Positions 1-64,000 of a stretch of 64,000 bases of DNA are shown here, in pieces. Location of the stretch: the NCBI GenBank assembly GCA_021781575.1, contig JAJXWP010000011.1, forward strand, positions 1-64,000, read 5' to 3'. A program made the translations under genes and the position numbers. The notes under the pieces were generated by a model, which saw nothing but the letters and a program-made list of their open reading frames with translations, made no database searches and had not been told where the DNA came from. Numbering within the stretch: the first letter of the stretch is position 1; each line of letters begins with the position of its first letter. The stretch comes from Pseudomonadota bacterium. GTDB lineage: Bacteria; Pseudomonadota; Alphaproteobacteria; Rhodospirillales; Magnetospirillaceae.

Positions 1-1025
1 CCGTGGTGGCGGGTGACGACCGCCCCTGCCCGGTGGTCGCCGACCGGGGAATCGAATATCTCGGCCGCCGTGGCGGCGGCCAGCACCGGTGTCGCTTCGC
101 CCGTCCGGCCAAAGCTGCCGGCCAGGCTGAAGCCATCGCCACCGTGCCGAAAAACCTGGCACCCGACGCCGCCCAAGGCGCGGGTGATAGCCTCGGTGGC
201 GATGCTCAGGATGTCGGCCGGGTCCACCACATCGCGGATAGTCCGCAGGATATAGGCGAGCAGGCGCTCCCGGTTGTTGGCCCGTGCCAAGGCGGCATCC
301 CGCTCCCTCTCCGAGGTGACGTCGCGGCAAATGCCACGGGCCCCGCGGGGCCGGCCCTGGGCATCGAGCAGCGGCGAGGACGACACGCGAACGCAGGCGA
401 TGCGGCCGTCGGCCCGGCGCATCCATACCTCGGCGTCCTCGATCGGCTGGTCCGGACGAAACGGCAGCAGGCCATCCATCCCCGCCTGGTCGGCGATGAA
501 TTCGCCCGGAGCATGGCCAACCAACTGGTCGGCGCCATGGCCGAGAGCGCCACGCGGAGAGACGAAGACAAACCTGCCGTCCGGCCCGGTCTCCCAGGCA
601 AAATCGGTCGATATCTCCACCAGATCCTTGTACCGCTGTCGGGATTCCACCAGCGTCGCGCGCAGGTTGTTCTCCAGGGTGACATCCCTGGCCAGGACCA
701 GAACCGCCCCCTGGACTGCCGGTATAAGGCTGAGCTCATAAAGTGCCGGCCCGCCCGGGCCTGGCAGCGTCACAATTTCGCTCCGTGCCAGTCCCGAGGC
801 CAGCGTACGAGCCAGCGGCGCGGCCAAGGCCGGCAGATGCTGGCACGCCAATGCATCGGCGATGGTGTTGGCGGCGGCATTGGCCGACAGTATCCGTCCA
901 TCGGCAGAAAGAACCAGCGCCGGCATCGGCAAGCCGGACAATGTGGTGCCCGACAGCGTCACGGCGGCACCGTGATCGTCGTTGCGTAACTTCACCGCGC
1001 CGAGCAACGTCTTCATGACCGGCAT
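1..1025 (-). CDS. PAS/GAF sensor protein, 5' part only (probable sensor kinase)
   Basis: The gene reads leftward from ATG 1025 and runs off the window edge, so only about 341 N-terminal residues are present. The translation shows an N-terminal PAS-like region (roughly residues 20-110), a second PAS domain (about 118-240, with the typical DLVEISTDFAWE start and an RDVTSERERD end), then the start of a GAF-like domain. This is the usual input part of a membrane-free sensor histidine kinase or a diguanylate cyclase; the output domain lies outside the window, so the enzyme class is unknown. The start is chosen for a GAAGG 11 nt upstream; ATG 1016 is an in-frame alternative. An inverted repeat lies just upstream at 1047-1076. 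Confidence 0.75.
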   Translation of the reverse strand, partial: MPVMKTLLGAVKLRNDDHGAAVTLSGTTLSGLPMPALVLSADGRILSANAAANTIADALACQHLPALAAPLARTLASGLARSEIVTLPGPGGPALYELSLIPAVQGAVLVLARDVTLENNLRATLVESRQRYKDLVEISTDFAWETGPDGRFVFVSPRGALGHGADQLVGHAPGEFIADQAGMDGLLPFRPDQPIEDAEVWMRRADGRIACVRVSSSPLLDAQGRPRGARGICRDVTSERERDAALARANNRERLLAYILRTIRDVVDPADILSIATEAITRALGGVGCQVFRHGGDGFSLAGSFGRTGEATPVLAAATAAEIFDSPVGDHRAGAVVTRHH

Positions 1026-1046
1026 GGTTATCTTGGCCTTCAGGCA

Positions 1047-1084
1047 TGAAGACCGGTCTGATGGCTCCGGTCTTCAGGTATAAT
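1047..1084 (+). promoter_or_regulatory. Inverted repeat abutting a perfect -10 hexamer
   Basis: Arms TGAAGACCGG (1047-1056) and CCGGTCTTCA (1067-1076) form a perfect 10-bp inverted repeat with a 10-nt gap. TATAAT follows at 1079-1084. No good -35 is seen at the right distance, so the repeat may bind an activator for the rightward nucleotidase gene, or act as an operator in the leader of the leftward sensor gene. That role is inference. Confidence 0.5.
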
Positions 1085-1239
1085 CCCCGGTAATCTTAGC
1101 AGGAACTTGCAACAACCGCACAGGAATTGAAGATGGGGCGGCCCGTCTGCCCGGCCGCATGGAAATCAGCGGCGCTGGGGTTGGATCAATCGTTCGGATG
1201 CTTGCAGCGGAGCGGGAAAACCGCGTATCTCGTACCCCC

Positions 1240-1968
1240 ATGACAGCCCCGTCCCCCGCACCGTCGGCAGCAGACACGCCGCCACGCCTGAACCATGTGG
1301 ATTCGTGGATCTTCGATCTCGACAACACGCTTTATCCGGCCTCCTGCAGCTTGTTTCCCCAGATCGACCTGCGAATGCGCCGATTCATCGCCGAGGCTCT
1401 GCATCTGAGCCTGGACGAGGCCTTCGCCCTGCAAAAACGTTACTACCGCGAATTCGGGACCACGCTGCGGGGTTTGATGCTGGTGCACCATTTGGAGCCG
1501 GCCGAGTTCCTGGCCTACGTCCACGACATCGATTGCACCGTCCTCGAACCCGACCCGCGACTGGAGCGGGCGTTGCGCGGATTGGACGGGCGCAAGATAA
1601 TCTTCACCAACGGTTCGGAGCGCCACGCCGTCAATGTCCTTGAAAGGTTGGGGCTCAGTCGCCATTTCAGCGCCATCTTCGACATCCGCGCCGCCGACTA
1701 CATCCCCAAGCCCAATGCCGAGAGCTACACCCGCCTGGCCCTCCGCCACGCCATTGACGCCAGAGCCGCCGCCATGTTCGAGGACTTGGCGCGCAACTTG
1801 GCGCCGGCCGGGGCCGCCGGAATGACCACGGTGTGGGTTCGCGAGGCCGGCCATTCACCTTGGACCGAAGATGCCGGCGAAGACCTCTCCCACATCCAAT
1901 ATGTGACCGACGACCTGGCCGGCTGGCTGGCTGGCGTCATTCAGGCTCGCTGCGCGCCGTCGCCTTGA
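1240..1968 (+). CDS. Pyrimidine 5'-nucleotidase-like HAD phosphatase
   Basis: A HAD-superfamily hydrolase of the pyrimidine 5'-nucleotidase (SDT1/YjjG-like) group, which dephosphorylates nucleoside monophosphates in the cytoplasm. Motif I is FDLDNTLYP near residue 27, motif II is IIFTNGS, the motif III lysine is in DYIPKPN, and the motif IV acidic residue is in MFEDLARN. The length, 242 aa, is normal. ATG 1240 is preferred because conservation begins only about 20 residues later; ATG 1198 and 1159 are in frame upstream and cannot be excluded. A TATAAT at 1079-1084 would give a leader of about 150 nt. dapD follows after a 66-nt gap on the same strand, so co-transcription is possible. Confidence 0.85.
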   Translation: MTAPSPAPSAADTPPRLNHVDSWIFDLDNTLYPASCSLFPQIDLRMRRFIAEALHLSLDEAFALQKRYYREFGTTLRGLMLVHHLEPAEFLAYVHDIDCTVLEPDPRLERALRGLDGRKIIFTNGSERHAVNVLERLGLSRHFSAIFDIRAADYIPKPNAESYTRLALRHAIDARAAAMFEDLARNLAPAGAAGMTTVWVREAGHSPWTEDAGEDLSHIQYVTDDLAGWLAGVIQARCAPSP

Positions 1969-2034
1969 CAGCGATCCCTTGCCCGCTATGGTTCTTTGCC
2001 TGAACCAGCTCAACCCAGAGACCGAAGGCCCCTC

Positions 2035-2880
2035 ATGCTGAACCCACAGATCATCGCCCGCATCGAGCAAGCCTGGGAGAACCGCTCGGCGGTGACGCCC
2101 GGCACCACCGGCCCCTTGCGCGACGACGTCGAAGCGGTGCTTGCCGCCCTCGACTCCGGCGAAATTCGCGTTGCCGAAAAGCGGTCCGACGGTTGGCAGG
2201 TGAACCAGTGGGCGAAGAAGGCGGTCCTGCTGTCCTTCCGCCTGAACGACAACCAACTGATCGGCAATGGCCCCGGCCAGGCCAACTGGTATGACAAGGT
2301 ACCCAGCAAGTTTCAGGGGTGGGACGCGGCACGGTTCAAGGCCGCCGGCTTCCGCGCCGTTCCCGGCAGCATCGTGCGCCGCTCGGCCTATGTGGCGCCC
2401 GGTGTGGTATTGATGCCGTCCTTCGTCAATCTCGGTGCGTATGTCGGCGAAGGCACCATGGTCGATACCTGGGTGACCGTCGGCTCCTGTGCCCAGATCG
2501 GCAAGAACGTGCATCTGTCCGGCGGCGTTGGCATCGGCGGGGTGCTGGAGCCCCTGCAGGCAGGGCCGGTGGTCATCGAGGATGATTGCTTCATCGGTGC
2601 CCGCTCCGAAGTCGTCGAAGGAGTCGTCGTGGAAACCGGCTCGGTGCTGTCCATGGGCGTCTATCTGGGGGCCTCGACCAAGATCATCGACCGATCAACC
2701 GGCGAGGTTTTCATCGGGCGCGTTCCGGCCTATTCCGTGGTGGTATCCGGCAGCCTGCCCGGCAAGCCGCTGCCTGACGGCAGCCCTGGGCCCAGCCTTT
2801 ATTGCGCGGTGATCGTAAAGCGGGTCGACGAGAAGACCCGGGCCAAGGTGTCGATCAACGAACTGTTGCGCGATTGACCG
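2035..2880 (+). CDS. dapD: Tetrahydrodipicolinate N-succinyltransferase
   Basis: Transfers succinyl from succinyl-CoA to tetrahydrodipicolinate in the succinylase branch of lysine and diaminopimelate synthesis. About 280 residues, the family length: an N-terminal helical domain (about 1-100), then left-handed beta-helix hexapeptide repeats (about 100-240; for example [10 protein letters not shown] and [12 protein letters not shown]). ATG 2035 has GAAGG 7 nt upstream; an upstream in-frame TTG (1996) only adds non-conserved sequence. The coding end is the TGA at 2875-2877, which overlaps the TTG start of dapE; the frame therefore stops at 2877. Confidence 0.96.
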
Positions 2881-4025
2881 ATTACTCCGATCCCCTTCCC
2901 CTCGCCCAGGCACTCATCCGCCGTCCCAGCGTCACCCCCGCCGACGAAGGGGCGCTGGCAGTGCTCGAGCAGGCACTGACGGCGCTAGGTTTCGCCTGCT
3001 CGCGGCTACCCTTCGGCGAAGACGCCGGGCGCCCGCGCATCGAGAATCTCTATGCACGTCTGGGGACCGGTGGACCGAACTTCTGCTTCGCCGGTCATAC
3101 CGACGTCGTGCCGGCGGGTACCGGCTGGACCGTCGCGCCGTTCGGCGGCGAGGTCATCGGCGATCAATTGTTCGGCCGTGGCGCCACCGATATGAAAGGG
3201 GCCATCGCCTGTTTCGTCGCCGCTGTCGGGCGCCTCCTGGCCGAGGGGAAGCCGTCCGGGTCCATCAGCCTGCTTATCACCGGTGACGAAGAAGGCCGCG
3301 CCCTCGATGGGACGATCCGGGTTCTCGACTGGCTGAGGACGCGGGGCGAGCGCTTCGACGCTTGCCTGGTGGGGGAACCGACCAATCCGCGGCGGCTTGG
3401 CGAAGCCGTGAAGATCGGCCGGCGCGGAAGCCTGAACGCCCGCTTGCGGGTCCTCGGCGCGCAGGGCCACACCGCCTATCCGCATCTGGCGGACAATCCG
3501 TTGCCGCGGCTGCTCGACATGTTGCAAGCGGTGAGCAAGGACCCGCTGGATGACGGTACCGACCATTTCCAGCCATCCACCCTGGCGCTGACCACCATCG
3601 ATGTCGGCAATTCTGCCACCAACGTCATTCCCGGCGAGGCCAAGGCCGCTTTCAACATCCGCTTCAACGACCGCCACAGCGGCGGAAGCCTCGAGACATG
3701 GCTGCGCCGTCAGTTCGACGCCATCGGCGGCACCTATGAGCTGGAAATCGAGGTGTCGGGCGAGAGCTTCCTGACTCCCCCGGGCAAGCTCAGCGACTCG
3801 CTTTCCCGGGCGATACAAGCGGTCACCGGCTTGACACCGGAACTCAGCACCTCGGGCGGGACCTCCGACGCGCGCTTCATCAAGGATTTCTGCCCGGTGG
3901 CGGAATTCGGGCTGGTCGGGCAGACCATGCACAAGGCTGACGAGAGGGTCGCCCTGGCCGATCTGGAATCCCTGACCCGCATCTATCACCGCATCTTGCG
4001 CGACAACCCGGCGGGGCCATGCTGA
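2874..4025 (+). CDS. dapE: Succinyl-diaminopimelate desuccinylase
   Basis: An M20 metallopeptidase-family enzyme that removes succinate from N-succinyl-LL-diaminopimelate, two steps after DapD. The zinc-ligand motifs are all visible: [18 protein letters not shown] and TGDEEG, with a C-terminal GQTMHKADE. Conservation starts at LTDYSDPLP, so the start is the TTG at 2874, which overlaps the dapD stop (TTGA) and implies translational coupling. This gives 383 aa, the usual length of 370-380. A start further upstream would lie inside dapD and add non-homologous residues. The next gene starts 7 nt before this one ends. Confidence 0.95.
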
Positions 4026-4579
4026 GTCGCGGCGAATTGGCGGGAGCGTTCCGGGGGCTGCTGCGCATCGCTCGCTTCGAGACGGACGGCTTCCGCTATT
4101 TCGACTCCACCCTCGATGGGTTCTGGAAATCGTTCTGGGCAGCCGCCCTTACCCTGCCCATCTGGGCGCTGCTGCAGGCCGAGCAGATGGGCGCCGCCCA
4201 TCCCGCCTCGCCGGTCCGCTATGCCTTGCTGCAAAGCATCTCCTACGCGGTGGGCTGGCTGGCCTATCCGCTGCTGATGGTGCGTATCAGCGTCTTTCTC
4301 GACCGGCAGCAGCACTATTTCCGCTACCTGGTCGCCTATAACTGGTTCCAACTGGTGGAGGCCGCGGCGTGGCTGCCGTTGCTGCTGCTGATCGGCAACC
4401 ACGCTCCTCCCGACCTGATCGCTCTGGTCTGGCTGTCCACCCACGCGGCGCTGTTCGCCTATGGCTGGTTCATCGCCCGCCACGGCCTGGAGGTCGAAGG
4501 CATCACCGCCGCAGCCCTGGTCATTATCGACTTCCTGTTGGGGCTGCTGATCGACGGCATTACCCAGTCGATGTTCTGA
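4019..4579 (+). CDS. Conserved membrane protein downstream of dapE
   Basis: A 186-aa protein with about four or five hydrophobic segments (near residues 40-55, 75-100, 115-135, 140-160 and 165-185), so an integral inner-membrane protein. I recognise no enzymatic motif. ATG 4019 overlaps the dapE stop, so it is the last gene of a dapD-dapE operon. Similar membrane proteins sit in the dap/truA neighbourhood of other alphaproteobacteria (recollection, not searched). The function is unknown; a cell-envelope role is only a guess from the neighbours. It converges on the next gene with a 2-nt gap. Confidence 0.8.
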
Positions 4580-4581
4580 CC

Positions 4582-5028
4582 TCAGTGCTTCAGCGACGAT
4601 CCCAGGTGCTGGGGCAACTGGTGCAACGGCATATGGGTGAGATCCTTGCCGATTTCGGCGACCACCATCTGCCCGACGGTCTTGTCCAAGGCCTGCCGCA
4701 GTTCACCCAGCATTTCCGGCGGAGCAACCACCACCAGCCGATCGAACGACTGCTTGCCCGCCGCCTCGCTCAATTCATCAGCGACGGCACGGGCCAGCAT
4801 GCGCTTTTCCTGCGTCTTCCATTCGGTCGGCGGCTCCATTGCATGACGCCCGTAGCCCGCGCTGTCGAAGCTGCGCCCCGGCCGGTCCGATTGGGCATCG
4901 CGAGCAGTCGATCGGGTGGGAACGGCGACGTCATGGTCAAGAGCCGGACTGAGGGTATTGCCGTCACTGGCGTAGAAATGCGCCCGGGCACCATCGGCAA
5001 CCACGACCCAAGTGGTATTGGAGGCCAT
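4582..5028 (-). CDS. Host-attachment-type protein (Host_attach family)
   Basis: 148 aa. It matches the family annotated as 'protein required for attachment to host cells' (Pfam Host_attach), widespread in alphaproteobacteria. The typical features are the N-terminal WVVVADGARAHFY strand, a variable middle with an RSFDS segment, and the C-terminal RLVVVAPPEMLGELR block. The fold resembles the eRF1/peptide-release-factor-like (baeRF) group; the biochemical function is not established. A very strong Shine-Dalgarno (AAGGAGG) precedes ATG 5028. It is transcribed alone, convergent with the dap operon and upstream of truA by 89 nt. Confidence 0.85.
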   Translation of the reverse strand: MASNTTWVVVADGARAHFYASDGNTLSPALDHDVAVPTRSTARDAQSDRPGRSFDSAGYGRHAMEPPTEWKTQEKRMLARAVADELSEAAGKQSFDRLVVVAPPEMLGELRQALDKTVGQMVVAEIGKDLTHMPLHQLPQHLGSSLKH

Positions 5029-5117
5029 CGCATCCTCCTTTTTCGCTTTCGTCGATGCTCCATTCTACCTCGGCCCCATCGCCAAGGCCAGCGCTCCACC
5101 GGAGGATCAGCGCTGCA

Positions 5118-5867
5118 TCAATATATCACGCCGGTAAGGCATAACCCTGGAGCCGGGGCGGTCGGACCGCCCGCCCGCCGATCACGCGCCTCAAGGGCGC
5201 TCCGCATCTCCATCACCCGCCATTTGCCTTCGCCCACCAGTTTCAGGCTGCCGACCATGTTGCGAACCTGGTGATGAAGGAACGAGCGGGCGGCAGCCAC
5301 CACCTGGATCTCATCGCCGAAGCGCTGCACGTCGAGTCGATCCAAGGTCTTGAGGGGAGACGCGGCCTGGCATTCGGCGGCCCGAAACGTGGTGAAATCA
5401 TGATGGCCGACCAGGATCTGCGCGGCCTCGTGCATGGCTCCGGCGTCGAGAGGCCGCGGCACCCACCAGACATGGTTGCGCTCCAGAACCGCCGGCGGCC
5501 GGCGATTGAGGATCCGATACAGGTAGCGTCGGCCCTTGGCCGAAAAGCGGGCGTGAAAATCCGCGGCGGCAGGCTCGACGGCCAGAACCGCCACGGCCGG
5601 CCACCCTTCCGCGCCCCGCAGCCAGAAATTGAGGCCGTCGCGCACCGTATCGGTACCAAACGCGCGGTCGAAGTCGACATGCGCCACCTGACCGGTGGCG
5701 TGCACGCCGGCATCGGTGCGGCCAGCGGCAACCACCTCGGTCGGGTGGCCGCACAGCTGCCGGGCGGCTGTCTCCAGCAGGGCCTGCACCGATGGACCGT
5801 TGTCCTGCCGTTGCCACCCGACCAGACCGGTGCCGTCGTATTCCAGGGTCAGCTTGAAGCGGGGCAT
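5118..5867 (-). CDS. truA: tRNA pseudouridine(38-40) synthase
   Basis: Isomerises uridines 38-40 in the anticodon stem of many tRNAs. 249 aa, the family length. The catalytic aspartate is D52 in [13 protein letters not shown], and the conserved [14 protein letters not shown] motif is near residue 205. ATG 5867 was chosen because conservation begins at [13 protein letters not shown]; upstream in-frame sequence lies within fmt. The gene overlaps the end of fmt by 19 nt, so it is the third gene of a def-fmt-truA operon, an arrangement common in alphaproteobacteria. Confidence 0.96.
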
Positions 5868-6790
5868 GGCACCGCCAGGAGCGTCCCTGGAGGCAGCGCG
5901 TAGCCGCGCAGAAAGGCCGCCGTATCGACGGCCCCCCTGCCGGCCCGCTGGACTTTGAGAAGGCGCAGGGCTCCTTCGCCGCAAGCCACCGTCAGACTAT
6001 CGTCGAGCACGGTTCCGGGCACCCCCTCGCCCTCAGCCAATTCCGCCTCCAGCACCTTGAACCGCTCGCCGGCCTGTTCAAACCAGGCGCCCGGCCAGGG
6101 GGTGAAGGCCCGCACCGCCCGCTCCAGCTGCCGCGCCGGGCGCCGCCAGTCGAGGCGCCCTTCGTCCTTCCCCAGCTTCGCCGCATAGGTGACCCCCTCG
6201 GCCGGCTGGGGTACGGCGATCAAGCGGCCGGCTTCAAGCCGGGCCAGGGCCTCGACGATCAGCCTTGCCCCCAGGGTGGACAACCGGTCGTGCAGGCTGG
6301 CCGCGTCGGTCCTCGGCGTGATAGGCGCCGCCTCGGCCAGGAGCATTGCGCCGGTGTCGAGGCCTTCGTCCATTTGCATGATGGTGACGCCGGTTTCGGC
6401 GTCGCCGGCCAGGATGGCCCGCTGGATCGGCGCTGCGCCACGCCAGCGCGGCAACAGCGAGGCATGAACGTTGATGCAGCCGAAGCGCGGTGCTCCCAGG
6501 ATCGTTTGGGGAAGGATCAGCCCATAGGCGGCCACCACCGCCAGCTCGGCACCGAGGCCGACGAACTCAGCTTGCGCCTCGGGGCCGCGCAGCGATTTCG
6601 GCGTGCGTACCGACAGGCCCTCGGCGGCGGCGAAAGCATGCACCGGCGAGGGGCGCTGGTGATGGCCGCGTCCTGCCGGGCGGGGCGGTTGGCAGTAAAC
6701 CCCGGCGATCTCGTGGCCAGCCTCGATCAGCGCCGCCAGGATGGGGACGGAGAAATCCGGCGTCCCCATGAACACCAGACGGAAACTCAA
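5849..6790 (-). CDS. fmt: Methionyl-tRNA formyltransferase
   Basis: Formylates the initiator Met-tRNA using 10-formyl-tetrahydrofolate. 313 aa. The N-terminal formyltransferase domain carries the catalytic N107, H109 and D145 ([13 protein letters not shown] and DEGLDTG), and the C-terminal OB-like domain covers about 205-310. The start overlaps the stop of def by 4 nt (ATGA type), so the deformylase and the formyltransferase, which act on opposite ends of the same cycle, are translated together. Confidence 0.96.
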
Positions 6791-7305
6791 GCTCCCACCA
6801 AGGATTTGCGCGATTTCGACAGCTTGCGCAGGATCATGTTGCGCTTGAGGCTGGACAAATGGTCGATGAACAGGATTCCTTCCAGATGATCCAGTTCATG
6901 CTGAATCACCGTGGCCAAGAGACCGTCCGCTTCAAGTTCCCGGATCTCGTTCTCGTGATCGAGAAAGCGCAGCCGGATCCGCGCCGGGCGCGTCACGTCG
7001 GCATACTGCTCGGGAACGGAAAGACAGCCTTCCTCGTAGACGGCGTCCTCGTCGGACACCCACAACAGTTCGGGGTTGGCCATCCGGAGCGGCGCCTTGG
7101 CCTCGCCCTCCTTGGCGATGTCGATCACCAGAACGCGTTTGCTGACGCCCACCTGCGGCGCCGCCAGGCCGATGCCCGGGGCCGCATACATGGTCTCCAG
7201 CATGTCGTCCATCAGCCGGCGCAACGGCGCGTCCACCTTTTCCACCGGCTGGGCCTTCAGCTTCAACCGGGGATCGGGAGCGACGAGAATAGGAAGTCGG
7301 GCCAT
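6787..7305 (-). CDS. def: Peptide deformylase
   Basis: Removes the N-formyl group from nascent proteins. 172 aa, a type I iron/zinc deformylase. All three signature motifs are present: GIGLAAPQ (44-51), EGCLS with metal ligand C94, and HELDH (136-140) with the two histidine ligands and the catalytic glutamate. It is the first gene of the def-fmt-truA operon. No adjacent priA is seen, unlike in some bacteria. Confidence 0.97.
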
Positions 7306-7370
7306 CGTTCAGTCCGCTACGTAAGCGCGACAGTCGCGCACGCACGACATATGCCGAGCAACGGCCGACG

Positions 7371-7991
7371 TCAAGGATCGGAGCCGCCGATCGGCACCGA
7401 CACCTGGATGGTCTGCCCGCTGTTGCCGGGGAAGTTGCGGAACAGCGCCGCGACCAGATACGGCATGGCGACATTCAGGCTGCGGATTTCGCTTTGGCCA
7501 ACGGCACGGCCTTCGAACGCCATCTCGCGCTTTCCGGCCCGCCAGGCCGGGCCGTCGAAGATTTCCACGTCCAGCATCTGCGCGTAGAGGGTGTAGCTGG
7601 AAACCGAGCCGTCATAGTAGCCGCCCCAGCCCCAACCCGGCCCCCAGCCGCCCCAGCCCCAGCCCCCCCAGTACGGCCCGGGGTCGTAGATGTAATCGGT
7701 GTGATTGCCGAGGCTGGCGTAGTGCATCTGGACCACCAGGTCGGCCGGCGGCCCCTCGTGAGGGAGCGGGCGCAGGCCTTGGGCCTGCAGGGCGGCCGCC
7801 ACCAGTTCGGCGTAATGCTGGAACTCCAGGCTGCCGGCCTGATTCTTATCGGGAAGAATGGTAAAGCTTTGTCCGGCGTAATTGGCCGGCACGGTGTGGA
7901 AGCGGGTGACGTCGGCGTCCATCGTCTGCTGGCAGGCGCCCAGCAGCAACACCAGCGACAGGCAGGCAAGCAGGCGTTTCATCGCATCCAT
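7371..7991 (-). CDS. DUF4136-type lipoprotein with a Trp/Gly-rich insert
   Basis: 206 aa. The N-terminus is a lipoprotein signal peptide with lipobox LLGAC (lipidated C20 counted from MDAMKRLL; an internal ATG at 7982 would shorten it by three residues). The remaining sequence looks like the DUF4136 family of envelope lipoproteins. Residues about 105-130 form a striking run of Gly, Trp, Pro and Tyr (WGGWGWGGWGPGWGWGGYY), which is low complexity. The role is unknown. It sits upstream of def with a 65-nt gap on the same strand and probably has its own promoter. Confidence 0.75.
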   Translation of the reverse strand: MDAMKRLLACLSLVLLLGACQQTMDADVTRFHTVPANYAGQSFTILPDKNQAGSLEFQHYAELVAAALQAQGLRPLPHEGPPADLVVQMHYASLGNHTDYIYDPGPYWGGWGWGGWGPGWGWGGYYDGSVSSYTLYAQMLDVEIFDGPAWRAGKREMAFEGRAVGQSEIRSLNVAMPYLVAALFRNFPGNSGQTIQVSVPIGGSDP

Positions 7992-8097
7992 CCCAGCGCC
8001 GTGATGCCCAGAGGGTCGCGGTCAGGATGCCCGCGACCTGTCTCAACACATAGGTTGCCGGAATTGCGGCGCCAGGGAGCGGATGGCTAACCGGCGG

Positions 8098-8691
8098 TTA
8101 AACCGGCCGCCGGGCGCGCAGCGCCGCGCCGATGGTGCCGTCATCGAGGAAGTCCAGCTCGCCGCCCATCGGTACGCCCTGGGCCAGGCCGGAAACCGAC
8201 ACGCCGCAGGCCGCCACGCGGTCGGCGACGTAGTGCGCCGTCGTCTGGCCGTCGACGGTGGCGCTGGTGGCCAGGATGATCTCGCGAACCTCGGAGGCGC
8301 GAGCCCGTGCCACCAGACGTTCGACGTTCAGATCGTCGGGTCCCACCCCGTCCAATGCCGATAAGACCCCGCCAAGCACATGATAACGACCGCGATATAC
8401 GCCGGAGCGCTCCATGGCCCACAGGCCGGCCACATCCTCGACCACGCAGATCGCCGTCGGATCGCGCCCCGGATCGTCACAGATGGCGCAGGGATCGGTG
8501 CTGTCAAAGTTGCCGCAGACGGAGCAGGTACGGACGGTCGCCGCCGCGTCGCCCAGCGCTTCGGTCAATGGTTCCAGCAGCGCCTCGCGGCGCTTCAGCA
8601 GATGCAGCGCCGCCCGCCTTGCCGAACGCGGCCCAAGGCCGGGCAGGCGGGCAAGGAGCTGGATCAGCCGTTCGATTTCAGCTCCGGCCAT
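8098..8691 (-). CDS. recR: Recombination mediator RecR
   Basis: Works with RecO and RecF to load RecA at single-strand gaps. 197 aa, the family length. It shows an N-terminal helix-hairpin-helix ([11 protein letters not shown]), a C4 zinc finger with C56, C59, C68 and C71, and a Toprim domain (about 80-175). It is the last gene of the dnaX-ybaB-recR cluster found in most bacteria; the gap from ybaB is 71 nt. Confidence 0.96.
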
Positions 8692-8762
8692 GAGATGTCA
8701 GCGACGGGCAGGCCGCCAGGCCGACACCGGCCCGGCGATAACGGCAGAGAGGAAACATCGGC

Positions 8763-9086
8763 TCAGAACGGCAGTTTCAGGCCGGCGGGAAGATTGAGGC
8801 CACCGGTGAGCTTCTGCATCTCGTCCTGCATGAGCCCCTCGACCTTGCCCTTGGCATCGTTGAAAGCGGCGACGATGAGATCCTCCAGCACCTCGACGTC
8901 ATCGGCGGTGCACAGCGACGGATCGATCTTGAGGCGGCGCATTTCTCCCTTGCCGTTGACGGTGACCTGCACCATGCCGCCGCCCGCGGCACCGCCAACC
9001 TCCAAATCACCCAGCTTGGCCTGCATTTCGGCCATCTTGCTTTGCATCTGCTGGGCTTGCTTCATCAGGTTGCCAAGGTTCTTCAT
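8763..9086 (-). CDS. ybaB: Nucleoid-associated protein, YbaB/EbfC family
   Basis: 107 aa, a small dimeric DNA-binding protein that coats the nucleoid. The N-terminal helix (MKNLGNLMKQAQQMQSKM) and the GGGMVQVTVNGKGEM strands are characteristic. Its ATG overlaps the dnaX stop (ATGA), so the two are coupled. It has the standard position between dnaX and recR. Confidence 0.95.
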   Translation of the reverse strand: MKNLGNLMKQAQQMQSKMAEMQAKLGDLEVGGAAGGGMVQVTVNGKGEMRRLKIDPSLCTADDVEVLEDLIVAAFNDAKGKVEGLMQDEMQKLTGGLNLPAGLKLPF

Positions 9087-10855
9087 TCGTCCTCTCCGCT
9101 CGCGGGTTCAGGTTCAGCCAGCAAGGCGTCGGCCGCGTCGGCTCCGCCCCCGGCGTCGGTCAGGTCGCGCACCGCCTCGATGGTGGCGCCGGGAAAAGCG
9201 GCAAGCACGGCCTGCACCAGGGGATGACTGGCGGCATCCTGCTTGCGCTTGATTTCGCATTCGAGGGCCTGTTCGCGCAAAGTCGGCTCCCCCGCCTCGC
9301 GCGACAGGCTGACCAGCCAGGGTCGGCCGGACCACTCGCCAAGCAACCGCGACATCCGCGTCGCCAAGTCAGGCGGCGCCACCGGCTCAGGCCGAAATTC
9401 GATGCGCCCCGGCTCGTAGCGGACCAGATGGACGGCGCTGGCGAGTGCCGCCGCCAGAACGGCTTCACGCTTTTCGGCGAACAGCGCCACCACTTCGTCG
9501 AAGCTTTGCGGCAGGCTGGGAGCAGCCGGCTGCACCGGCTGCGGCACCAAACGCATGACCGGCTGCGCACCGCCGCCGGTTCCACCGTTGAGCGTCACCG
9601 CCGCAGGCATTTGACCATGACCACCCGACCGGCCGGCGAGGCTGCCGCCGCCGCCACCGCCACCGCCACCGCCACCCGGGGGAGCAGGCTGATTGCGCAG
9701 CGCTTCCAGGGCCTCGGCCGGTGTCGGCAGGTCGGCCGCATAGGCCAGCCGCACCAGCACCATCTCGGCCGCCTGCAGTGGAGACGGTGCAGCGCGCGTT
9801 TCTCCCAGCCCCTTCAGCAGCATCTGCCAGGTCCGCGTCAGGCCGGCCATAGACAGCGTCCTGGCCATTTCGCCGCCCCTGACCCGCTCGGTTTCCGAGG
9901 CCGCCGCCCCGGCCGCCGAGTCGGCTGCCAGCTTGAGGCGGGTCAACCAGTGGGTCAGCTCCAGCATGTCCTGCAGCACCACCACCGGATCCGCCCCTTG
10001 CGCGTATTGATCGGCCATCTGGTCCAGCGCGGTGGCAATGTCGCCCCTCATCACCGCATCGAACAGGTCGAACACCCGCGCCCTATCGGCCAAGCCAAGC
10101 ATATCTCGCACTTGCTCTTCGCCGACCCGCCCCGCGCCGTGAGCGATGGCTTGGTCAAGCAGCGACAGGCCGTCGCGCACCGAACCGTCGGCGGCCCGGC
10201 AAATCAATGCCAACGCGCCGGGTTCGATAGCCGCCCCTTCCTTTTCGGCGATGGCGGAGAAATGCTTCTCCAGCACCTCCATGTCGACCCGACGCAGATC
10301 GAAGCGCTGGCAGCGCGACAGCACCGTCACGGGGATCTTACGGATTTCAGTAGTGGCGAAAATGAATTTCACATGCTCGGGCGGCTCTTCGAGCGTCTTC
10401 AACAGCGCGTTGAAGGCAGCCGTCGACAGCATGTGAACTTCGTCGATGATGTAGATCTTGAAGCGGGCCGAGGTGGGGCGATAGCGCACCCCGTCGATCA
10501 GTTCGCGGATGTCGTTGACGCCGGTGCGCGAGGCGGCGTCCATTTCCAGGACGTCGACGTGACGGTCCTCGGCAATGGCCCGACAATGTTCGCATAGGCC
10601 GCAGGGATCGGTGGTGGGCCCGCCATTGCCGTCAGCACCGATGCAGTTCAGTGCCCGGGCGATAATACGCGCCGTCGTCGTTTTGCCGACGCCGCGCACC
10701 CCGGTCAGCACGAAGGCATGGGCCAGGCGACCCGTCTGGATGGCATTGGTGAGGGTGCGGACCAGCGGCTCCTGCCCGATCAGGCCGCTGAAATCGGCCG
10801 GCCGGTATTTGCGGGCGAGCACGCGATAAGGAGTTGCGGCTGGAGCGTCGGTCAT
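9083..10855 (-). CDS. dnaX: DNA polymerase III subunit gamma/tau
   Basis: Clamp-loader ATPase of the replicative polymerase. 590 aa. Walker A is GVRGVGKTT (52-60), the zinc module uses C71, C85, C88 and C91, and the Walker B/DExx motif is DEVHM (138-142). The C-terminal tau extension follows a proline/glycine linker with eleven consecutive glycines (9644-9676). ATG 10855 is chosen because conservation starts at MTDAPAATPYRVLARKYRP; longer readings enter the SRP RNA gene. It is first in dnaX-ybaB-recR. No obvious A-rich slippery heptamer for gamma production is visible near the linker. Confidence 0.96.
   Translation of the reverse strand: MTDAPAATPYRVLARKYRPADFSGLIGQEPLVRTLTNAIQTGRLAHAFVLTGVRGVGKTTTARIIARALNCIGADGNGGPTTDPCGLCEHCRAIAEDRHVDVLEMDAASRTGVNDIRELIDGVRYRPTSARFKIYIIDEVHMLSTAAFNALLKTLEEPPEHVKFIFATTEIRKIPVTVLSRCQRFDLRRVDMEVLEKHFSAIAEKEGAAIEPGALALICRAADGSVRDGLSLLDQAIAHGAGRVGEEQVRDMLGLADRARVFDLFDAVMRGDIATALDQMADQYAQGADPVVVLQDMLELTHWLTRLKLAADSAAGAAASETERVRGGEMARTLSMAGLTRTWQMLLKGLGETRAAPSPLQAAEMVLVRLAYAADLPTPAEALEALRNQPAPPGGGGGGGGGGGSLAGRSGGHGQMPAAVTLNGGTGGGAQPVMRLVPQPVQPAAPSLPQSFDEVVALFAEKREAVLAAALASAVHLVRYEPGRIEFRPEPVAPPDLATRMSRLLGEWSGRPWLVSLSREAGEPTLREQALECEIKRKQDAASHPLVQAVLAAFPGATIEAVRDLTDAGGGADAADALLAEPEPASGEDE
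9644..9676 (-). repeat. Gly-codon microsatellite in dnaX
   Basis: Eleven glycine codons in a row, of which eight are alternating GGT-GGC. It is a 6-bp tandem repeat in the linker between the ATPase/oligomerisation part and the tau-specific part. Such repeats can change length by strand slippage without breaking the frame when whole codons are gained or lost. Confidence 0.9.
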
Positions 10856-10905
10856 CGGCCCCTGGTCAGGATTGGCCCCTACTGCGATTGGCCATGTGTC
10901 GGGAA

Positions 10906-11008
10906 GGTGGGAGACTGGTCGACGACCCGGACCGAAAATCGTTACGGCTGCTTCCTTCCGGACCTGACCGGGTTGGCGACGAGCCCGTCCGCCGCCAGTC
11001 TCCCGAGG
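10906..11008 (-). ncRNA. ffs: Signal recognition particle RNA (4.5S, small bacterial type)
   Basis: The minus strand carries the near-invariant SRP core GGTCAGGTCCGGAAGGAAGC followed by AGCC, at about 10950-10971, which includes the GGAA tetraloop and the asymmetric loop that bind Ffh. The flanks GGGAGACTGG (from about 11004) and CCAGTCTCCC (to about 10909) pair to close the terminal stem, giving about 100 nt. A promoter lies immediately upstream. The location directly upstream of dnaX is frequent in alphaproteobacteria. Exact ends are estimated to within a few nt. Confidence 0.95.
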
Positions 11009-11010
11009 CG

Positions 11011-11041
11011 AGTATATCAGGCTCCGGAGCGAAAAAGGCAA
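11011..11041 (-). promoter_or_regulatory. Promoter of the SRP RNA gene
   Basis: On the minus strand there is a -35-like TTGCCT (11041-11036), a 19-nt spacer, and a -10 TATACT (11016-11011), a few bases before the paired 5' end of the RNA. The spacer is slightly long, but the position fits. Confidence 0.65.
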
Positions 11042-11190
11042 GGCCGAAACGGAGCCGTCGAAAGACGGACCATCGTCAATTCATTCGGCTGCGGCCTGTG
11101 CGGCCGATGAACGGCGCAGGCACGGCACCGATAAGTGGGGGTGGAGTGCACTGTTTCATGGCAACATCCACCCAAGCGACAGGGTTGCAT

Positions 11191-11218
11191 TGGTATACTG
11201 TACGGTTTAGTTTATACC
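11191..11218 (+). promoter_or_regulatory. Extended -10 promoter with an imperfect TetR-type operator
   Basis: TGGTATACT (11191-11199) is an extended -10 element. The same stretch contains a 15-bp imperfect palindrome at 11197-11211 (pattern ACTnnACnGTnnAGT) and outer arms GGTATA/TATACC (11192-11197 and 11213-11218). It lies 24 nt upstream of the TetR gene start, so autoregulation is likely (inference). Confidence 0.55.
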
Positions 11219-11241
11219 CAGACTCAAACAAGAGGTCAAGC

Positions 11242-11880
11242 ATGGCCAGACCCAAAAAGACCGTAGCCTGTATCGGCGATGCGCCATTGACCAAAGCCGA
11301 GTGCATCCTGGCCGCGGCTCGGCAGGTCTTCCTCGAAGCCGGCTATGCGGCAGCCAGCATGGATGCCGTGGCGGCACGGGCGAATGTGTCGAAGGCGACC
11401 ATCTACGCCCATTTCGAGAACAAGCGCGCCCTGTTCGAGGCAGTGATCAGCGGACGCTGCGAAGAGACCTTCGCCAATATCGGCGTTCCCGAGACCTACA
11501 CCGATGCGCGCCAGGCCCTGCTGCATCTGGCCAGGCATTTCCTTGGCCTGCTGCTGGCCCCCGAAGCCTTGGCGATCCACCGTGTGGTGCTGGGGGAATC
11601 CCCCCGCCTGCCGGAAGTGGGCGAGGCATTCTACACGGCCGGACCGATGCGGGCCTATGAACGTGTCGGCCGCCTGCTGGCGGACCTCACCCGGCGCGGC
11701 CTGCTGGCCGTGCCGGAACAGGAAATACCGCTCGCCGGCGACCTGTTCCTCGCCATGCTGAAATGCGATCTGCACACCCGCGCCCTGCTTCTGCTGCCGC
11801 CCAGCCAGCACAGCATCGAGACGGTGGCGAAGGTGGCGGTGGACATGTTCCTCGCCCGTTACCGCCCGGTTCGACAGTGA
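11242..11880 (+). CDS. TetR/AcrR family transcriptional regulator
   Basis: 212 aa. The N-terminal TetR helix-turn-helix (about 20-66) shows the family pattern ILAAARQVFLEAGY and VSKATIYAHFENKRALF. The C-terminal ligand domain resembles the AefR/TetR_C group that controls efflux or stress genes; the ligand is not predictable. ATG 11242 has AGAGG upstream. The gene stands alone: ffs and dnaX lie divergently behind it, and the ars operon converges on it with a 49-nt gap, so its targets are probably elsewhere or only itself. Confidence 0.88.
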   Translation: MARPKKTVACIGDAPLTKAECILAAARQVFLEAGYAAASMDAVAARANVSKATIYAHFENKRALFEAVISGRCEETFANIGVPETYTDARQALLHLARHFLGLLLAPEALAIHRVVLGESPRLPEVGEAFYTAGPMRAYERVGRLLADLTRRGLLAVPEQEIPLAGDLFLAMLKCDLHTRALLLLPPSQHSIETVAKVAVDMFLARYRPVRQ

Positions 11881-11929
11881 GGTTCGATCGCTTCCCGACA
11901 AACGCCACGACGGGAAGGTGAAGCCTGGG

Positions 11930-12730
11930 CTACGACTTGGGCTTGCGTGCGGTGATCATCGCGGAGACGACGAAATCCTCGATACCGCTGCCCGGGGCCC
12001 AGTCCTTGATGAACTCCCTGCTCTCCGGCTTGATCTCGACGCGAATCCCGACGAAGCCGGCGTCCCCCAGCCAGCGCTCGATTTGAGCCGCTTGGGCCGC
12101 GCCGGTGACGCAGCCGCACAGGAGGTCCCGGTCGGCGGCCAGGTGGCCGGGAAGCGGCGCCAAGTTGACCACGTCGGAGATGGCGATCCGGCCACCCGGC
12201 CTCAGCACGCGGTATGCCTCGCGGAACACCTGAGGCTTGTCCGGCGACAAGTTGACCACGCAGTTCGATATGACCGCGTCGACGGTATTGTCGGCGACCG
12301 GAAGATGCTCGATCTCGCCCAGCCGGAAGTCGACGTTTCCGGCTCCCAGCTTGGCGGCATTTTCGCGGGCCTTCCTCAGCATTTCCTGCGTCATGTCGAC
12401 GCCGATGACCCGGCCTCGGCTGCCCACCTGGCGCGCCGCAAGGAAGCAGTCGAAGCCCGCCCCGCTGCCCAGGTCGACCACCGTTTCCCCGGCCTTCAGA
12501 TCCGCAATGCCCTGGGGGTTGCCGCACCCCAGGCCGAGATTGGCACCCTCCGGCACGGCCGCCAGTTCGGCGTCGCTGTAGCCCATGCGGCGCGACAGGT
12601 CCGCTGGCTGGGGGCTCGCCGTCGAACCGCAGCAGGATGACGAGGCCGTGCAGCAGCCGGAATTGCCGCCTTCGACGGCAATACTCCCATAGCGCTGGCG
12701 GACCAGATCCTTGACTTCGGACTTTTCCAT
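11930..12730 (-). CDS. arsM: Arsenite S-adenosylmethionine methyltransferase
   Basis: Methylates As(III), leading to volatile or less retained forms. 266 aa. The SAM-binding motif I is VVDLGSGAGFDCF, followed by GVDMTQEML. Arsenic-site cysteines are visible in NCVVNLSPDK and DLLCGCVTGA; extra N-terminal cysteines (C26, C27, C33, C34) are common in bacterial ArsM. It is the last gene of arsR-arsC-acr3-arsM, 30 nt after acr3. Confidence 0.93.
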   Translation of the reverse strand: MEKSEVKDLVRQRYGSIAVEGGNSGCCTASSSCCGSTASPQPADLSRRMGYSDAELAAVPEGANLGLGCGNPQGIADLKAGETVVDLGSGAGFDCFLAARQVGSRGRVIGVDMTQEMLRKARENAAKLGAGNVDFRLGEIEHLPVADNTVDAVISNCVVNLSPDKPQVFREAYRVLRPGGRIAISDVVNLAPLPGHLAADRDLLCGCVTGAAQAAQIERWLGDAGFVGIRVEIKPESREFIKDWAPGSGIEDFVVSAMITARKPKS

Positions 12731-12760
12731 GCCTTCTCCCGTGTTCTTGTCGTTTCCGAC

Positions 12761-13831
12761 CTACCGTCCGGCTTCGTACCAGCCCTTGGACGAATTGACG
12801 ATCCGCACGACCGACAGCATCACCGGCACCTCGATCAGCACGCCGACCACCGTGGCCAGCGCCGCCCCCGACTGGAAGCCGAACAGGCTGATGGCGGCGG
12901 CGACTGCCAGTTCGAAAAAGTTGCTGGCGCCGATCAACGCCGACGGTCCGGCCACACAATGGGCGACGCCCAGCTTCTTGTTCAAGAGATAGGCAAACCC
13001 TGCGTTGAAATAAACCTGGATGATGATCGGCACCGCCAATAGGACGATGACCATCGGCTGGGAGATGATTTGCTCTCCCTGGAAGCCGAACAGCAGGACC
13101 AGGGTGACCAGCAAAGCCGACAACGAAACCGGGTGGAGCGCCTTGAGGACGGCGGCCAGCGCCTGCGACCCCCGGGTCAGCAGCGCCTTGCGCCACAGCT
13201 GGGAGACGATGACCGGCACGATGATGTACAGGACCACCGACAGCACCAGGGTCTGCCACGGCACGGTGATCGACGACAGGCCGAGCAGCAGGCCGACGAT
13301 CGGAGCGAAGGCGAAGACCATGATGACGTCGTTGAGCGCCACCTGCGACAGGGTGAAATGCGGTTCGCCGTCCGAAAGATTGGACCAGACGAATACCATC
13401 GCCGTGCAGGGCGCGGCGGCCAGCAGGATGAGGCCGGCGATATAGCTGTCGATCTGCCCGGCCGGCAGCAAAGGGCGGAAGAGATGGTTGACGAACAGCC
13501 AGCCAAGGAACGCCATGGAAAACGGCTTGACGCCCCAATTGATGAACAGGGTAACGCCGATGCCTCGCCAATGCTCCTTGACCTGATGCAAGGCGCCGAA
13601 GTCGATTTTCAGCAGCATGGGGATGATCATCAGCCAGATCAGCACGGCCACCGGCAGGTTGACCTGGGCCAGCTCCAGCCGTCCGACCGCATGGAACGGC
13701 GCGGGCAGGAAATGCCCCAGCGCGACGCCTGCCGCGATGCACAGCGCCACCCATAACGACAGATAGCGCTCGAACAGACCCATGGGCGCCTTGGCCGCGG
13801 CCCTGGCCGTCACTTCGCATTGCCGCGACAT
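12761..13831 (-). CDS. acr3: Arsenite efflux transporter, ACR3 family
   Basis: Exports arsenite across the inner membrane. 356 aa with about ten hydrophobic segments. The ACR3 hallmark LAAAPCTAMVFVWSNLSDG, with the essential cysteine, is in the fourth segment. The start ATG 13831 overlaps the arsC stop (ATGA), so efflux and arsenate reduction are translated together. The longer upstream reading is a shadow of arsC. Confidence 0.94.
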   Translation of the reverse strand: MSRQCEVTARAAAKAPMGLFERYLSLWVALCIAAGVALGHFLPAPFHAVGRLELAQVNLPVAVLIWLMIIPMLLKIDFGALHQVKEHWRGIGVTLFINWGVKPFSMAFLGWLFVNHLFRPLLPAGQIDSYIAGLILLAAAPCTAMVFVWSNLSDGEPHFTLSQVALNDVIMVFAFAPIVGLLLGLSSITVPWQTLVLSVVLYIIVPVIVSQLWRKALLTRGSQALAAVLKALHPVSLSALLVTLVLLFGFQGEQIISQPMVIVLLAVPIIIQVYFNAGFAYLLNKKLGVAHCVAGPSALIGASNFFELAVAAAISLFGFQSGAALATVVGVLIEVPVMLSVVRIVNSSKGWYEAGR

Positions 13832-14289
13832 CACAATTCCCCCGCCCGTTGGGGGCCAAGCTCGATCAGGCGGCGGACCTTGGCCTCGATCATCCCGTAG
13901 ACCCGGCGGAACACGGCCAGCCGTTCCTGTTCGCTTCCTTCGGCCGCGGCAGGATCGGGAAACCCCAGATGGACCTTTGCCGGATGGCCCGGCCAGACCG
14001 GGCACACCTCGCCCGCGGCGTTGTCGCAAACAGTGATCACCAGGTCCATCCGCGGGGCGTCCGGCCGGGCGAACTCGTCCCACGACTTCGAGCGCAGCCC
14101 GTCGACCGAATGCCCCTTTTCCTTCAGCACTTCGATGGACAGCGGGTTGACCTTGCCGGTGGGCCGGCTGCCGGCGCTGTAGGCCCGGAACCGGCCGGCG
14201 CCGAGATGGTTGATCAGGCATTCGGCCATGATGCTGCGCGCCGAGTTGCCGGTACACAGAAACAGCACATTGTAGCTCGTCTCGCTCAC
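13831..14289 (-). CDS. arsC: Arsenate reductase, thioredoxin-dependent (LMW phosphatase type)
   Basis: Reduces arsenate to arsenite. 152 aa. The P-loop CTGNSAR uses C12 and R18, and the two resolving cysteines of the thioredoxin-coupled class are present at C88 (VITVCDNA) and C96 (GEVCPVWPG). It overlaps both neighbours by 4 nt (arsR before, acr3 after), so the operon is tightly coupled. Confidence 0.95.
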   Translation of the reverse strand: MSETSYNVLFLCTGNSARSIMAECLINHLGAGRFRAYSAGSRPTGKVNPLSIEVLKEKGHSVDGLRSKSWDEFARPDAPRMDLVITVCDNAAGEVCPVWPGHPAKVHLGFPDPAAAEGSEQERLAVFRRVYGMIEAKVRRLIELGPQRAGEL

Positions 14290-14708
14290 GGTGCCCCCCC
14301 ACAGCAGGTCGTCGTTTCACCGGCTTGAGCATCCGGGGACAGGGCGGCGCGCCCCTGATCGCAGAGGATGGACAGCGGCACGGCATTGACCTTGGCCAGC
14401 ATTCGCCGGTCTTCCGCCATGGTTGGATCACCGTCGAGCGACGTGGCGAGCAGGGCGAGGAACCGCGGCGCGTAAGCGTTGAGCTCCCGCTCCGCCAAGC
14501 GGTAGTAGACCCATTTGCCGTCCCGCCGCTGCTGCAGCAATCCCGCCGCCTTCAAGGCCGCGAGATGCTTCGATACGGTGGCCGGCGCCAGGCCGAGCAC
14601 CGTCGTGATCTGGCAGACGCACAGCTCGCTGCCCTCGAGCAGTTTCAGGATACGCACCCGGCTGGGGTCGGCCACCGCCCGGGCGACCGTCTCGAATGTC
14701 TCAAGCAT
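14286..14708 (-). CDS. arsR: ArsR/SmtB family arsenic-responsive repressor
   Basis: A winged-helix repressor released from DNA by As(III). 140 aa. The metal-site motif ELCVCQ (C30, C32) sits at the start of the recognition region, followed by the helix-turn-helix (LAPATVSKHLAALKAAGLL). A further cysteine pair occurs near the C-terminus (TTCCGG), where some ArsR proteins have an additional As site. It is first in the operon, with its own operator at 14723-14748. Confidence 0.94.
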   Translation of the reverse strand: MLETFETVARAVADPSRVRILKLLEGSELCVCQITTVLGLAPATVSKHLAALKAAGLLQQRRDGKWVYYRLAERELNAYAPRFLALLATSLDGDPTMAEDRRMLAKVNAVPLSILCDQGRAALSPDAQAGETTTCCGGAP

Positions 14709-14722
14709 GGGCAGACGTTACA

Positions 14723-14773
14723 ATCAATTCGCTGGATGACGAAATGATATATTTGTGACTGCCGACGGCGCAA
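14723..14773 (-). promoter_or_regulatory. ars operon promoter and ArsR operator candidate
   Basis: On the minus strand there is a -35 TTGCGC (14773-14768), a 16-nt spacer and a -10 TATATC (14751-14746). Overlapping the -10 and running downstream is an imperfect inverted repeat, ATCATTTCG and CGAATTGAT (14748-14740 and 14731-14723), with 8 of 9 positions matching and an 8-nt gap. Its size and AT content fit ArsR operators. Confidence 0.7.
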
Positions 14774-14827
14774 GACCGGGATGGCGTCACCCCGGAACCG
14801 ACCAAGAAAAATGATTCGACGAATCGC

Positions 14828-15700
14828 TCAGTCTACCGCCAGTTGGGCCTTGTAGCGGTAGGGATGGGCCGGATAGACGCCCAAGATGCGCACCTCGCGC
14901 GAGAAGAAATCCAGTTCCTCCATGGCCAGACGCACATTGGCTTCGTCCGGATGGCCCTCGATATCGGCATAGAACTGGGTGGCGGAGAAGCCGCCCCCCA
15001 GTTGGTAGCTCTCCAGCTTGGTCATGTTGACGCCGTTGGTGGCGAAACCGCCCAGCGCCTTGTAAAGCGCCGCCGGAACATTGCGCACTCGAAAGATGAA
15101 GGTGGTGACGCAAGGGCCGCCGCGCGGGTCCGGAATGGCCGCGTCACGCGCCATCACCAGGAAACGCGTGGTGTTGTGTTCGGCATCCTCGATGTTGGCG
15201 GCCAGGGACTGCAGGCCGTAGATGTCTCCCGCCAGCTGGGAAGCGATGGCGGCGACCGCCTTGTCGCCGTGGGCCGCCACTTCGGCCGCCGAGCCGGCCG
15301 TATCCGCTGCGACCACCGGCTTCAGGCCATGGATTCGAAGAAAGTTTCGGCATTGCCCAAGGGCGTGGACATGGCTGCGCACCGCCTTGATGTCCTCGAG
15401 ACGGGCCCCTTTCACCGCCAGCAGGTGATGATTCACCCGGGCGAAGAACTCGCCGATGATATGCAGGCGCGAAGCCGGCATCAGATAGTGGATGTCGGCC
15501 ACCCGCCCAGCCACCGAATTCTCGATGGGAATCATCGCCAGCCGCGCCTTGCCATCGGCGACGGCGGCGAAGGCATCCTCGAACGACGGACAGGGCAGCG
15601 GCGTCAGGTCGGGATAGGCGATAGTGCATGCCAGGTGCGAATAGGCGCCTGGCGCGCCCTGGAAGGCGATGATGCGGTCGGGATGGGCGGTATCGGCCAT
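14828..15700 (-). CDS. pheA: Prephenate dehydratase
   Basis: Converts prephenate to phenylpyruvate in phenylalanine synthesis. 290 aa, a monofunctional enzyme without a chorismate mutase domain. The catalytic TTRF motif is near residue 180, and a C-terminal ACT domain (about 200-285) carries the allosteric GALYKALxxF-like and LESYQ signals for phenylalanine feedback. It follows kdsB by 14 nt on the same strand, a pair seen in many Rhodospirillales. Confidence 0.95.
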   Translation of the reverse strand: MADTAHPDRIIAFQGAPGAYSHLACTIAYPDLTPLPCPSFEDAFAAVADGKARLAMIPIENSVAGRVADIHYLMPASRLHIIGEFFARVNHHLLAVKGARLEDIKAVRSHVHALGQCRNFLRIHGLKPVVAADTAGSAAEVAAHGDKAVAAIASQLAGDIYGLQSLAANIEDAEHNTTRFLVMARDAAIPDPRGGPCVTTFIFRVRNVPAALYKALGGFATNGVNMTKLESYQLGGGFSATQFYADIEGHPDEANVRLAMEELDFFSREVRILGVYPAHPYRYKAQLAVD

Positions 15701-15714
15701 GCGAAAGATCCAGG

Positions 15715-16455
15715 TTAATGCAGCCGCGCCAGGATCTGGCGGGCTCGCTCGAGGTCGGCGGGAGTATCGACCCCCAGCGGAACGGTGTCGACCAGCGTGG
15801 CGTCCACCCGCATGCCGTGCTCCAGAGCCCGCAGGACTTCCAGGCGCTCGCGCTTTTCCAGCACGCCTTGCGGCAGGGCGACGAAGCGGGCCAAGGATGA
15901 CCGGCGGTAGGCAAACACCGCGATGTGGTGGTACAGCGGCCCATCCCCTGCCGGCACGGTCGACCGGCTGAAATAGAGGGCACGGCCGGTCCGGCGCTTT
16001 TCGGCCAGAGCCACCACCACCTTGACCACGTTGGGATTATGCCGGTTGGCTTCGTCGGTCAGCTCGATCATGGCGGTGGCGATGTCCACCGCGTCGTCTT
16101 GCAGGGGCGCGACGACGGCGCGGATGGCAGCCGGCGCGATGGCCGGCAGGTCGCCGTGAAGGTTAATTACGGCGTCGAAATTCCCCTCAGGGTCGAATTT
16201 TTCCAGCGCTTCGAACACACGATCGGCGCCGGTCGGATGGTCGGGCCGGGTGAGAATGGCGTTTCCACCCGCCTTGGTAACCGCATCGGCGACCATCTGT
16301 TCGGCACAGGCCACCACCACCGGTCCGACCGCGGCGGCGACGGCACGTCGCCACACATGGACGATCATCGGCTCGCCATGGATGTCGGCCAGCGGTTTAC
16401 CCGGCAGCCGGTAGGCATGCAGGCGGGCGGGAATGATGACAACCGGATTGAGCAT
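15715..16455 (-). CDS. kdsB: 3-deoxy-manno-octulosonate cytidylyltransferase
   Basis: Activates Kdo with CTP for lipopolysaccharide core synthesis. 246 aa. The N-terminal nucleotide-binding signature IIPARLHAYRLPGKPL is slightly divergent from the common PARxxSxRLPGKPL (histidine-alanine in place of the usual small residues). DVVINLHGDLP-like and HIAVFAYRR motifs follow. First gene of kdsB-pheA, divergent from the cytochrome c gene. Confidence 0.94.
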   Translation of the reverse strand: MLNPVVIIPARLHAYRLPGKPLADIHGEPMIVHVWRRAVAAAVGPVVVACAEQMVADAVTKAGGNAILTRPDHPTGADRVFEALEKFDPEGNFDAVINLHGDLPAIAPAAIRAVVAPLQDDAVDIATAMIELTDEANRHNPNVVKVVVALAEKRRTGRALYFSRSTVPAGDGPLYHHIAVFAYRRSSLARFVALPQGVLEKRERLEVLRALEHGMRVDATLVDTVPLGVDTPADLERARQILARLH

Positions 16456-16577
16456 CGCAGGCAGCAGGGCGGCGGGACCTATGAACGGTGACGGGCGTAA
16501 CCATATATCGGCAAGGGCGGCGGTGGAACCCCCTTCGCCCGGAAGGATCCCGAGCGTTCGGCCGACAAGGAGGCGCC

Positions 16578-17147
16578 ATGGCCATAACTCTTCAGAAGAT
16601 TGCCGGAGGTATCCTGTTCGCCCTGATCCTGGTCGTCGGGCTGAACCTCGTGGTCAACGGAATGATGCCGAAGGACGACTCGGTTGCTCCGGCGGTGATT
16701 GCCGCCGCGGAAGGCGGCATTCAGATGCAGGCCGGACAGCCCGCCGAGATCGGCGCGGCGGCCGGAGCCGGGCCGGCGGCGGCACCGGAAGAGCCGTTGC
16801 CTCAGCGCCTGGCTGCCGCCAGCGTCGAGAAGGGCCGGGAAGTGGCCAAGAGGTGCCAGACCTGCCATACCCTGAATCAGGGGGGCGGCATCAAGGTCGG
16901 CCCCAATCTTTGGGGCGTCGTCGGCCGGCCCAAGGCGTCCTTCCCCGGCTTCGCCTATTCGGACGCGGTCAAATCTCTGGGGGGCACCTGGACCTATGCC
17001 GATCTCGACAAGTTCCTGACCAAGCCGGCCGCCGCCGCCCCGGGCACCAAGATGACCTTTGCCGGCCTCCCTGACCCGGCCCTGCGGGCCGACGTCATCG
17101 CCTATCTGAGATCCATTAGTCCGAATGCGCCGCCATTGCCGAAGTGA
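16578..17147 (+). CDS. Membrane-anchored cytochrome c (CycM/cytochrome c552 type)
   Basis: 189 aa. An uncleaved N-terminal membrane anchor (about 8-28) and an Ala/Pro-rich linker lead to a class I c-type domain with haem motif CQTCH (C93, C96, H97) and a likely axial methionine in GTKMTFAG. Such anchored cytochromes shuttle electrons from the bc1 complex to terminal oxidases on the periplasmic side. ATG 16578 has AAGGAGG 6 nt upstream. Divergent from kdsB. Confidence 0.9.
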   Translation: MAITLQKIAGGILFALILVVGLNLVVNGMMPKDDSVAPAVIAAAEGGIQMQAGQPAEIGAAAGAGPAAAPEEPLPQRLAAASVEKGREVAKRCQTCHTLNQGGGIKVGPNLWGVVGRPKASFPGFAYSDAVKSLGGTWTYADLDKFLTKPAAAAPGTKMTFAGLPDPALRADVIAYLRSISPNAPPLPK

Positions 17148-17198
17148 GCCGTTGAACGAGGGCTAGAAATCCCTTAGGCCCCGGTGCAATATCCCCCG

Positions 17199-18008
17199 AT
17201 GACAGCGCCACCCGCCATTGATCCCTGCCCTCCGGGTCAGATCGATCTCGCATTGCGCCTGGCCGATGCGGCCGGCGCGGTGATCCGCCGATATTTCCGC
17301 ACCCCCGTGGCGGTCCAGGACAAGGCCGACTCCAGCCCCGTCACCATCGCCGACCGCGAGGCCGAGGCGGCCATGCGCCAGCTGATCAACAAGGCCGACC
17401 GCCACCACGGCATTCTGGGTGAGGAATACGGGCCCGAACGGACCGATGCCGAATGGGTGTGGGTGCTCGACCCGGTGGATGGCACCAAGGCGTTCATCAC
17501 CGGCAAGCCGTCCTTCGGCACCCTGATCGCCCTGCTCCACCGGGGTCGGCCGGTGCTTGGCATCATCGACCAGCCGATTCTGGGGGAGCGCTGGCTGGGC
17601 GTTGCCGGCCGGAAAAGCACCTTGAACGGCCGGCCGATCCATGTGCGCGATTGCCCCGAGTTGCGGCTCGCCGCCCTCTATGCCACGGCGCCCGAGATGT
17701 TCAGCGGTGCCGATGCCGTCGCCTGGGAGAGATTGCGCGGGCGGGTGAAGTTGCCGCGCTACGGCGCCGACTGCTACGCCTACGGCTTGCTCGCCGCCGG
17801 CTTCGTCGACCTGGTGGTGGAGGCGTCGCTGCAGCCCTACGATTATCTGCCGTTGGTGGCGGTGATCGAGGGGGCGGGAGGGCTTCTCACCGACTGGCAG
17901 GGCCGCCCACTCGGCCTCGGGTCGGACGGACGCGCCGTCGCCGCCGGCGACGCACGCCTCCACGCCGCCGCGCTGGCCGTACTCAACTCGACAGCCGTGG
18001 GAGACTGA
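17199..18008 (+). CDS. hisN: Inositol monophosphatase-family phosphatase (histidinol-phosphatase-like)
   Basis: A lithium-sensitive phosphatase fold, 269 aa. The metal-binding motifs are GEEYG near residue 75 and WVLDPVDGTKAFITG near 92-106; the C-terminal metal motif reads EASLQPYDYLPLVAVIEGAGG. KAFITG is typical of the histidinol-phosphatase (HisN) subgroup used for histidine synthesis in organisms without the bifunctional HisB, but inositol or other phosphates cannot be excluded. ATG 17199 is preferred to GTG 17184. yejA starts at the very next base, so they share a transcript. Confidence 0.85.
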   Translation: MTAPPAIDPCPPGQIDLALRLADAAGAVIRRYFRTPVAVQDKADSSPVTIADREAEAAMRQLINKADRHHGILGEEYGPERTDAEWVWVLDPVDGTKAFITGKPSFGTLIALLHRGRPVLGIIDQPILGERWLGVAGRKSTLNGRPIHVRDCPELRLAALYATAPEMFSGADAVAWERLRGRVKLPRYGADCYAYGLLAAGFVDLVVEASLQPYDYLPLVAVIEGAGGLLTDWQGRPLGLGSDGRAVAAGDARLHAAALAVLNSTAVGD

Positions 18009-19853
18009 ATGCGCAAGCTCATTGTCGCCGCGATCGGCCTGCTGCTCGCCGGCACAGCCGGCCCGGCGCCGGCGGCTTTTGCCGAGACGCCGGCGCCGGT
18101 ACAGGGCTTGGCCATGTACGGACAGCCGAAATATGGCGCCGGCTTCTCCCATTTCGACTATGTCAATCCCGATGCCCCGAAGGGCGGCGAACTGCGGCTG
18201 GAAGCCCTGGGCACGTTCGACAGCCTTAATCCCTTCATCGTCAAGGGGGACCCCGCCGCTACCGCCGCCATGCCCTTCGAGACCCTGCTGGTCCCCTCGG
18301 CCGATGAGCCGTTCAGCGAATATGGCCTGATCGCCGAATCCGTCGAGGTGCCAAAGGACCGCAGCTGGGTGGTCTTCGATCTGCGCAAAGAAGCCCGCTT
18401 CCACGACGGCAGCCCGATCACCGCCGATGACGTGCTGTTTTCCTTCGACATTCTGAGGAGCAAGGGTTCGCCCTTCTTCCGCGCCTATTACGCCAGCGTG
18501 GTCAAGGCGGAAAAACTGGCCGATCGCAAGGTGCGGTTCATCTTCGCCAAGGGCGAAAACCGTGAACTGCCGCTGATCCTTGGCCAGATGCCGATCCTTT
18601 CAAAGAAGTCCTGGCAGCACCGCGCCTTCGACCAGACCACGCTGGATCCACCCCTGGGCAGCGGTCCCTATCGCGTCGAGAGCTTCGAACCCGGCCGCTA
18701 TATCATCATGAAGCGGGTCGACAACTATTGGGGCAAAGACCTGCCGGTCAACAAGGGTCTCTACAATTTTGACCGCATTCGCACCGACTATTACCGCGAC
18801 TCGACGGTGGCGCTGGAAGCCTTCAAGGCCGGAGAATACGACCTCCGACCGGAGAACGAATCGAAGAAGTGGGCTAGCGGCTACGACTTCCCGGCGGTGA
18901 CTGCGGGGCAGGTGAAGCTTCGCAAGTTCCCCAACCAGCGGCCGACCGGCATGCAGGCCTATGCGTTCAACATCCGCCGGCCGCTGTTCCAGGACCCGCG
19001 CGTCCGCCAGGCGCTGGCCTACGCCTTTGATTTCGAATGGACCAACAAGAACCTGTTCTACGGCCAGTACGAGCGGACCAGGAGCTATTTTTCCAATTCG
19101 GACCTCGCCTCGTCCGGCCTTCCCTCGCCCGATGAGTTGAAAATCCTGACTCCGCTGAAGGACGAGATCCCGGGCGAAGTGTTCACCACCGAATACCAGC
19201 CGCCCGCAGTCAAAGGGCCGGAAGGCCTGCGCCACAACTTGCGCATCGCCGCCGGCCTGCTGAAGGAGGCGGGATGGGTGGTCAAGGACGGCAAGCTGGT
19301 CAACGGCAAGACCGGCCAGCCGTTCACCTTCGAGATCCTGCTCGATCAACCGGTGTGGGAACGCATCAGCCTGCCCTTTGCCCAAAACCTGCAGCGGCTG
19401 GGGATCGAGGCCAAGGTTCGAACGGTCGACACCGCCCAATACAAGAACCGCGTCGACAATTTCGACTTCGACATGATCGTCGCCGCCTGGGGTGAAAGCC
19501 TGTCGCCAGGCAATGAGCAGAGGGAATTCTGGGGCTCGGCCACCGCCGACATGCAAGGCAGCCGCAATCTGGTCGGCATCAAGAGCAAGGCGATCGACAC
19601 ATTGATCGGCGAAGTGGTGGCGGCACCCGACCGGCCCAGCCTGGTCACCCGGGTCCACGCCCTCGACCGGGTCCTGCTATGGGGCCACTATGTGATTCCC
19701 CATTGGCATATCAGCTACGATCGCGTCGCCTATTGGGACAAATTCGGCATGCCCGAGGTCGTTCCCCAACAGGGCTATCAGATGATGGCCTGGTGGATCG
19801 ACCCGGCCAAGGCGGGAAAGGTCCCGGGTCGGAAGAAGGGCGAGAAGCGCTAG
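18009..19853 (+). CDS. yejA: Peptide/microcin C-type ABC transporter, solute-binding protein
   Basis: A family 5 extracellular solute-binding protein, 614 aa, with a cleavable signal peptide (about 1-25, ending AFAE). The long form with LAMYGQPKYGAGFSHFDYVNP is typical of YejA, the periplasmic receptor that recognises oligopeptides or peptide-nucleotide antibiotics such as microcin C. Gene order yejA-yejB-yejE-yejF confirms it. No gap separates it from the upstream phosphatase gene. Confidence 0.93.
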   Translation: MRKLIVAAIGLLLAGTAGPAPAAFAETPAPVQGLAMYGQPKYGAGFSHFDYVNPDAPKGGELRLEALGTFDSLNPFIVKGDPAATAAMPFETLLVPSADEPFSEYGLIAESVEVPKDRSWVVFDLRKEARFHDGSPITADDVLFSFDILRSKGSPFFRAYYASVVKAEKLADRKVRFIFAKGENRELPLILGQMPILSKKSWQHRAFDQTTLDPPLGSGPYRVESFEPGRYIIMKRVDNYWGKDLPVNKGLYNFDRIRTDYYRDSTVALEAFKAGEYDLRPENESKKWASGYDFPAVTAGQVKLRKFPNQRPTGMQAYAFNIRRPLFQDPRVRQALAYAFDFEWTNKNLFYGQYERTRSYFSNSDLASSGLPSPDELKILTPLKDEIPGEVFTTEYQPPAVKGPEGLRHNLRIAAGLLKEAGWVVKDGKLVNGKTGQPFTFEILLDQPVWERISLPFAQNLQRLGIEAKVRTVDTAQYKNRVDNFDFDMIVAAWGESLSPGNEQREFWGSATADMQGSRNLVGIKSKAIDTLIGEVVAAPDRPSLVTRVHALDRVLLWGHYVIPHWHISYDRVAYWDKFGMPEVVPQQGYQMMAWWIDPAKAGKVPGRKKGEKR

Positions 19854-19859
19854 CTCCCG

Positions 19860-20948
19860 ATGGTCAATTACATCATCCGCCGTCTACTGCTGATTCCGCT
19901 GACGCTGTTCGGCATCATGGTGGTGAATTTCGCCTTTGCCCAACTGGCCCCGGGTGGTCCGGTCGAACAGATGCTGGCCAAGGTGCAGGGCCAATCGGTC
20001 GAGGCGACGGCGCGGATCTCTGGGGCCGGCGCGCAGGAAACCATGGCCGGCTCCGGCGAGGGAGCCGGCAAATATCGCGGCGCGCAAGGGTTGGACCCTG
20101 TCTTCGTCAAGGAAATCGAGAAGCAGTTCGGCTTCGACAGGCCGCCACTCGAACGCTTTGTCAAGATGATGGGCGACTATCTGCGGTTCGATTTCGGCAA
20201 GAGCTTCTACCGCGACGAAAGCGTGGTCGATCTGGTGCTGGAGAAGCTGCCGGTGTCCATGTCGCTGGGACTATGGAGCACCCTGATCATCTACATGGTG
20301 TCGATTCCACTGGGCATCGCCAAGGCGGTGAAGGACGGCTCGACCTTCGACGTGGCGACCAGTTGGGCGGTGATCGTCGGCTATGCGGTGCCCGGCTTCC
20401 TGTTCGCCATCCTTCTGGTGGTGCTGTTCGCCGGAGGGACCTTCCTGTCGATCTTTCCGCTGCGCGGCCTGACCAGCATCGGCTGGGAAGCCTTTCCGTG
20501 GTGGCAAAAGATCCTGGACTATTTCTGGCATCTGGCGCTGCCGGTCTCGGCTCTGGTGATCGGCGGCTTCGCCGGCCTGACCATGCTGTCGAAGAACAGC
20601 TTCCTCGAGGAGATCAACAAGCAGTACGTCATTACCGCCAGGGCCAAGGGCCTATCGGAGGGCCGCGTCCTCTACCGGCACGTCTTCCGCAACGCCATGC
20701 TACTGGTGATCGCCGGCTTCCCCTCGGCCCTGGTCGGCATCCTGTTCACCGGCGCCCTGCTGGTGGAAATCATCTTTTCCCTCGACGGCATCGGCCTGTT
20801 GGGCTTCGAGGCGGTGGTCAACCGCGACTATCCGGTGATGTTCGGCACGCTCTACGCCTTCGGGCTGATCGGTCTGGTGCTCAACCTGATCAGCGACCTG
20901 ACATACCACCTGGTCGATCCACGCATTGATTTCGAGGCGCGCGGATGA
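19860..20948 (+). CDS. yejB: Peptide ABC transporter permease YejB
   Basis: 362 aa inner-membrane permease of the DppB type, with an N-terminal segment (IIRRLLLIPLTLFGIMVVNFA), a periplasmic loop that includes a Gly/Ala-rich stretch (about 40-80), and about five further segments. The EAA-type cytoplasmic loop, contacting the ATPase, is near residue 255 (ITARAKGLSE). It forms the channel with YejE and overlaps it by 4 nt. Confidence 0.93.
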   Translation: MVNYIIRRLLLIPLTLFGIMVVNFAFAQLAPGGPVEQMLAKVQGQSVEATARISGAGAQETMAGSGEGAGKYRGAQGLDPVFVKEIEKQFGFDRPPLERFVKMMGDYLRFDFGKSFYRDESVVDLVLEKLPVSMSLGLWSTLIIYMVSIPLGIAKAVKDGSTFDVATSWAVIVGYAVPGFLFAILLVVLFAGGTFLSIFPLRGLTSIGWEAFPWWQKILDYFWHLALPVSALVIGGFAGLTMLSKNSFLEEINKQYVITARAKGLSEGRVLYRHVFRNAMLLVIAGFPSALVGILFTGALLVEIIFSLDGIGLLGFEAVVNRDYPVMFGTLYAFGLIGLVLNLISDLTYHLVDPRIDFEARG

Positions 20949-21979
20949 GCGCCGTCTCGCTATCCCCGCTGACCCGACGGCGGCTCATCGCCTTCCGTGC
21001 CAACCGCCGCGGTTTCTGGTCGCTGTGGCTGTTCCTGCTGCTGTTCGGCCTGAGCCTGTTCGCCGAACTGTGGGCCAACGACCGGCCGTTGGTCATCGAT
21101 TACGAGGGCCACTTCTATTTCCCGGTGTTCAAGGACTATCCGGAGACCACCTTCGGCGGCGACTTCCTGACCGCCGCAGACTACCGCGACCCTTACCTGG
21201 CGACGCTGATCGACAAGCGCGGCTGGATGCTGTGGCCGCCCATCCGCTACGACTACCGCACCGTCAATCTGAACCTGCCGGTCCCCGCCCCCGCCCCGCC
21301 CTCGGCCGACAACATCCTGGGCACCGACGACCAGGGCCGCGACGTGGCGGCGCGGCTGATCTACGGATTGCGCATCTCGATATTGTTCGGCTTGGCATTG
21401 ACCCTGATCAGTTCAGTCGTCGGCGTCGCCGCCGGCGCCGTCCAAGGCTATTTCGGCGGCAAGACCGACCTGTTCTTCCAGCGTTTCATGGAAATCTGGG
21501 GCGGCCTGCCGCAACTGTTCATTCTGATCATCACCGCCAGCATCCTCACCCCCGGCTTCTGGACGCTGCTCGGCATCCTGGTGCTGTTCTCCTGGACTAG
21601 TCTGGTGGGCGTGGTGCGAGCCGAATTCCTGCGGGCTCGCAATTTCGATTATGTGCGAGCCGCCCGCGCCTTGGGCATGCCCGATTCTCGGATCATGTTC
21701 CGCCACGTGCTGCCCAATGCCATGGTGGCCACCGTCACCTTCATGCCGTTCATTCTGAACGGCTCCATCGTCTCGTTGACCTCCCTCGATTTTCTCGGCC
21801 TCGGCATGCCCCCCGGGTCGGCGTCGCTGGGCGATCTGTTGCGCCAGGGCAAGGAAAACCTGCAGGCTCCCTGGCTGGGCATCACCGGCTTCGTAATCCT
21901 GGCGCTCACGCTGTCCTTGCTGGTGTTCGTCGGCGAAGCGGTGCGGGACGCTTTCGATCCGAGGAAGACGAATTTATGA
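20945..21979 (+). CDS. yejE: Peptide ABC transporter permease YejE
   Basis: 344 aa, the second permease (DppC type). It has an N-terminal membrane segment, a periplasmic insert (about 45-110, with the conserved NDRPLVIDYEGHFYFPVFK block of YejE) and about five C-terminal segments, with the EAA loop VRAARALGMPDSRIMFRH near 240. It overlaps yejB by ATGA. yejF starts 116 nt further on, an unusual gap that holds a coupled small reading frame. Confidence 0.93.
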   Translation: MSAVSLSPLTRRRLIAFRANRRGFWSLWLFLLLFGLSLFAELWANDRPLVIDYEGHFYFPVFKDYPETTFGGDFLTAADYRDPYLATLIDKRGWMLWPPIRYDYRTVNLNLPVPAPAPPSADNILGTDDQGRDVAARLIYGLRISILFGLALTLISSVVGVAAGAVQGYFGGKTDLFFQRFMEIWGGLPQLFILIITASILTPGFWTLLGILVLFSWTSLVGVVRAEFLRARNFDYVRAARALGMPDSRIMFRHVLPNAMVATVTFMPFILNGSIVSLTSLDFLGLGMPPGSASLGDLLRQGKENLQAPWLGITGFVILALTLSLLVFVGEAVRDAFDPRKTNL

Positions 21980-22098
21980 CCATGGCCCCTCAGACGCCGG
22001 GCGCCGGCAGCCGCCGGCCAGGCTTTCCTCCGCTGAAGCTCCGGGGCCCTCAACGGGCCAGTCGCGCTATGCGCTCCAGATCGCGAGCCGCCACATGA
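21976..22098 (+). CDS. Possible 40-aa coupling micro-ORF between yejE and yejF
   Basis: ATG 21976 overlaps the yejE stop (ATGA) and its TGA overlaps the yejF start (ATGA at 22095-22098), so one open frame exactly bridges the two genes. The product would be about 40 residues, rich in Arg, Pro and Ala (starts MTMAPQTPGAGS). I recognise no family. It may be a reading frame that only carries ribosomes to yejF, or chance. A second ATG at 21982 is in frame. Confidence 0.3.
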   Translation: MTMAPQTPGAGSRRPGFPPLKLRGPQRASRAMRSRSRAAT

Positions 22099-23708
22099 CC
22101 CACCTGCTTCAGGTCCGCGATCTGCACGTCACCTTCGGCCGCGGCGAATCGGCGGTTGCGGCGGTCAAGGGCGTGTCGTTCGATCTCGATCGCGGCCAGA
22201 CCCTGGCGCTGGTTGGCGAGTCAGGGTCGGGAAAGTCGGTCACCGCTCTTTCCATCCTGCAGCTCCTGCCTTATCCGCGGGCTCACCATCCGGCCGGCAG
22301 CATCCTCTTCGACGACCAGGAATTGGTCGGGGCCAATGAACGGCTGCTGCGCTCGGTCCGTGGCGACCGTATCGCCATGGTCTTCCAGGAGCCGATGACC
22401 AGCCTCAATCCGCTGCACTCCATCGGCCGCCAGATCGGCGAAGTCCTGGAAGTGCATCGTGGCATGACCGGCGATGCGGCCCGCGCCCGTGTGATCGAAC
22501 TGCTGGGCCTGGTCGGCTTGCCCGAAGCGGCCAACCGCCTTTCCGCCCTGCCCCACGAGTTGTCCGGCGGCCAGCGGCAGCGTGTGATGATTGCCATGGC
22601 CCTGGCCAACGAACCCGACATCCTGATCGCCGACGAACCGACCACGGCGCTCGACGTCACCATTCAGGCGCAGATCTTGACCCTTCTGAAGGATCTGCAG
22701 CGGCGCTTCGGCATGGCATTGCTGCTGATCACCCACGATCTCGGCATCGTCCGCAAGATGGCGGAGTCAGTCTGCGTCATGCAAGGCGGAGACATCGTCG
22801 AAAAGGGCGAGGTCGCCGCCATCTTCGACAATCCCAGGCATCCCTACACCCAGCGCCTGCTGGCGGCGGAGCCGCAAGGCCAGCCCAACCGCCCGTCGGG
22901 CGACGCAGCCGAATTGATGACCTGCCGCGATCTCAAGGTCTGGTTCCCGATCAAGCGCGGGGTCATACCCCGAGTGGTCGGGCACATCAAGGCGGTGGAC
23001 GGCATCGATTTCGCCGTGCGCGAAGGGCAGACGGTGGGCGTGGTCGGCGAATCCGGCTCGGGCAAGACCACCCTTGGCCTGGCCTTGCTGCGCCTGACCC
23101 ACAGCGAAGGCTCCATCGCGTTCCTCGGACGTTCGCTGCAAGAGCTGTCGCCCCGCCAGCTGCGGCCGCTGCGGCGAGAAATGCAGATGGTGTTCCAGGA
23201 TCCCTACGGCTCCCTCAGCCCGCGGCTGTCGGTCGGCCAGATCGTCGGCGAAGGGCTTGAGGTTCACGGCCTGGGCGGCAGCCGGGCCGAGCGCCGCACC
23301 CTGATCGCGCAGACCTTGGAAGAGGTGGGGCTCGACCCGACCACCCAGGACCGTTATCCGCACGAATTCTCGGGCGGCCAGCGCCAGCGCATCTCCATCG
23401 CCCGCGCCCTGGTGCTGAAACCCCGCTTTATCGTTCTCGACGAGCCGACCTCGGCGCTGGATGTCTCTGTTCAGGCGCAGATCGTCGACCTGTTGCGCGA
23501 CCTGCAGGTCCGCCACCGCCTGGCCTATCTTTTCATCAGCCACGATTTGCGGGTGGTCCGCGCCCTGGCCGATGAACTGGTGGTGATGAAGGACGGCAAA
23601 GTGATGGAAGCCGGCCCGGCCGAACACATCTTCTCACGGCCCCAATCCGCCTATACCCGCGCCCTGATGGCGGCCGCGTTCGAACTGGCGGTCGCACCGG
23701 CGGGCTGA
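22095..23708 (+). CDS. yejF: Peptide ABC transporter, duplicated ATPase YejF
   Basis: 537 aa with two ABC ATPase domains in one chain. Domain 1 (about 1-265) has Walker A GESGSGKS, signature LSGGQRQR and Walker B LIADEP; domain 2 (about 275-530) has GESGSGKT, FSGGQRQR and FIVLDEP. Each ends in an oligopeptide-type C-terminal helix (HPYTQRLL and SAYTRALM). It powers YejABE. Last gene of the hisN-yej operon. Confidence 0.95.
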   Translation: MTHLLQVRDLHVTFGRGESAVAAVKGVSFDLDRGQTLALVGESGSGKSVTALSILQLLPYPRAHHPAGSILFDDQELVGANERLLRSVRGDRIAMVFQEPMTSLNPLHSIGRQIGEVLEVHRGMTGDAARARVIELLGLVGLPEAANRLSALPHELSGGQRQRVMIAMALANEPDILIADEPTTALDVTIQAQILTLLKDLQRRFGMALLLITHDLGIVRKMAESVCVMQGGDIVEKGEVAAIFDNPRHPYTQRLLAAEPQGQPNRPSGDAAELMTCRDLKVWFPIKRGVIPRVVGHIKAVDGIDFAVREGQTVGVVGESGSGKTTLGLALLRLTHSEGSIAFLGRSLQELSPRQLRPLRREMQMVFQDPYGSLSPRLSVGQIVGEGLEVHGLGGSRAERRTLIAQTLEEVGLDPTTQDRYPHEFSGGQRQRISIARALVLKPRFIVLDEPTSALDVSVQAQIVDLLRDLQVRHRLAYLFISHDLRVVRALADELVVMKDGKVMEAGPAEHIFSRPQSAYTRALMAAAFELAVAPAG

Positions 23709-23754
23709 TCAACTACGTCAGCCGTTGATTTCGTTCCAGCACGGCAACGGCGCG

Positions 23755-24759
23755 TCACCAGTCGATGGCCGGCAGCTTCATCAAGGCGGCGGGGCCGACA
23801 TAGAGGGTCCGGCCTTGCACCGTCACCGGGATGTTCCATTCTTTTTCGCCGTCCGCCGCCGGCTTGGCCAGAAAGGCCAGCACCAGCTTGGCCATGCCGG
23901 CGTCCCGCGCATGCACGGTGCCGGCCTTGGTCAGGGCGTCGATGGTGGAGAACAGGCCACGGACGGTACAGGTGCCGGCCAGCAAAGGCTGCATGTCCTG
24001 GTCGAGTGCCAGGGTTCCCGTGGCATCCAGGCCGAGCGGCGGCCAGCGCAGCGACAGGGCGTCGATTTCGACCGTCCCCCCGTCATCGCGCCAGGCGGCG
24101 AATGCCCGGCGCAGCGGTAGCGGGGGAAGGCTACCCATCAGGCGAAGCCGCATCGCCGCCGAAGACAGGTGGTGGCCCAGCACCAGCCGCGGATCGGCCG
24201 GCAGGTCGAGATCCTCCAGGGCGGCCGACAAGGCGAGGGTCGGCGTCGTGCGAGATGCCGGTGCGAAGCTCAGCTGACGCACCGAGCCGGTGAGGCGGCC
24301 GAGATGAGCGGAAGCGACGGCCAGACCGCTCAGGTCGAACGAGGCCGAAGCGATGTGCCGGCCATTCAGCCGAAAGTCGGCAGCGGCCGAGCCCACCGTA
24401 AGGTCGGCCGGTGCCTTGTCGGCGAGCTTGACCCGATGGTGCCCGGGGGCCGACAGATGCGGCCTGGTCGGAGCGAAGGGGGATACCAGGATGGCCAGCG
24501 GCGGCCCCTGCCAGGCGTCTCCCGACGGATCGGCCAGCGACGGGCTTGGCACTGTCAGGTGCAGGGTGCCGGGAAATCCGGCGATCGTCACCTGCCCGGT
24601 GCCGACCGTCCAGCCCGCTTCGTGCATCTCTGCCGCCCAGGCGGCCAAGCCGCCACGCCAGGCCGCGGCAAGGTGGTACCACCAGGCGGAATAGGTGCCG
24701 AGCAGCACGATAATGATGCTCGTGGGAAGGACGAGACGGAGTAATCTGGGCCGGTTCAT
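23755..24759 (-). CDS. DUF2125 family protein
   Basis: 334 aa. An N-terminal membrane anchor or signal (about 8-28) is followed by a long beta-rich domain of the DUF2125 family, an envelope protein group of alphaproteobacteria with no assigned function (similar layout to AsmA-type proteins). Conserved features include WTVGTGQVTIAGFPGTLHL and the C-terminal NIPVTVQGRTLYVGPAALMKLP. It is divergent from the ChaC-like gene and convergent with yejF. Confidence 0.85.
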   Translation of the reverse strand: MNRPRLLRLVLPTSIIIVLLGTYSAWWYHLAAAWRGGLAAWAAEMHEAGWTVGTGQVTIAGFPGTLHLTVPSPSLADPSGDAWQGPPLAILVSPFAPTRPHLSAPGHHRVKLADKAPADLTVGSAAADFRLNGRHIASASFDLSGLAVASAHLGRLTGSVRQLSFAPASRTTPTLALSAALEDLDLPADPRLVLGHHLSSAAMRLRLMGSLPPLPLRRAFAAWRDDGGTVEIDALSLRWPPLGLDATGTLALDQDMQPLLAGTCTVRGLFSTIDALTKAGTVHARDAGMAKLVLAFLAKPAADGEKEWNIPVTVQGRTLYVGPAALMKLPAIDW

Positions 24760-24823
24760 GGCTGCCCTGGCAGGACGTGAGAACTCTTCCCGTTATAGCC
24801 GCCCCTTCCGCACCGAGCGAGCG

Positions 24824-25375
24824 ATGGACCGAGGATCGGACGAAAACTTCTGGGTGTTCGCTTATGGATCTCTGATCTGGCGACCCGATTTCCCTTTTGT
24901 CGAAGGCGTGCCGGGGCGATTGCACGGCTGGCATCGCCGCATGTGCATCCGCTCGATCCATTATCGGGGCCGGCCGGACCGACCCGGCTTGGTGCTCGGC
25001 CTCGACCGTGGCGGTTCATGCCGCGGGCTGGCCTATCGGGTCGCCGATGATCTGGTCGAGACGGTCCGGCGGATCCTCGACGAACGGGAACTGATCAGCG
25101 GCGTCTACGATCCGCGCTACGCTCCGGTTACCCTGGACGATGGGCGCCGGGTAGCCGGCTATCTCTTCGTCGCGCGCCGCGGCCACGACCAATACGCCGG
25201 AGGACTGAGTACCGAAGAGACCGCCGCCATGATCCGGCAGGGGCACGGCAGCTGCGGCTCCAGCCGGGACTATCTGGCCAACACGGTACGCCACCTGGAA
25301 ATACTGGGGCTTGGCGGTGCGTCCCTGCGTCGGTTGCTGCAACTGGTGGATGAGCCGGTCGCCGTGCCGTCCTGA
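24824..25375 (+). CDS. ChaC-like gamma-glutamylcyclotransferase
   Basis: 183 aa. The glutathione-specific gamma-glutamylcyclotransferase fold releases 5-oxoproline from glutathione. The N-terminal substrate loop reads VFAYGSLIWRPDFPF and the catalytic glutamate follows in YDPRYAPVTLDDG/YLFVARRG. The C-terminal LANTVRHLEILGLG helix is family-typical. ATG 24824 is chosen because the conserved FWVFAYGSL starts nine residues later; upstream ATGs lie in the DUF2125 promoter or coding region. Confidence 0.87.
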   Translation: MDRGSDENFWVFAYGSLIWRPDFPFVEGVPGRLHGWHRRMCIRSIHYRGRPDRPGLVLGLDRGGSCRGLAYRVADDLVETVRRILDERELISGVYDPRYAPVTLDDGRRVAGYLFVARRGHDQYAGGLSTEETAAMIRQGHGSCGSSRDYLANTVRHLEILGLGGASLRRLLQLVDEPVAVPS

Positions 25376-25385
25376 AAGAAGGGTA

Positions 25386-25790
25386 TCAGGCCGTACGGAA
25401 GCGGGCCGTGGCGCCGCGCTCGATGGCGGCGGCGATCAGCCGGTCGACTTCGAGCCGGTGGCGGATCAATTCCAGCACGCGCAGCTTTTCCTGGTTCATT
25501 TCGCCGTCGGCCACCGCAACGTCACAGCCAAGGGCATATGCCGTTTCGCGCAAGCGAGCCGGCAAGGCCGCCTTGATCAGCGCGAAGGCCTTCTCCAGAC
25601 CGTCCTCGAGATCGAGCATCTCGGCACAGGCCGCCGCCGTCTTGGGCAGCAGTTCGGGGTCGTAGTCGCGGAAGACCGGCAGGAAGCCGACGATCTCGCC
25701 GATGGCCCGTAGTTCGGCATCGGACATCTCCTGATCGGCCGCGGACACCAGGACCATGGTGTAAACCAGAGCTGCATGATGGCTGATCAT
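25386..25790 (-). CDS. TerB-like tellurite resistance family protein
   Basis: 134 aa, all-helical, TerB domain. The acidic metal-binding type motifs are AADQEMSDAELRAIGEIV near residue 18 and VAVADGEMNQEKLRVLELI near 92, both DG/DQ-x-x-x-x-E helices. TerB-like proteins bind metal ions and appear in stress or membrane-associated complexes; no other ter genes are here, so tellurite itself is unlikely to be the target. A candidate promoter (25824-25852) lies upstream, divergent from the response regulator. Confidence 0.82.
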   Translation of the reverse strand: MISHHAALVYTMVLVSAADQEMSDAELRAIGEIVGFLPVFRDYDPELLPKTAAACAEMLDLEDGLEKAFALIKAALPARLRETAYALGCDVAVADGEMNQEKLRVLELIRHRLEVDRLIAAAIERGATARFRTA

Positions 25791-25823
25791 CTTGGCGACG
25801 CCCTTTACGGAAACGAGGCAGAC

Positions 25824-25859
25824 TTTATGCTTGCCGGCCCCTACCTAGTCAAGCATACA
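25824..25859. promoter_or_regulatory. Mirror-symmetric divergent promoter region
   Basis: For the leftward TerB gene: TTGACT (25852-25847), a 17-nt spacer, CATAAA (25829-25824). For the rightward receiver gene: weaker TTGCCG (25831-25836), 17 nt, CATACA (25854-25859). The same bases contain a perfect 8-bp inverted repeat TATGCTTG/CAAGCATA (25826-25833 and 25850-25857) with a 16-nt gap. Confidence 0.55.
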
Positions 25860-25917
25860 GGAGTAGAGGCCGGCCTGAAGTGAAAAGGCCTCGATTCGGC
25901 ACAGGATGGGTGGGAAC

Positions 25918-26289
25918 ATGGCAGTGGGTACGGTGCTTCTGGTCGACGACAGTCGCGTGTCGCGGCTGATGACCCGCTCGGTGATCGCCCGCCACCACCC
26001 CGACTGGGAGGTGCTCGAAGCAGCCTCGGGCGAAGAAGCTCTTGCGCTCAGCACCGGATTGGCGATCGATTTCATGCTGGTCGACGTCAACATGCCGGGC
26101 TTGGACGGAATCACCACCGCGACGCGGCTCAAGGCTTCGCACCCGGCCGCGCGGATTACCCTGCTGACCGCCAACATCCAGGACGCAGTCCAGGACAAGG
26201 CGCGTGCCGCGGGCATCGGCTTCATCGGCAAGCCGATTACCGAGGAGAAGATCGCGCGCTTTTTCAGCATGGGAGGGGCTGAGTGCTAG
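25918..26289 (+). CDS. Single-domain response regulator (CheY-like)
   Basis: 123 aa, a receiver domain only. The phosphoacceptor is D56 (LVDVNMPG), the acidic pair D10-D11 and K105 (IGKPI) are present. It probably signals by protein contact. ATG 25918 is preferred; ATG 25906 four codons upstream is possible. The next gene, a CheC-type phosphatase, overlaps its end by 7 nt, so the two are made together. A cognate kinase is not in the cluster. Confidence 0.92.
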   Translation: MAVGTVLLVDDSRVSRLMTRSVIARHHPDWEVLEAASGEEALALSTGLAIDFMLVDVNMPGLDGITTATRLKASHPAARITLLTANIQDAVQDKARAAGIGFIGKPITEEKIARFFSMGGAEC

Positions 26290-26921
26290 GCTTCAGTGAA
26301 TTGCAGCGCGACGCCATCACTGAAGTGCTGAACATAGCAATCGGCCGAGCGGCCGCCGCCCTCAACCAGATGGTGGACGACGAGGAGGTCCGCCTGTCCG
26401 TCCCTTGCCTCGACTTCCTCAGCCGAAGCGAGGCCACCCTTCGGCTGCGCCGGGAAACCGGCGGCGCACCGACCGTTGCGGTCAAGCAACGGTTTGCCGG
26501 GCCGGAGGCCGGCGACATCCTGCTGATCTTCCCGGAGAGCCGCAGCCTCGAACTGGTCCACCTGATGCTGCGCAACACTACGCCGCTCGAAACCATGACC
26601 GAGATGGAACGCGAGGCTCTGGTCGAGGTGGGCAACGTGCTGCTGAACGCCTGTCTCGGCAGCATCGCCAACTTGTTTCGCCGGCCGATCGACAGTTCGT
26701 TGCCGGTCTATGTCGAGGCCGGCGGCGATGCCATCCTCCATCTTGGGGAAGATGCGGGCAGGACAGCCCGATCCGAAGACACGGTCATGTTCGTTCATGT
26801 GGAATTCGCCTTGGCCCAGCGCGACCTGCGCGGCTACCTGGCCTGCGTGATGGATATCGCCTCGGCCCAGGCGTTCGGGCAACATATAGAGGATTATGTG
26901 CGCCAGGCGATCGGCAACTGA
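26283..26921 (+). CDS. CheC-type phosphatase of a receiver protein
   Basis: 212 aa. CheC/FliY/CheX-fold protein, which removes phosphate from CheY-like receivers. Both E-x-x-N active-site pairs are intact: E14/N17 (TEVLNIAIGRAA) and E115/N118 (VEVGNVLLNAC). The start is GTG 26283, inside the end of the upstream receiver gene. There are no che or methyl-accepting genes around it, so the target is most likely the neighbouring receiver. The gene for a c-di-GMP enzyme follows 43 nt later. Confidence 0.88.
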   Translation: MLGFSELQRDAITEVLNIAIGRAAAALNQMVDDEEVRLSVPCLDFLSRSEATLRLRRETGGAPTVAVKQRFAGPEAGDILLIFPESRSLELVHLMLRNTTPLETMTEMEREALVEVGNVLLNACLGSIANLFRRPIDSSLPVYVEAGGDAILHLGEDAGRTARSEDTVMFVHVEFALAQRDLRGYLACVMDIASAQAFGQHIEDYVRQAIGN

Positions 26922-26964
26922 TTGAATCTTCAGGTTACGTCAATGCGCTGAGGGGACGGAGAAA

Positions 26965-29136
26965 TTGATTCCAAGCGCGGAACAGACACAGCCCCTGATT
27001 TCGGCCGACGCCCTGCTCTCTTCCGTCTTCGACGCCAGCGAAATCGGCTTCGTGCTGCTCGACCCGCACCGCCAGGTGGTGCTGTGGAACGCCTGGATGG
27101 CGCAGGCCTCCGGCATTCCCGCCACGGCGGCGATTGGCCGGCAGCTGGACCAGCTGTTCACCTCGGCGATCCCTCTGCGATTGGCGCAGGCCATTGATGA
27201 CGCCATCGGATTGGGCATGTCGTCGGTCCTCTCGCCGTCGCTCAATAAGCGCCTGCTGCCCCTGCAAAAGGATGTCCCTGGCACCCACCGGCGCGAGGCG
27301 ATCAAGCAGGTGTTCATCGTCAAGCCGATCGTCCAAGGTGCCGGCCGGTACTGCCTGGTACAGATTTCGGACACCACCAACGCCGAACTGCGCGAACGCG
27401 TGCTGCGCCAGCAGGCCAGCGAACTCCTGCTGCAAAAGGAATTATTGATCACCCTGATCAACGCCATGCGGGATGTCGTCTGCTTCAAGGATGGTGAAAA
27501 CCGCTGGCTGGTGGCCAATCAGTTCTTCCTTGACCTGTTCGGTCTTGGCGGGATCGACTATGTCGGCCGGACAGCCGAGGAATTGGCCGAGCATTCCCAA
27601 TTCGATCCGTCGGCGGCATCGTTCAGCCAGGAGACCGACGAGCAGGCTTGGGCCGAAGGCCACCCCATCGTCTTCGAACAGGTCCTGCCCCTGTCTGATG
27701 GCAATGTGAAAGTCTTCGACGTATGCAAGACGCCGCTGTTCAATTCAGACGGCAGCCGAATGGGGCTGGTGGTGGTTGGCCGCGACATTACCGAACGCAG
27801 AACGGCGGCGGCCCGCATCCACCATCTGGCCCACCATGACAGCCTGACCGATCTGCCCAACCGGGTGCTGTTCCAGGAACGTCTGCGCGCCGCCTTGGCC
27901 CAGGCACGGCGGGCCCGTGGAATGCTGGCGCTGATTCTCCTGGATCTGGACAAGTTCAAGGAGACCAACGATACCCTTGGCCACCACGTCGGCGACCTGT
28001 TGCTGCGGGCGGTAGCTCGCCGCCTCCAGCATTGCGTGCGCGAAACCGATACGGTGGCCCGCCTGGGCGGCGACGAGTTCGCCGTGCTGTTGACCAATCT
28101 GAACTCCGTCGACGGCGCCAGCACCGTCGCCGAAGGGATCCTGCGCAGCCTGTCGGAACCCTATAGCCTCGATGACAACGAAGTGGTGGCCAGTGCCAGC
28201 CTGGGCATCACCGTGTTCCCCGACGACGGCGAGGCCTTCGAGACCTTGCTGAAAAACGCCGATCTGGCGCTCTACCGCTCGAAGAGCGACGGGAGGGCCC
28301 GCTACCACTTCTATGTCGCCGAAATGGACGAAGAGGTGCAGCAGCGCAAAGCCATCGAACACGACCTGCGCCACGCCCTGGGAACCGACCAGCTCAGCCT
28401 CCATTACCAGCCGCTGATCGACCTTCGCAGCGGCGAGATCACCGGCGCCGAGGCGCTGATCCGCTGGCATCATCCGGTCAAGGGGGCCATTCCGCCGGCG
28501 GCCTTCATTCCCATCGCCGAGCGCAGCGATCTGATCTTCCGCCTGGGCCGTTGGGTGCTGCACCGCGCCTGCATGCAAATCCAGGCCTGGAAGAAGGCGG
28601 GGCTGCCTCCCTTGCGGGTATCAATCAATCTGTCACCGGCCCAGTTCCGTCATCCGGACCTCCTGGACACCATCAAGACCGTGATCGCCCTGACCGGCGC
28701 CGATCCCCATCTATTGCAGGTGGAAATCACCGAGACCATCGCCATGTCCAACTTCGGCTATTCGGTCGAGGTCCTGCGGGCCTTGCACGAGCTGGGCCTG
28801 GCCATCGCCATCGACGATTTCGGCACGGGCTATTCGTCGCTCAACTACCTCAAGCACTTCCCCGTCGACACCTTGAAGATCGACCGCAGCTTCGTCTCCG
28901 ATCTCGGCCGCTATCCCGAGAACGCGGCAATCGTCAAGGCGATCATCAATCTCGGCCACGGCATTGGCGCCAAGGTGAACGTCGAGGGCGTCGAAACCTC
29001 GGAACAGCTCCGTTTCATGAACGATCACCAGTGCGACGAGTGCCAGGGGTTCTATTTCAGCCAGCCGCTGCCCCCCGAGGACTACGCCCGCCTGATCGAA
29101 CAGACAGCGCCATGGAAGCGGACTTCGTCTGATTAG
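26965..29136 (+). CDS. PAS-PAS-GGDEF-EAL c-di-GMP enzyme
   Basis: 723 aa, soluble, no transmembrane segment. PAS domains cover about 16-135 and 155-278, a GGDEF domain about 283-440, an EAL domain about 462-710. The cyclase motif GGDEF (368-372) and the inhibitory I-site RETD (359-362) are intact. The phosphodiesterase has EAL (496-498) and the DDFGTGYSSL loop. Both activities are therefore possible; which dominates cannot be read from sequence. Start TTG 26965 with ACGGAG 8 nt upstream. Third gene of receiver-CheC-GGDEF/EAL. Confidence 0.93.
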   Translation: MIPSAEQTQPLISADALLSSVFDASEIGFVLLDPHRQVVLWNAWMAQASGIPATAAIGRQLDQLFTSAIPLRLAQAIDDAIGLGMSSVLSPSLNKRLLPLQKDVPGTHRREAIKQVFIVKPIVQGAGRYCLVQISDTTNAELRERVLRQQASELLLQKELLITLINAMRDVVCFKDGENRWLVANQFFLDLFGLGGIDYVGRTAEELAEHSQFDPSAASFSQETDEQAWAEGHPIVFEQVLPLSDGNVKVFDVCKTPLFNSDGSRMGLVVVGRDITERRTAAARIHHLAHHDSLTDLPNRVLFQERLRAALAQARRARGMLALILLDLDKFKETNDTLGHHVGDLLLRAVARRLQHCVRETDTVARLGGDEFAVLLTNLNSVDGASTVAEGILRSLSEPYSLDDNEVVASASLGITVFPDDGEAFETLLKNADLALYRSKSDGRARYHFYVAEMDEEVQQRKAIEHDLRHALGTDQLSLHYQPLIDLRSGEITGAEALIRWHHPVKGAIPPAAFIPIAERSDLIFRLGRWVLHRACMQIQAWKKAGLPPLRVSINLSPAQFRHPDLLDTIKTVIALTGADPHLLQVEITETIAMSNFGYSVEVLRALHELGLAIAIDDFGTGYSSLNYLKHFPVDTLKIDRSFVSDLGRYPENAAIVKAIINLGHGIGAKVNVEGVETSEQLRFMNDHQCDECQGFYFSQPLPPEDYARLIEQTAPWKRTSSD

Positions 29137-29138
29137 AG

Positions 29139-29187
29139 TGCAATGATGCAATCGCGAGATTCACGGCGCCGTGATTGCGTCATTGCG
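29139..29187. terminator. Nested stem-loop between convergent genes
   Basis: CAATGATGCAATC (29141-29153) pairs with GATTGCGTCATTG (29173-29185), 12 of 13 positions. Inside the loop lies a perfect 14-bp palindrome, TCACGGCGCCGTGA (29161-29174), so two alternative hairpins are possible. No T-run follows on either strand, so termination is a guess from the position between convergent genes. Confidence 0.4.
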
Positions 29188-29224
29188 TAAGACATTGAGG
29201 CTGTGCGTAAGACATTGAGGCTGT
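29185..29224. repeat. Tandem direct repeat, two exact 20-bp copies
   Basis: GCGTAAGACATTGAGGCTGT occurs at 29185-29204 and again, identical, at 29205-29224. The second copy ends 4 nt before the stop codon of the leftward mechanosensitive channel gene. It overlaps the right arm of the stem-loop by one base. Confidence 0.95.
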
Positions 29225-29227
29225 CTC

Positions 29228-31513
29228 CTAGACCTTCGCCTCGTCGCCGATGGGGTACTCGACGGCATCACCGGTAAAGGGAGCCACCACCGCCTGCGGC
29301 GCCGCCGCCGGAGCGGCGCTCTTATGTTCCACCCGGACATGGACGGGTGGCGCACGGCCCTTCTTGTCCTCGCCGAAGAAAATCGTCCGGGTGGGGAAGG
29401 CCAGCTCGATGCCCAGTTCATCGAACCGGCGCTTGAGCCGCCGATTGAACTCCCGCCCGGCCGTCCACTGCTTGCCGGGCACCGTCTTCAGCCGGCCGCG
29501 GATGATCACCGAGGAATCGTCGAACCGATCGAGGCCGAACACCTCGATGTCGTCTATGGCGTTGGCCACGCCGCCCGGGTCGCGCCGCATCTCGTCGCCC
29601 AACTGCTTGATCACGCCCATCACCTCGTCCACGTCTTCTCGATAGGAGACGCCGATGTCGAAGACGTGGAAGGCGAAATCGCGGCTCATATTGGTCACCG
29701 TGGCAACGTTGCTGAAGGGCAACGTGTGCAACTGGCCGTTCACGTCCCTGAGGCGCATGGTGCGGATGGTCATGCCTTCGACGACGCCGGAATAATCGCC
29801 GATCTTGACCACATCGCCGACGGCAATGGTGTCTTCAAACAGGATAAAGGCGCCGGTGATGACATCCTGGACCAGCTTCTGCGAGCCGAAGCCGATGGCG
29901 ACCCCGACCACGCCGGCGCCGGCCAGCAACGGCGCGATGTTGACTCCCAGTTGGCTCAACACGATCAGGGTGACGAACACCACCAGGATGACCAGGACGG
30001 CGTTGCGCAGCAACGGCAGTAGGGTGCGGGCCCGTGCGCTGCGTTCGACGGCATTGCCGTCAGCATCGGTCTGCGACAAATAGCGCTCGATCGAGGAACT
30101 GACCAGTTCCCACAGGATGATCGCGCCGAGCAGAACCGCCAAGATCGACACGGTGCTCGATATGAGTTCGCGCCCAAGCTCCGAGCTCATCCAGGCCACC
30201 GTGTTGGCACCCCAGGCCTGGGCCAGCGCAAGGACGGTGAGCATGGCCACGAGACCGCGCACCACATTGTGCATGATCACCAGATACCGGTTGGCGCGGG
30301 CCTCCAAAGAGGGGAATTGGCTGCGCAATTCCTCGCCGATGGAAAATGCCCGAGCAACGAGCTTCGCCAGGAAGCCGGAGAGAATGCTGGCAACCCCCAG
30401 GATGGCGAGCGTGAGCACGGACGCCCGGATGATGAATTCAAACCCCCCTTTGACCTGCAGCGCCCAGATGACGAAGGAGGCGATGATGTAGAGCACGGCC
30501 AGAACATGCCAGACGTCGGCAAGCCGGTTGCGCAGCCCCTTGACCTTGCGCGGCAGGCCGTCCCCTTCCCCTCGGCTGCGGATCCATGCGCCGACCGCCT
30601 GGCGATTCTGCAGCACCAGGATGATCAGCATGGTCGCCACCACCAGACCGAGCAGCTTGATGGATGAGTGATAGCCTGACCGAGGCAGCCCCAGCAGCTT
30701 CAGCGCCTGGATGCCAAAATACCCGCCAATGCCGGTGTAGGTCAGGCGGCGCGCCCAGATGAACAGGTAAGTGGCGGTCTCGTCGTCGAGCGGCAGCACG
30801 CGGAGTCCCCGTGCCTTGGGCATGAACAAGGCCAGCGCCAGGACCAGTGTGCCGCGGACGAAAGCATAGCCGGTCATCAGCAGGACCGCAGCCAGCGAGG
30901 CATTGCCGGTGAGCTTCAGAACGGGCAGGGTCAGCAGGCCGGAAGCAGTGGCGGCGAACACCCCGACCGGCGCCAGATCGATCAGCCAGCGGCCCAGCGC
31001 CAAGGGGATGCGCGACCACCTGTCCTCCACCCTTTTTCCTTCCAGCAACCCGCGCGGCGATTTCAGGCCCAGGCGGAGCAGGCGCTCGGCTATGACGCCG
31101 CCACCGAGGATGACGATGAGCCTGGCAAATACCTTGATCCATTGCGAACGCAGGTTGGGATCGCTGGCCTGAGCGTTGACCCAGGACACCACCCGCCGCA
31201 GATCGGGGACAGCGATATCGGTGGCCAGAAGCTCGTCGCTGGCCTCTTGCATTTTCTGCGATATCAGCGGCAGCAGGCCCTGCTCGTCGGCATCATCCTC
31301 GCCCTCGTTGGCGCCGACCAGCAGCCGCAGTTGCGCGACCAGCTGCTCGCGCTTGGCGGGATCCTCGATGGTATTGATCAGACTTTGCACTTCCGCCTTG
31401 CTGGCCGCCGGCTTGTCGGCCGCAGCCGGGGAATCCGCGGCACGAGAGCTTCCGCCCAAGGCGAGAGACAGGGAGGAGCTCAACAGCAGGATGGCCAGGA
31501 GTCGGCGAAACAT
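29228..31513 (-). CDS. Large MscS-family mechanosensitive channel (YbiO-like)
   Basis: 761 aa. A cleavable signal peptide (about 1-25) and a periplasmic helical domain (about 30-150) precede about ten hydrophobic segments, then the MscS pore helix (about 520-560, GAGVVGVAIGFGSQKLVQD) and the cytoplasmic beta domain (GDVVKIGDYSGVVEGM). Such channels release solutes on hypo-osmotic shock. ATG 31513 is chosen for the signal peptide; upstream residues are not conserved-looking. Confidence 0.9.
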   Translation of the reverse strand: MFRRLLAILLLSSSLSLALGGSSRAADSPAAADKPAASKAEVQSLINTIEDPAKREQLVAQLRLLVGANEGEDDADEQGLLPLISQKMQEASDELLATDIAVPDLRRVVSWVNAQASDPNLRSQWIKVFARLIVILGGGVIAERLLRLGLKSPRGLLEGKRVEDRWSRIPLALGRWLIDLAPVGVFAATASGLLTLPVLKLTGNASLAAVLLMTGYAFVRGTLVLALALFMPKARGLRVLPLDDETATYLFIWARRLTYTGIGGYFGIQALKLLGLPRSGYHSSIKLLGLVVATMLIILVLQNRQAVGAWIRSRGEGDGLPRKVKGLRNRLADVWHVLAVLYIIASFVIWALQVKGGFEFIIRASVLTLAILGVASILSGFLAKLVARAFSIGEELRSQFPSLEARANRYLVIMHNVVRGLVAMLTVLALAQAWGANTVAWMSSELGRELISSTVSILAVLLGAIILWELVSSSIERYLSQTDADGNAVERSARARTLLPLLRNAVLVILVVFVTLIVLSQLGVNIAPLLAGAGVVGVAIGFGSQKLVQDVITGAFILFEDTIAVGDVVKIGDYSGVVEGMTIRTMRLRDVNGQLHTLPFSNVATVTNMSRDFAFHVFDIGVSYREDVDEVMGVIKQLGDEMRRDPGGVANAIDDIEVFGLDRFDDSSVIIRGRLKTVPGKQWTAGREFNRRLKRRFDELGIELAFPTRTIFFGEDKKGRAPPVHVRVEHKSAAPAAAPQAVVAPFTGDAVEYPIGDEAKV

Positions 31514-31608
31514 GGCAAACCGATAGGATAGTGGGCGGGCGCACCCGGGGAGTCCTCCCAGATAAGGTGCAGATTGCAGCCAACGCAAGGAACAAAGGTA
31601 AATATCGG

Positions 31609-32859
31609 TCACCATTTATCACCACCCCCGATGCGGCAAGTCACACGAAACCCTGAAACTGATCGAGGCGAAAGGACAGGCTCGGCTTGGCCGCCCTCCG
31701 GAGAAGCTGCCGGCGCTTCTTTAGTGTGAGGAGGCCCGCGCAACGTCATGCGGTGGGCGACGAAGATGGCCAACCCCAGATGGACGACGGCGGTGAAAAG
31801 GAACAGTCCGCCCTCCGCCGCCGCCATGGCCCAAGCGGCGACCAGAGGGCCGACCACCGCGCCGACACCGAAGGCCAGCAGCAGCCCGCCGCTGGTTTGG
31901 ACGAACTCGTCCGGCTCCGCATGGTCATTGGCATGGGCGGCAGAGAGGGCGTAAAGGGGAAAGGATGCTGCGCCGAAAGCGGCCGCCAGAGCCAACTGGG
32001 CCGCCCACGGCAAACCGTGCATCAGTCCCAACGGTAGACCGACCAGCAAGGCTCCGCCACATGCCGCCAACATGACCCAGCGGCGATCGCAGCGGTCGGC
32101 GACGCGGCCGACTGGCCATTGCGCCAAGGCGCCGCCGGCCACCGCGATGCTCATGAATGTCGCCACCCTGCCCGCTGTCGCCCCATGGGACTGTAAAACT
32201 GCCGGCACCAGCGACCAGAAGGCGCCATTGATCAGACCGACGGACAGGCAGCCCGCCGCCGCCGCCGGGGACGTTCGGTAAAGCCTGCCCAGATCCGGCC
32301 ACACCCGGCTCCGTCGGCGTGGCACCGGCGCCGCGCTGACGGTCAACGGCACCAGCGACAAACCGATGCACAGGGCAACCAGCAGAAATCCGGTGACGGT
32401 TGCCGGATCGGCCAGGTGCAGCATGGATTGACCGGCCATGGTGGCGCAGGCGGTGACCACCAGGTAGGTGGCCAGCATACGACCGCGCTCGGCATTGGCG
32501 CTGGTCTCGTTGATCCAACTTTCGATCACCATGGAAAGGCCGGCCAGGCAAACCCCGGTGACGGCACGCAAGCCGACCCAGGCCGGCCACGACAGCAATG
32601 CCGCGTGCCAGGGAAAGGTCTCCGCCGCCACCACCGCCAGGACGGTGAAGGCGCGGCTGTGCCCGACACGCCTGACGAGGAATGGCACGGCAAGGCAGCC
32701 GAGGACGAAGCCCAGGTAATAGCCGGCACCGAGCAGCCCCAACATCCGGTCGGTATAGCCTTCAAGGCGCGCCCGCACCGGCAGCAGCACCGATTGCAGG
32801 CCGGTACCGAGAACCAGCAATGCATTGCCGACCAGCAAGGGAAACAACGAATGGCGCAC
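31609..32859 (-). CDS. MFS transporter, YcaD-like
   Basis: 416 aa with about 12 hydrophobic segments, a major facilitator superfamily permease. Features include the loop 2-3 motif (LVRRVGHSRAF) and the conserved WINETSANAERGRMLATY block of the YcaD-like subgroup. The substrate is unknown. The hydrophilic C-terminal tail of about 45 residues is rich in Pro, Glu and Ser. The upstream gene ends 115 nt away. Confidence 0.87.
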   Translation of the reverse strand: MRHSLFPLLVGNALLVLGTGLQSVLLPVRARLEGYTDRMLGLLGAGYYLGFVLGCLAVPFLVRRVGHSRAFTVLAVVAAETFPWHAALLSWPAWVGLRAVTGVCLAGLSMVIESWINETSANAERGRMLATYLVVTACATMAGQSMLHLADPATVTGFLLVALCIGLSLVPLTVSAAPVPRRRSRVWPDLGRLYRTSPAAAAGCLSVGLINGAFWSLVPAVLQSHGATAGRVATFMSIAVAGGALAQWPVGRVADRCDRRWVMLAACGGALLVGLPLGLMHGLPWAAQLALAAAFGAASFPLYALSAAHANDHAEPDEFVQTSGGLLLAFGVGAVVGPLVAAWAMAAAEGGLFLFTAVVHLGLAIFVAHRMTLRGPPHTKEAPAASPEGGQAEPVLSPRSVSGFRVTCRIGGGDKW

Positions 32860-32974
32860 GGGGATCCAACCTCTTTGACCATCGAGGTATCCCCAATTAG
32901 GCAGGGCAAGTCATCGGGAAAGCGGGCTTGACGCCCCTTTGCGCGGGGCGGGTCGATGAAAGTTGTCGAACCGG

Positions 32975-33480
32975 TTACAAGGCGCCTTGAGGAAGGCCCA
33001 AGAGCGCGAACGCATCGGCAAAGAAGACGTTAACACTGGTTGTCGCAAGAAGAATATAGCTCTTCGTCTTGAAGAATTCGATGAACGGCATCACCTCGTT
33101 GCCCGTTTCGCATTGGATGAGGGTGGGCCGAAAGCGTTGCGTATCGAGGGCGCGCAATATCTCGAAGTCCCGGCCCTCGGTGTCGACGCTGAGGAAGTCG
33201 ATCGTCTTCGGCGCGTAGCTCTCCAGGAAAGAATTTATGTGCAAGTTGCGCACCACCAGTTCCTCGGTGATCCGCTTGCCTTCCCCGGCGAACAGCTCGA
33301 TATGCTGCCGATCGAGCGAGGAGAGCGCCTGGTGCCTGGCCACATAAAGGGTCGCCGTTTCATCGTGACTGGCGGACACGACACAATTGACGATCCTGTC
33401 GCCTGGTCGGTGCTTGGACAACATCTCGCAAAGAGAGGGAATGGGTTGTTTATCTTTAATTCCATCGCCTCTGAATTTCC
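32975..33480 (-). pseudogene. N-terminally truncated FkbM-type methyltransferase
   Basis: The frame encodes the C-terminal part of an FkbM family SAM-dependent methyltransferase: IDFLSVDTEGRDFEILRALD and the RPTLIQCETGN strand are typical. From ATG 33424 it gives 149 aa, against about 230-280 for the family; the SAM-binding glycine motif (VDIGANxG) is missing. The frame and the homology-like sequence (KQPIPSLCEMLSKHRP) continue upstream past the ATG without a start codon and end at the rmuC 3' end (33481), suggesting 5' deletion or rearrangement. The region is visibly more AT-rich than its neighbours, so it may have been acquired. Confidence 0.7.
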
Positions 33481-34851
33481 TTATTGATGGCGACCTCCCT
33501 CTCCGGCCATTGGCGAAGGGTCAAACGCCTCACCCTCCCCGTCGGGGCCGGTCAGTTCCAGCAACGCCCGTGACGCAGAGCTTGGCAATTCGGCGACGTT
33601 GCGCAGCTTACGGTCGATGGCGCGCTTGCGCACCGAGATGTCCTGAATGGTGTTCGAAGCCTCTACCAGCTTCTTCTGTACCTTGTCGAGCGCCTCGCCG
33701 TACTTGCCGAACTCGGTCTTCACCGCTCCAAGGATCTCCCACACCTCGCTGGAGCGCTTCTGAATGGCGAGAGTGCGGAAACCCATCTGAAGGCTGTTCA
33801 GCAAGGCCCCCAGGGTGGTCGGACCGCAGAGGTTGATCCGATGGTCGCGCTGCAGTTGGTCGGTGAGACCCGGCCGGCGCAGCACCTCGGCATAGAGGCC
33901 TTCGGTGGGCAGAAACAGGATGGCGAAATCGGTGGTGCGCGGGGGGTGAATGTATTTTGCGCAGACATCCTTGGCGAAGGATTTGACCCTCGCCTCAAGG
34001 GCCCGCGACGCCGCCTCGACGGCGTCGGTGTCGGCCCGCTCGGCCGCCTCCAGCAAGCGTTCGTAGTCTTCGCGGGGGAACTTGGCGTCGATCGGCAGCC
34101 ATACCTCGGCCTCGCCGTCACCCCTGCCGGGCAGGCGGATGACGTATTCGACGCGGTCGGCCGAGCCTTCGCGACACACCACGTTGGCCAGGTACTGGTC
34201 AGGGGTCAGCACTTGCTCCAACAGATTGCCCAGTTGCACTTCGCCCCAGATGCCGCGGGTCTTGACGTTGCTCAGCACCTTTTTGAGGTCGCCGACGCCG
34301 TTGGCCAAGGTCTGCATCTCGCCCAGCCCCTTGTGCACCAGTTCCAGCCGCTCCGACACCAGCTTGAACGACTCGCCCAGGCGCTTTTCCAGAGTCCCCT
34401 GCAGTTTTTCGTCAACGGTATGGCGCATCTGCTCGAGCTTCGCCGCGTTGTCCTCCTGCAGCGTGACCAGCCGCTGCTCGACTGTCAGGCGCAAGGCTTC
34501 CTGGCGCTGCTCGTTGGCCTTTGTCATCTCGGCGATCTGCCGGGAAAAGGCCTCGAGTCGCTGTTCCTGGGATTGGGTGAGCCGTGCCATCTGCCCGGCA
34601 AACCCATCGAGGGTGCCCTTCTGCAGGTCCGACAAGCCCTTAAGGCCGCCCGCCACCTCCTGGCGCAGGGCCTTCGCCGCCGTCGCCCCTTCTTCGCGGT
34701 TGGCCGCCAGTTCCTGGCGCAAGCGTCGCTCCTGCCGATCGAGCGTGTCGAGCAGATGCGCCTCGCCGCCGCTCCGGCGCAGGAACAATCCGATCACACC
34801 CAGCAGGACAAGGGCCGACAAGCCTAGATTGGCGTACAGAACCCAGGGCAT
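33481..34851 (-). CDS. rmuC: DNA recombination protein RmuC
   Basis: 456 aa. N-terminal membrane segment (about 5-24), long coiled coil (about 30-170, many Gln/Glu/Leu heptads), then the RmuC nuclease-like domain (about 180-420; GIWGEVQLGNLLEQVL, PIDAKFPREDY, FLPTEGLYAEVLR). RmuC limits DNA inversions and may cut DNA structures at the membrane. The last residues (DPSPMAGEGG) look like they were derived from a noncoding intergenic repeat that fixed the present end. Confidence 0.93.
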   Translation of the reverse strand: MPWVLYANLGLSALVLLGVIGLFLRRSGGEAHLLDTLDRQERRLRQELAANREEGATAAKALRQEVAGGLKGLSDLQKGTLDGFAGQMARLTQSQEQRLEAFSRQIAEMTKANEQRQEALRLTVEQRLVTLQEDNAAKLEQMRHTVDEKLQGTLEKRLGESFKLVSERLELVHKGLGEMQTLANGVGDLKKVLSNVKTRGIWGEVQLGNLLEQVLTPDQYLANVVCREGSADRVEYVIRLPGRGDGEAEVWLPIDAKFPREDYERLLEAAERADTDAVEAASRALEARVKSFAKDVCAKYIHPPRTTDFAILFLPTEGLYAEVLRRPGLTDQLQRDHRINLCGPTTLGALLNSLQMGFRTLAIQKRSSEVWEILGAVKTEFGKYGEALDKVQKKLVEASNTIQDISVRKRAIDRKLRNVAELPSSASRALLELTGPDGEGEAFDPSPMAGEGGRHQ

Positions 34852-35015
34852 GAAGCAGCCCCGTCTCAGCCCGCCGCCGGGCGGATGGATGCGGAGTCGT
34901 GGCCGGACAGGACCATCATGTTCTCCCTTTGATCTCGGTGAGAGATTTACCCTTCCCGGCGGGCGGGCGTCAACCTCGACATCGGCACCAGGGCAGCGAT
35001 ACCCTTCCTTCCACC

Positions 35016-35864
35016 ATGAACTACCGTCACGCCTATCACGCCGGAAATTTCGCCGATGTCGTCAAGCACGCGCTGCTGACGCTGGTGCTCGCCCATCTGA
35101 AGAAAAAAGAGACGCCGTTCTGCGTCGTTGACACCCATGCCGGCGTCGGCCGCTACGATCTGGCCGGCACCGAGGCGGGAAAGACCGGCGAATACCGCGA
35201 CGGAATCCAGCGCCTGCTGGAGTCCGGCCCGGGGCCGGCCCTGCTTGCCGATTATCTGGCCGCGGTCGCCGCGGTCAATGGCGGCGGTCCCCGCTTGCGC
35301 TTCTATCCGGGCTCGCCGCGCATCGCCCGCTTCCTGCTCCGCCCTCAGGACCGCCTGGCACTGGTGGAACTGCACCCGACAGACGCGGCGGCGCTGAAGC
35401 GGGAGTTCGCCGGGGACCGGCAGGTGGGGGTGCATGTGCAAGACGCCTACACGGCGCTGAAGGCCCTGCTGCCACCAAAGGAACGGCGGGGGCTGGTACT
35501 GATCGACCCGCCCTTCGAAGCCAAGGACGAGTTCCGCCGGATCGTCACAGGCCTGACCGAGGCTTGCAAGCGTTGGCCGACCGGCATCTTTGGCGTGTGG
35601 TACCCGATCAAGGCGCCGGATCCGGTGGACCGGTTTCTCGGCGAGATGGCCGGCCTCGGCCGCCCATGTCTGGCCGCGCACCTCTTCCGTTTTCCTGCCG
35701 ATGGCCCCGAGCGTCTCAACGGCTGCGGCCTGGCGATCATCAACCCGCCATGGAAGCTCGACGAAGCGCTGGCCGGACTGCTGCCGGTCCTGGCGGAACG
35801 GCTGGCCGCGACCGGAGGAACCGAGCTGCGATGGCTTGCCCGCCCCGATCATAGCGCGGAATGA
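35016..35864 (+). CDS. rlmJ: 23S rRNA (adenine2030-N6)-methyltransferase
   Basis: 282 aa. Methylates A2030 of 23S rRNA. The N-terminus MNYRHAYHAGNFADVVKHA is diagnostic of RlmJ, followed by VDTHAGVGRYDL (SAM motif region) and the catalytic LIDPPFE. ATG 35016 is chosen because this N-terminus is invariant in the family. Divergent from rmuC. Confidence 0.95.
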   Translation: MNYRHAYHAGNFADVVKHALLTLVLAHLKKKETPFCVVDTHAGVGRYDLAGTEAGKTGEYRDGIQRLLESGPGPALLADYLAAVAAVNGGGPRLRFYPGSPRIARFLLRPQDRLALVELHPTDAAALKREFAGDRQVGVHVQDAYTALKALLPPKERRGLVLIDPPFEAKDEFRRIVTGLTEACKRWPTGIFGVWYPIKAPDPVDRFLGEMAGLGRPCLAAHLFRFPADGPERLNGCGLAIINPPWKLDEALAGLLPVLAERLAATGGTELRWLARPDHSAE

Positions 35865-35919
35865 CCGGGCACCGAGAGATCTCTGCGCAATTTTCCCATA
35901 ATCCCAGGCTGAGGGGCTG

Positions 35920-37824
35920 ATGACCATCACGATCACCGATCTCGGAGGAATATCGACCAACGCCAGCGGCATCAACGCCGCCGGCCAGGTCGTGGGCGAC
36001 ACCACGGTGGCCGGCGCCGAACACGCCTTCTTGTGGCAAGGCGGTGCGATGACCGATCTGGGAACGCTGCCGGGGGACAGCTACAGCGCCGCCTACGCCA
36101 TCAACAGCCAGGGCGAGGTGGCGGGATTTTCCTCGGACCAGTTCAACGACTATGCCGCGGTCCTCTGGCAGAACGGCACGCCTTCGGCGCTTGGCAGCCT
36201 GCAAAGTGGCAGCCAGGCCAACGCCATCAACGACAAGAGCCAAGTGGTCGGTGCCGCCGTGACGGGTAACGGCGCCATCGATGCCTTCCTCTGGCAGAAC
36301 GGCACGATGATGGACCTCGGAACCCTGCCAGGCGCCGCCGCTCCGGCCTCCAACGCGGCGACCAGCGCCGCCTACGCCATCAACAATGCCGGCCAGGTCG
36401 TGGGCATGTCGCTGACCGCCCAGGGAATCGAGCATGCGGTATCGTGGCAGAACGGACTGGCCACAGACCTCGGCACCCTGCCGGGGGCGACCAGCAGCGA
36501 AGCCTTGGCCATCAACGACAAAGGCCAGATCGTCGGCGACTCCACACCGGGAAACTCCAATGCGAGCCACGCGGCGTTGTGGCAGAACGGCTCGGTAATC
36601 GATCTCGGGGCGCTTGCCGGCAACGACAGCAGCTCGGCCAACGCCATCGACGGCAATGGCGACATCGTCGGCTGGTCTGACAACAGTACCGACCAGAGCG
36701 GTGCCGCGGCGCGCGCCACGCTTTGGCAGAACGGCAACATCATCGATCTGAACACGCTGTTGCCGGCCAATTCCGGATGGACGCTGAACAGCGCCAACGG
36801 CATCAACGACCAGGGCCAAATCGTCGGGAGCGGCCTCTATGACGGGGCACAGGCGGGCTTTCTGCTGTCCTTGGACCTGTCGAAGCCTCTGACCATCGAC
36901 AGCGCCGGAACCGCGATCCAGCTGTTCCAGTCGGGGGAAATCGGAAGTCAGGTCGCCGTCGCCGACAGCGCCGCCAACCTGCAGGCGAATCTTGACGCCC
37001 TGCAGACCCTGGCGGCAGCCGGCAAGCTCGCCAGCATTGCCTTGACCGATGCCGGCGCCCCGACCCTGTCGCCGACGCCGGCGCAAACCACCGCCGATGC
37101 GGCGGCGCTGAAGACCATCACCGGCAGCTTCATGCTTTCCGAGGACGCCTCTGCGGCCAACGCCACCATTGCCGGGGTTGCCGGCCATGCCGACACCGTG
37201 ATCTTTCCTGGGCCGGCGGACGGCTACACGATCACCGCGACCGGCGACGGCATCAGTTTCACCGTCAGCAGCCCCGGCAGCACCGACCACCTGTCCAACA
37301 TCACCGCTTTGCAGTTCTCCGACCATACCGAAATCGTCGCCAGCCAGACGACGGTTGTTCCCGGCGCGGTCTCTTCGGCCCAGATCACCGAGCTTTACGG
37401 CGCGGTGCTCGGCCGCATCCCCGATGTCGCCGGGCTGGCCTACTATGAAAATTATGCGGCCGGCAACCCGTCGACGCCTTTCACCCAGTTCGCCCAGTGG
37501 TTCCTCTCCTCGCCCGAATACACCGGCAATCCTGCCCACAGTTACCCTCAGACCGCGGCCGGCGACGCCCAATTCATTTCCGATTCGTACGAGAACCTGC
37601 TGCACCGGGCGCCGGGCGCCGGCGACGCCGCCTGGTACCAGAGCCACGTCATCGACCCGATGCTGTCCGGCCTCACGCCCGGCACCGCCGCCTATGGCCA
37701 GGCCGAGCTCTCCGCCCATGCCCAGGTTCTGGCCTATTTCAGCCAGTCGCCCGAGTTTCTGGGGGATGTCACCATCACCGCCCAGCACCCGGCGGATGCC
37801 CAGCACTGGCTTGTGCTGACCTGA
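35920..37824 (+). CDS. HAF-repeat protein with C-terminal DUF4214 domain
   Basis: 634 aa. Residues 1 to about 330 hold seven repeats of 40-50 residues (consensus: D-L-G-T-L-P-G, then A-I-N-x-x-G-Q-V-V-G, then A-F/L-W-Q-N-G), the 'extracellular repeat, HAF family'. A low-complexity linker (about 330-475) leads to DUF4214 (about 485-620; ITELYGAVLGRIPDVAGLAYY). No N-terminal signal peptide, and the Cys-free, Ala/Gly/Asp-rich composition suggests type I secretion or surface display (inference). DUF4214 domains are often in surface or phycobilisome-linker-like proteins. It is alone on the plus strand and convergent with the hyf-like operon. Confidence 0.85.
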   Translation: MTITITDLGGISTNASGINAAGQVVGDTTVAGAEHAFLWQGGAMTDLGTLPGDSYSAAYAINSQGEVAGFSSDQFNDYAAVLWQNGTPSALGSLQSGSQANAINDKSQVVGAAVTGNGAIDAFLWQNGTMMDLGTLPGAAAPASNAATSAAYAINNAGQVVGMSLTAQGIEHAVSWQNGLATDLGTLPGATSSEALAINDKGQIVGDSTPGNSNASHAALWQNGSVIDLGALAGNDSSSANAIDGNGDIVGWSDNSTDQSGAAARATLWQNGNIIDLNTLLPANSGWTLNSANGINDQGQIVGSGLYDGAQAGFLLSLDLSKPLTIDSAGTAIQLFQSGEIGSQVAVADSAANLQANLDALQTLAAAGKLASIALTDAGAPTLSPTPAQTTADAAALKTITGSFMLSEDASAANATIAGVAGHADTVIFPGPADGYTITATGDGISFTVSSPGSTDHLSNITALQFSDHTEIVASQTTVVPGAVSSAQITELYGAVLGRIPDVAGLAYYENYAAGNPSTPFTQFAQWFLSSPEYTGNPAHSYPQTAAGDAQFISDSYENLLHRAPGAGDAAWYQSHVIDPMLSGLTPGTAAYGQAELSAHAQVLAYFSQSPEFLGDVTITAQHPADAQHWLVLT

Positions 37825-37914
37825 AGGATAAGGTGGGGGCGGTCCCTTCGCCGCTTGCGAAGCCCGTCGGTGCGCTTCGTCACGGCGGATCTGGGAGGCG
37901 AAAGGCGACGAGGT

Positions 37915-38445
37915 TTATTTTCCCGTCGCCACAACCTCAAGCAACGCCAGCAGGCCGCCCAACAGCTTTTCCGGTGTGGGCGGGCAGCCGGGGATGGCAA
38001 GATCCACCGCCACCACGTTGTGGACGCCGTCCTTTACCGCATAGCTGCCGGCGAAACACCCGCCATCGATGGCGCAATCGCCCATTGCCACCACCCATTT
38101 CGGATTCGGCGCGGCATTGTAGGTCCGTTGCAACGCCACCGCCATATTGTTGGTCACCGGCCCGGTGACCAGGAGCACGTCGGCATGGCGCGGACTGGCG
38201 ACGAAGCGGATGCCGAAGCGTTCGAGATCGTAGACGGGGCCGTTGACGGCGTTGACCTCCAGCTCGCAGCCGTTGCACGAGCCGGCATCCACCTCGCGGA
38301 TGCACAGGCTGCGCCCCAGCCTGGCCTGGGCCCGTTCGCCCAAGCGCAGCCCCAACTGCTCTATCCCCAGGGGATCGGGACCCGGCCCGTCGATGGTCCG
38401 CGGGCCGTGCAGCAGTTCCTTGGCGATCAGACGCATCAGCGACAT
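37915..38445 (-). CDS. hyfI: Hydrogenase-4/complex I small subunit (NuoB/HyfI-like)
   Basis: 176 aa. It carries the N2-type 4Fe-4S cluster nearest the active site. All four ligands are present: C57 and C60 (SCNGCE), C124 (MGDCA) and C154 (IPGCPP). So electron entry to the quinone- or substrate-side pocket is likely functional, although the large subunit lacks NiFe ligands. Last gene of the six-gene operon, 13 nt after hyfG. Confidence 0.9.
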   Translation of the reverse strand: MSLMRLIAKELLHGPRTIDGPGPDPLGIEQLGLRLGERAQARLGRSLCIREVDAGSCNGCELEVNAVNGPVYDLERFGIRFVASPRHADVLLVTGPVTNNMAVALQRTYNAAPNPKWVVAMGDCAIDGGCFAGSYAVKDGVHNVVAVDLAIPGCPPTPEKLLGGLLALLEVVATGK

Positions 38446-38458
38446 GGTGACCCCCGGC

Positions 38459-39979
38459 TCATAGATCTACCCCGGAATAGGCGCAGTTGAACGATTTGTT
38501 GCACAACGGGAAGTCGGCGATGATGTTGCCCTCGATGGCCGCTTCCAAGAGCGGCCACTGGAACCACGAGGGGTCGCGCGGATGGCAGCGGACCACCCGA
38601 CCGACCTCGGACACCCGGACCCACATCAGGATTTCGCCGCGGAAGCCTTCGATCAGAGCCATGCCCTCGCCCGGCCGGGTGGGGATCGGCTTGTGCAGCG
38701 GCCCACCCGGCATGTCCCGAAGAATCTGCTCGATCAGTTTCAGGCTTTGGCGCGCCTCCTCCACCCGGACCCAAACCCGGGCATTGACATCGCCCGAGGC
38801 CAGCACCGGCACGTCGAAATCAAGTTCGTCATACGGCGGATAGCCCGGATCCTTGCGGGCGTCACCGGCCTGGGACGAAGCCCGCCCGACCACTCCGCCG
38901 GCGCCGAAGCGATGTGCCAGCGACGCCTGGACAACTCCGGTTCCGACGGTTCGGTCCTGCAGGCTGGGCAGATCGTCATAGGCGTCGACCAGAGCGTTGA
39001 AAGGCCTGCGCAGGTCGTTGAGCAGTCCGCGCAGGATGCTGGCTCCCTCGCGCGTCAGGTCGGCCGCCACGCCGCCCGGCACCACCTTGTCCATCAGCAG
39101 GCGATGGCCGAAACAGGCCTCGTTGGCCTGCAGCACCTGCTCGCGCAGGGTCATGCATCGGGCCAGCATGAAACCGAAGGCGGCGTCGTTGCAGATGCCG
39201 CCGATATCGGCCAGGTGGTTGGCCAAGCGCTCCAGTTCGGCCATCAGGGCGCGCAGCCAGTGAGCCCGGGGCGGCGCCTCCATGGCCGTGGCGGCCTCCA
39301 CCGCCCTGGCGAAGGCGATGGCATAGGCGACCGTGCTGTCGCCCGACAGCCGCCCGGCCAGGCGGGCCGCTTCGGCGACGGTCTTGCCGGCCATCAGCGC
39401 CTCGACGCCCTTGTGGGTGTAACCCATCCGCTGTTCCAGCCGGACCACCGTCTCACCCGCGCATGTGAACCGGAAATGCCCGGGTTCGATCACGCCGGCA
39501 TGCACCGGCCCGACCGGGACCTGATGGAGGCTCTCGCCCTCGACCGGCAGAAAGCGGTACTCGACGGGTTGCTGCGCCGCCGGGCCGCGGCTCAGCGCCA
39601 AGGGCGTGGTAGCGGGCCAGCGACCGTGATCCAGCCAGGGACGCCCGTCGGCCAGATCGGTCGGGGTCAGGCCGTAGAGATCGCGAATGGCCCGTTCCAG
39701 ACGAATCGCCGAAGGCCGGACCTGGGACAGCGAAGGGAAGCGGCGTTCCGGGCAGGGCAAGGAGGCCACTGCTATCGCCCCCGCCTCCTCGTCGCGCAGC
39801 GCCAGATGCACCTCACTGGCGTCGCCCCACAGGCCCAGCAGCGCCCATTCGGCCACCGCCAATTGACGGATCATGGCGATCCAGGCGCGTTCATCCAACA
39901 GGTAGCGGGGCCACGGGCGGTGGCTGGGGACCTCGCGGCCGCCGCCCAAATATTCCATCAGTGTGAGATTGCCGAGCAT
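38459..39979 (-). CDS. hyfG: Hydrogenase-4-type large subunit lacking NiFe ligands (NuoC-NuoD fusion)
   Basis: 506 aa, homologous to HycE/HyfG: NuoC-like N-terminus (about 1-125), NuoD/large-subunit region (about 150-506) with the family strings VPVGPVHAGVIEPGHFRF and MGYTHKGVEALM. In NiFe enzymes a CGxC motif follows near RVCGICG; here the matching stretch is GRLSGDSTVAY (209-218), with no cysteine. At the C-terminus, where DPCxxC is expected, the chain ends DFPLCNKSFNCAYSGVDL, with C493 and C499 five residues apart and no CxxC. A NiFe centre is thus very unlikely. This matches the 'energy-converting hydrogenase-related' (Ehr) type. Confidence 0.88.
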   Translation of the reverse strand: MLGNLTLMEYLGGGREVPSHRPWPRYLLDERAWIAMIRQLAVAEWALLGLWGDASEVHLALRDEEAGAIAVASLPCPERRFPSLSQVRPSAIRLERAIRDLYGLTPTDLADGRPWLDHGRWPATTPLALSRGPAAQQPVEYRFLPVEGESLHQVPVGPVHAGVIEPGHFRFTCAGETVVRLEQRMGYTHKGVEALMAGKTVAEAARLAGRLSGDSTVAYAIAFARAVEAATAMEAPPRAHWLRALMAELERLANHLADIGGICNDAAFGFMLARCMTLREQVLQANEACFGHRLLMDKVVPGGVAADLTREGASILRGLLNDLRRPFNALVDAYDDLPSLQDRTVGTGVVQASLAHRFGAGGVVGRASSQAGDARKDPGYPPYDELDFDVPVLASGDVNARVWVRVEEARQSLKLIEQILRDMPGGPLHKPIPTRPGEGMALIEGFRGEILMWVRVSEVGRVVRCHPRDPSWFQWPLLEAAIEGNIIADFPLCNKSFNCAYSGVDL

Positions 39980-39985
39980 CGTGCG

Positions 39986-41482
39986 CTATCCGAGCAGCTT
40001 CGCCACCGCCTGGAACCAGGCGACCAGGGGACCGGGCAGGTAAATGCCGGCGACCAGGGCGAGAACCAGATGGGAGATCAGAGGCAGCATGCCGGCGACA
40101 CGCGTGAGACGGCTCAACCGCACCGTCTCGCCATAGCCCGACAACTCGCTGGGCGGCCCGAAGGCCATGCTCTGCAGGCGGAGGATCAGCGCCCCGAAGG
40201 CGATCGCCAGCCCGAGGATCACCGGGATGCCGAGCAGCGGATTGCTGGCGAAGGTCGAACTGATCACCAGGAACTCGCTCATGAAGACGCCGAGCGGCGG
40301 CAAGCCGGCGATGGCCAGCACGGCGATGACGAACGCCCAGCCGAGAAACGGCATGCTCACCGTCAGGCCGCGGATATCGGCGATGCGTTTGGTGCCGGCG
40401 CTTTGCGAAATGAGCCCGACGGCGAAAAAGATCGCCGATTTCACCAGGCTGTGCATGGTCATGTGCAAGAGACCGGCGAAGTTCGCCAGGGTGCCCCCCA
40501 TGCCGAAGGCGAAGGTAATGATGCCCATATGCTCGACCGAACTGTAGGCGAACAGGCGCTTGATGTCGCCGCGGCGGTACAGCATGAAGGCGGCGACGAA
40601 AATCGACGTGCAGCCCATGCCGATCATCAGCGGCCCGGGTTGCAGGGCGTGGCCGTTGGCCGCCACCAGCATCTTGAAGCGCAGCAGGGCGTAGAGCGCG
40701 ACATTGAGCAGCAGACCCGACAGCACCGCCGAGATGGGCGTCGGGCCTTCGGCATGGGCGTCGGGCAGCCAGGCATGGAGAGGCGCCAAGCCGACCTTGG
40801 TGCCATAGCCGACCAGCAGAAAGACGAAGGCCAAGCTGATCAGTTCCGGCTGGAAGGCGCCGGCCCGCTCGATCATTTGGGTCCAGGCCATCGCCGCCAT
40901 GCCGTCCCCCATCACCGGCTGTGCGGCCAGATAGACCAGGACGGTGCCGAACAGGGCCAGTCCGATGCCGACGCTGCACAGGATGAAGTATTTCCACGCC
41001 GCCTCGATGGCTTCGCGAGTCCGGAACAGGCTGACCATCAGCACCGTGGTCAACGTCGCCGCTTCGACCGCCACCCACATCACGCCGATATTGTTGGCGG
41101 TCAGGGCCAGCAGCATGGTGAACAGGAAGGCCTGGTACATCGCGTGGTAGAATCGCAGATGTTTCGGCGACAGGCGCCGCGCCTTGCTTTCCCGGCCGAT
41201 ATAGGCCGACGAGAACAAGGCGGTGGTAAAGCCGACGAACGCCGTCAGGACCACCAGGTAGATGTTGAAGTCGTCGATGAAGAGCAGCTGGTTTTCGCCC
41301 GGCCGCTGGACAAACAGGAACAGCGAACTGGCCACGGTGCCGGCCGACACCACCACGTTGAGGACCGCCGCGGCGCGCCAGCGCGGCACGAGGGCGAGGA
41401 CGCCGCTGCCGATCAGAGGAAAACCGAGGATCCACAGGACCGGGTCATGGAATTGAAGCGGCAGGAGGGCGGAGGCCGGCAT
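39986..41482 (-). CDS. hyfF: Antiporter-like membrane subunit HyfF
   Basis: 498 aa, about 14 hydrophobic segments, Mrp/NuoN/L-type proton- or ion-translocating subunit. Conserved charged intramembrane features include WVAVEAATL and the lysine of GYGTKVGLAPLHAWLPDAHAEGPTPISAVLSG. The start ATG 41482 overlaps the hyfE stop (TAATG). It would pump ions when the peripheral arm turns over. Confidence 0.92.
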   Translation of the reverse strand: MPASALLPLQFHDPVLWILGFPLIGSGVLALVPRWRAAAVLNVVVSAGTVASSLFLFVQRPGENQLLFIDDFNIYLVVLTAFVGFTTALFSSAYIGRESKARRLSPKHLRFYHAMYQAFLFTMLLALTANNIGVMWVAVEAATLTTVLMVSLFRTREAIEAAWKYFILCSVGIGLALFGTVLVYLAAQPVMGDGMAAMAWTQMIERAGAFQPELISLAFVFLLVGYGTKVGLAPLHAWLPDAHAEGPTPISAVLSGLLLNVALYALLRFKMLVAANGHALQPGPLMIGMGCTSIFVAAFMLYRRGDIKRLFAYSSVEHMGIITFAFGMGGTLANFAGLLHMTMHSLVKSAIFFAVGLISQSAGTKRIADIRGLTVSMPFLGWAFVIAVLAIAGLPPLGVFMSEFLVISSTFASNPLLGIPVILGLAIAFGALILRLQSMAFGPPSELSGYGETVRLSRLTRVAGMLPLISHLVLALVAGIYLPGPLVAWFQAVAKLLG

Positions 41483-42153
41483 TACTGGCGCTCCCCGCGG
41501 AAGGTTTCCAGATAGGCGAGATCCAGGGTGTCGAACCGCTCGCGAATGCGGAAGAAGAAGATACCGAACAGGGTCATCGCCACCAGCACCGAAAAGGCGA
41601 TGCTGATCTCGACCACCAGCGGCATGCCCCTGGCGCCGACCGCGGCGAGAATCAGGCCGTTCTCCAGGGCCATGAAGCCGACCACCTGGGTCACCGCGTT
41701 TCGCCGGGTGATCATCATCAACAAGCCCAGCAGCACCACCGACATGGCGATGGCCAGGCTTTCGCGGGTGATCGCCCCGGCCCCGGAAGTCACCGGCAGC
41801 ACCAGGACGATGGACAGCGCCACCAGCCCGACGCCGGCGATCATGGTGGGACCGATGCCCAGCGCCGTCTCCACCGTCCGGTGAATACCCAGGCGCTTGA
41901 CCAGCCAGCCCAAGGTCAGCGGCACCGCGACGCCCTTGAACAGCAGGGCGATCAGCGCCGTGGCGTAGAGATGCGGCGCGTGCTGGACGAAGCCTTGCCA
42001 GGCGGCGGCCAGGGCCAGGGCCATGGCCTGCCAGGAATAGGCGCGGATCACCGCCGACATGCGCCGTTGATAAAGCAGGGCGAAGCCCATCATCAGGACG
42101 ACGGCGCCGATCAGATGGGCCGTGTGGTATTCGAACTGGGTCGTCAGCATCAT
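41482..42153 (-). CDS. hyfE: Membrane subunit HyfE
   Basis: 223 aa, six to seven hydrophobic segments, the HyfE family (MnhC/NuoK-like combined with extra helices). ATG 42153 overlaps the hyfC stop (ATGA); a second ATG directly follows at 42150. HyfE is absent from hydrogenase-3 (Hyc) and marks the hydrogenase-4 type membrane arm. Confidence 0.9.
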   Translation of the reverse strand: MMLTTQFEYHTAHLIGAVVLMMGFALLYQRRMSAVIRAYSWQAMALALAAAWQGFVQHAPHLYATALIALLFKGVAVPLTLGWLVKRLGIHRTVETALGIGPTMIAGVGLVALSIVLVLPVTSGAGAITRESLAIAMSVVLLGLLMMITRRNAVTQVVGFMALENGLILAAVGARGMPLVVEISIAFSVLVAMTLFGIFFFRIRERFDTLDLAYLETFRGERQ

Positions 42154-43097
42154 ACCGCCTCGGACACGTACAGGAAGATCGTTGCCAGCAGGGCAAGCAA
42201 CAGGGCGCCGCCCAGGTAGTCGGCGACACGGAAGACCCGCATCTTGGCGATGGAGGTCTCGAACACGCCGAGCGCCACCGACATGACGCCGATCTTGCCC
42301 AGCCATGCCGCCAAGCCAAGGCCGAGGCCGCCGAGGCCGCTGCCCTCGACGGCCATGCCCCAGGGGAAGAACAGGCAGCTGATGATCGACATGAACAACT
42401 GCAGGCGGATCATCGCCGCCGCCTCCAGCAGCGCCAGGTGGCGGCCGGAATATTCCAGCACCATCGCCTCGTGCACCATGGTCAGCTCCAGATGCGTCGC
42501 CGGGTTGTCGACGGGGATGCGCCCGTTCTCGGCGATGGCGATCATCACCAGGACGCCGAGCGCCAGGCCCGCCGACACCTCGAGGCCGACATGGCCGGAC
42601 AGCACGAAAGCGGCGATATTGGCCGGTGCCGTGGTATGCGCCAGCAGCGACAGGCTGAAGATGACGGTGAGGATCCCCGGCTCGGCAATCGAGGCGATGA
42701 ACATCTCGCGGCTGGCGCCCAAGCCCCCGAAGGCGGTGCCGACGTCAAGCCCGGCGAGCGCGGTGAAGAACCGACCCGTCGCCAGCAGGGCGACCAGGGC
42801 GATCAGGTCGGCCGCCGGGGTCATCAGCATATTGGTGGTGAAGGTCGGCATGATGGTGCCGGCCAAGGCGACACAAACGAACACCAGATAGGGTGTGATG
42901 CGGAACAGCCAGGTCGCCGAGTCGGCGATCACGGTTTCCTTATGCAGCAGGCGCCACAGGTCGCGATAGGGCTGCAGCACGGAAGCGCCGCGGCGCCCTT
43001 GCAGGCGAGCCTTGGTGAGGCGGACGATCCCGGTGACCATCGGCGCGAAGCCGACGACCAGCCAGGTGTGGACGATGCCAAGGAGGAAGGCGGTCAT
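42150..43097 (-). CDS. hyfC: Membrane subunit HyfC/HycD (NuoH-like)
   Basis: 315 aa, eight hydrophobic segments, homologous to NuoH, which joins the peripheral and membrane arms. The conserved NuoH-type loops are visible: LLHKETVIADSATWLF and NGRIPVDNPATHLELTMVHEAM. The start ATG 43097 overlaps the hyfB stop (ATGA). The longer upstream reading is a shadow of hyfB. Confidence 0.93.
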   Translation of the reverse strand: MTAFLLGIVHTWLVVGFAPMVTGIVRLTKARLQGRRGASVLQPYRDLWRLLHKETVIADSATWLFRITPYLVFVCVALAGTIMPTFTTNMLMTPAADLIALVALLATGRFFTALAGLDVGTAFGGLGASREMFIASIAEPGILTVIFSLSLLAHTTAPANIAAFVLSGHVGLEVSAGLALGVLVMIAIAENGRIPVDNPATHLELTMVHEAMVLEYSGRHLALLEAAAMIRLQLFMSIISCLFFPWGMAVEGSGLGGLGLGLAAWLGKIGVMSVALGVFETSIAKMRVFRVADYLGGALLLALLATIFLYVSEAV

Positions 43098-45106
43098 TGC
43101 TGGCGTATGGCGACGATGAGGAGAAGGACGACCAGGGTTGTGAACATCAGGAACAGGTAGCGCCGCACCGTCAGGAACTGCAGGCGGTTGACGCGGTCGG
43201 CGATGGCGTCGACCACGCGCAGGATGCCCAGATAGAGCCCGTCCCACACCGGGTCGGTCATGCGCAACTCGAACCGCGCCGGCCGCAGATCGCCGGGCGG
43301 CGGCATGTCGACCTCCTCCCGGGCGCGGAACACGACGCTGCCGAAGACACGGCGCAGCGGCTGCGAGAAGCTGTCGGCCGAGTACTGGGCGTCGACGATG
43401 TCCTCCTGATGGCCGCAGTCCCAGGCCGGCGCCGGCCGCACGCGGCGGGTGCCGAACAGGCGCAGGGCGATCACCGTGGTCGCCATCAGGCCGATGAAGG
43501 TGAAGAGCAGCATGGTGGCCGAGTAGGATCCGTCCGTCGGGCTGATCGGCGACAGCCAGGGCCAGCCCAGCAGCGCGGTGGGCAATGGCACCTTGGCCAG
43601 AGGTTCGACCACGGTAGCAATGCCGGCGGTGGCCATCACCGGAAACAGGCCGAGGCACAGGCAGGCCAGTGCCGGGAGAGCCATCGCCACCTGCATGATG
43701 AACGGTACCTCGGAGGCATGCCGGGCTTCCGCCGAGCGGGGCCGGCCAAGAAACACGATGCCGAAGGCGCGGACGAAGCAGGTTCCGGCGAAGGCCGCCG
43801 CCAGGGCCATGGCGACGCCGACCACGGGAACGCCGAAGCGCATCGCCCAGTGGGCGATGGTGGGGCCATGGAACAGGCTCTGGAAGATCAGCCACTCGGA
43901 AACGAAGCCGTTGAGCGGCGGCAGGGCGGAGATGGCGGCGGCACCGACGAGGAAGGTCAGCCCGGTCACCGGCATGCGGTTCAACAAACCGCCCAGTCTG
44001 TCGAGACGGCGTTCGCCGGTGGCCGTCAGTATGGCGCCCGAACCGAGGAACAGCAGGGTCTTGAACAGCGAGTGGTTGACCACGTGGTAGAGCGCCGCCA
44101 GCAGGGCGACCGCCGACAGCGTCGCCGCGCCATGGTCGCGGAACGCCGCCGCAAGGCCCAGCGCGATGAGGATGATGCCGATGTTCTCGACCGTCGAATA
44201 GGCCAGCAGGGTCTTCAGGTCGCGCTGGAACAGGGCGTAGAGCACGCCCAGTACGGCGGTCACGGCGCCGATCACCATGATCAGGAAGCCCCACTCCCAG
44301 CCGATGTCGCTCCTGAGGTCGAACAGGATGCGGATCAACCCGTAGATCGCCACTTTGGTCATCACCCCGGACATCAGGGCCGATACATGACTGGGCGCCG
44401 CCGGGTGGGCCAGCGGCAGCCAAGCGTGCAGCGGCGCCATGCCGGCCTTCGAGCCGGCGCCCAGCAGGGCCAGCACCACCACCAGACCGGCCGCCAAGGG
44501 GCCGAGATGTGCCGCCCGCATGGCCTCGAATCCGTAGGCACCGGTGTGACCGGCCATCAGTCCGAAGGCGGCCAGCAGGCAGAAGGTGCCGAACGCCGCC
44601 ATCACCAGATAGACCAGCCCAGCCCGCCGCGCTTCCGGATTGGTGTGGTCGGACAGCACCAGCAGCCAGGACGACAGCGACATGAATTCCCACGAGACCA
44701 GGAAAACGAAGGCGTCGTCGGCCACCAGAACGCCGTTCATGCCGAACAGGAACAGTGGGTAGAGCGGAGTGACCCGCTTGGCCTCGGGCAGGTGGCTGCC
44801 ATAGGCGATGCCGAACAGGCTGATCAGCGCCGACGGCGAATTGATCGCCATCAGGAAAAAGGTCGACAGGCTGTCCAGCCGGAAATGCGCCTGCAGCCAG
44901 GGAATGCCGATGGGCAGCACGGCCGCCGGGACCGCCTCATGCCCGGAGCGGGCCATGTGGAACAGGGCGTCGCCGGCGAGGATGGCGCAGAATGCCGCAC
45001 AGGCTGCGTAGGTCAGTGGGTGAATCCAGTGGCGCCCATTGAACAGCAGGGCAAAGAGCCCCAGGGCCAGAAAAGCCCCGAGAACGGTTCCGACGATCAT
45101 CGGCAA
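43094..45106 (-). CDS. hyfB: Antiporter-like membrane subunit HyfB
   Basis: 670 aa, about 16 hydrophobic segments, NuoL/MrpA-type ion-translocating subunit. The intramembrane motifs GSKAGMAPLHAWLPLAHPAAPSHVSALMSG and the broken-helix region are present. It has the extended C-terminus of HyfB/HycC with a GHQEDIVDAQYSADSF segment. First gene of hyfB-C-E-F-G-I; all six are coupled by overlaps or short gaps. Confidence 0.93.
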   Translation of the reverse strand: MPMIVGTVLGAFLALGLFALLFNGRHWIHPLTYAACAAFCAILAGDALFHMARSGHEAVPAAVLPIGIPWLQAHFRLDSLSTFFLMAINSPSALISLFGIAYGSHLPEAKRVTPLYPLFLFGMNGVLVADDAFVFLVSWEFMSLSSWLLVLSDHTNPEARRAGLVYLVMAAFGTFCLLAAFGLMAGHTGAYGFEAMRAAHLGPLAAGLVVVLALLGAGSKAGMAPLHAWLPLAHPAAPSHVSALMSGVMTKVAIYGLIRILFDLRSDIGWEWGFLIMVIGAVTAVLGVLYALFQRDLKTLLAYSTVENIGIILIALGLAAAFRDHGAATLSAVALLAALYHVVNHSLFKTLLFLGSGAILTATGERRLDRLGGLLNRMPVTGLTFLVGAAAISALPPLNGFVSEWLIFQSLFHGPTIAHWAMRFGVPVVGVAMALAAAFAGTCFVRAFGIVFLGRPRSAEARHASEVPFIMQVAMALPALACLCLGLFPVMATAGIATVVEPLAKVPLPTALLGWPWLSPISPTDGSYSATMLLFTFIGLMATTVIALRLFGTRRVRPAPAWDCGHQEDIVDAQYSADSFSQPLRRVFGSVVFRAREEVDMPPPGDLRPARFELRMTDPVWDGLYLGILRVVDAIADRVNRLQFLTVRRYLFLMFTTLVVLLLIVAIRQQ

Positions 45107-45506
45107 CCCCCGTCCTCAGCCCGGCGTAGCGGCAGCAGAAACGAACGCAAGATACTATCACTCAAAGTCTTGCCGAGGTCCGAACGGACACCTCGCCGCC
45201 AGTGACGGCTCTGGCAATCCGCGCCTTGGGGAGGGCGCTCGGTGGGGAGGAACGAGCAGGCACCGGATCTTACCACAAACGAGGCCTACGGCAAGCCAAA
45301 GCGTATGCCAAAGTGGATGCTCGCCACGATTGACGATGCCGCTGAGTGATGTTCGCATTGGCCCGCGCCGGGCTACCGGCAGGCTCTGTCGCCGCCGTCC
45401 CGGGACTCGGGCGCGTGCTCGGGGCGGCGCCCCGTTCCTTTCAAAAATCTTGACCGATGAACGCGACAGGTGATCGTCGATCAGGCGTCGACCTCATTGC
45501 ACCGGG
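45107..45506. other. 400-nt intergenic region upstream of the hyf-like operon
   Basis: I see no recognised gene here. It must hold the promoter of the leftward hyf-like operon, but no convincing sigma-70, sigma-54 or FNR-type site stands out. Visible structure: an imperfect dyad at 45175-45194 (GAGGTCCG / CGGACACCTC), a perfect 13-bp palindrome TGATCGTCGATCA at 45471-45483, and a GC-rich hairpin GGGGCGGCGCCCC near 45421-45433. A 35-codon GTG-initiated frame (45242-45349) exists but has no support. Confidence 0.5.
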
Positions 45507-45884
45507 TCAGCCGGAGGCGTTGATGAGCTTGTCGGTCATCTCGCGGATGTTGCGGACGAAAATCATCAGAAGGCCGCGGATAAAGGGGTCTGTCTTGCGC
45601 AATTTCTGTTCCAGCGAGGCCTCGGTGACAATGATCACCGTCGTCGGCTCGACCGCGCGCGCCCTGGCCATGCGCGGCTTGTTGTCGACCAGGGCCATCT
45701 CGCCGAAAATTCCGCCGGTCGGGATATAGCCTAGAACCTTTTCCTGGCCGTCGGCCGTCCTCTTGCTGATTTCCACCCGACCTGTCTCGACCAGGTAGGC
45801 GCAGCGCCGCCCGACCTCCCCCTCCTTGAAGATGACCTCGCCCTCGCCATACACACGGCGATCAAGAACCTCATGTGTGGCCAT
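45507..45884 (-). CDS. Single-domain cyclic-nucleotide-binding protein
   Basis: 125 aa, a cNMP-binding (CAP-type) domain only, without a DNA-binding or output domain. The phosphate-binding cassette region reads GGIFGEMALVDNKPRMARARA, with the Glu-x-x-x-x-x-x-x-Arg pair used to bind the ribose phosphate. ATG 45884 has AGGAG 7 nt upstream. It lies upstream of, and on the same strand as, the hyf-like operon, separated by 400 nt, so a link is only positional. Confidence 0.85.
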   Translation of the reverse strand: MATHEVLDRRVYGEGEVIFKEGEVGRRCAYLVETGRVEISKRTADGQEKVLGYIPTGGIFGEMALVDNKPRMARARAVEPTTVIIVTEASLEQKLRKTDPFIRGLLMIFVRNIREMTDKLINASG

Positions 45885-46041
45885 GGAGCGACTCCTACCC
45901 AATGTCGGCACAAGACTGGCAGGCTAACACAAAAGGCTAGGCCATACAGCCACAGAGCGTAAGCCGCTGTGACTTGGGGCGCCGCCCCGCCGCCCCTATT
46001 TATTTTGATTGTTTCGTCGTCCGCAACCGCAGGAGCCGACC

Positions 46042-46272
46042 ATGGAGAGACTGATGGCCGATATCGTCCTTATCCAGTTCTCTCTGCTCGAAGGCTGGGT
46101 AACGCTCATGTCCCATTGTTGGCAGAGCTATCAACATTGGGCGACGGCCAACCTGGAATTGCTCGCCCAGCCCGGCCTGCACCGCCGGCACCAGGTGGTG
46201 GCCCGTGGCGCCCGGTGGACCGACCATTACGGCAAACGGCATCTGGACGTCGACGTCGAGCACATGCGGTAA
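46042..46272 (+). CDS. Small hypothetical protein
   Basis: 76 aa with a good Shine-Dalgarno (AGGAG, 7 nt upstream of ATG 46042). The N-terminal half is amphipathic-helix-like with several Trp (LLEGWVTLMSHCWQSYQHW), the C-terminal half is His/Arg-rich. I recognise no family. A promoter-like pair TTGGGG-17-TATTTA precedes it near 45975-46003. It overlaps nothing and converges on the HATPase-receiver gene by 4 nt, which supports a real gene. Confidence 0.6.
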   Translation: MERLMADIVLIQFSLLEGWVTLMSHCWQSYQHWATANLELLAQPGLHRRHQVVARGARWTDHYGKRHLDVDVEHMR

Positions 46273-46276
46273 AGGC

Positions 46277-47161
46277 TCATTCGGAGACGACAGCGCCGCG
46301 CCGGGGAGGCCCGCTCATGTTCGAGCGGGCGCCAAGGGTTTGCGCCAGGACGTTGTGCAGATGGGACGGCGCCACCGGCTTTTGCAGAATCACCACACCC
46401 TGACCCCGGCTTTCGCGCAGGCGGCCGGCGGTCGCATCGCCCGTGATGATGATGCCCGGAATGAGCGCGTTGAACAGGCCCCGGATATTGCTTACCGCCG
46501 AGGTCCCGGTGCGCCCTCCGGCCAGCCGGTAGTCGGCGATAATCCCCGCCGGGCGACCGCCGTTGCGTCGCAGCAGCGCGATGACCTCGTCTTCCGAAGG
46601 CGCCGCCACCACCTCGAATTGCCATGCCTCGAGCAGCAGCCGCAGCCCTTCGAGCACCTGCTCCTCGTCGTCGATCACCACCAGCACCCGGCCAGCCGGC
46701 TCGCCCCCGCCCTTGCCGGCGACATCGGCGGGGTCTCCCATGGGAACCCGCAGAATGATGGAGGTCCCGGCGCCGGGCCGACTCTCGATGCGGACGGGAT
46801 GGCGCAGCAGGGAAACCAGTCGGTCGACCACCGCCAACCCCAAACCGGGCGCCGCCTCAGGCCGTTGGGCCGGCTTCTGTCCGCCCGCGCGACGCAATCC
46901 GGGGCCGGTGTCCCGCACTTCGATGTCCAATATGCCGGCATATTGCCGGGTGCCCACCAGCACCCGCCCGCTCGACGTATAGGCGATCGCGTTGGCCACG
47001 AGATGGTCTAGAATCTGCGCCAGCAGGGGCGGGTCGGAGCGAATGCGGGCCGTGCAGCGCGCCACACTCAGGGCGAGCCCGCGTTCGGCCGCCGCGGCGG
47101 CGAATCGGCGCTCAATTCGCAACAAGATCGGCTCGATGGAAAACTCGGTCGTTTCGACCAT
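46277..47161 (-). CDS. HATPase-receiver protein lacking the phosphoacceptor helix
   Basis: 294 aa. Residues about 40-145 form a GHKL/HATPase_c domain (N box around ILDHLVANAIAY, G1 DTGPGL, G2 GLGLAVV), about 160-280 a receiver domain (acidic VIDDE, phospho-Asp in IIADYRL, Lys in LQKPV). No HisKA/DHp dimerisation helix with a phosphorylatable histidine precedes the HATPase part. It may be the C-terminal half of a larger hybrid kinase or a stand-alone ATPase-receiver; a good GGAG precedes ATG 47161, which favours a real gene start. Confidence 0.78.
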   Translation of the reverse strand: MVETTEFSIEPILLRIERRFAAAAAERGLALSVARCTARIRSDPPLLAQILDHLVANAIAYTSSGRVLVGTRQYAGILDIEVRDTGPGLRRAGGQKPAQRPEAAPGLGLAVVDRLVSLLRHPVRIESRPGAGTSIILRVPMGDPADVAGKGGGEPAGRVLVVIDDEEQVLEGLRLLLEAWQFEVVAAPSEDEVIALLRRNGGRPAGIIADYRLAGGRTGTSAVSNIRGLFNALIPGIIITGDATAGRLRESRGQGVVILQKPVAPSHLHNVLAQTLGARSNMSGPPRRGAVVSE

Positions 47162-47400
47162 GCCAGAACTCCGCTGCCGCGATGCGCCCCGGCCGGACCG
47201 GCGCCGCCTTCAAGCGTGCACTGAGATAGGCGTCGGCAAGGTCGTTGTCGCCGGCAATATTGCCTAGGATCGGCGAAATTGCCATCGGAGGTAGGACTGT
47301 CACAGTCGGTCGGGGAGATAGGCGCTGTTGCACCACGGCAAAGGTAAGGATACCCTTAACTGACGCACCGACTTCCGGTCATAGGCGAAGGACCCGGGTT

Positions 47401-47706
47401 ATGGGGAAAGTCATATTTCTCTGCACAATTGCCGGTCTGTTGGCGGGCTGCGCCGAAAGTCCCCCGCCGATACATTCCGGTGACCGCTTCGTCTTCCTCG
47501 CCAGCGACAGCTTCTTTGGGCCGAGTACGGCCGACGCCGAAGTCGCGGCGCGGTCCTACTGCGCGACTCGCGGCAAGACGGCGCAGCTGGTGGCCCGCGA
47601 GCGCCCCCATGAGATGGAGAACGACATCTTCCCCGAATACGCGATGATGACCTACCGTTGCGTTTCGCTGGCGGCCGCCAAAGCAGAGGCGCGGCCCACC
47701 GATTGA
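47401..47706 (+). CDS. Small lipoprotein
   Basis: 101 aa. Signal peptide with lipobox LLAGC (C17) and a short globular part with two further cysteines (SYCATRG and TYRCVSLA), possibly a disulfide in the periplasm. No family recognised. It converges with the AsmA gene. ATG 47401 was chosen because the signal peptide starts there; upstream in-frame residues are basic and unlike a signal. Confidence 0.7.
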   Translation: MGKVIFLCTIAGLLAGCAESPPPIHSGDRFVFLASDSFFGPSTADAEVAARSYCATRGKTAQLVARERPHEMENDIFPEYAMMTYRCVSLAAAKAEARPTD

Positions 47707-47728
47707 TTGAATTATGGCAAATCCACCC

Positions 47729-49717
47729 TCACCGCCCCAGGCCGGGTATGGGAATGGGGATCGGCAGCGGTGAAGGCTGCGACGGAGACGGAGCGGATGG
47801 TTGGGACGGAGCTGCTCCGCTCTTCCCGCCCATCATCTTCTCCAGCAGCTTGGTCGCGCCACCCAGTTTCTTCCCGGCAATGCCGCTCAAATCGGGCATA
47901 TAGGCGAGCTTGTCCCACGGACCGCGGACGAGCAGCGGCACCGAGATCCCCGCAGCCGCCTGTCCGGCGGTCTGGCCACCCCCCAGCTGCGGCACCAGTC
48001 GATAGTCGAGAGACCGCTCGGGCAGATTGACCGTTCCCGCGCCACTCAACCGAAACAGCGGCGACACCAGGCTGAGATCGTCATTCTTCAAGATGCCGTT
48101 GGCGATGGTATAGCTGCCGGACATCTGGCCGAACTCGGTCTTCTTGTCGGGTTGGCTACCGGCCAGGGCTCCGGTCGGATTGCTGACCATCGACCACAGA
48201 TCGACGCCCTTGATCGCCCCTCCGGCGAAGCTCAGCCGTCCGGCGCCCGCCAAGCCGCTGATCAATTGCCGTTCGGTCCGGCCACGACTGGCGAGAGTTG
48301 TCTGGCCACTCGCCGTCCCCGCCAGGGAATCGATGCCGGCCAACGCCGCCAGCAGCGGTTCGGCCTGAACGCCGGCAAGCGTCAGGTCGGTCTTGGCGGC
48401 CAAGTCGGGTGAGGACGCATCGATATCCACCCGGCCGTGGATCTGGCCCTGGTAGAGCGCCATCTGCTGGAGATCGCCGGCGAACCGCCCGTTGTCCAGA
48501 TGCATCACCAGGCTGGTCTGGCCGATTTCCAGCTTGCGATAGGCGGCCGAGCCGGCGGACAGGGTCAGGTCGGCATCGGCGGCCCTGAGCGGCGCTGTGT
48601 CGATCGGCTGGTCGCTCCATTGCGACGGTTGTGCCGGCGCCGCACCGGCGGCGCGCGGTGGCGCGGCGGCCGTGCGCGGCGGAGATAAATAGGGATTGGC
48701 GTCGAGCCGATCGATGGCCAGCTTGCCGGCCAACTTCGGCCGGGTGCCGCTGGTCAACGCCAGGGCCCCTGCCGCCTTCATGCCGTCCAGCGATAGCTGC
48801 AGGTCGTTCAGAGCGACGCGCTCACCCTGCAGGACGAGATGGCTTTTCAGCGCCATGGGGCCGAGGCCCCCGGCCGGCAGGACGACCGCCGGACCACCGA
48901 TCCAGCCGATCAGCACCCGCACCGACGGGACATTGAGATCAAGCTGGCCGTCACCCTCGGCGGCCCGGCCAAGGCTCGCCGCGCCGTCGAACCCGGCGGA
49001 AAGGACATCGGAGGATAGCTTCACCTGGACCGGCGAACCGTTACCTTGCGCCAGCTTCTCGGCATCATCGGCCCTGAGGGAGAAGTCGAGGGTGTGGTCA
49101 CGCCAGCGAACCGAGCCGCTGGCGGTCAACGGAGCCGCGGCCCGCGGAAGGCTGGCCGTCAGGTTCACCTCGTCGAGCGTTTCGCTGCGCCCGGTGGACC
49201 GATTGGTGTAGACGAGCCGACCATGGGTAATGCCGATATCACTGATGGCCACCGGCGGCACGCCCCCTTCCTTGCTTGCCGGCTTGCCTTCCGCCTCGGC
49301 CGGAGCGGCCGGCGACGAAGGGGTGAATACCCAGTTGCCGCGCCCCTCCTTGTCGGTCTCGAGATTGATCACCGGCCTTTCCAGGATGATGCGGTCGATG
49401 ACCACGGCGCCGGACAATAGCGGCCGCAGCTTCAGTCGGACATCCAAGGCGGCGAGACTGGCCATCGGTTGAGGCCCAGCCCAAGCTGCGTTGGAGAAAC
49501 TCACTTCCTTCGCCGAGACCCCTGGCTGGGGAAACAGGGATACGGACACGCCGCCCTTGATGGTGAGGTCCCGACCGGTCGCCCGCTTCACCGCCGACGC
49601 CACTTGCGCCGTCACGGCGCCGGTCGGCACCATCAGCGGCACGGCGACGAACACCACCACGGCAACCACCAGGATGGCGGCACCAATGGCGAGCAATGCT
49701 TTCGTTGTCCGGGACAT
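47729..49717 (-). CDS. AsmA family envelope protein
   Basis: 662 aa. N-terminal membrane anchor (about 7-30) followed by the AsmA N-domain (VASAVKRATGRDLTIKGGVSVSLFPQPGVSAKEVSFSN-type, about 35-190) and the C-terminal AsmA_2 domain (about 400-620). AsmA-like proteins bridge inner and outer membranes and influence phospholipid and LPS placement. The C-terminus ends in a Pro/Ser-rich tail (about 625-662). Start ATG 49717 has GGAGG upstream. Confidence 0.9.
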   Translation of the reverse strand: MSRTTKALLAIGAAILVVAVVVFVAVPLMVPTGAVTAQVASAVKRATGRDLTIKGGVSVSLFPQPGVSAKEVSFSNAAWAGPQPMASLAALDVRLKLRPLLSGAVVIDRIILERPVINLETDKEGRGNWVFTPSSPAAPAEAEGKPASKEGGVPPVAISDIGITHGRLVYTNRSTGRSETLDEVNLTASLPRAAAPLTASGSVRWRDHTLDFSLRADDAEKLAQGNGSPVQVKLSSDVLSAGFDGAASLGRAAEGDGQLDLNVPSVRVLIGWIGGPAVVLPAGGLGPMALKSHLVLQGERVALNDLQLSLDGMKAAGALALTSGTRPKLAGKLAIDRLDANPYLSPPRTAAAPPRAAGAAPAQPSQWSDQPIDTAPLRAADADLTLSAGSAAYRKLEIGQTSLVMHLDNGRFAGDLQQMALYQGQIHGRVDIDASSPDLAAKTDLTLAGVQAEPLLAALAGIDSLAGTASGQTTLASRGRTERQLISGLAGAGRLSFAGGAIKGVDLWSMVSNPTGALAGSQPDKKTEFGQMSGSYTIANGILKNDDLSLVSPLFRLSGAGTVNLPERSLDYRLVPQLGGGQTAGQAAAGISVPLLVRGPWDKLAYMPDLSGIAGKKLGGATKLLEKMMGGKSGAAPSQPSAPSPSQPSPLPIPIPIPGLGR

Positions 49718-49895
49718 GGCATCCTCCTCGGCGGAAGGATTGGGAGATGGTGCGGAGGCTGGTCGGGCGAGACTCGACCCGACGGGTTTCGCCCGAGCGT
49801 CTGGGGCGGGCCGCCAGGCCATGCTCCGCCGGGCCGGAGGTCCTGTCAAGATGGTCGGATGGCGCCGGGCACCGCCGGCGCCATGCACCAATCGG

Positions 49896-50918
49896 TTATT
49901 CTTCCTTGTCGCTGACTCCCGCCTCGGCAAAGGTCGCCATGCCGTTGTGACAGGCCGTCGCGGCCTTCAGCAGCCCGACGGCCAGCGCCGCCCCCGAGGC
50001 TTCACCCAGGCGCATGTCCATCTCCAGGAGCGGCCGCTTGCCCAGGCGATCAAGCAGGCGGCGATGCCCCGGCTCCACCGAGGCGTGACCGACCAGGCAA
50101 TGGTCCAGCGCATCGGGCCGGATGGCATGAAGCACGGCGGCGGCGGCGGTGCAGACATAGCCGTCGAGGACCACCGGAACCCGTTGCAGCCGGGCGGCCA
50201 GCACAGCTCCGGCGATGGCCGCCAGCTCGCGCCCGCCGACGCCGGCCAGCACCTTCAACGGATCACCCGAGCGGTTGGCGGCGACGCCCTTGCCCACCAC
50301 CTCGATCTTGGCCGCCAGACGCTGGTCGTCGACGCCGGTGCCGCGGCCCGTCCAGTCGGCCGGGCTGCCGCCGTACAGGGCATGGCAGATCGCGGCCGCC
50401 GAGGTGGTGTTGCCGATGCCCATTTCGCCCAGCACCAGGAGATCCAGTCCCGGTTCCACCGCCGCCATGCCCAGCAGCAGGGCCGACAGACACTCCGCTT
50501 CGCTCATCGCCGGGCCCCGGGTGAAATCAGCGGTAGGACGATCGAGATCGACGGCTTCGACCCCCAGTTCGATACCGAAGGTCCGGCACAGCTGGTTGAT
50601 GGCGGCGCCGCCGTGCTGGAAATTCATCACCATCTGCACCGTCACCTCGGCCGGAAAAGCCGACACGCCGAGCGCGGCGACACCGTGATTGCCGGCGAAT
50701 ACCCTGGCCCGCAGCTTGTCGAGGCGCGGCGGATGGCGGCCTTGCCAGGTGGCCAGATGGAGACTGATCTCTTCAAGCCGGCCCAACGAACCGGCCGGCT
50801 TTGTCAGTTGCGGCTCGCGCTGGCAGGCCAGCGCCGCGGCCGCTTCGTCGGGGCCGGGCATGGCCGCGACCAGGTCGTGAATATGGGCAAGGCAGTCGAT
50901 ATGCGCGGTGTCTTTCAT
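49896..50918 (-). CDS. cobT: Nicotinate-nucleotide-dimethylbenzimidazole phosphoribosyltransferase
   Basis: Makes alpha-ribazole phosphate for the lower ligand of cobalamin. 340 aa. Family motifs: LTKPAGSLGRLE, VFAGNHGV, GEMGIGNTTSAAA, DGYVCTAAA. The catalytic glutamate near the C-terminus is in LLEMDMRLGEASGA. The gene lies directly behind a cobalamin riboswitch. The start ATG 50918 or ATG 50933 (five codons longer) cannot be settled; the Shine-Dalgarno is weak, which suits riboswitch control of translation. No other cob genes are in the window. Confidence 0.94.
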   Translation of the reverse strand: MKDTAHIDCLAHIHDLVAAMPGPDEAAAALACQREPQLTKPAGSLGRLEEISLHLATWQGRHPPRLDKLRARVFAGNHGVAALGVSAFPAEVTVQMVMNFQHGGAAINQLCRTFGIELGVEAVDLDRPTADFTRGPAMSEAECLSALLLGMAAVEPGLDLLVLGEMGIGNTTSAAAICHALYGGSPADWTGRGTGVDDQRLAAKIEVVGKGVAANRSGDPLKVLAGVGGRELAAIAGAVLAARLQRVPVVLDGYVCTAAAAVLHAIRPDALDHCLVGHASVEPGHRRLLDRLGKRPLLEMDMRLGEASGAALAVGLLKAATACHNGMATFAEAGVSDKEE

Positions 50919-50969
50919 GAAGATCCCCGTCATGAAAAATCCGAGGCGGCCGCCCGTCCACGGCGGCCC

Positions 50970-51143
50970 CACAACAGGTTCCGGGCCGGTCTTCTGGCTT
51001 AGGATCATCCCCTCCGAGCCCCTTCCCGGCCAAGGCCAGTGGGCATGCGCCCGGAGAGTCCCCACTCACAGCGTTGGGCACGCGGCGGCATCTCACCGCC
51101 CTTCCCGATTATCCCGCCGGCTGGCGGCGGGCACCCGAACCAA
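50970..51143 (-). promoter_or_regulatory. Cobalamin riboswitch upstream of cobT
   Basis: On the minus strand the leader begins with GGTTCGGGTGCC (51141-51130), contains the B12-box-type GCCCACTGG (about 51034-51026) and ends with AGCCAGAAGACCGGCC (50998-50983), the conserved elements of AdoCbl riboswitches in this order. It sits about 50 nt before the cobT start, so cobT is probably repressed by cobalamin. Ends are estimated. Confidence 0.9.
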
Positions 51144-51361
51144 GGAGCCCGTTGTGACATGAAACGGTCGCCGACACCAGCGCCGATCGGAACGGAAAAA
51201 AGAAGACGGAATGGCGCCTTCGCGCGTCTCGGGAAGCCGGCGAGGATCGCCCGGTAACAGCCCGATGAGCGATGATTCCATCTGCCGCCTAGGGTTATCG
51301 ACCGTACGCTCCTGGACGTTTCTTGACATCCCGCGGCCCGAACGGCAGCATCAGGGCGTTC

Positions 51362-51467
51362 CAAGGGGAGCCTCGACAAGAGGCTGAGAGACCGCCGGGC
51401 CGACCCTTTTGGCAGCGCGGTGACCCTTCGAACCTGATCCGGGTTGTACCGGCGTAGGGACAGGAAC
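51362..51467 (+). promoter_or_regulatory. TPP (THI-box) riboswitch upstream of thiC
   Basis: The conserved blocks are GGGGAGCC (51365-51372), GGCTGAGAG (51382-51390), GACCCTTCGAACCTGATCC (51422-51440) and CCGGCGTAGGGA (51449-51460). The helix between GGCTGAGAG and the next block is extended by a GC-rich hairpin of about 25 nt, a variant common in proteobacteria. It lies 90 nt before the thiC start; thiamine pyrophosphate should switch thiC off. Confidence 0.95.
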
Positions 51468-51485
51468 TGGCGTCGTTCCGGATAG

Positions 51486-53387
<1,902 letters not shown>

Positions 53388-53395
53388 AGCGCAAC

Positions 53396-53449
53396 GGGGG
53401 GCGTGGCGGATCGCCCCCATCTCGGCACCCCCGGGGCTTGCCCCGGGGG
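53396..53449 (+). terminator. Two GC-rich hairpins after thiC
   Basis: Hairpin 1: GGGGGCG (53397-53403) with CGCCCCC (53412-53418), loop of 8 nt. Hairpin 2: CCCCCGGGGC (53428-53437) with GCCCCGGGGG (53440-53449), 10 bp with a 2-nt centre. They start 8 nt after the thiC stop. No T-run follows, so a rho-independent terminator is possible but atypical; hairpin 2 looks like a dispersed palindromic element. Confidence 0.5.
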
Positions 53450-53497
53450 CGGCAGTGACGAATGGTGCCCCACCCTCACCACTGCGAAGGCGAGCTC

Positions 53498-53529
53498 CCG
53501 GTTCGTCCACCCCCCGGTTCGTCCACCCC
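53498..53529. repeat. Exact 16-bp tandem repeat
   Basis: CCGGTTCGTCCACCCC occurs at 53498-53513 and 53514-53529 without a gap. It lies in noncoding sequence between thiC and the TlpA-like gene. Only two copies. Confidence 0.9.
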
Positions 53530-53783
53530 GATATCGAATGGCTGCCAGGTGCCCAGGTTGCCTGCTGGCCGAGCCAAGACCTGTCCGCCATCGGTATGTT
53601 CCCGTCTCGCGTGGTGATCGCCGCCGACGATTGATCTCAGTCCTGCTTCGAAATGTTATAGGGGGAATGATGCGATTGCGCCGCAATTGCCGCTCTATGC
53701 CGTTTGACGTCATCGCCGGCCTTGGCTAAAGGCGGTTTCGCCGTCATCCTGCAAACCTGGAATCGACGAGGATCACCCTGCAC

Positions 53784-54311
53784 ATGAAACGCTTGCTGCT
53801 GACGATGCTGACGGCGCTGACGGCTTTCCTGGTGGCGACCCTGGTTAGCGGCTTGGGGCAGCGCGAACTGGAACTGTACAGGACGCCCCGCCCGCTGCCG
53901 CACACTGCCTTCGTCGACGGTTCCGGCCGCCAGATCGATCTCGGCAGCTTCGCCGGCAAAGTAGTGGTGCTGGATTTCTGGGCGACATGGTGCCCGCCCT
54001 GCCGGGCCGAGTTCCCCTCCCTCGACCGCCTTCAGCAACAACTCGGCGGGCAGGGGCTTGTGGTGGTGCCGGTGTCGATGGACCGCAAAGGATTGCCCGC
54101 AGTCGAGAAATTCTACGAGGAATTGAAGGTCCGCAATCTCGGCAAGTATCTCGACGAGGACGGCGAGGCGGCCCAGTCCATCGGCATCCGCGGCCTGCCG
54201 ACGACCCTGGTGATCGATCCGCAAGGCCGCGAGATCGCGCGGGTGGAGGGGCCCGCCGAATGGGATGGGTCGGCGATCACGGATGTCCTGCGCTCAGTCT
54301 TGAAACGCTAA
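53784..54311 (+). CDS. TlpA-like membrane-anchored thioredoxin
   Basis: 175 aa. Single N-terminal membrane anchor or signal (about 4-24) and a thioredoxin fold with the reductant-type active site WCPPC (C70, C73). The cis-proline loop reads GLPTTLVID. This group reduces disulfides on the periplasmic face, for example during cytochrome c or oxidase assembly. The neighbours give no specific clue. Confidence 0.9.
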   Translation: MKRLLLTMLTALTAFLVATLVSGLGQRELELYRTPRPLPHTAFVDGSGRQIDLGSFAGKVVVLDFWATWCPPCRAEFPSLDRLQQQLGGQGLVVVPVSMDRKGLPAVEKFYEELKVRNLGKYLDEDGEAAQSIGIRGLPTTLVIDPQGREIARVEGPAEWDGSAITDVLRSVLKR

Positions 54312-54420
54312 AAAGTTGACCGCCGGACAAGCCCATCTCCATTTCAAACAAGACTTCCTGCCTATCCGAAGCTAGAATCCCGATCCGCCGTCGAGGCAGT
54401 TAAGACAGGACGATCTCGAC

Positions 54421-54921
54421 ATGGGCCACGGTTCAGCTTTGTACGTGCCACCACGGACCGGCGGATGGGACAGGGAATTTCCCACCTTCACGCCGGCCCA
54501 GCTGTTCCTCCTGGTGTCCGACATCGAAAAATATCCTTTGTTCATCCCCGGCTGCATCGCCACGCGCATCCTCGACCGAGGAGAAGGCCATTGGCGGGTC
54601 GACAACCTTTTCACCTTCGGCCCGGTCCGCAGCCGCTTCACTACCTACGCCGAGTTCGAGGCGCCGCGGTGGCTCGACGTCACCTCGAGAGACGGGCCTT
54701 GGAGCAGTTTGCGTCTGGCCTGGCGGTTCAGCCCTGGAAGTTCCGGAGGATGCCGCGTCAGCTGCCGCTTTGCCGCACAATTCCGCTCACGCCTCCTGTC
54801 GGCGCTGGCCTCGGTCGGATTGGCCGAGGCGGAGCGGCTGTTCATCCGGGGTTTCGAGTCGCGGGCGCACTCCCTTTACGGCTCGCCGCGCTCGGGGGCG
54901 CCGGTGCTGGCGCCCCGGTAA
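54421..54921 (+). CDS. RatA/COQ10-like START-domain protein
   Basis: 166 aa. The SRPBCC (START) fold of the coenzyme Q-binding COQ10/RatA family: FTPAQLFLLVSDIEKYPLFIPGC and the LRLAWRFSPG region. Family members bind ubiquinone or were named as ribosome-association toxins (RatA); many alphaproteobacteria have one as a likely quinone chaperone. It is N-terminally extended by about 20 residues relative to typical members. The gene carries no visible partner antitoxin. Confidence 0.82.
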   Translation: MGHGSALYVPPRTGGWDREFPTFTPAQLFLLVSDIEKYPLFIPGCIATRILDRGEGHWRVDNLFTFGPVRSRFTTYAEFEAPRWLDVTSRDGPWSSLRLAWRFSPGSSGGCRVSCRFAAQFRSRLLSALASVGLAEAERLFIRGFESRAHSLYGSPRSGAPVLAPR

Positions 54922-54978
54922 CGACCAGCCTGTTCGCCAGCAACCGCGCCCGTGCCCAACAGGAGGCGGAGCCTCGCC

Positions 54979-57150
54979 CTACCCCCGCTGCTTCACCTCG
55001 CGGCGACGGCGATGAAGGGTCGGCTCGGTGTAGCCGCTGGGCTGGGTGCGCCCCTCGAACACCAGGTCACAGGCCGCCTTGAAGGCAATGCTGGCGTCGA
55101 AGTCGGGGGCCATCGGACGATAGGCCGTGTCGTCGGCATTCTGCGCGTCGACGACGGCCGCCATGCGCTTCATGGTAGCCAGCACCTGCTCGGCTGAGCA
55201 GATCCCATGATGGAGCCAGTTGGCGATGTGTTGGCTGGAGATGCGCAAGGTGGCCCGGTCCTCCATCAGGCCGACGTCGTGAATGTCTGGCACTTTCGAG
55301 CAACCGATGCCCTGGTCGACCCAGCGGACCACGTATCCGAGGATGCCCTGGGCGTTGTTGTCCAGTTCCTCCTGGACGATCTCGGCCGGCCAGTTGGCCC
55401 GGTCGGCCACCGGAATGGTCAGGATGTCGCCCAGCTTGGCGCGCGGCCGGCTCTTCAGGGCATCCTGCCGGGCCGCCACGTCCACCTTGTGGTAATGCAG
55501 GGCGTGCAGGGTCGCCGCGGTCGGCGACGGCACCCAGGCGGTGTTGGCGCCGGCCTGCGGATGACCGATCTTCGCCGACAGCATGTCGGCCATCTTGTCG
55601 GGCATGGCCCACATGCCCTTGCCGATCTGCGCACGGCCGCGCAGGCCGCAGGCCAAGCCAATATCGACGTTCCAGTCCTCGTAGGCCTTGATCCAGGCCG
55701 ACGACTTCATGTCGCCCTTGCGGATCATCGGCCCGGCCTCCATCGAGGTATGGATCTCGTCGCCGGTCCGATCGAGGAAGCCGGTGTTGATGAACACCAC
55801 ACGATCCTGCGCCGCACGGATGCATTCCTTGAGATTCACCGTGGTCCGGCGCTCCTCGTCCATGATCCCCACCTTGATGGCGAAAGGCGGCAGGCCGAGG
55901 GCCATTTCGACCCGGCCGAACAGTTCGTTGGTGAAGGCCACTTCATCGGGCCCGTGCATCTTCGGCTTGACGATGTAAATCGCGCCGGTGCGGCTGTTGC
56001 GGAATTTTCCCAGGCCACGCAAGTCGTGCATGGCGACCAGCGAGGAGATCATGGCATCGAGAATGCCTTCCGGCGCATGGCTGCCATCCTTCAGGATCAC
56101 CGCGTCGGTGGCCATCAGATGGCCGACATTGCGCACCAGCATGAGGCTGCGCCCCTGCAGGGTCAGTGTGCTGCCATCCGGCGCAGTGTAGGTGCGGTCG
56201 GGATTGAGGCTGCGATGCACCGACTTGCCGCCCTTGGGGAAATCGGCGATCAGCGTGCCGTTGAGCAGACCGAGCCAGTTGCGGTAGGCGTCGGCCTTGT
56301 CCTCGGCATCCACACAGGCCACCGAATCCTCGAGGTCGACGATGGTGGTGATGGCCGATTCGAGCACCACGTCGCTGATCCCGGCCAGATCGCCACGGCC
56401 GATGGGATGGTTGCGGTCGATATGGATCTCGACATGCAGTCCATGGTTGACCAGCAGCAGAGTGGACGGCGCCGCGGCATCTCCCTGATAGCCGGCAAAA
56501 CGGTCGGACGAACGCAATCCGGCCACCCGACCGTCGCCCAGAACGACCGCCAGCCGGCCGCCATCGACCCGATAGGCGGCGGCATCGCGATGCGATCCGT
56601 CGGTCAGTGGCGCCACCTCGTCGAGGAGATCACGGGCGAAGGCGATGACCCGGGCACCGCGCACCGGGTTATAGGCTGTGCCGCGTTCGGCGCCGCCGGT
56701 CTCCGCAATCGCGTCGGTGCCGTAAAGAGCGTCGTAAAGGCTGCCCCAGCGGGCATTGGCGGCGTTCAACGCGTAACGGGGATTGGTCGACGGCACCACC
56801 AGTTGCGGCCCGGCGATCGCCGAAATTTCGGTGTCCACATTGGCCGTGCGCACGGCAAAGTCAGGACCTTCCGGCAGCAGATAGCCGATCTGACGGAGGA
56901 AAGCCTCGTAAGCCGCGGCATCGAACGGCTTGCCGCGGTGTCCACGATGCCAATCGTCGATGGCCGCCTGCAATTCGTCACGGCGCCCCAGCAGGCCGCG
57001 GTTGCGGGGAGCGAAATCGTCTAGAATCCCCTCCAACTGGGACCAGAAGCGTTCGACCGTCACGCCGGTGCCGGGCAAAGCTTCGTCGTTGACGAAGTCA
57101 TAGAGCGCCTTGGCGATGCGAAGACCGCCGCAAACAATCGCCTGTGTCAC
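54979..57150 (-). CDS. glcB: Malate synthase G
   Basis: 723 aa, the usual G-type length. Condenses glyoxylate with acetyl-CoA to malate. Characteristic regions: [30 protein letters not shown], and the catalytic loop with [19 protein letters not shown]. Divergent from the IclR gene, whose intergenic region carries operator-like dyads; it completes the glycolate oxidase route encoded by glcDEF downstream. Confidence 0.96.
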
Positions 57151-57241
57151 GCTGACACTCCTTTAATACCGGATCACGTCGGCAGCGCCGACAAAAATTA
57201 CCAATATCGCAGCCCGCCGACACCGACAACGGATATTGCAA

Positions 57242-57281
57242 ATCATTCCACGATACGGAATCAACGGTTTACCGGAATGAT
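57242..57281. promoter_or_regulatory. glcB/iclR intergenic operator candidate
   Basis: The dyad TTCC-N7-GGAA (57246-57260, within ATTCCACGATACGGAAT at 57245-57261) is followed by a second GGAAT and a longer inverted repeat ATCATTCC/GGAATGAT (57242-57249 and 57274-57281). They lie between glcB (start 57150) and the IclR gene, and the same 15-bp dyad occurs before glcD. Confidence 0.65.
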
Positions 57282-57306
57282 TTTGCTGATATATACGGAC
57301 ACCAAA

Positions 57307-58176
57307 ATGAACGGTAAGGCAGGCAGGAAGGCCATGGCGGGTCGAACTTCCACATCCCGGCGGCGCGGCAAGGGCACGGTCGCCAACCGCGGTACCGCCG
57401 AACGGACGGGGCAGGTCCAGTCGCTGACCCGCGCCCTGTCCATTCTCAACGCTGTCGCCGAAGCGGACGACGGCATGACGCTGACCGACATCGCCCAGCA
57501 GGTGGGCCTGCCGCCGTCGACCACCCACCGGCTGCTCACCACCCTGCAGCAGGAACATTACGTCCGCTTCGACAACGAACGGACGCTGTGGTCGGTCGGT
57601 GTCCAGAGCTTCGTCGTCGGCAATGCCTTCCTGCGCAACCGACACCTGGTGCAGACCGCCCGGCCATTGTTGCGGGCGCTGATGGAGGAAAGCGGGGAAA
57701 CGGTCAACCTGGCGATCATCGATGAAGGCGAAGCGGTGTTCCTCCATCAGGTGGAATGCCGCCAGATGATGCGCGCCCTGTCCGAATTGGGGTCGCGCGT
57801 CCCCCTGCACTGCTCGGGCGTCGGCAAGGCGTTGCTGTTGGCCATGACCGACGGCGCCGTGAGCAAGATCCTGCACCGGCATGGGCTGCGCCGCCTGACG
57901 ACGAGAACCATCGTCAAACCTGCCGAATTGAGGGAAGAGCTCGGGCGCAGCCAAAGCCGCGGTTTTGCCATCGACGACGAGGAACACGCCGTCGGATTGC
58001 GTTGCGTGGCGGCGCCTGTCCTCGACGAACTGGGCGAGCCGATCGCCGCCATTTCCATCTCGGGGCCGGCCGCCCGTATCACCGACGACCGCATCCCGTT
58101 TCTCGGCGCCATGGTGCGCCGATGCGCCGAGGCGATCACCCGCGAATACGGCGGGCGCATCGTCAGGCCCGGCTGA
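57307..58176 (+). CDS. IclR family transcriptional regulator
   Basis: 289 aa from ATG 57307. An N-terminal basic extension (about 1-35) precedes the winged helix (LTRALSILNAVAE, IAQQVGLPPSTTHRLL), then the C-terminal IclR effector domain (about 115-285). ATG 57307 is preferred to 57277 because the operator dyads lie just upstream of it; ATG 57334 is also possible. Placed between glcB and glcDEF, it very likely controls glycolate or glyoxylate use. The effector is not known; glyoxylate-binding IclR/AllR proteins are a precedent. Confidence 0.9.
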   Translation: MNGKAGRKAMAGRTSTSRRRGKGTVANRGTAERTGQVQSLTRALSILNAVAEADDGMTLTDIAQQVGLPPSTTHRLLTTLQQEHYVRFDNERTLWSVGVQSFVVGNAFLRNRHLVQTARPLLRALMEESGETVNLAIIDEGEAVFLHQVECRQMMRALSELGSRVPLHCSGVGKALLLAMTDGAVSKILHRHGLRRLTTRTIVKPAELREELGRSQSRGFAIDDEEHAVGLRCVAAPVLDELGEPIAAISISGPAARITDDRIPFLGAMVRRCAEAITREYGGRIVRPG

Positions 58177-58269
58177 GTTCGTCGAGGAAGCATTGCACCG
58201 ACAGCCTCAGGCTGTCGGATACCATCGGCACCGCGACCATCGACCTGCCTACAATGCCTTGATATATAT

Positions 58270-58313
58270 GGAATTAAGTTCCTTTCAGTCTTTGTTTTCC
58301 ATATGGTGGAAAA
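58270..58313. promoter_or_regulatory. glcD promoter region with IclR-type dyads
   Basis: TTTTCCA-N5-TGGAAAA (58295-58313) is a perfect 7-bp inverted repeat containing TTCC-N7-GGAA at 58297-58311, identical in arm sequence and spacing to the dyad before glcB. Just upstream lies a reversed dyad GGAATTAAGTTCC (58270-58282), next to TATATAT (58263-58269). The region is AT-rich and lies 83 nt before the glcD start. Confidence 0.7.
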
Positions 58314-58395
58314 GCTATCCAACCGGCCGGCGGCCCATGCATATGCTTTGCCGATCGGCGACAGCCCACCAAGACATTGAACTGGGAGAAAGACC

Positions 58396-59883
58396 ATGCG
58401 CATGCCGACGCCCGATCCGCTTGCCCTGGGGCAGTATCGACAGCTGATCGAAGGCTTGCGCGCCATTGTTCCCGGCGAGGGCGTGATCGTCGACGAGCGC
58501 GAGTTGGCCGCTTATGAGAGCGACGGCCTGACCGCCTATCGCCAGTTGCCCATGGTGGTCGTGCTACCCGAGACCACCGAACAGGTCGCCGCCATCCTCC
58601 GCCTTTGCCGCGACCTGTCGGTCAAGGTGGTGCCGCGCGGCGGGGGAACCTCGCTGTCGGGCGGCGCTCTGCCGGTGGCCGACGGAATCGTCCTGGGCAT
58701 GAGCCGGTTCAATCAGGTGCTCGAGGTCGACTATCTCAACCGGACGGCCAGGGTGCAGCCGGGAGTGACCAATCTGGGCATCACCCGTGCGGTCGAGGCG
58801 CATGGATTCTATTACGCCCCCGACCCCTCGAGCCAGATCGCCTGCACCATCGGCGGCAACGTGGCGGAAAATTCGGGCGGCGTGCATTGCCTGAAATACG
58901 GCATGACGACAAACAACGTGCTGGGTGTCGTGCTGGTCACCATCGATGGCGACGTCGTGCATCTGGGCGGCAGCGCGCTGGATTCGCCCGGATACGACCT
59001 CGTCGGCCTGGTGGTCGGCTCGGAGGGGCTGCTCGGGGTAGTCACCGAGGTGACGGTCCGTATTCTGCCCAAGCCGGAAACGGCGCGCGCCGTCCTCGTC
59101 GGCTTCCCGACCAACGCCGCCGCCGCCGACGCCGTTGCCGCCATCATTGGCAGCGGCATCATCCCGGCCGGCATGGAAATGATGGATCGACCGGCCATCC
59201 ACGCCGCCGAGGATTTCATCGGTGCCGGCTATCCGCGCGATGCCGAGGCCCTGCTGATCATCGAACTGGATGGTCCCGAGGTGGAAGTGAACCACCTGAT
59301 CGAACGAGTGGTGGCCGTCGTCGAGCAGCGCCAGGCCGGTTCCATTAAGGTCAGCACCAGCGAGGAACAGCGGCTGGCCTTCTGGGCCGGGCGCAAGGCG
59401 GCCTTTCCGGCCGTCGGGCGCATCTCTCCCGACTACTACTGTATGGATGGCACCATCCCGCGGGCGCGGTTGCCCGAAGTGCTGGACGGCATCGCCGCGT
59501 TCTCTCGTAAATACGACCTCAAGGTGGCCAACGTCTTCCATGCCGGCGACGGCAACCTGCATCCGCTGATCCTTTACGACGCCAACCAGCCGGGCCAGCT
59601 GGAAGCAGCCGAGGCGTTCGGCGCCGACATCCTGAGGATGTGCGTCAAGGTGGGCGGCGTGCTGACCGGGGAGCACGGCGTCGGCGTCGAAAAACGGGAC
59701 CTGATGAACGACCAGTTCGACGAGGTCGATCTCGACCAGCAGCGGCGGGTGAAAGACGCCTTCGACCCCTCGGGGCTGTTCAACCCGGGCAAGATGTTTC
59801 CCCTGCTCAGCGCCTGCGCCGAACAGGGCCGCATGCACGTGTCCGGCGGGGCCACCCGCTTCCCCAATATTCCGCGGTTCTGA
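58396..59883 (+). CDS. glcD: Glycolate oxidase subunit GlcD (FAD)
   Basis: 495 aa. FAD-binding PCMH domain (about 45-225) with RGGGTSLSGGALP and GNVAENSGGVHCLKYGMTTNNVLG, then the FAD-linked oxidase C-terminal domain with NVFHAGDGNLHPLI and GGVLTGEHGVGVEKRD. Oxidises glycolate to glyoxylate and passes electrons to GlcF and the quinone pool. First of glcD-E-F; the glcB product uses its glyoxylate. Confidence 0.96.
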   Translation: MRMPTPDPLALGQYRQLIEGLRAIVPGEGVIVDERELAAYESDGLTAYRQLPMVVVLPETTEQVAAILRLCRDLSVKVVPRGGGTSLSGGALPVADGIVLGMSRFNQVLEVDYLNRTARVQPGVTNLGITRAVEAHGFYYAPDPSSQIACTIGGNVAENSGGVHCLKYGMTTNNVLGVVLVTIDGDVVHLGGSALDSPGYDLVGLVVGSEGLLGVVTEVTVRILPKPETARAVLVGFPTNAAAADAVAAIIGSGIIPAGMEMMDRPAIHAAEDFIGAGYPRDAEALLIIELDGPEVEVNHLIERVVAVVEQRQAGSIKVSTSEEQRLAFWAGRKAAFPAVGRISPDYYCMDGTIPRARLPEVLDGIAAFSRKYDLKVANVFHAGDGNLHPLILYDANQPGQLEAAEAFGADILRMCVKVGGVLTGEHGVGVEKRDLMNDQFDEVDLDQQRRVKDAFDPSGLFNPGKMFPLLSACAEQGRMHVSGGATRFPNIPRF

Positions 59884-59894
59884 AAGGGCCTGTG

Positions 59895-61079
59895 ATGGTC
59901 GAGACGATCCGGGTCACATCCGAGGCGATGGCGGCCGAAACCATCGCGTCCGCCTATGCCCAAGGACGCAGCGTCGAAATCGCCGGCCGCGGCAGCAAAT
60001 GGCCGTTCGGGCGCCCAATCCACACCGACATGCGGCTGGAAACCACCGGCCTGGCCGGCATCACCCTTTACGAACCGGCCGAGTTGGTGATGCGCGCCGG
60101 AGCCGGCACGCCGCTCGAGGAGATCGAAGCGGCGCTGGCCGCCAACGGTCAGATGCTCGCCTTCGAGCCGCGCGACCTGGGCGGTCTGCTGGGCACCACG
60201 GAAGGAACGCAGAGCATCGGCGGCGTGGTGGCGACCAATCTGGCCGGCCCGCGCCGCTGCGTCGCCGGCGCCGTGCGCGACCATGTGCTGGGCTTACGCG
60301 CCGTCAACGGCAGGGGCGAGGTGTTCAAGACCGGAGGGCGCGTCGTCAAGAACGTCACCGGCTATGATCTGTGCAAGCTGCTCACCGGGTCCTTCGGCAC
60401 CCTGGCGGTGTTCACCGAAGTCACCTTCAAGGTGTTGCCCGCCCCGGAAACCGAGGAAACCGTCGTCCTGCACGGCGTTGACGCGGAGACCGCGGTGCGG
60501 CTGATGGGGCGGGCGCTGGGCAGCGCCGCCGATATCTCCGGTGCCGCCTGGATGCCGGCGGCCCTGGCCGAAGGCGGGGACCGCGCGTTTCTGCGGCTGG
60601 AGGGATTCGGCCCGTCGGTCAAGGCGAGACGCCGCTACCTGATGGAAACCATCGTCGGCGGCACCGTCGAGGCGACGGTGGTCGAGGCCGAGGAAAGCCA
60701 CAGCCTGTGGCGGAATATCCGCGATGTCCGGGTTTTCCACGGGCGTTGGGGACAAGTGGTGTGGAAACTGGCAGTCCGCCCATCCGATGCGCCGGCATTG
60801 CTGCAGCGTCTGGGCGAGCAGACCGACGGCGAAGCGTTCATCGACGGCGGCGGCGCCTTCCTGTGGCTCAGCCTGCCTTGCCCAGGTGACGCGCCGGCCG
60901 GCCTGATCCGCGGCCTGCTGCCGGACGGCGGACATGCCACGCTGGTCGCCGGCCCGGAGGCGGAACGGGCTGCGCAGGCGGTCTTCCAGCCTTTGCCGGC
61001 GCCACTGGCCGCCCTGGAAGCCCGCGTCAAAGCCAGCTTCGACCCCAAGTCGATCCTCAATCCCGGCCGGATGGCCTAG
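59895..61079 (+). CDS. glcE: Glycolate oxidase subunit GlcE
   Basis: 394 aa, the FAD-binding subunit homologous to the N-terminal half of GlcD with a shortened FAD pocket. It has PCMH features GTTEGTQSIGGVVATNLAGPRR and GYDLCKLLTGSFGTLAVFTE. ATG 59895 lies 11 nt after the glcD stop; longer upstream readings lie inside glcD. Works as a GlcDEF complex. Confidence 0.94.
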   Translation: MVETIRVTSEAMAAETIASAYAQGRSVEIAGRGSKWPFGRPIHTDMRLETTGLAGITLYEPAELVMRAGAGTPLEEIEAALAANGQMLAFEPRDLGGLLGTTEGTQSIGGVVATNLAGPRRCVAGAVRDHVLGLRAVNGRGEVFKTGGRVVKNVTGYDLCKLLTGSFGTLAVFTEVTFKVLPAPETEETVVLHGVDAETAVRLMGRALGSAADISGAAWMPAALAEGGDRAFLRLEGFGPSVKARRRYLMETIVGGTVEATVVEAEESHSLWRNIRDVRVFHGRWGQVVWKLAVRPSDAPALLQRLGEQTDGEAFIDGGGAFLWLSLPCPGDAPAGLIRGLLPDGGHATLVAGPEAERAAQAVFQPLPAPLAALEARVKASFDPKSILNPGRMA

Positions 61080-61092
61080 CCTGAGGCTAACG

Positions 61093-62397
61093 ATGCAGAC
61101 CCGCTTCACTCCCACCCAACTCGCCGATCCAGTCGTCCGCGAAACCGACGCCATCCTGCGCAAGTGCGTCCATTGCGGTTTCTGCACGGCCACCTGCCCG
61201 ACCTTCGTGCTGCGCGGCGACGAACTGGACAGCCCGCGCGGCCGCATTTACCTGATCAAGGAGATGTACGAGCGGGGCGGTCCGCCGCCACCCGCCCTGG
61301 TCAAGCATCTTGACCGCTGCCTGTCCTGCCTGTCCTGCATGACGACTTGTCCGTCGGGAGTCGATTACATGCACCTGGTGGATGCGGCGCGCCATCGCAT
61401 CGAGCGGCATCCCGAGCTGCGGCCCGTCGGGGAGCGGCTGTTGCGCCGCCTGCTGGCCTGGGTGATGAGCAGCCGCTCGCGCTTCCGCTGGGCGCTGCGC
61501 GCGGCGCAACTCACCGCCCCGTTCCGCGGACTGCTGCCGGCGCGGCTGCGGGCCATGGCGGCGCTGGCTCCGGCACATTTGCCCGAGCCGTCGCCGGCAT
61601 TACGGCCGCAGATGTTCGCTGCGGAAGGCGCAAGGGTGGCCCGGGTGGCTCTGCTGACCGGCTGCGTGCAGGCGGTCATCGACAGAGAGATCATCGAGTC
61701 GACGGTCCGCCTGTTGACCCGCCATGGGGTCGAGGTGGTGGTTGCCGCCCAGGCCGAGTGCTGCGGCGCCCTGTCTCACCACATGGGGCAGGTCGAATCC
61801 GCCAAGGCCAAGGCCAAGGCCATCATCGACGCCTGGTGGCGCGAAACCCGCGAAGGCGGCGGCGAAGGGCTTGACGCGGTGGTCGTCAACACATCCGGCT
61901 GCGGATCGATGATCAAGGATTATGGCCATCTGTTCCGTGACGATGAGCCTCTGCTGGCGCACCGCGCGCAAGCGATTGCCGGATTGGCGCTGGACGTCAC
62001 CGAACTGATCGAGAGGGTCGGCCTGAAGCCGGCCACCACTCCTACCGGGCAACGGGTGGCCTACCACTCGGCCTGTTCTCTGCAGCACGGCCAGCGCCTC
62101 CGCACCCTGCCGCAGGCATTGCTGCGCAGCGCCGGTTTCGAGGTCAGGGAAGCGGCGGAGGGGCATCTGTGCTGCGGTTCGGCGGGAACCTACAACCTGC
62201 TGCAGCCGGAATTGTCAGGCCGGTTGAAGGCGCGCAAAGTGGCCAATCTGGAGGCCACCGAACCGGAGATGATCGCCGCCGGCAATATCGGCTGCCTGGT
62301 GCAGATCGGCAGCGGCACCGACATTCCGCTGGTGCACACGGTGCAACTTCTGGACTGGGCGACGGGAGGCCCGAAGCCGGGGGGCCTCGGCCGGTGA
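61093..62397 (+). CDS. glcF: Glycolate oxidase iron-sulfur subunit GlcF
   Basis: 434 aa. Two 4Fe-4S ferredoxin motifs CX2CX2CX3C (C25-C28-C31-C35 and C76-C79-C82-C86) and two CCG domains (CCGALSHHMG near 225 and CCGSAGTYN near 360), as expected for the electron-transfer subunit. ATG 61093 is 14 nt after glcE. Last gene of the operon. Confidence 0.95.
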   Translation: MQTRFTPTQLADPVVRETDAILRKCVHCGFCTATCPTFVLRGDELDSPRGRIYLIKEMYERGGPPPPALVKHLDRCLSCLSCMTTCPSGVDYMHLVDAARHRIERHPELRPVGERLLRRLLAWVMSSRSRFRWALRAAQLTAPFRGLLPARLRAMAALAPAHLPEPSPALRPQMFAAEGARVARVALLTGCVQAVIDREIIESTVRLLTRHGVEVVVAAQAECCGALSHHMGQVESAKAKAKAIIDAWWRETREGGGEGLDAVVVNTSGCGSMIKDYGHLFRDDEPLLAHRAQAIAGLALDVTELIERVGLKPATTPTGQRVAYHSACSLQHGQRLRTLPQALLRSAGFEVREAAEGHLCCGSAGTYNLLQPELSGRLKARKVANLEATEPEMIAAGNIGCLVQIGSGTDIPLVHTVQLLDWATGGPKPGGLGR

Positions 62398-62398
62398 C

Positions 62399-62485
62399 GC
62401 TTCGAGACGCCGTCCGCAGCGGCTGCTCAGCAAGGCAAGTGAACGGCTCGCCCTCATCTGAGGCCCCCGAGGGTCATCTCGAAGC
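62399..62485. repeat. Degenerate palindromic intergenic element
   Basis: Perfect 9-bp outer arms GCTTCGAGA (62399-62407) and TCTCGAAGC (62477-62485) enclose about 70 nt with CTGCTCAGCA-like and CTCATCTGAGG-like inner pieces. The design resembles the 'TTCGAGACG...CGTCTCGAA' palindromic repeats found between genes in many alphaproteobacteria (recollection). It lies between the convergent glcF and the cyclase gene. Confidence 0.5.
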
Positions 62486-62515
62486 TTTCGCGTATTTTTC
62501 GGTGATCCATATCGG

Positions 62516-64000
62516 CTATTTCGACTTCATCACCCAGACCCCGTCCCAGTCCTGGCCGGGTGGATCGGCGATCAGATGGCGGCAGCGATCGATGTACATC
62601 TTGGTGGCGAAATCGCCCGGATGCTGGGTGTTGGCTTCGCCGAAAGCCCTCAGCGCCTGGTCGAACTGCCCCTCGCGATAAGCCTTCAGTCCATATTGAA
62701 AGGCCTGCAGCACCCCCATCATGTTGGGGAAGGTCTCGTCGGTGTGGTAGTCGAGGATTTCGTACACCGCCACCGGCTTGGTCTTGCCTTTGACCACCAC
62801 CCGATCAATCTCGCGGGAGCGGTAGGTGGCCTTCAGCTTCTTCATCGTGTATTCGCTGACCAGGATATGGGCACCGTATTGCTTGGTGGCCGACTCCAGC
62901 CGCGACGCCAGGTTCACTCCGTCGCCGATCACCGTATAGTCCTGCCGCTTGGGCGAGCCGATATTGCCCGAAACCACGGTGTCGGTGTTGAGTCCGACGC
63001 CGATATCGATGGGACGCTTGCCGTCGGCGGCACGCCGGCGGTTGAACGCCTGCAGTTCCGTCATCATGGCAACGGCGGCCCGGACCGCGCGGTCTTCGTC
63101 GTCTTCATGGCGTCTGGCGGTGCCGAATACCGCCATGATGGCGTCGCCAATGAACTTGTCGAGCATCCCCCCCTGGTCGGTGATGCAATCGACCATCAAG
63201 GTGAAATACTGGTTGAGCAGGCTGATGATGCCCTGTGGCCCCAGTTCCTCCGACAGGGTGGTGAAGCTGCGGACGTCGGAGAACAGGATGGTCGCCTCGA
63301 CCGACTGGCCGCCCAGGAAGTCCGCCCCCGACGCCAGAAGCTGGTCGGCCAGTGCCGGATCCATATAGCGCGACATGGTCGACTTCATGCGCTTTTCGCT
63401 GGAGATGTCTTCGATCATCACCAGTGATCCCAGTTTCTTTTCCCCCGCCGTGGTCAACGGCATGACGGTGACATTGACCGACAGATGCTCGGTCTCGACG
63501 GTCAGTTGGGCGTCCACCATCACTTCGGTGCCGCCGGTATCGCCCACCGTGCGGATCTTCTCCACCAGCCAGGCGTTGTCGCCGACGAAGAAGCCGTCCG
63601 CCGGCTGGTTCACCATGGCAACGGCCGAGGTCTTGAGCAAGCGGCAGCCGGCGGCGTTGCAGGTAACGATTTTTCCTTCCCCGTTAAGGGTGATGACGCC
63701 GTTGGTCATCGATTCGAGGATGCTCTCGTTGTAGTTCTTGATCGCCTGTACATCGTCGAACAGCTTGGCGTTCTCGAGGCCAATGGAAATCTGCGAGGTG
63801 AAAGCCTTCAGGCGGGCTTCGTCGTCGGCCGTGAAAACGCCGCCGCGCTTGTTCAGAACTTGGGTGACGCCGATCACCTTGCCGGCCTTGTTGGTCACCG
63901 GCACGCAAAGGATCGACCGGGTGAAGAAGCCGGTCTTGCGATCGAAGGATGGATTGAAACGGAGATCGGCATAAGCATGAGGAATATTGACGCTTTGCCC
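62516..64000 (-). CDS. GAF-PAS adenylate/guanylate cyclase, 5' end missing
   Basis: About 494 residues present; the gene begins beyond the right edge. Order from its visible start: GAF domain (RKTGFFTRSILCVPV, KVIGVTQVLNK), PAS domain, and a class III nucleotide cyclase domain with both metal-binding aspartates (ILFSDVRSF and KFIGDAIMAVFG). The C-terminal tail includes a TPR-like YREGQFDQALRAFGEA. Likely makes cAMP or cGMP in response to a ligand in the GAF/PAS domains. A GTG at 63906-63904 is internal, not the start. Confidence 0.9.
   Translation of the reverse strand, partial: GQSVNIPHAYADLRFNPSFDRKTGFFTRSILCVPVTNKAGKVIGVTQVLNKRGGVFTADDEARLKAFTSQISIGLENAKLFDDVQAIKNYNESILESMTNGVITLNGEGKIVTCNAAGCRLLKTSAVAMVNQPADGFFVGDNAWLVEKIRTVGDTGGTEVMVDAQLTVETEHLSVNVTVMPLTTAGEKKLGSLVMIEDISSEKRMKSTMSRYMDPALADQLLASGADFLGGQSVEATILFSDVRSFTTLSEELGPQGIISLLNQYFTLMVDCITDQGGMLDKFIGDAIMAVFGTARRHEDDEDRAVRAAVAMMTELQAFNRRRAADGKRPIDIGVGLNTDTVVSGNIGSPKRQDYTVIGDGVNLASRLESATKQYGAHILVSEYTMKKLKATYRSREIDRVVVKGKTKPVAVYEILDYHTDETFPNMMGVLQAFQYGLKAYREGQFDQALRAFGEANTQHPGDFATKMYIDRCRHLIADPPGQDWDGVWVMKSK

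Follow-up and report, generated by a model that had tools for sequence, protein, structure and literature searches.

What reaction is carried out by a hydrogenase-4-like membrane complex whose large subunit lacks a NiFe site? The question is raised by six genes on the minus strand (37915-45106) of the 64,000-nucleotide stretch of DNA analyzed here, hereafter the window. The first, hyfB (hyqB; 43094..45106), is read from a TTG start, with an ATG possible at 45100, and encodes a NuoL/Mrp-type antiporter subunit of 670 amino acids (NF005086, 816.8 bits; cut-off, 667). It is followed by hyfC (hyqC; 42150..43097), encoding a NuoH-type membrane anchor of 315 amino acids (PF00146); hyfE (hyqE; 41482..42153), encoding a small membrane subunit of 223 amino acids (NF008556, below cut-off); and hyfF (hyqF; 39986..41482), encoding a NuoM/N-type antiporter subunit of 498 amino acids (NF005043, 783.7 bits; cut-off, 533). 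The last two are hyfG (hyqG; 38459..39979), for a fused NuoC-NuoD/large-subunit homolog of 506 amino acids without NiFe ligands, as judged by profile, alignment, and fold, and hyfI (hyqI; 37915..38445), for a NuoB/small-subunit homolog of 176 amino acids with four cysteines for one [4Fe-4S] cluster and a CxxC as in hydrogenases, as judged by its NCBIfam NuoB family and by alignment. All six frames are open; neighboring genes overlap at the first three junctions (by 4, 4, and 1 bases) and are separated by 6 and 13 bases at the last two, so the genes are complete and tightly coupled, as a preliminary description had stated. NCBIfam models identified HyfB and HyfF as hydrogenase 4 subunits and HyfI as a NuoB family member, all above cut-off; HyfC, HyfE, and HyfG matched related models with scores below it. 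Both HyfB and HyfF matched PF00361 (Mrp/NuoL-type), and the two antiporter-type subunits described earlier are thus retained. A chance origin of the gene set is excluded, since a relative was encoded in at least 569 of the 592 GTDB pattern matches listed; 80 of these relatives were kept.

The claim that HyfG has neither a CGxC nor a C-terminal CxxC motif was borne out. Residues 209-218 read GRLSGDSTVA, and the protein ends in ...DFPLCNKSFNCAYSGVDL. When the protein was aligned by L-INS-i with HyfG and HycE of Escherichia coli, S, S, A, and G stood in place of the four NiFe cysteines. Cysteine was found at position 212, 215, or 503 in none of the 158 alignment rows, and position 500 was S, A, T, or N in all 132 distinct rows and never Cys. 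The protein stops three residues past the last NiFe-cysteine column (G503 of 506), whereas E. coli HyfG and HycE continue beyond it; we judged this extension by what we take to be the place of maturation protease cleavage in a group 4 large subunit. By alignment, HyfG has neither the four NiFe cysteines nor the protease-removed C-terminal extension of a group 4 [NiFe] hydrogenase.

Other residues of the HyfG pocket are conserved, with D214, K495, N498, and G503 present in 132/132 distinct rows. E165, found in 156 of 158 rows, aligns with MbhL E21, the hydrogenase-type loop glutamate. The pair that contacts the quinone head in complex I is missing: the His is replaced by I164 (156/158) and the Tyr by G213 (155/158). 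D265 (Asp in 156/158 rows) lies at the place of 49-kDa Asp160 of complex I, presumably its counterpart. The best match of HyfG, by sequence and by fold, was HycE chain 7z0s_E. Since the structure model had a mean pLDDT of 64, with values below 50 in stretches 85-191 and 470-506 on both sides of the pocket, only its overall fold was used and no pocket geometry. These observations suggest that the architecture of the HyfG-HyfI-HyfC pocket resembles neither a NiFe site nor the quinone-head site of complex I. We also considered whether three conserved HyfG cysteines form a metal site and rejected this, because at least one is missing in 21 of the 132 distinct rows, Azospirillum and Contendobacter among them.

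HyfI keeps the four cluster cysteines first ascribed to it, C57 and C60 (both 100/100 distinct rows), C124 (99/99), and C154 (98/99). They form a CxxC plus two, spaced as in HycG and not as in the shortened three-cysteine motif of the MBS type. Many charged and aromatic residues of HyfB, HyfF, HyfC, and HyfE are conserved at 98% (92 to 101 rows), taken together and not paired individually with complex I pump residues. Therefore, both the redox and the pump parts look alive.

The gene set appears to be that of the Hyq "endo-hydrogenase" of Azorhizobium caulinodans (hyqRBCEFGI) (PMC2650096, PMC2930871, PMC3357923), which the preliminary description had overlooked. Compared by published description, both sets have six genes in the order B-C-E-F-G-I, a HyqG without CxxC motifs, and three similarly spaced cysteines (Cys-258/491/497 in Azorhizobium, 263/493/499 in the window); two of the orthologue species named in that work, Rhizobium leguminosarum and Azospirillum brasilense, are among the relatives found here. 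The window differs in that no hyqR-like gene was seen and no NifA site was found in the 900 bases before the operon, and in its flanking genes, which are not alike. The Azorhizobium operon depends on NifA; mutants without the operon grow more slowly on N2, and growth on ammonium is barely affected (PMC2650096, PMC2930871, PMC3357923). The 106 Hyq rows of our tree formed one clade, separate from HycE, MbhL, and NuoD. The six genes occur a second time in the genome (L015, 3863-10997); this copy fell in another clade, which rules out a recent duplication. The assignment to Ehr complexes made earlier also stands as far as tested, given a large subunit without NiFe CxxC and Mrp/NuoL-type antiporter subunits. 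In the available part of the Ehr literature, these complexes are related to group 4 hydrogenases and have Mrp-like antiporter subunits and no NiFe-binding CxxC, a likeness drawn from that description and not from sequence. Among the papers listed by a literature search for both names, none joins "hyq" and "Ehr" (or "Ehr complex").

With E. coli hydrogenase-4 and formate hydrogenlyase the window set shares subunit types, the loop GPxHxxxxEPGHFR, and a CxxC small subunit, but unlike hydrogenase-4 it has no NiFe cysteines, C-terminal protease extension, HyfA, HyfD, or HyfH. With respiratory complex I it shares the homologous NuoB-C-D-H-L-M core and the Asp at the Asp160 place; in contrast, Hyq has six subunits, one cluster, and Ile/Gly for the quinone-head His/Tyr. 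The MBS sulfane reductase of Pyrococcus, as presented in the portion of the source available, is likewise related to complex I and devoid of the quinone-head residues, but it has three-cysteine cluster coordination, two remaining NiFe cysteines, and no E21, and Hyq is the opposite on each point.

Partner and maturation genes had been reported missing from the window, and this holds for the 64 kb. At E 1e-4, E. coli queries detected no HyfA, HyfH, HycF, HypA, HypB, HypC, HypD (partial), HycI, NuoE, NuoF, FdnG, PFOR, RsxC, or FixABCX there, and the HyfD query matched only at the HyfB and HyfF places. The absence of hyp genes does not extend to the genome: on other contigs there are hypD and three or more matches to true NiFe large subunits. 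HyaE (PF07449), which had no match in this genome, was uninformative as a marker.

We then asked which genomes carry Hyq. Relatives were present in 61 of 398 genomes of a phylum sample, 21 of them at ≥50% identity. In 13 Hyq-bearing genomes, no hypD, other NiFe large subunit, or [FeFe] hydrogenase was detected (G247, with two true NiFe large subunits, was excluded from this set); hyp maturation genes therefore do not occur in every host, as they would for a group 4 [NiFe] hydrogenase. In an order sample, from which G122 (34% identity) was excluded, nifD was found in 33/38 genomes with Hyq versus 27/161 without, a comparison that ignores kinship, and hypD in 35/38 versus 45/161. The hypD link by itself would favor a hydrogenase role; it is qualified by the linkage of nifD and hypD to each other (56/60 versus 24/139). 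At the phylum level, the nif link was weaker, at 7/21 (≥50% identity) versus 34/377, or 12/61 versus 29/337 for all relatives, and nifD was missing from 14 of the 21. That Hyq generally substitutes for complex I was ruled out by a full-length NuoD match in 32 of the 33 Hyq genomes tested.

Neighboring genes were compared at 103 loci. Because our crude gene caller placed false genes inside operons, only the flanks were used. E. coli queries detected no ferredoxin-type subunit (HyfH/HycF, HyfA) or electron-input module in these flanks, and FixABCX queries from the reduced genome described below gave no match. Formate dehydrogenase with NuoE/F-like genes, proposed in the accessible part of the Ehr source as a partner in some candidate phyla, was likewise not detected beside the 103 loci with E. 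coli queries. The largest neighbor cluster was a small gene at 24 loci, mostly directly upstream (23 on the same strand and within <400 bases). At this place, R. johnstonii 3841 has a gene annotated as a helix-turn-helix regulator; the single small upstream gene examined had no Pfam match, and the representative of the cluster in L097 resembled a false frame. SulP- and TrkH-like genes, read by eye from sequence, recurred at 10 and 8 loci, mostly in Competibacteraceae or their nearest rows. The remaining clusters mostly track kinship, and none was recognized as a pointer to a substrate.

Regulation by NifA was not a shared feature. No NifA site was found in the 900 bases before hyfB in the window, and no hyqR-like gene was seen. 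Up to 900 bases before hyfB, paired NifA and sigma-54 sites occurred at 0 of 48 usable loci; 36 of the 84 loci were left out for want of a placeable HyfB start or of enough upstream DNA. A sigma-54-like site was present at 11/48 loci (26% expected from shuffles) and a NifA site at 3/48 (7% expected). Applied to the nif region of the window's own genome, the same scan did recover paired sites. NifA control as a general rule for Hyq is thereby ruled out, a result that concerns regulation and not the complex.

One reduced relative, G043 (0.94 Mb; GC, 0.33), was the single genome searched throughout for FixABCX. Its Hyq genes are split: the end of contig C5 carries hyfB and the beginning of hyfC, and the remainder of the set lies on the presumably adjoining C21, where it is followed by homologs of the window's rmuC and MscS genes. 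The Hyq motifs are kept in the alignment. Four adjacent open frames matched E. coli FixA, FixB, FixC, and FixX, below the curated NCBIfam cut-offs. FrdB and GlpC were found above cut-off, together with matches to menA, ubiE, and ATP synthase subunits, and complex I was represented by short NuoB/NuoCD pieces only. E. coli queries detected no Rnf, NDH-2, PFOR, pyruvate dehydrogenase, formate dehydrogenase N, cytochrome bd, HypB, or HypC, and this genome gave no nifD, hypD, or [FeFe] hydrogenase match and no heme-copper oxidase motifs.

We tentatively propose, as a quite possible function, that Hyq is an ion pump linking quinone with a soluble carrier of low potential, either ferredoxin or flavodoxin. 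A minimal six-subunit complex I relative would exchange electrons between the carrier and the membrane quinone pool, and this transfer would be coupled to H+ or Na+ pumping via HyfB, HyfF, HyfC, and HyfE. Electrons would enter or leave through the single cluster of HyfI, and the proton-coupled reaction would be located in the HyfG-HyfI-HyfC pocket. Direct docking of the carrier on HyfI is an assumption made because the queries found no ferredoxin-type subunit, input module, or FixABCX in the 103 flanks. FixABCX uses NADH to produce both quinol and reduced carrier, and Hyq plus FixABCX would make a split complex I. Run in reverse, Hyq could provide reduced carrier to enzymes such as nitrogenase, a major ferredoxin/flavodoxin user in such cells. 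The conservation of HyfI and of the pump residues, the HyfG pocket, the gene content of G043, the nifD association, and the growth phenotype of Azorhizobium on N2 support the proposal; the donor, acceptor, docking, direction, ion, and pumping itself are what we infer. Against it stand the absence of the quinone-head pair, the lack of detected partner genes in the flanks, the restriction of the genome-wide FixABCX evidence to G043, the many Hyq genomes without nifD, and the published H2 phenotypes, which have no simple explanation in the model. The nif argument is also weakened by its disregard of kinship and by the similar association shown by hypD.

Alternatively, the HyfG pocket may be where Hyq reduces or oxidizes a different small, soluble molecule, in the style of MBS and polysulfide, with coupling to pumping. 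The invariant polar residues D214, K495, and N498 would suit such a role, and MBS, as far as its source was available, provides a precedent among complex I relatives that lack the quinone-head residues. We nevertheless regard this as rather unlikely: the four HyfI cysteines have hydrogenase spacing, whereas the MBS cluster described there leaves an iron open and its motif is shorter by three residues, and no recognized shared neighbor suggests a substrate.

The preliminary description had concluded that the complex does not act on H2. That it does not do so by a NiFe site is supported, but a firm exclusion of H2 exceeds the evidence, because Azorhizobium deletion mutants change both H2 uptake and evolution. 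Deletion of hyq raised H2 evolution of diazotrophic cultures from 12 to 175 and, in a hup deletion, from 16 to 540; below 1 µM O2, the authors credit Hyq with about 80% of H2 evolution (61,000 to 14,000 in the hup deletion); with added H2, the doubling time on N2 went from 7.2 to 6.8 h in the hup mutant and stayed at 8.8 h in the hup hyq mutant; strong H2 evolution by nodules required the loss of hup and hyq together; and a strain without the 20-gene hup/hyp set is said to recycle H2 (PMC2650096, PMC2930871, PMC3357923). Rhodocista centenaria, with hyq but no hup/hyp, is said to do likewise, the data not being presented (PMC2930871). These reports favor the reading that Hyq is a true H2:quinone oxidoreductase, the "endo-hydrogenase" of the Ludwig laboratory, but with a site other than NiFe; with the loop glutamate and proximal cluster kept, it would handle H2 by some other center. 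The retention of E165 and of the hydrogenase-type CxxC of HyfI, and the co-occurrence with hypD in the order sample, agree with it. However, we consider it unlikely. NiFe ligands are missing in all 158 rows, the cysteines called completely conserved in the 2012 paper are not so, many Hyq genomes have no nifD, our literature search found no cell-free H2 assay of Hyq, and the Azorhizobium deletion takes out the regulator hyqR too. In addition, the H2 value of double-mutant nodules, 27, exceeds the ~6 that we computed from the published table for 25 C2H4 at 1 H2 per N2, so the published numbers need another explanation anyway.

An antiporter or pH-homeostasis device, whose redox part merely regulates or anchors, is very improbable: the two antiporter-type subunits and the SulP- and TrkH-type neighbors would fit, but the cluster cysteines and four pocket residues are conserved, the motifs are kept even in G043, and those neighbors are mostly confined to Competibacteraceae or nearest rows.

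The hydrogenase-less Hyq genomes, the non-invariant cysteines, the missing quinone-head residues, and the joint presence of Hyq and FixABCX-like genes in a reduced genome are new here. The substrate of Hyq/Ehr is not settled in the literature consulted, and relatives are widespread in the phylum; the two names concern one kind of complex yet lead to opposite conclusions on H2. It is quite improbable, in our judgment, that Hyq is a further kind of hydrogenase, taking up and evolving H2 without a NiFe, FeFe, or Fe-only site and having D214-K495-N498 instead of metal ligands, with E165 and the cluster motif kept. If it is, it would function in hosts devoid of hyp genes, which is what the reports on Azorhizobium and Rhodocista would imply (PMC2650096, PMC2930871, PMC3357923). 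Two genomes with Hyq and nifD but no detected hydrogenase or hypD, G086 and G469, could decide the H2 question, and G043 could help decide that of the donor.

The complex is encoded by six complete genes on the minus strand, in the order hyfB, hyfC, hyfE, hyfF, hyfG and hyfI (window 45106 to 37915); neighboring genes overlap by 4, 4 and 1 bases at the first three junctions and lie 6 and 13 bases apart at the last two. Pfam and NCBIfam searches of the products returned the expected subunit types, with no Pfam match for HyfE. E. coli queries detected no homologues of HyfA, HyfH, HycF, HypA to HypD or HycI in the 64-kb window, and the sole HyfD hits fell on HyfB and HyfF, in agreement with the preliminary description, which had reported no HyfA, HyfD, ferredoxin subunit or hyp genes there. 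A neighboring hyp or hycI cluster, which it had taken to argue for a hydrogenase, was thus not found in these 64 kb with E. coli queries, and hypD lies elsewhere, on contig 73 of the host genome. In that genome (4.48 Mb, 114 contigs), PF00374 large-subunit matches fall on contigs 76, 73 (two) and 62 (in pieces); nifD lies on contig 70, and there are two NuoD genes of complex I.

The same genome carries a second complete copy of all six genes on contig 34 (L015, 3863-10997), with a HyfG 58% identical to that of the window. In our tree this copy sits in a clade that includes rhizobial and Competibacter rows, apart from the window copy, whose HyfG has its closest relatives, among the matches listed, in Telmatospirillum and other Rhodospirillales. 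Behind the second copy lies a convergent gene that by inspection encodes a putative LuxR-type response regulator. In the window, a small protein with only a cyclic-nucleotide-binding domain by Pfam (45507-45911) is encoded in the same direction as hyfB, 400 bases ahead of it, and a histidine-kinase/receiver protein of only 294 amino acids (46277-47161) resembles the C-terminal part of NahK/ErcS; its sensor half is seemingly missing. Inspection of other loci, mostly from Competibacteraceae, revealed a putative SulP-type anion transporter gene downstream of the operon (L062, L064, L067, L072, L077, L080 and L091) and a putative TrkH-like gene upstream (L062, L067, L072, L080 and L091).

The excerpts of the Azorhizobium caulinodans studies describe hyqRBCEFGI, the same six genes with one regulator (PMC2650096), and HyqG proteins that lack both CxxC motifs, whose catalytic site the authors did not determine and in which three cysteines (258, 491 and 497) are called completely conserved (PMC3357923). 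Rhizobium leguminosarum is among the species in their HyqG alignment (PMC3357923), and HyfG of R. johnstonii 3841, located by DNA similarity, is 60% identical to window HyfG. Because the Azorhizobium sequence lay outside our comparison and is known here by description, the identification of the window complex as Hyq rests on gene order, the published lack of CxxC motifs, how the three cysteines are spaced, and the shared orthologue species; judged by these features, the complex is Hyq. This identity is an addition to the earlier assignment to the energy-converting hydrogenase-related (Ehr) type, which the lack of a NiFe motif in HyfG supports as far as tested. Ehr-type complexes lack this motif, and in the excerpted reports their function is given as unknown or proposed (PMC6349859, PMC10284858 and PMC10432482). 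Searches pairing the two names found no literature using both.

As first described, HyfI keeps four cluster cysteines and the NiFe cysteines of HyfG are replaced. Alignment with E. coli HyfG and HycE places S212, S215, A500 and G503 at the positions of the four NiFe cysteines. In 158 relatives drawn from the fetched loci (132 distinct rows), S occupies position 212 in 157 and A in the remaining one; S, A or M occurs at 215, and G at 503 in every row (158/158). At position 500 the distinct rows have S, A, T or N. Window HyfG stops just after the place of the last NiFe-cysteine motif, whereas E. coli HyfG and HycE extend past it with a tail that is removed by the maturation protease. The His and Tyr named as holding the quinone head in complex I (PMC7684303, excerpt) are also absent, being replaced by I164 (156/158) and G213 (155/158), and the counterpart of the MBH loop glutamate E21, described there as key for proton reduction, is retained as E165 (156/158). 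D214, K495, N498 and G503 are invariant in all 132 distinct rows. HyfI has C57 and C60 in 100/100, C124 in 99/99 and C154 in 98/99 distinct rows, with the CxxC spacing of hydrogenases, unlike the adjacent pair of complex I or the shortened motif of MBS. Since E165 and CxxC are retained and the NiFe cysteines are lost, the predicted pocket is hydrogenase-like in its loop and cluster motif but without metal ligands, and has invariant residues of its own. In the membrane arm, residues of often-functional kinds conserved at 98% number 24 in HyfB (92 rows), 27 in HyfF (101), 21 in HyfC (94) and 5 in HyfE (97), not paired one by one with complex I pump residues. A tree of 106 thinned relatives gave one supported clade separate from HycE, MbhL and NuoD, the exact placement of which is unsafe because the tree program flags long branches.

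The preliminary description had concluded that the substrate is not H2. That conclusion stands for a NiFe hydrogenase, which the sequence excludes, and went too far for H2 chemistry by other means, which we consider, in its strict form, very unlikely. In favor of the latter, excerpts of the mutant studies infer, without a cell-free assay, Hyq-dependent H2 uptake at 20 uM O2 and evolution below 1 uM O2 (PMC3357923); H2 recycling is reported to persist in strains with a 20-gene hup/hyp deletion, and Rhodocista, with hyq and no hup/hyp, is also said to recycle H2, data not presented (PMC2930871). The three conserved cysteines are ruled out as obligatory ligands because at least one of C263, C493 and C499 is missing in 21/132 distinct rows, including Azospirillum, Telmatospirillum and Contendobacter. 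Replacements are A, G or L at 263, I, N, L or V at 493, and G, L, P or A at 499; six divergent rows (L147, L148, L152, L155, L165 and L166) lack all three (G/A, I and L, respectively), and five (L149, L150, L151, L153 and L154) keep C263 and C499 with N or V at 493. The maturation gene hypD is missing in 3 of 38 Hyq genomes of the order sample, and in the phylum sample in 12 of the 21 genomes whose relative is at least 50% identical and in 26 of the 40 with a more distant one. One of these 12, G247, was dropped because it has true NiFe large subunits. The two samples then yield 13 distinct hypD-less Hyq genomes, three of them single-contig assemblies (G482, G413 and G337) and two with nifD (G086 and G469). 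In 11 of the 13 the sole NiFe large-subunit match is a weak one within HyfG, and the other 2 have no match; no [FeFe] hydrogenase was found in these genomes, G000 or G247 (0/15). Any H2 handling by Hyq in the 13 would therefore proceed without known NiFe or FeFe chemistry. In addition, the nodule double mutant produced 27 umol H2 against 25 umol C2H4 from acetylene reduction (Table 1 of PMC2930871, excerpt). As 25 C2H4 equal 50 electrons, or about 6 H2, this is by our arithmetic about four times the H2 expected at one H2 per N2, an excess that points to altered electron allocation or a different H2 source and not to a mere loss of recycling.

In Azorhizobium, the excerpts report that hyq expression requires NifA, that the deletion mutant grows about a fifth more slowly on N2 and is almost unimpaired on ammonium, and that adding 20% H2 to the gas phase failed to abolish the deficit on N2 (PMC2650096); below 1 uM O2 on ammonium, the mutant doubled in 9.5 h vs 14 h for the parent (PMC3357923). 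In raw counts that ignore kinship, nifD is present in 33/38 Hyq genomes of the order sample vs 27/161 others, in 12/15 vs 27/161 outside the window's family, and in 7/21 vs 34/377 in the phylum sample. Within this order the association is clear, yet it is not general: some single-contig genomes have Hyq without nifD, and these contradict the statement, in the excerpt of PMC2930871, that the operon is generally absent from non-diazotrophs. No NifA site was found upstream of the window operon, nor one paired with a sigma-54 site upstream of hyq in 48 usable loci; the same scan recovered several paired sites in the host genome's nif region (L157, contig C70).

A reduced relative, G043 (0.94 Mb recovered, GC 0.33; Hyq stretches 0.34-0.35), offers a natural experiment. 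Its contig C5 ends with hyfB (665 amino acids) and the start of hyfC, and C21, which corresponds to the Rhodospirillaceae MAG record L055 (268 of 288 sampled 50-mers match), carries a hyfC truncated at the contig end, then hyfE, hyfF, hyfG and hyfI and, behind them, homologues of the window rmuC and MscS genes; the two contigs presumably adjoin. In the E. coli HyfG/HycE alignment its HyfG motifs are retained except for P166 to S. PF00346 matched no NuoD other than HyfG in G043 but detected one in all 32 further Hyq genomes examined. C5 carries short stretches of NuoB and NuoCD that resemble complex I remains. FixA, FixB, FixC and FixX of E. coli have matches in four adjacent open frames, with NCBIfam scores below curated cutoffs; FrdB and GlpC score above theirs, and menA, ubiE, atpA and atpD have matches. 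E. coli queries, which may miss distant relatives in a MAG that may itself lack pieces, found no NuoE/F, Rnf, NDH-2, PFOR, formate dehydrogenase N, cytochrome bd, pyruvate or 2-oxoglutarate dehydrogenase, HypB or HypC; motif scans found no CcoN or CoxA, and family searches no nifD, hypD or [FeFe] hydrogenase. In these searches Hyq alone was recovered from G043 among the redox-driven pumps covered (Na+-NQR was not one of them), the FixABCX-like genes are the low-potential carrier system found, and fumarate is a likely electron sink. This AT-rich Rhodospirillaceae relative (L156, L180 and L217), with fragmentary complex I, no terminal oxidase found, fumarate reductase and menA, is possibly a host-associated anaerobe.

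As the likeliest mechanism, we propose that a reduced ferredoxin- or flavodoxin-type carrier would dock at HyfI and pass single electrons to its [4Fe-4S] cluster. In the HyfG-HyfI-HyfC cavity, a quinone would be reduced by a proton-coupled step using E165, D214 or K495 instead of the His/Tyr pair of complex I, and this step would power ion translocation in the membrane arm. Placed downstream of FixABCX, Hyq would make up a split complex I. At high membrane potential it might work backward, delivering reduced carrier to nitrogenase; this would be consistent with the NifA dependence in Azorhizobium and with a growth defect on N2 that persists despite H2. The carrier:quinone model leaves the published H2 phenotypes unaccounted for.
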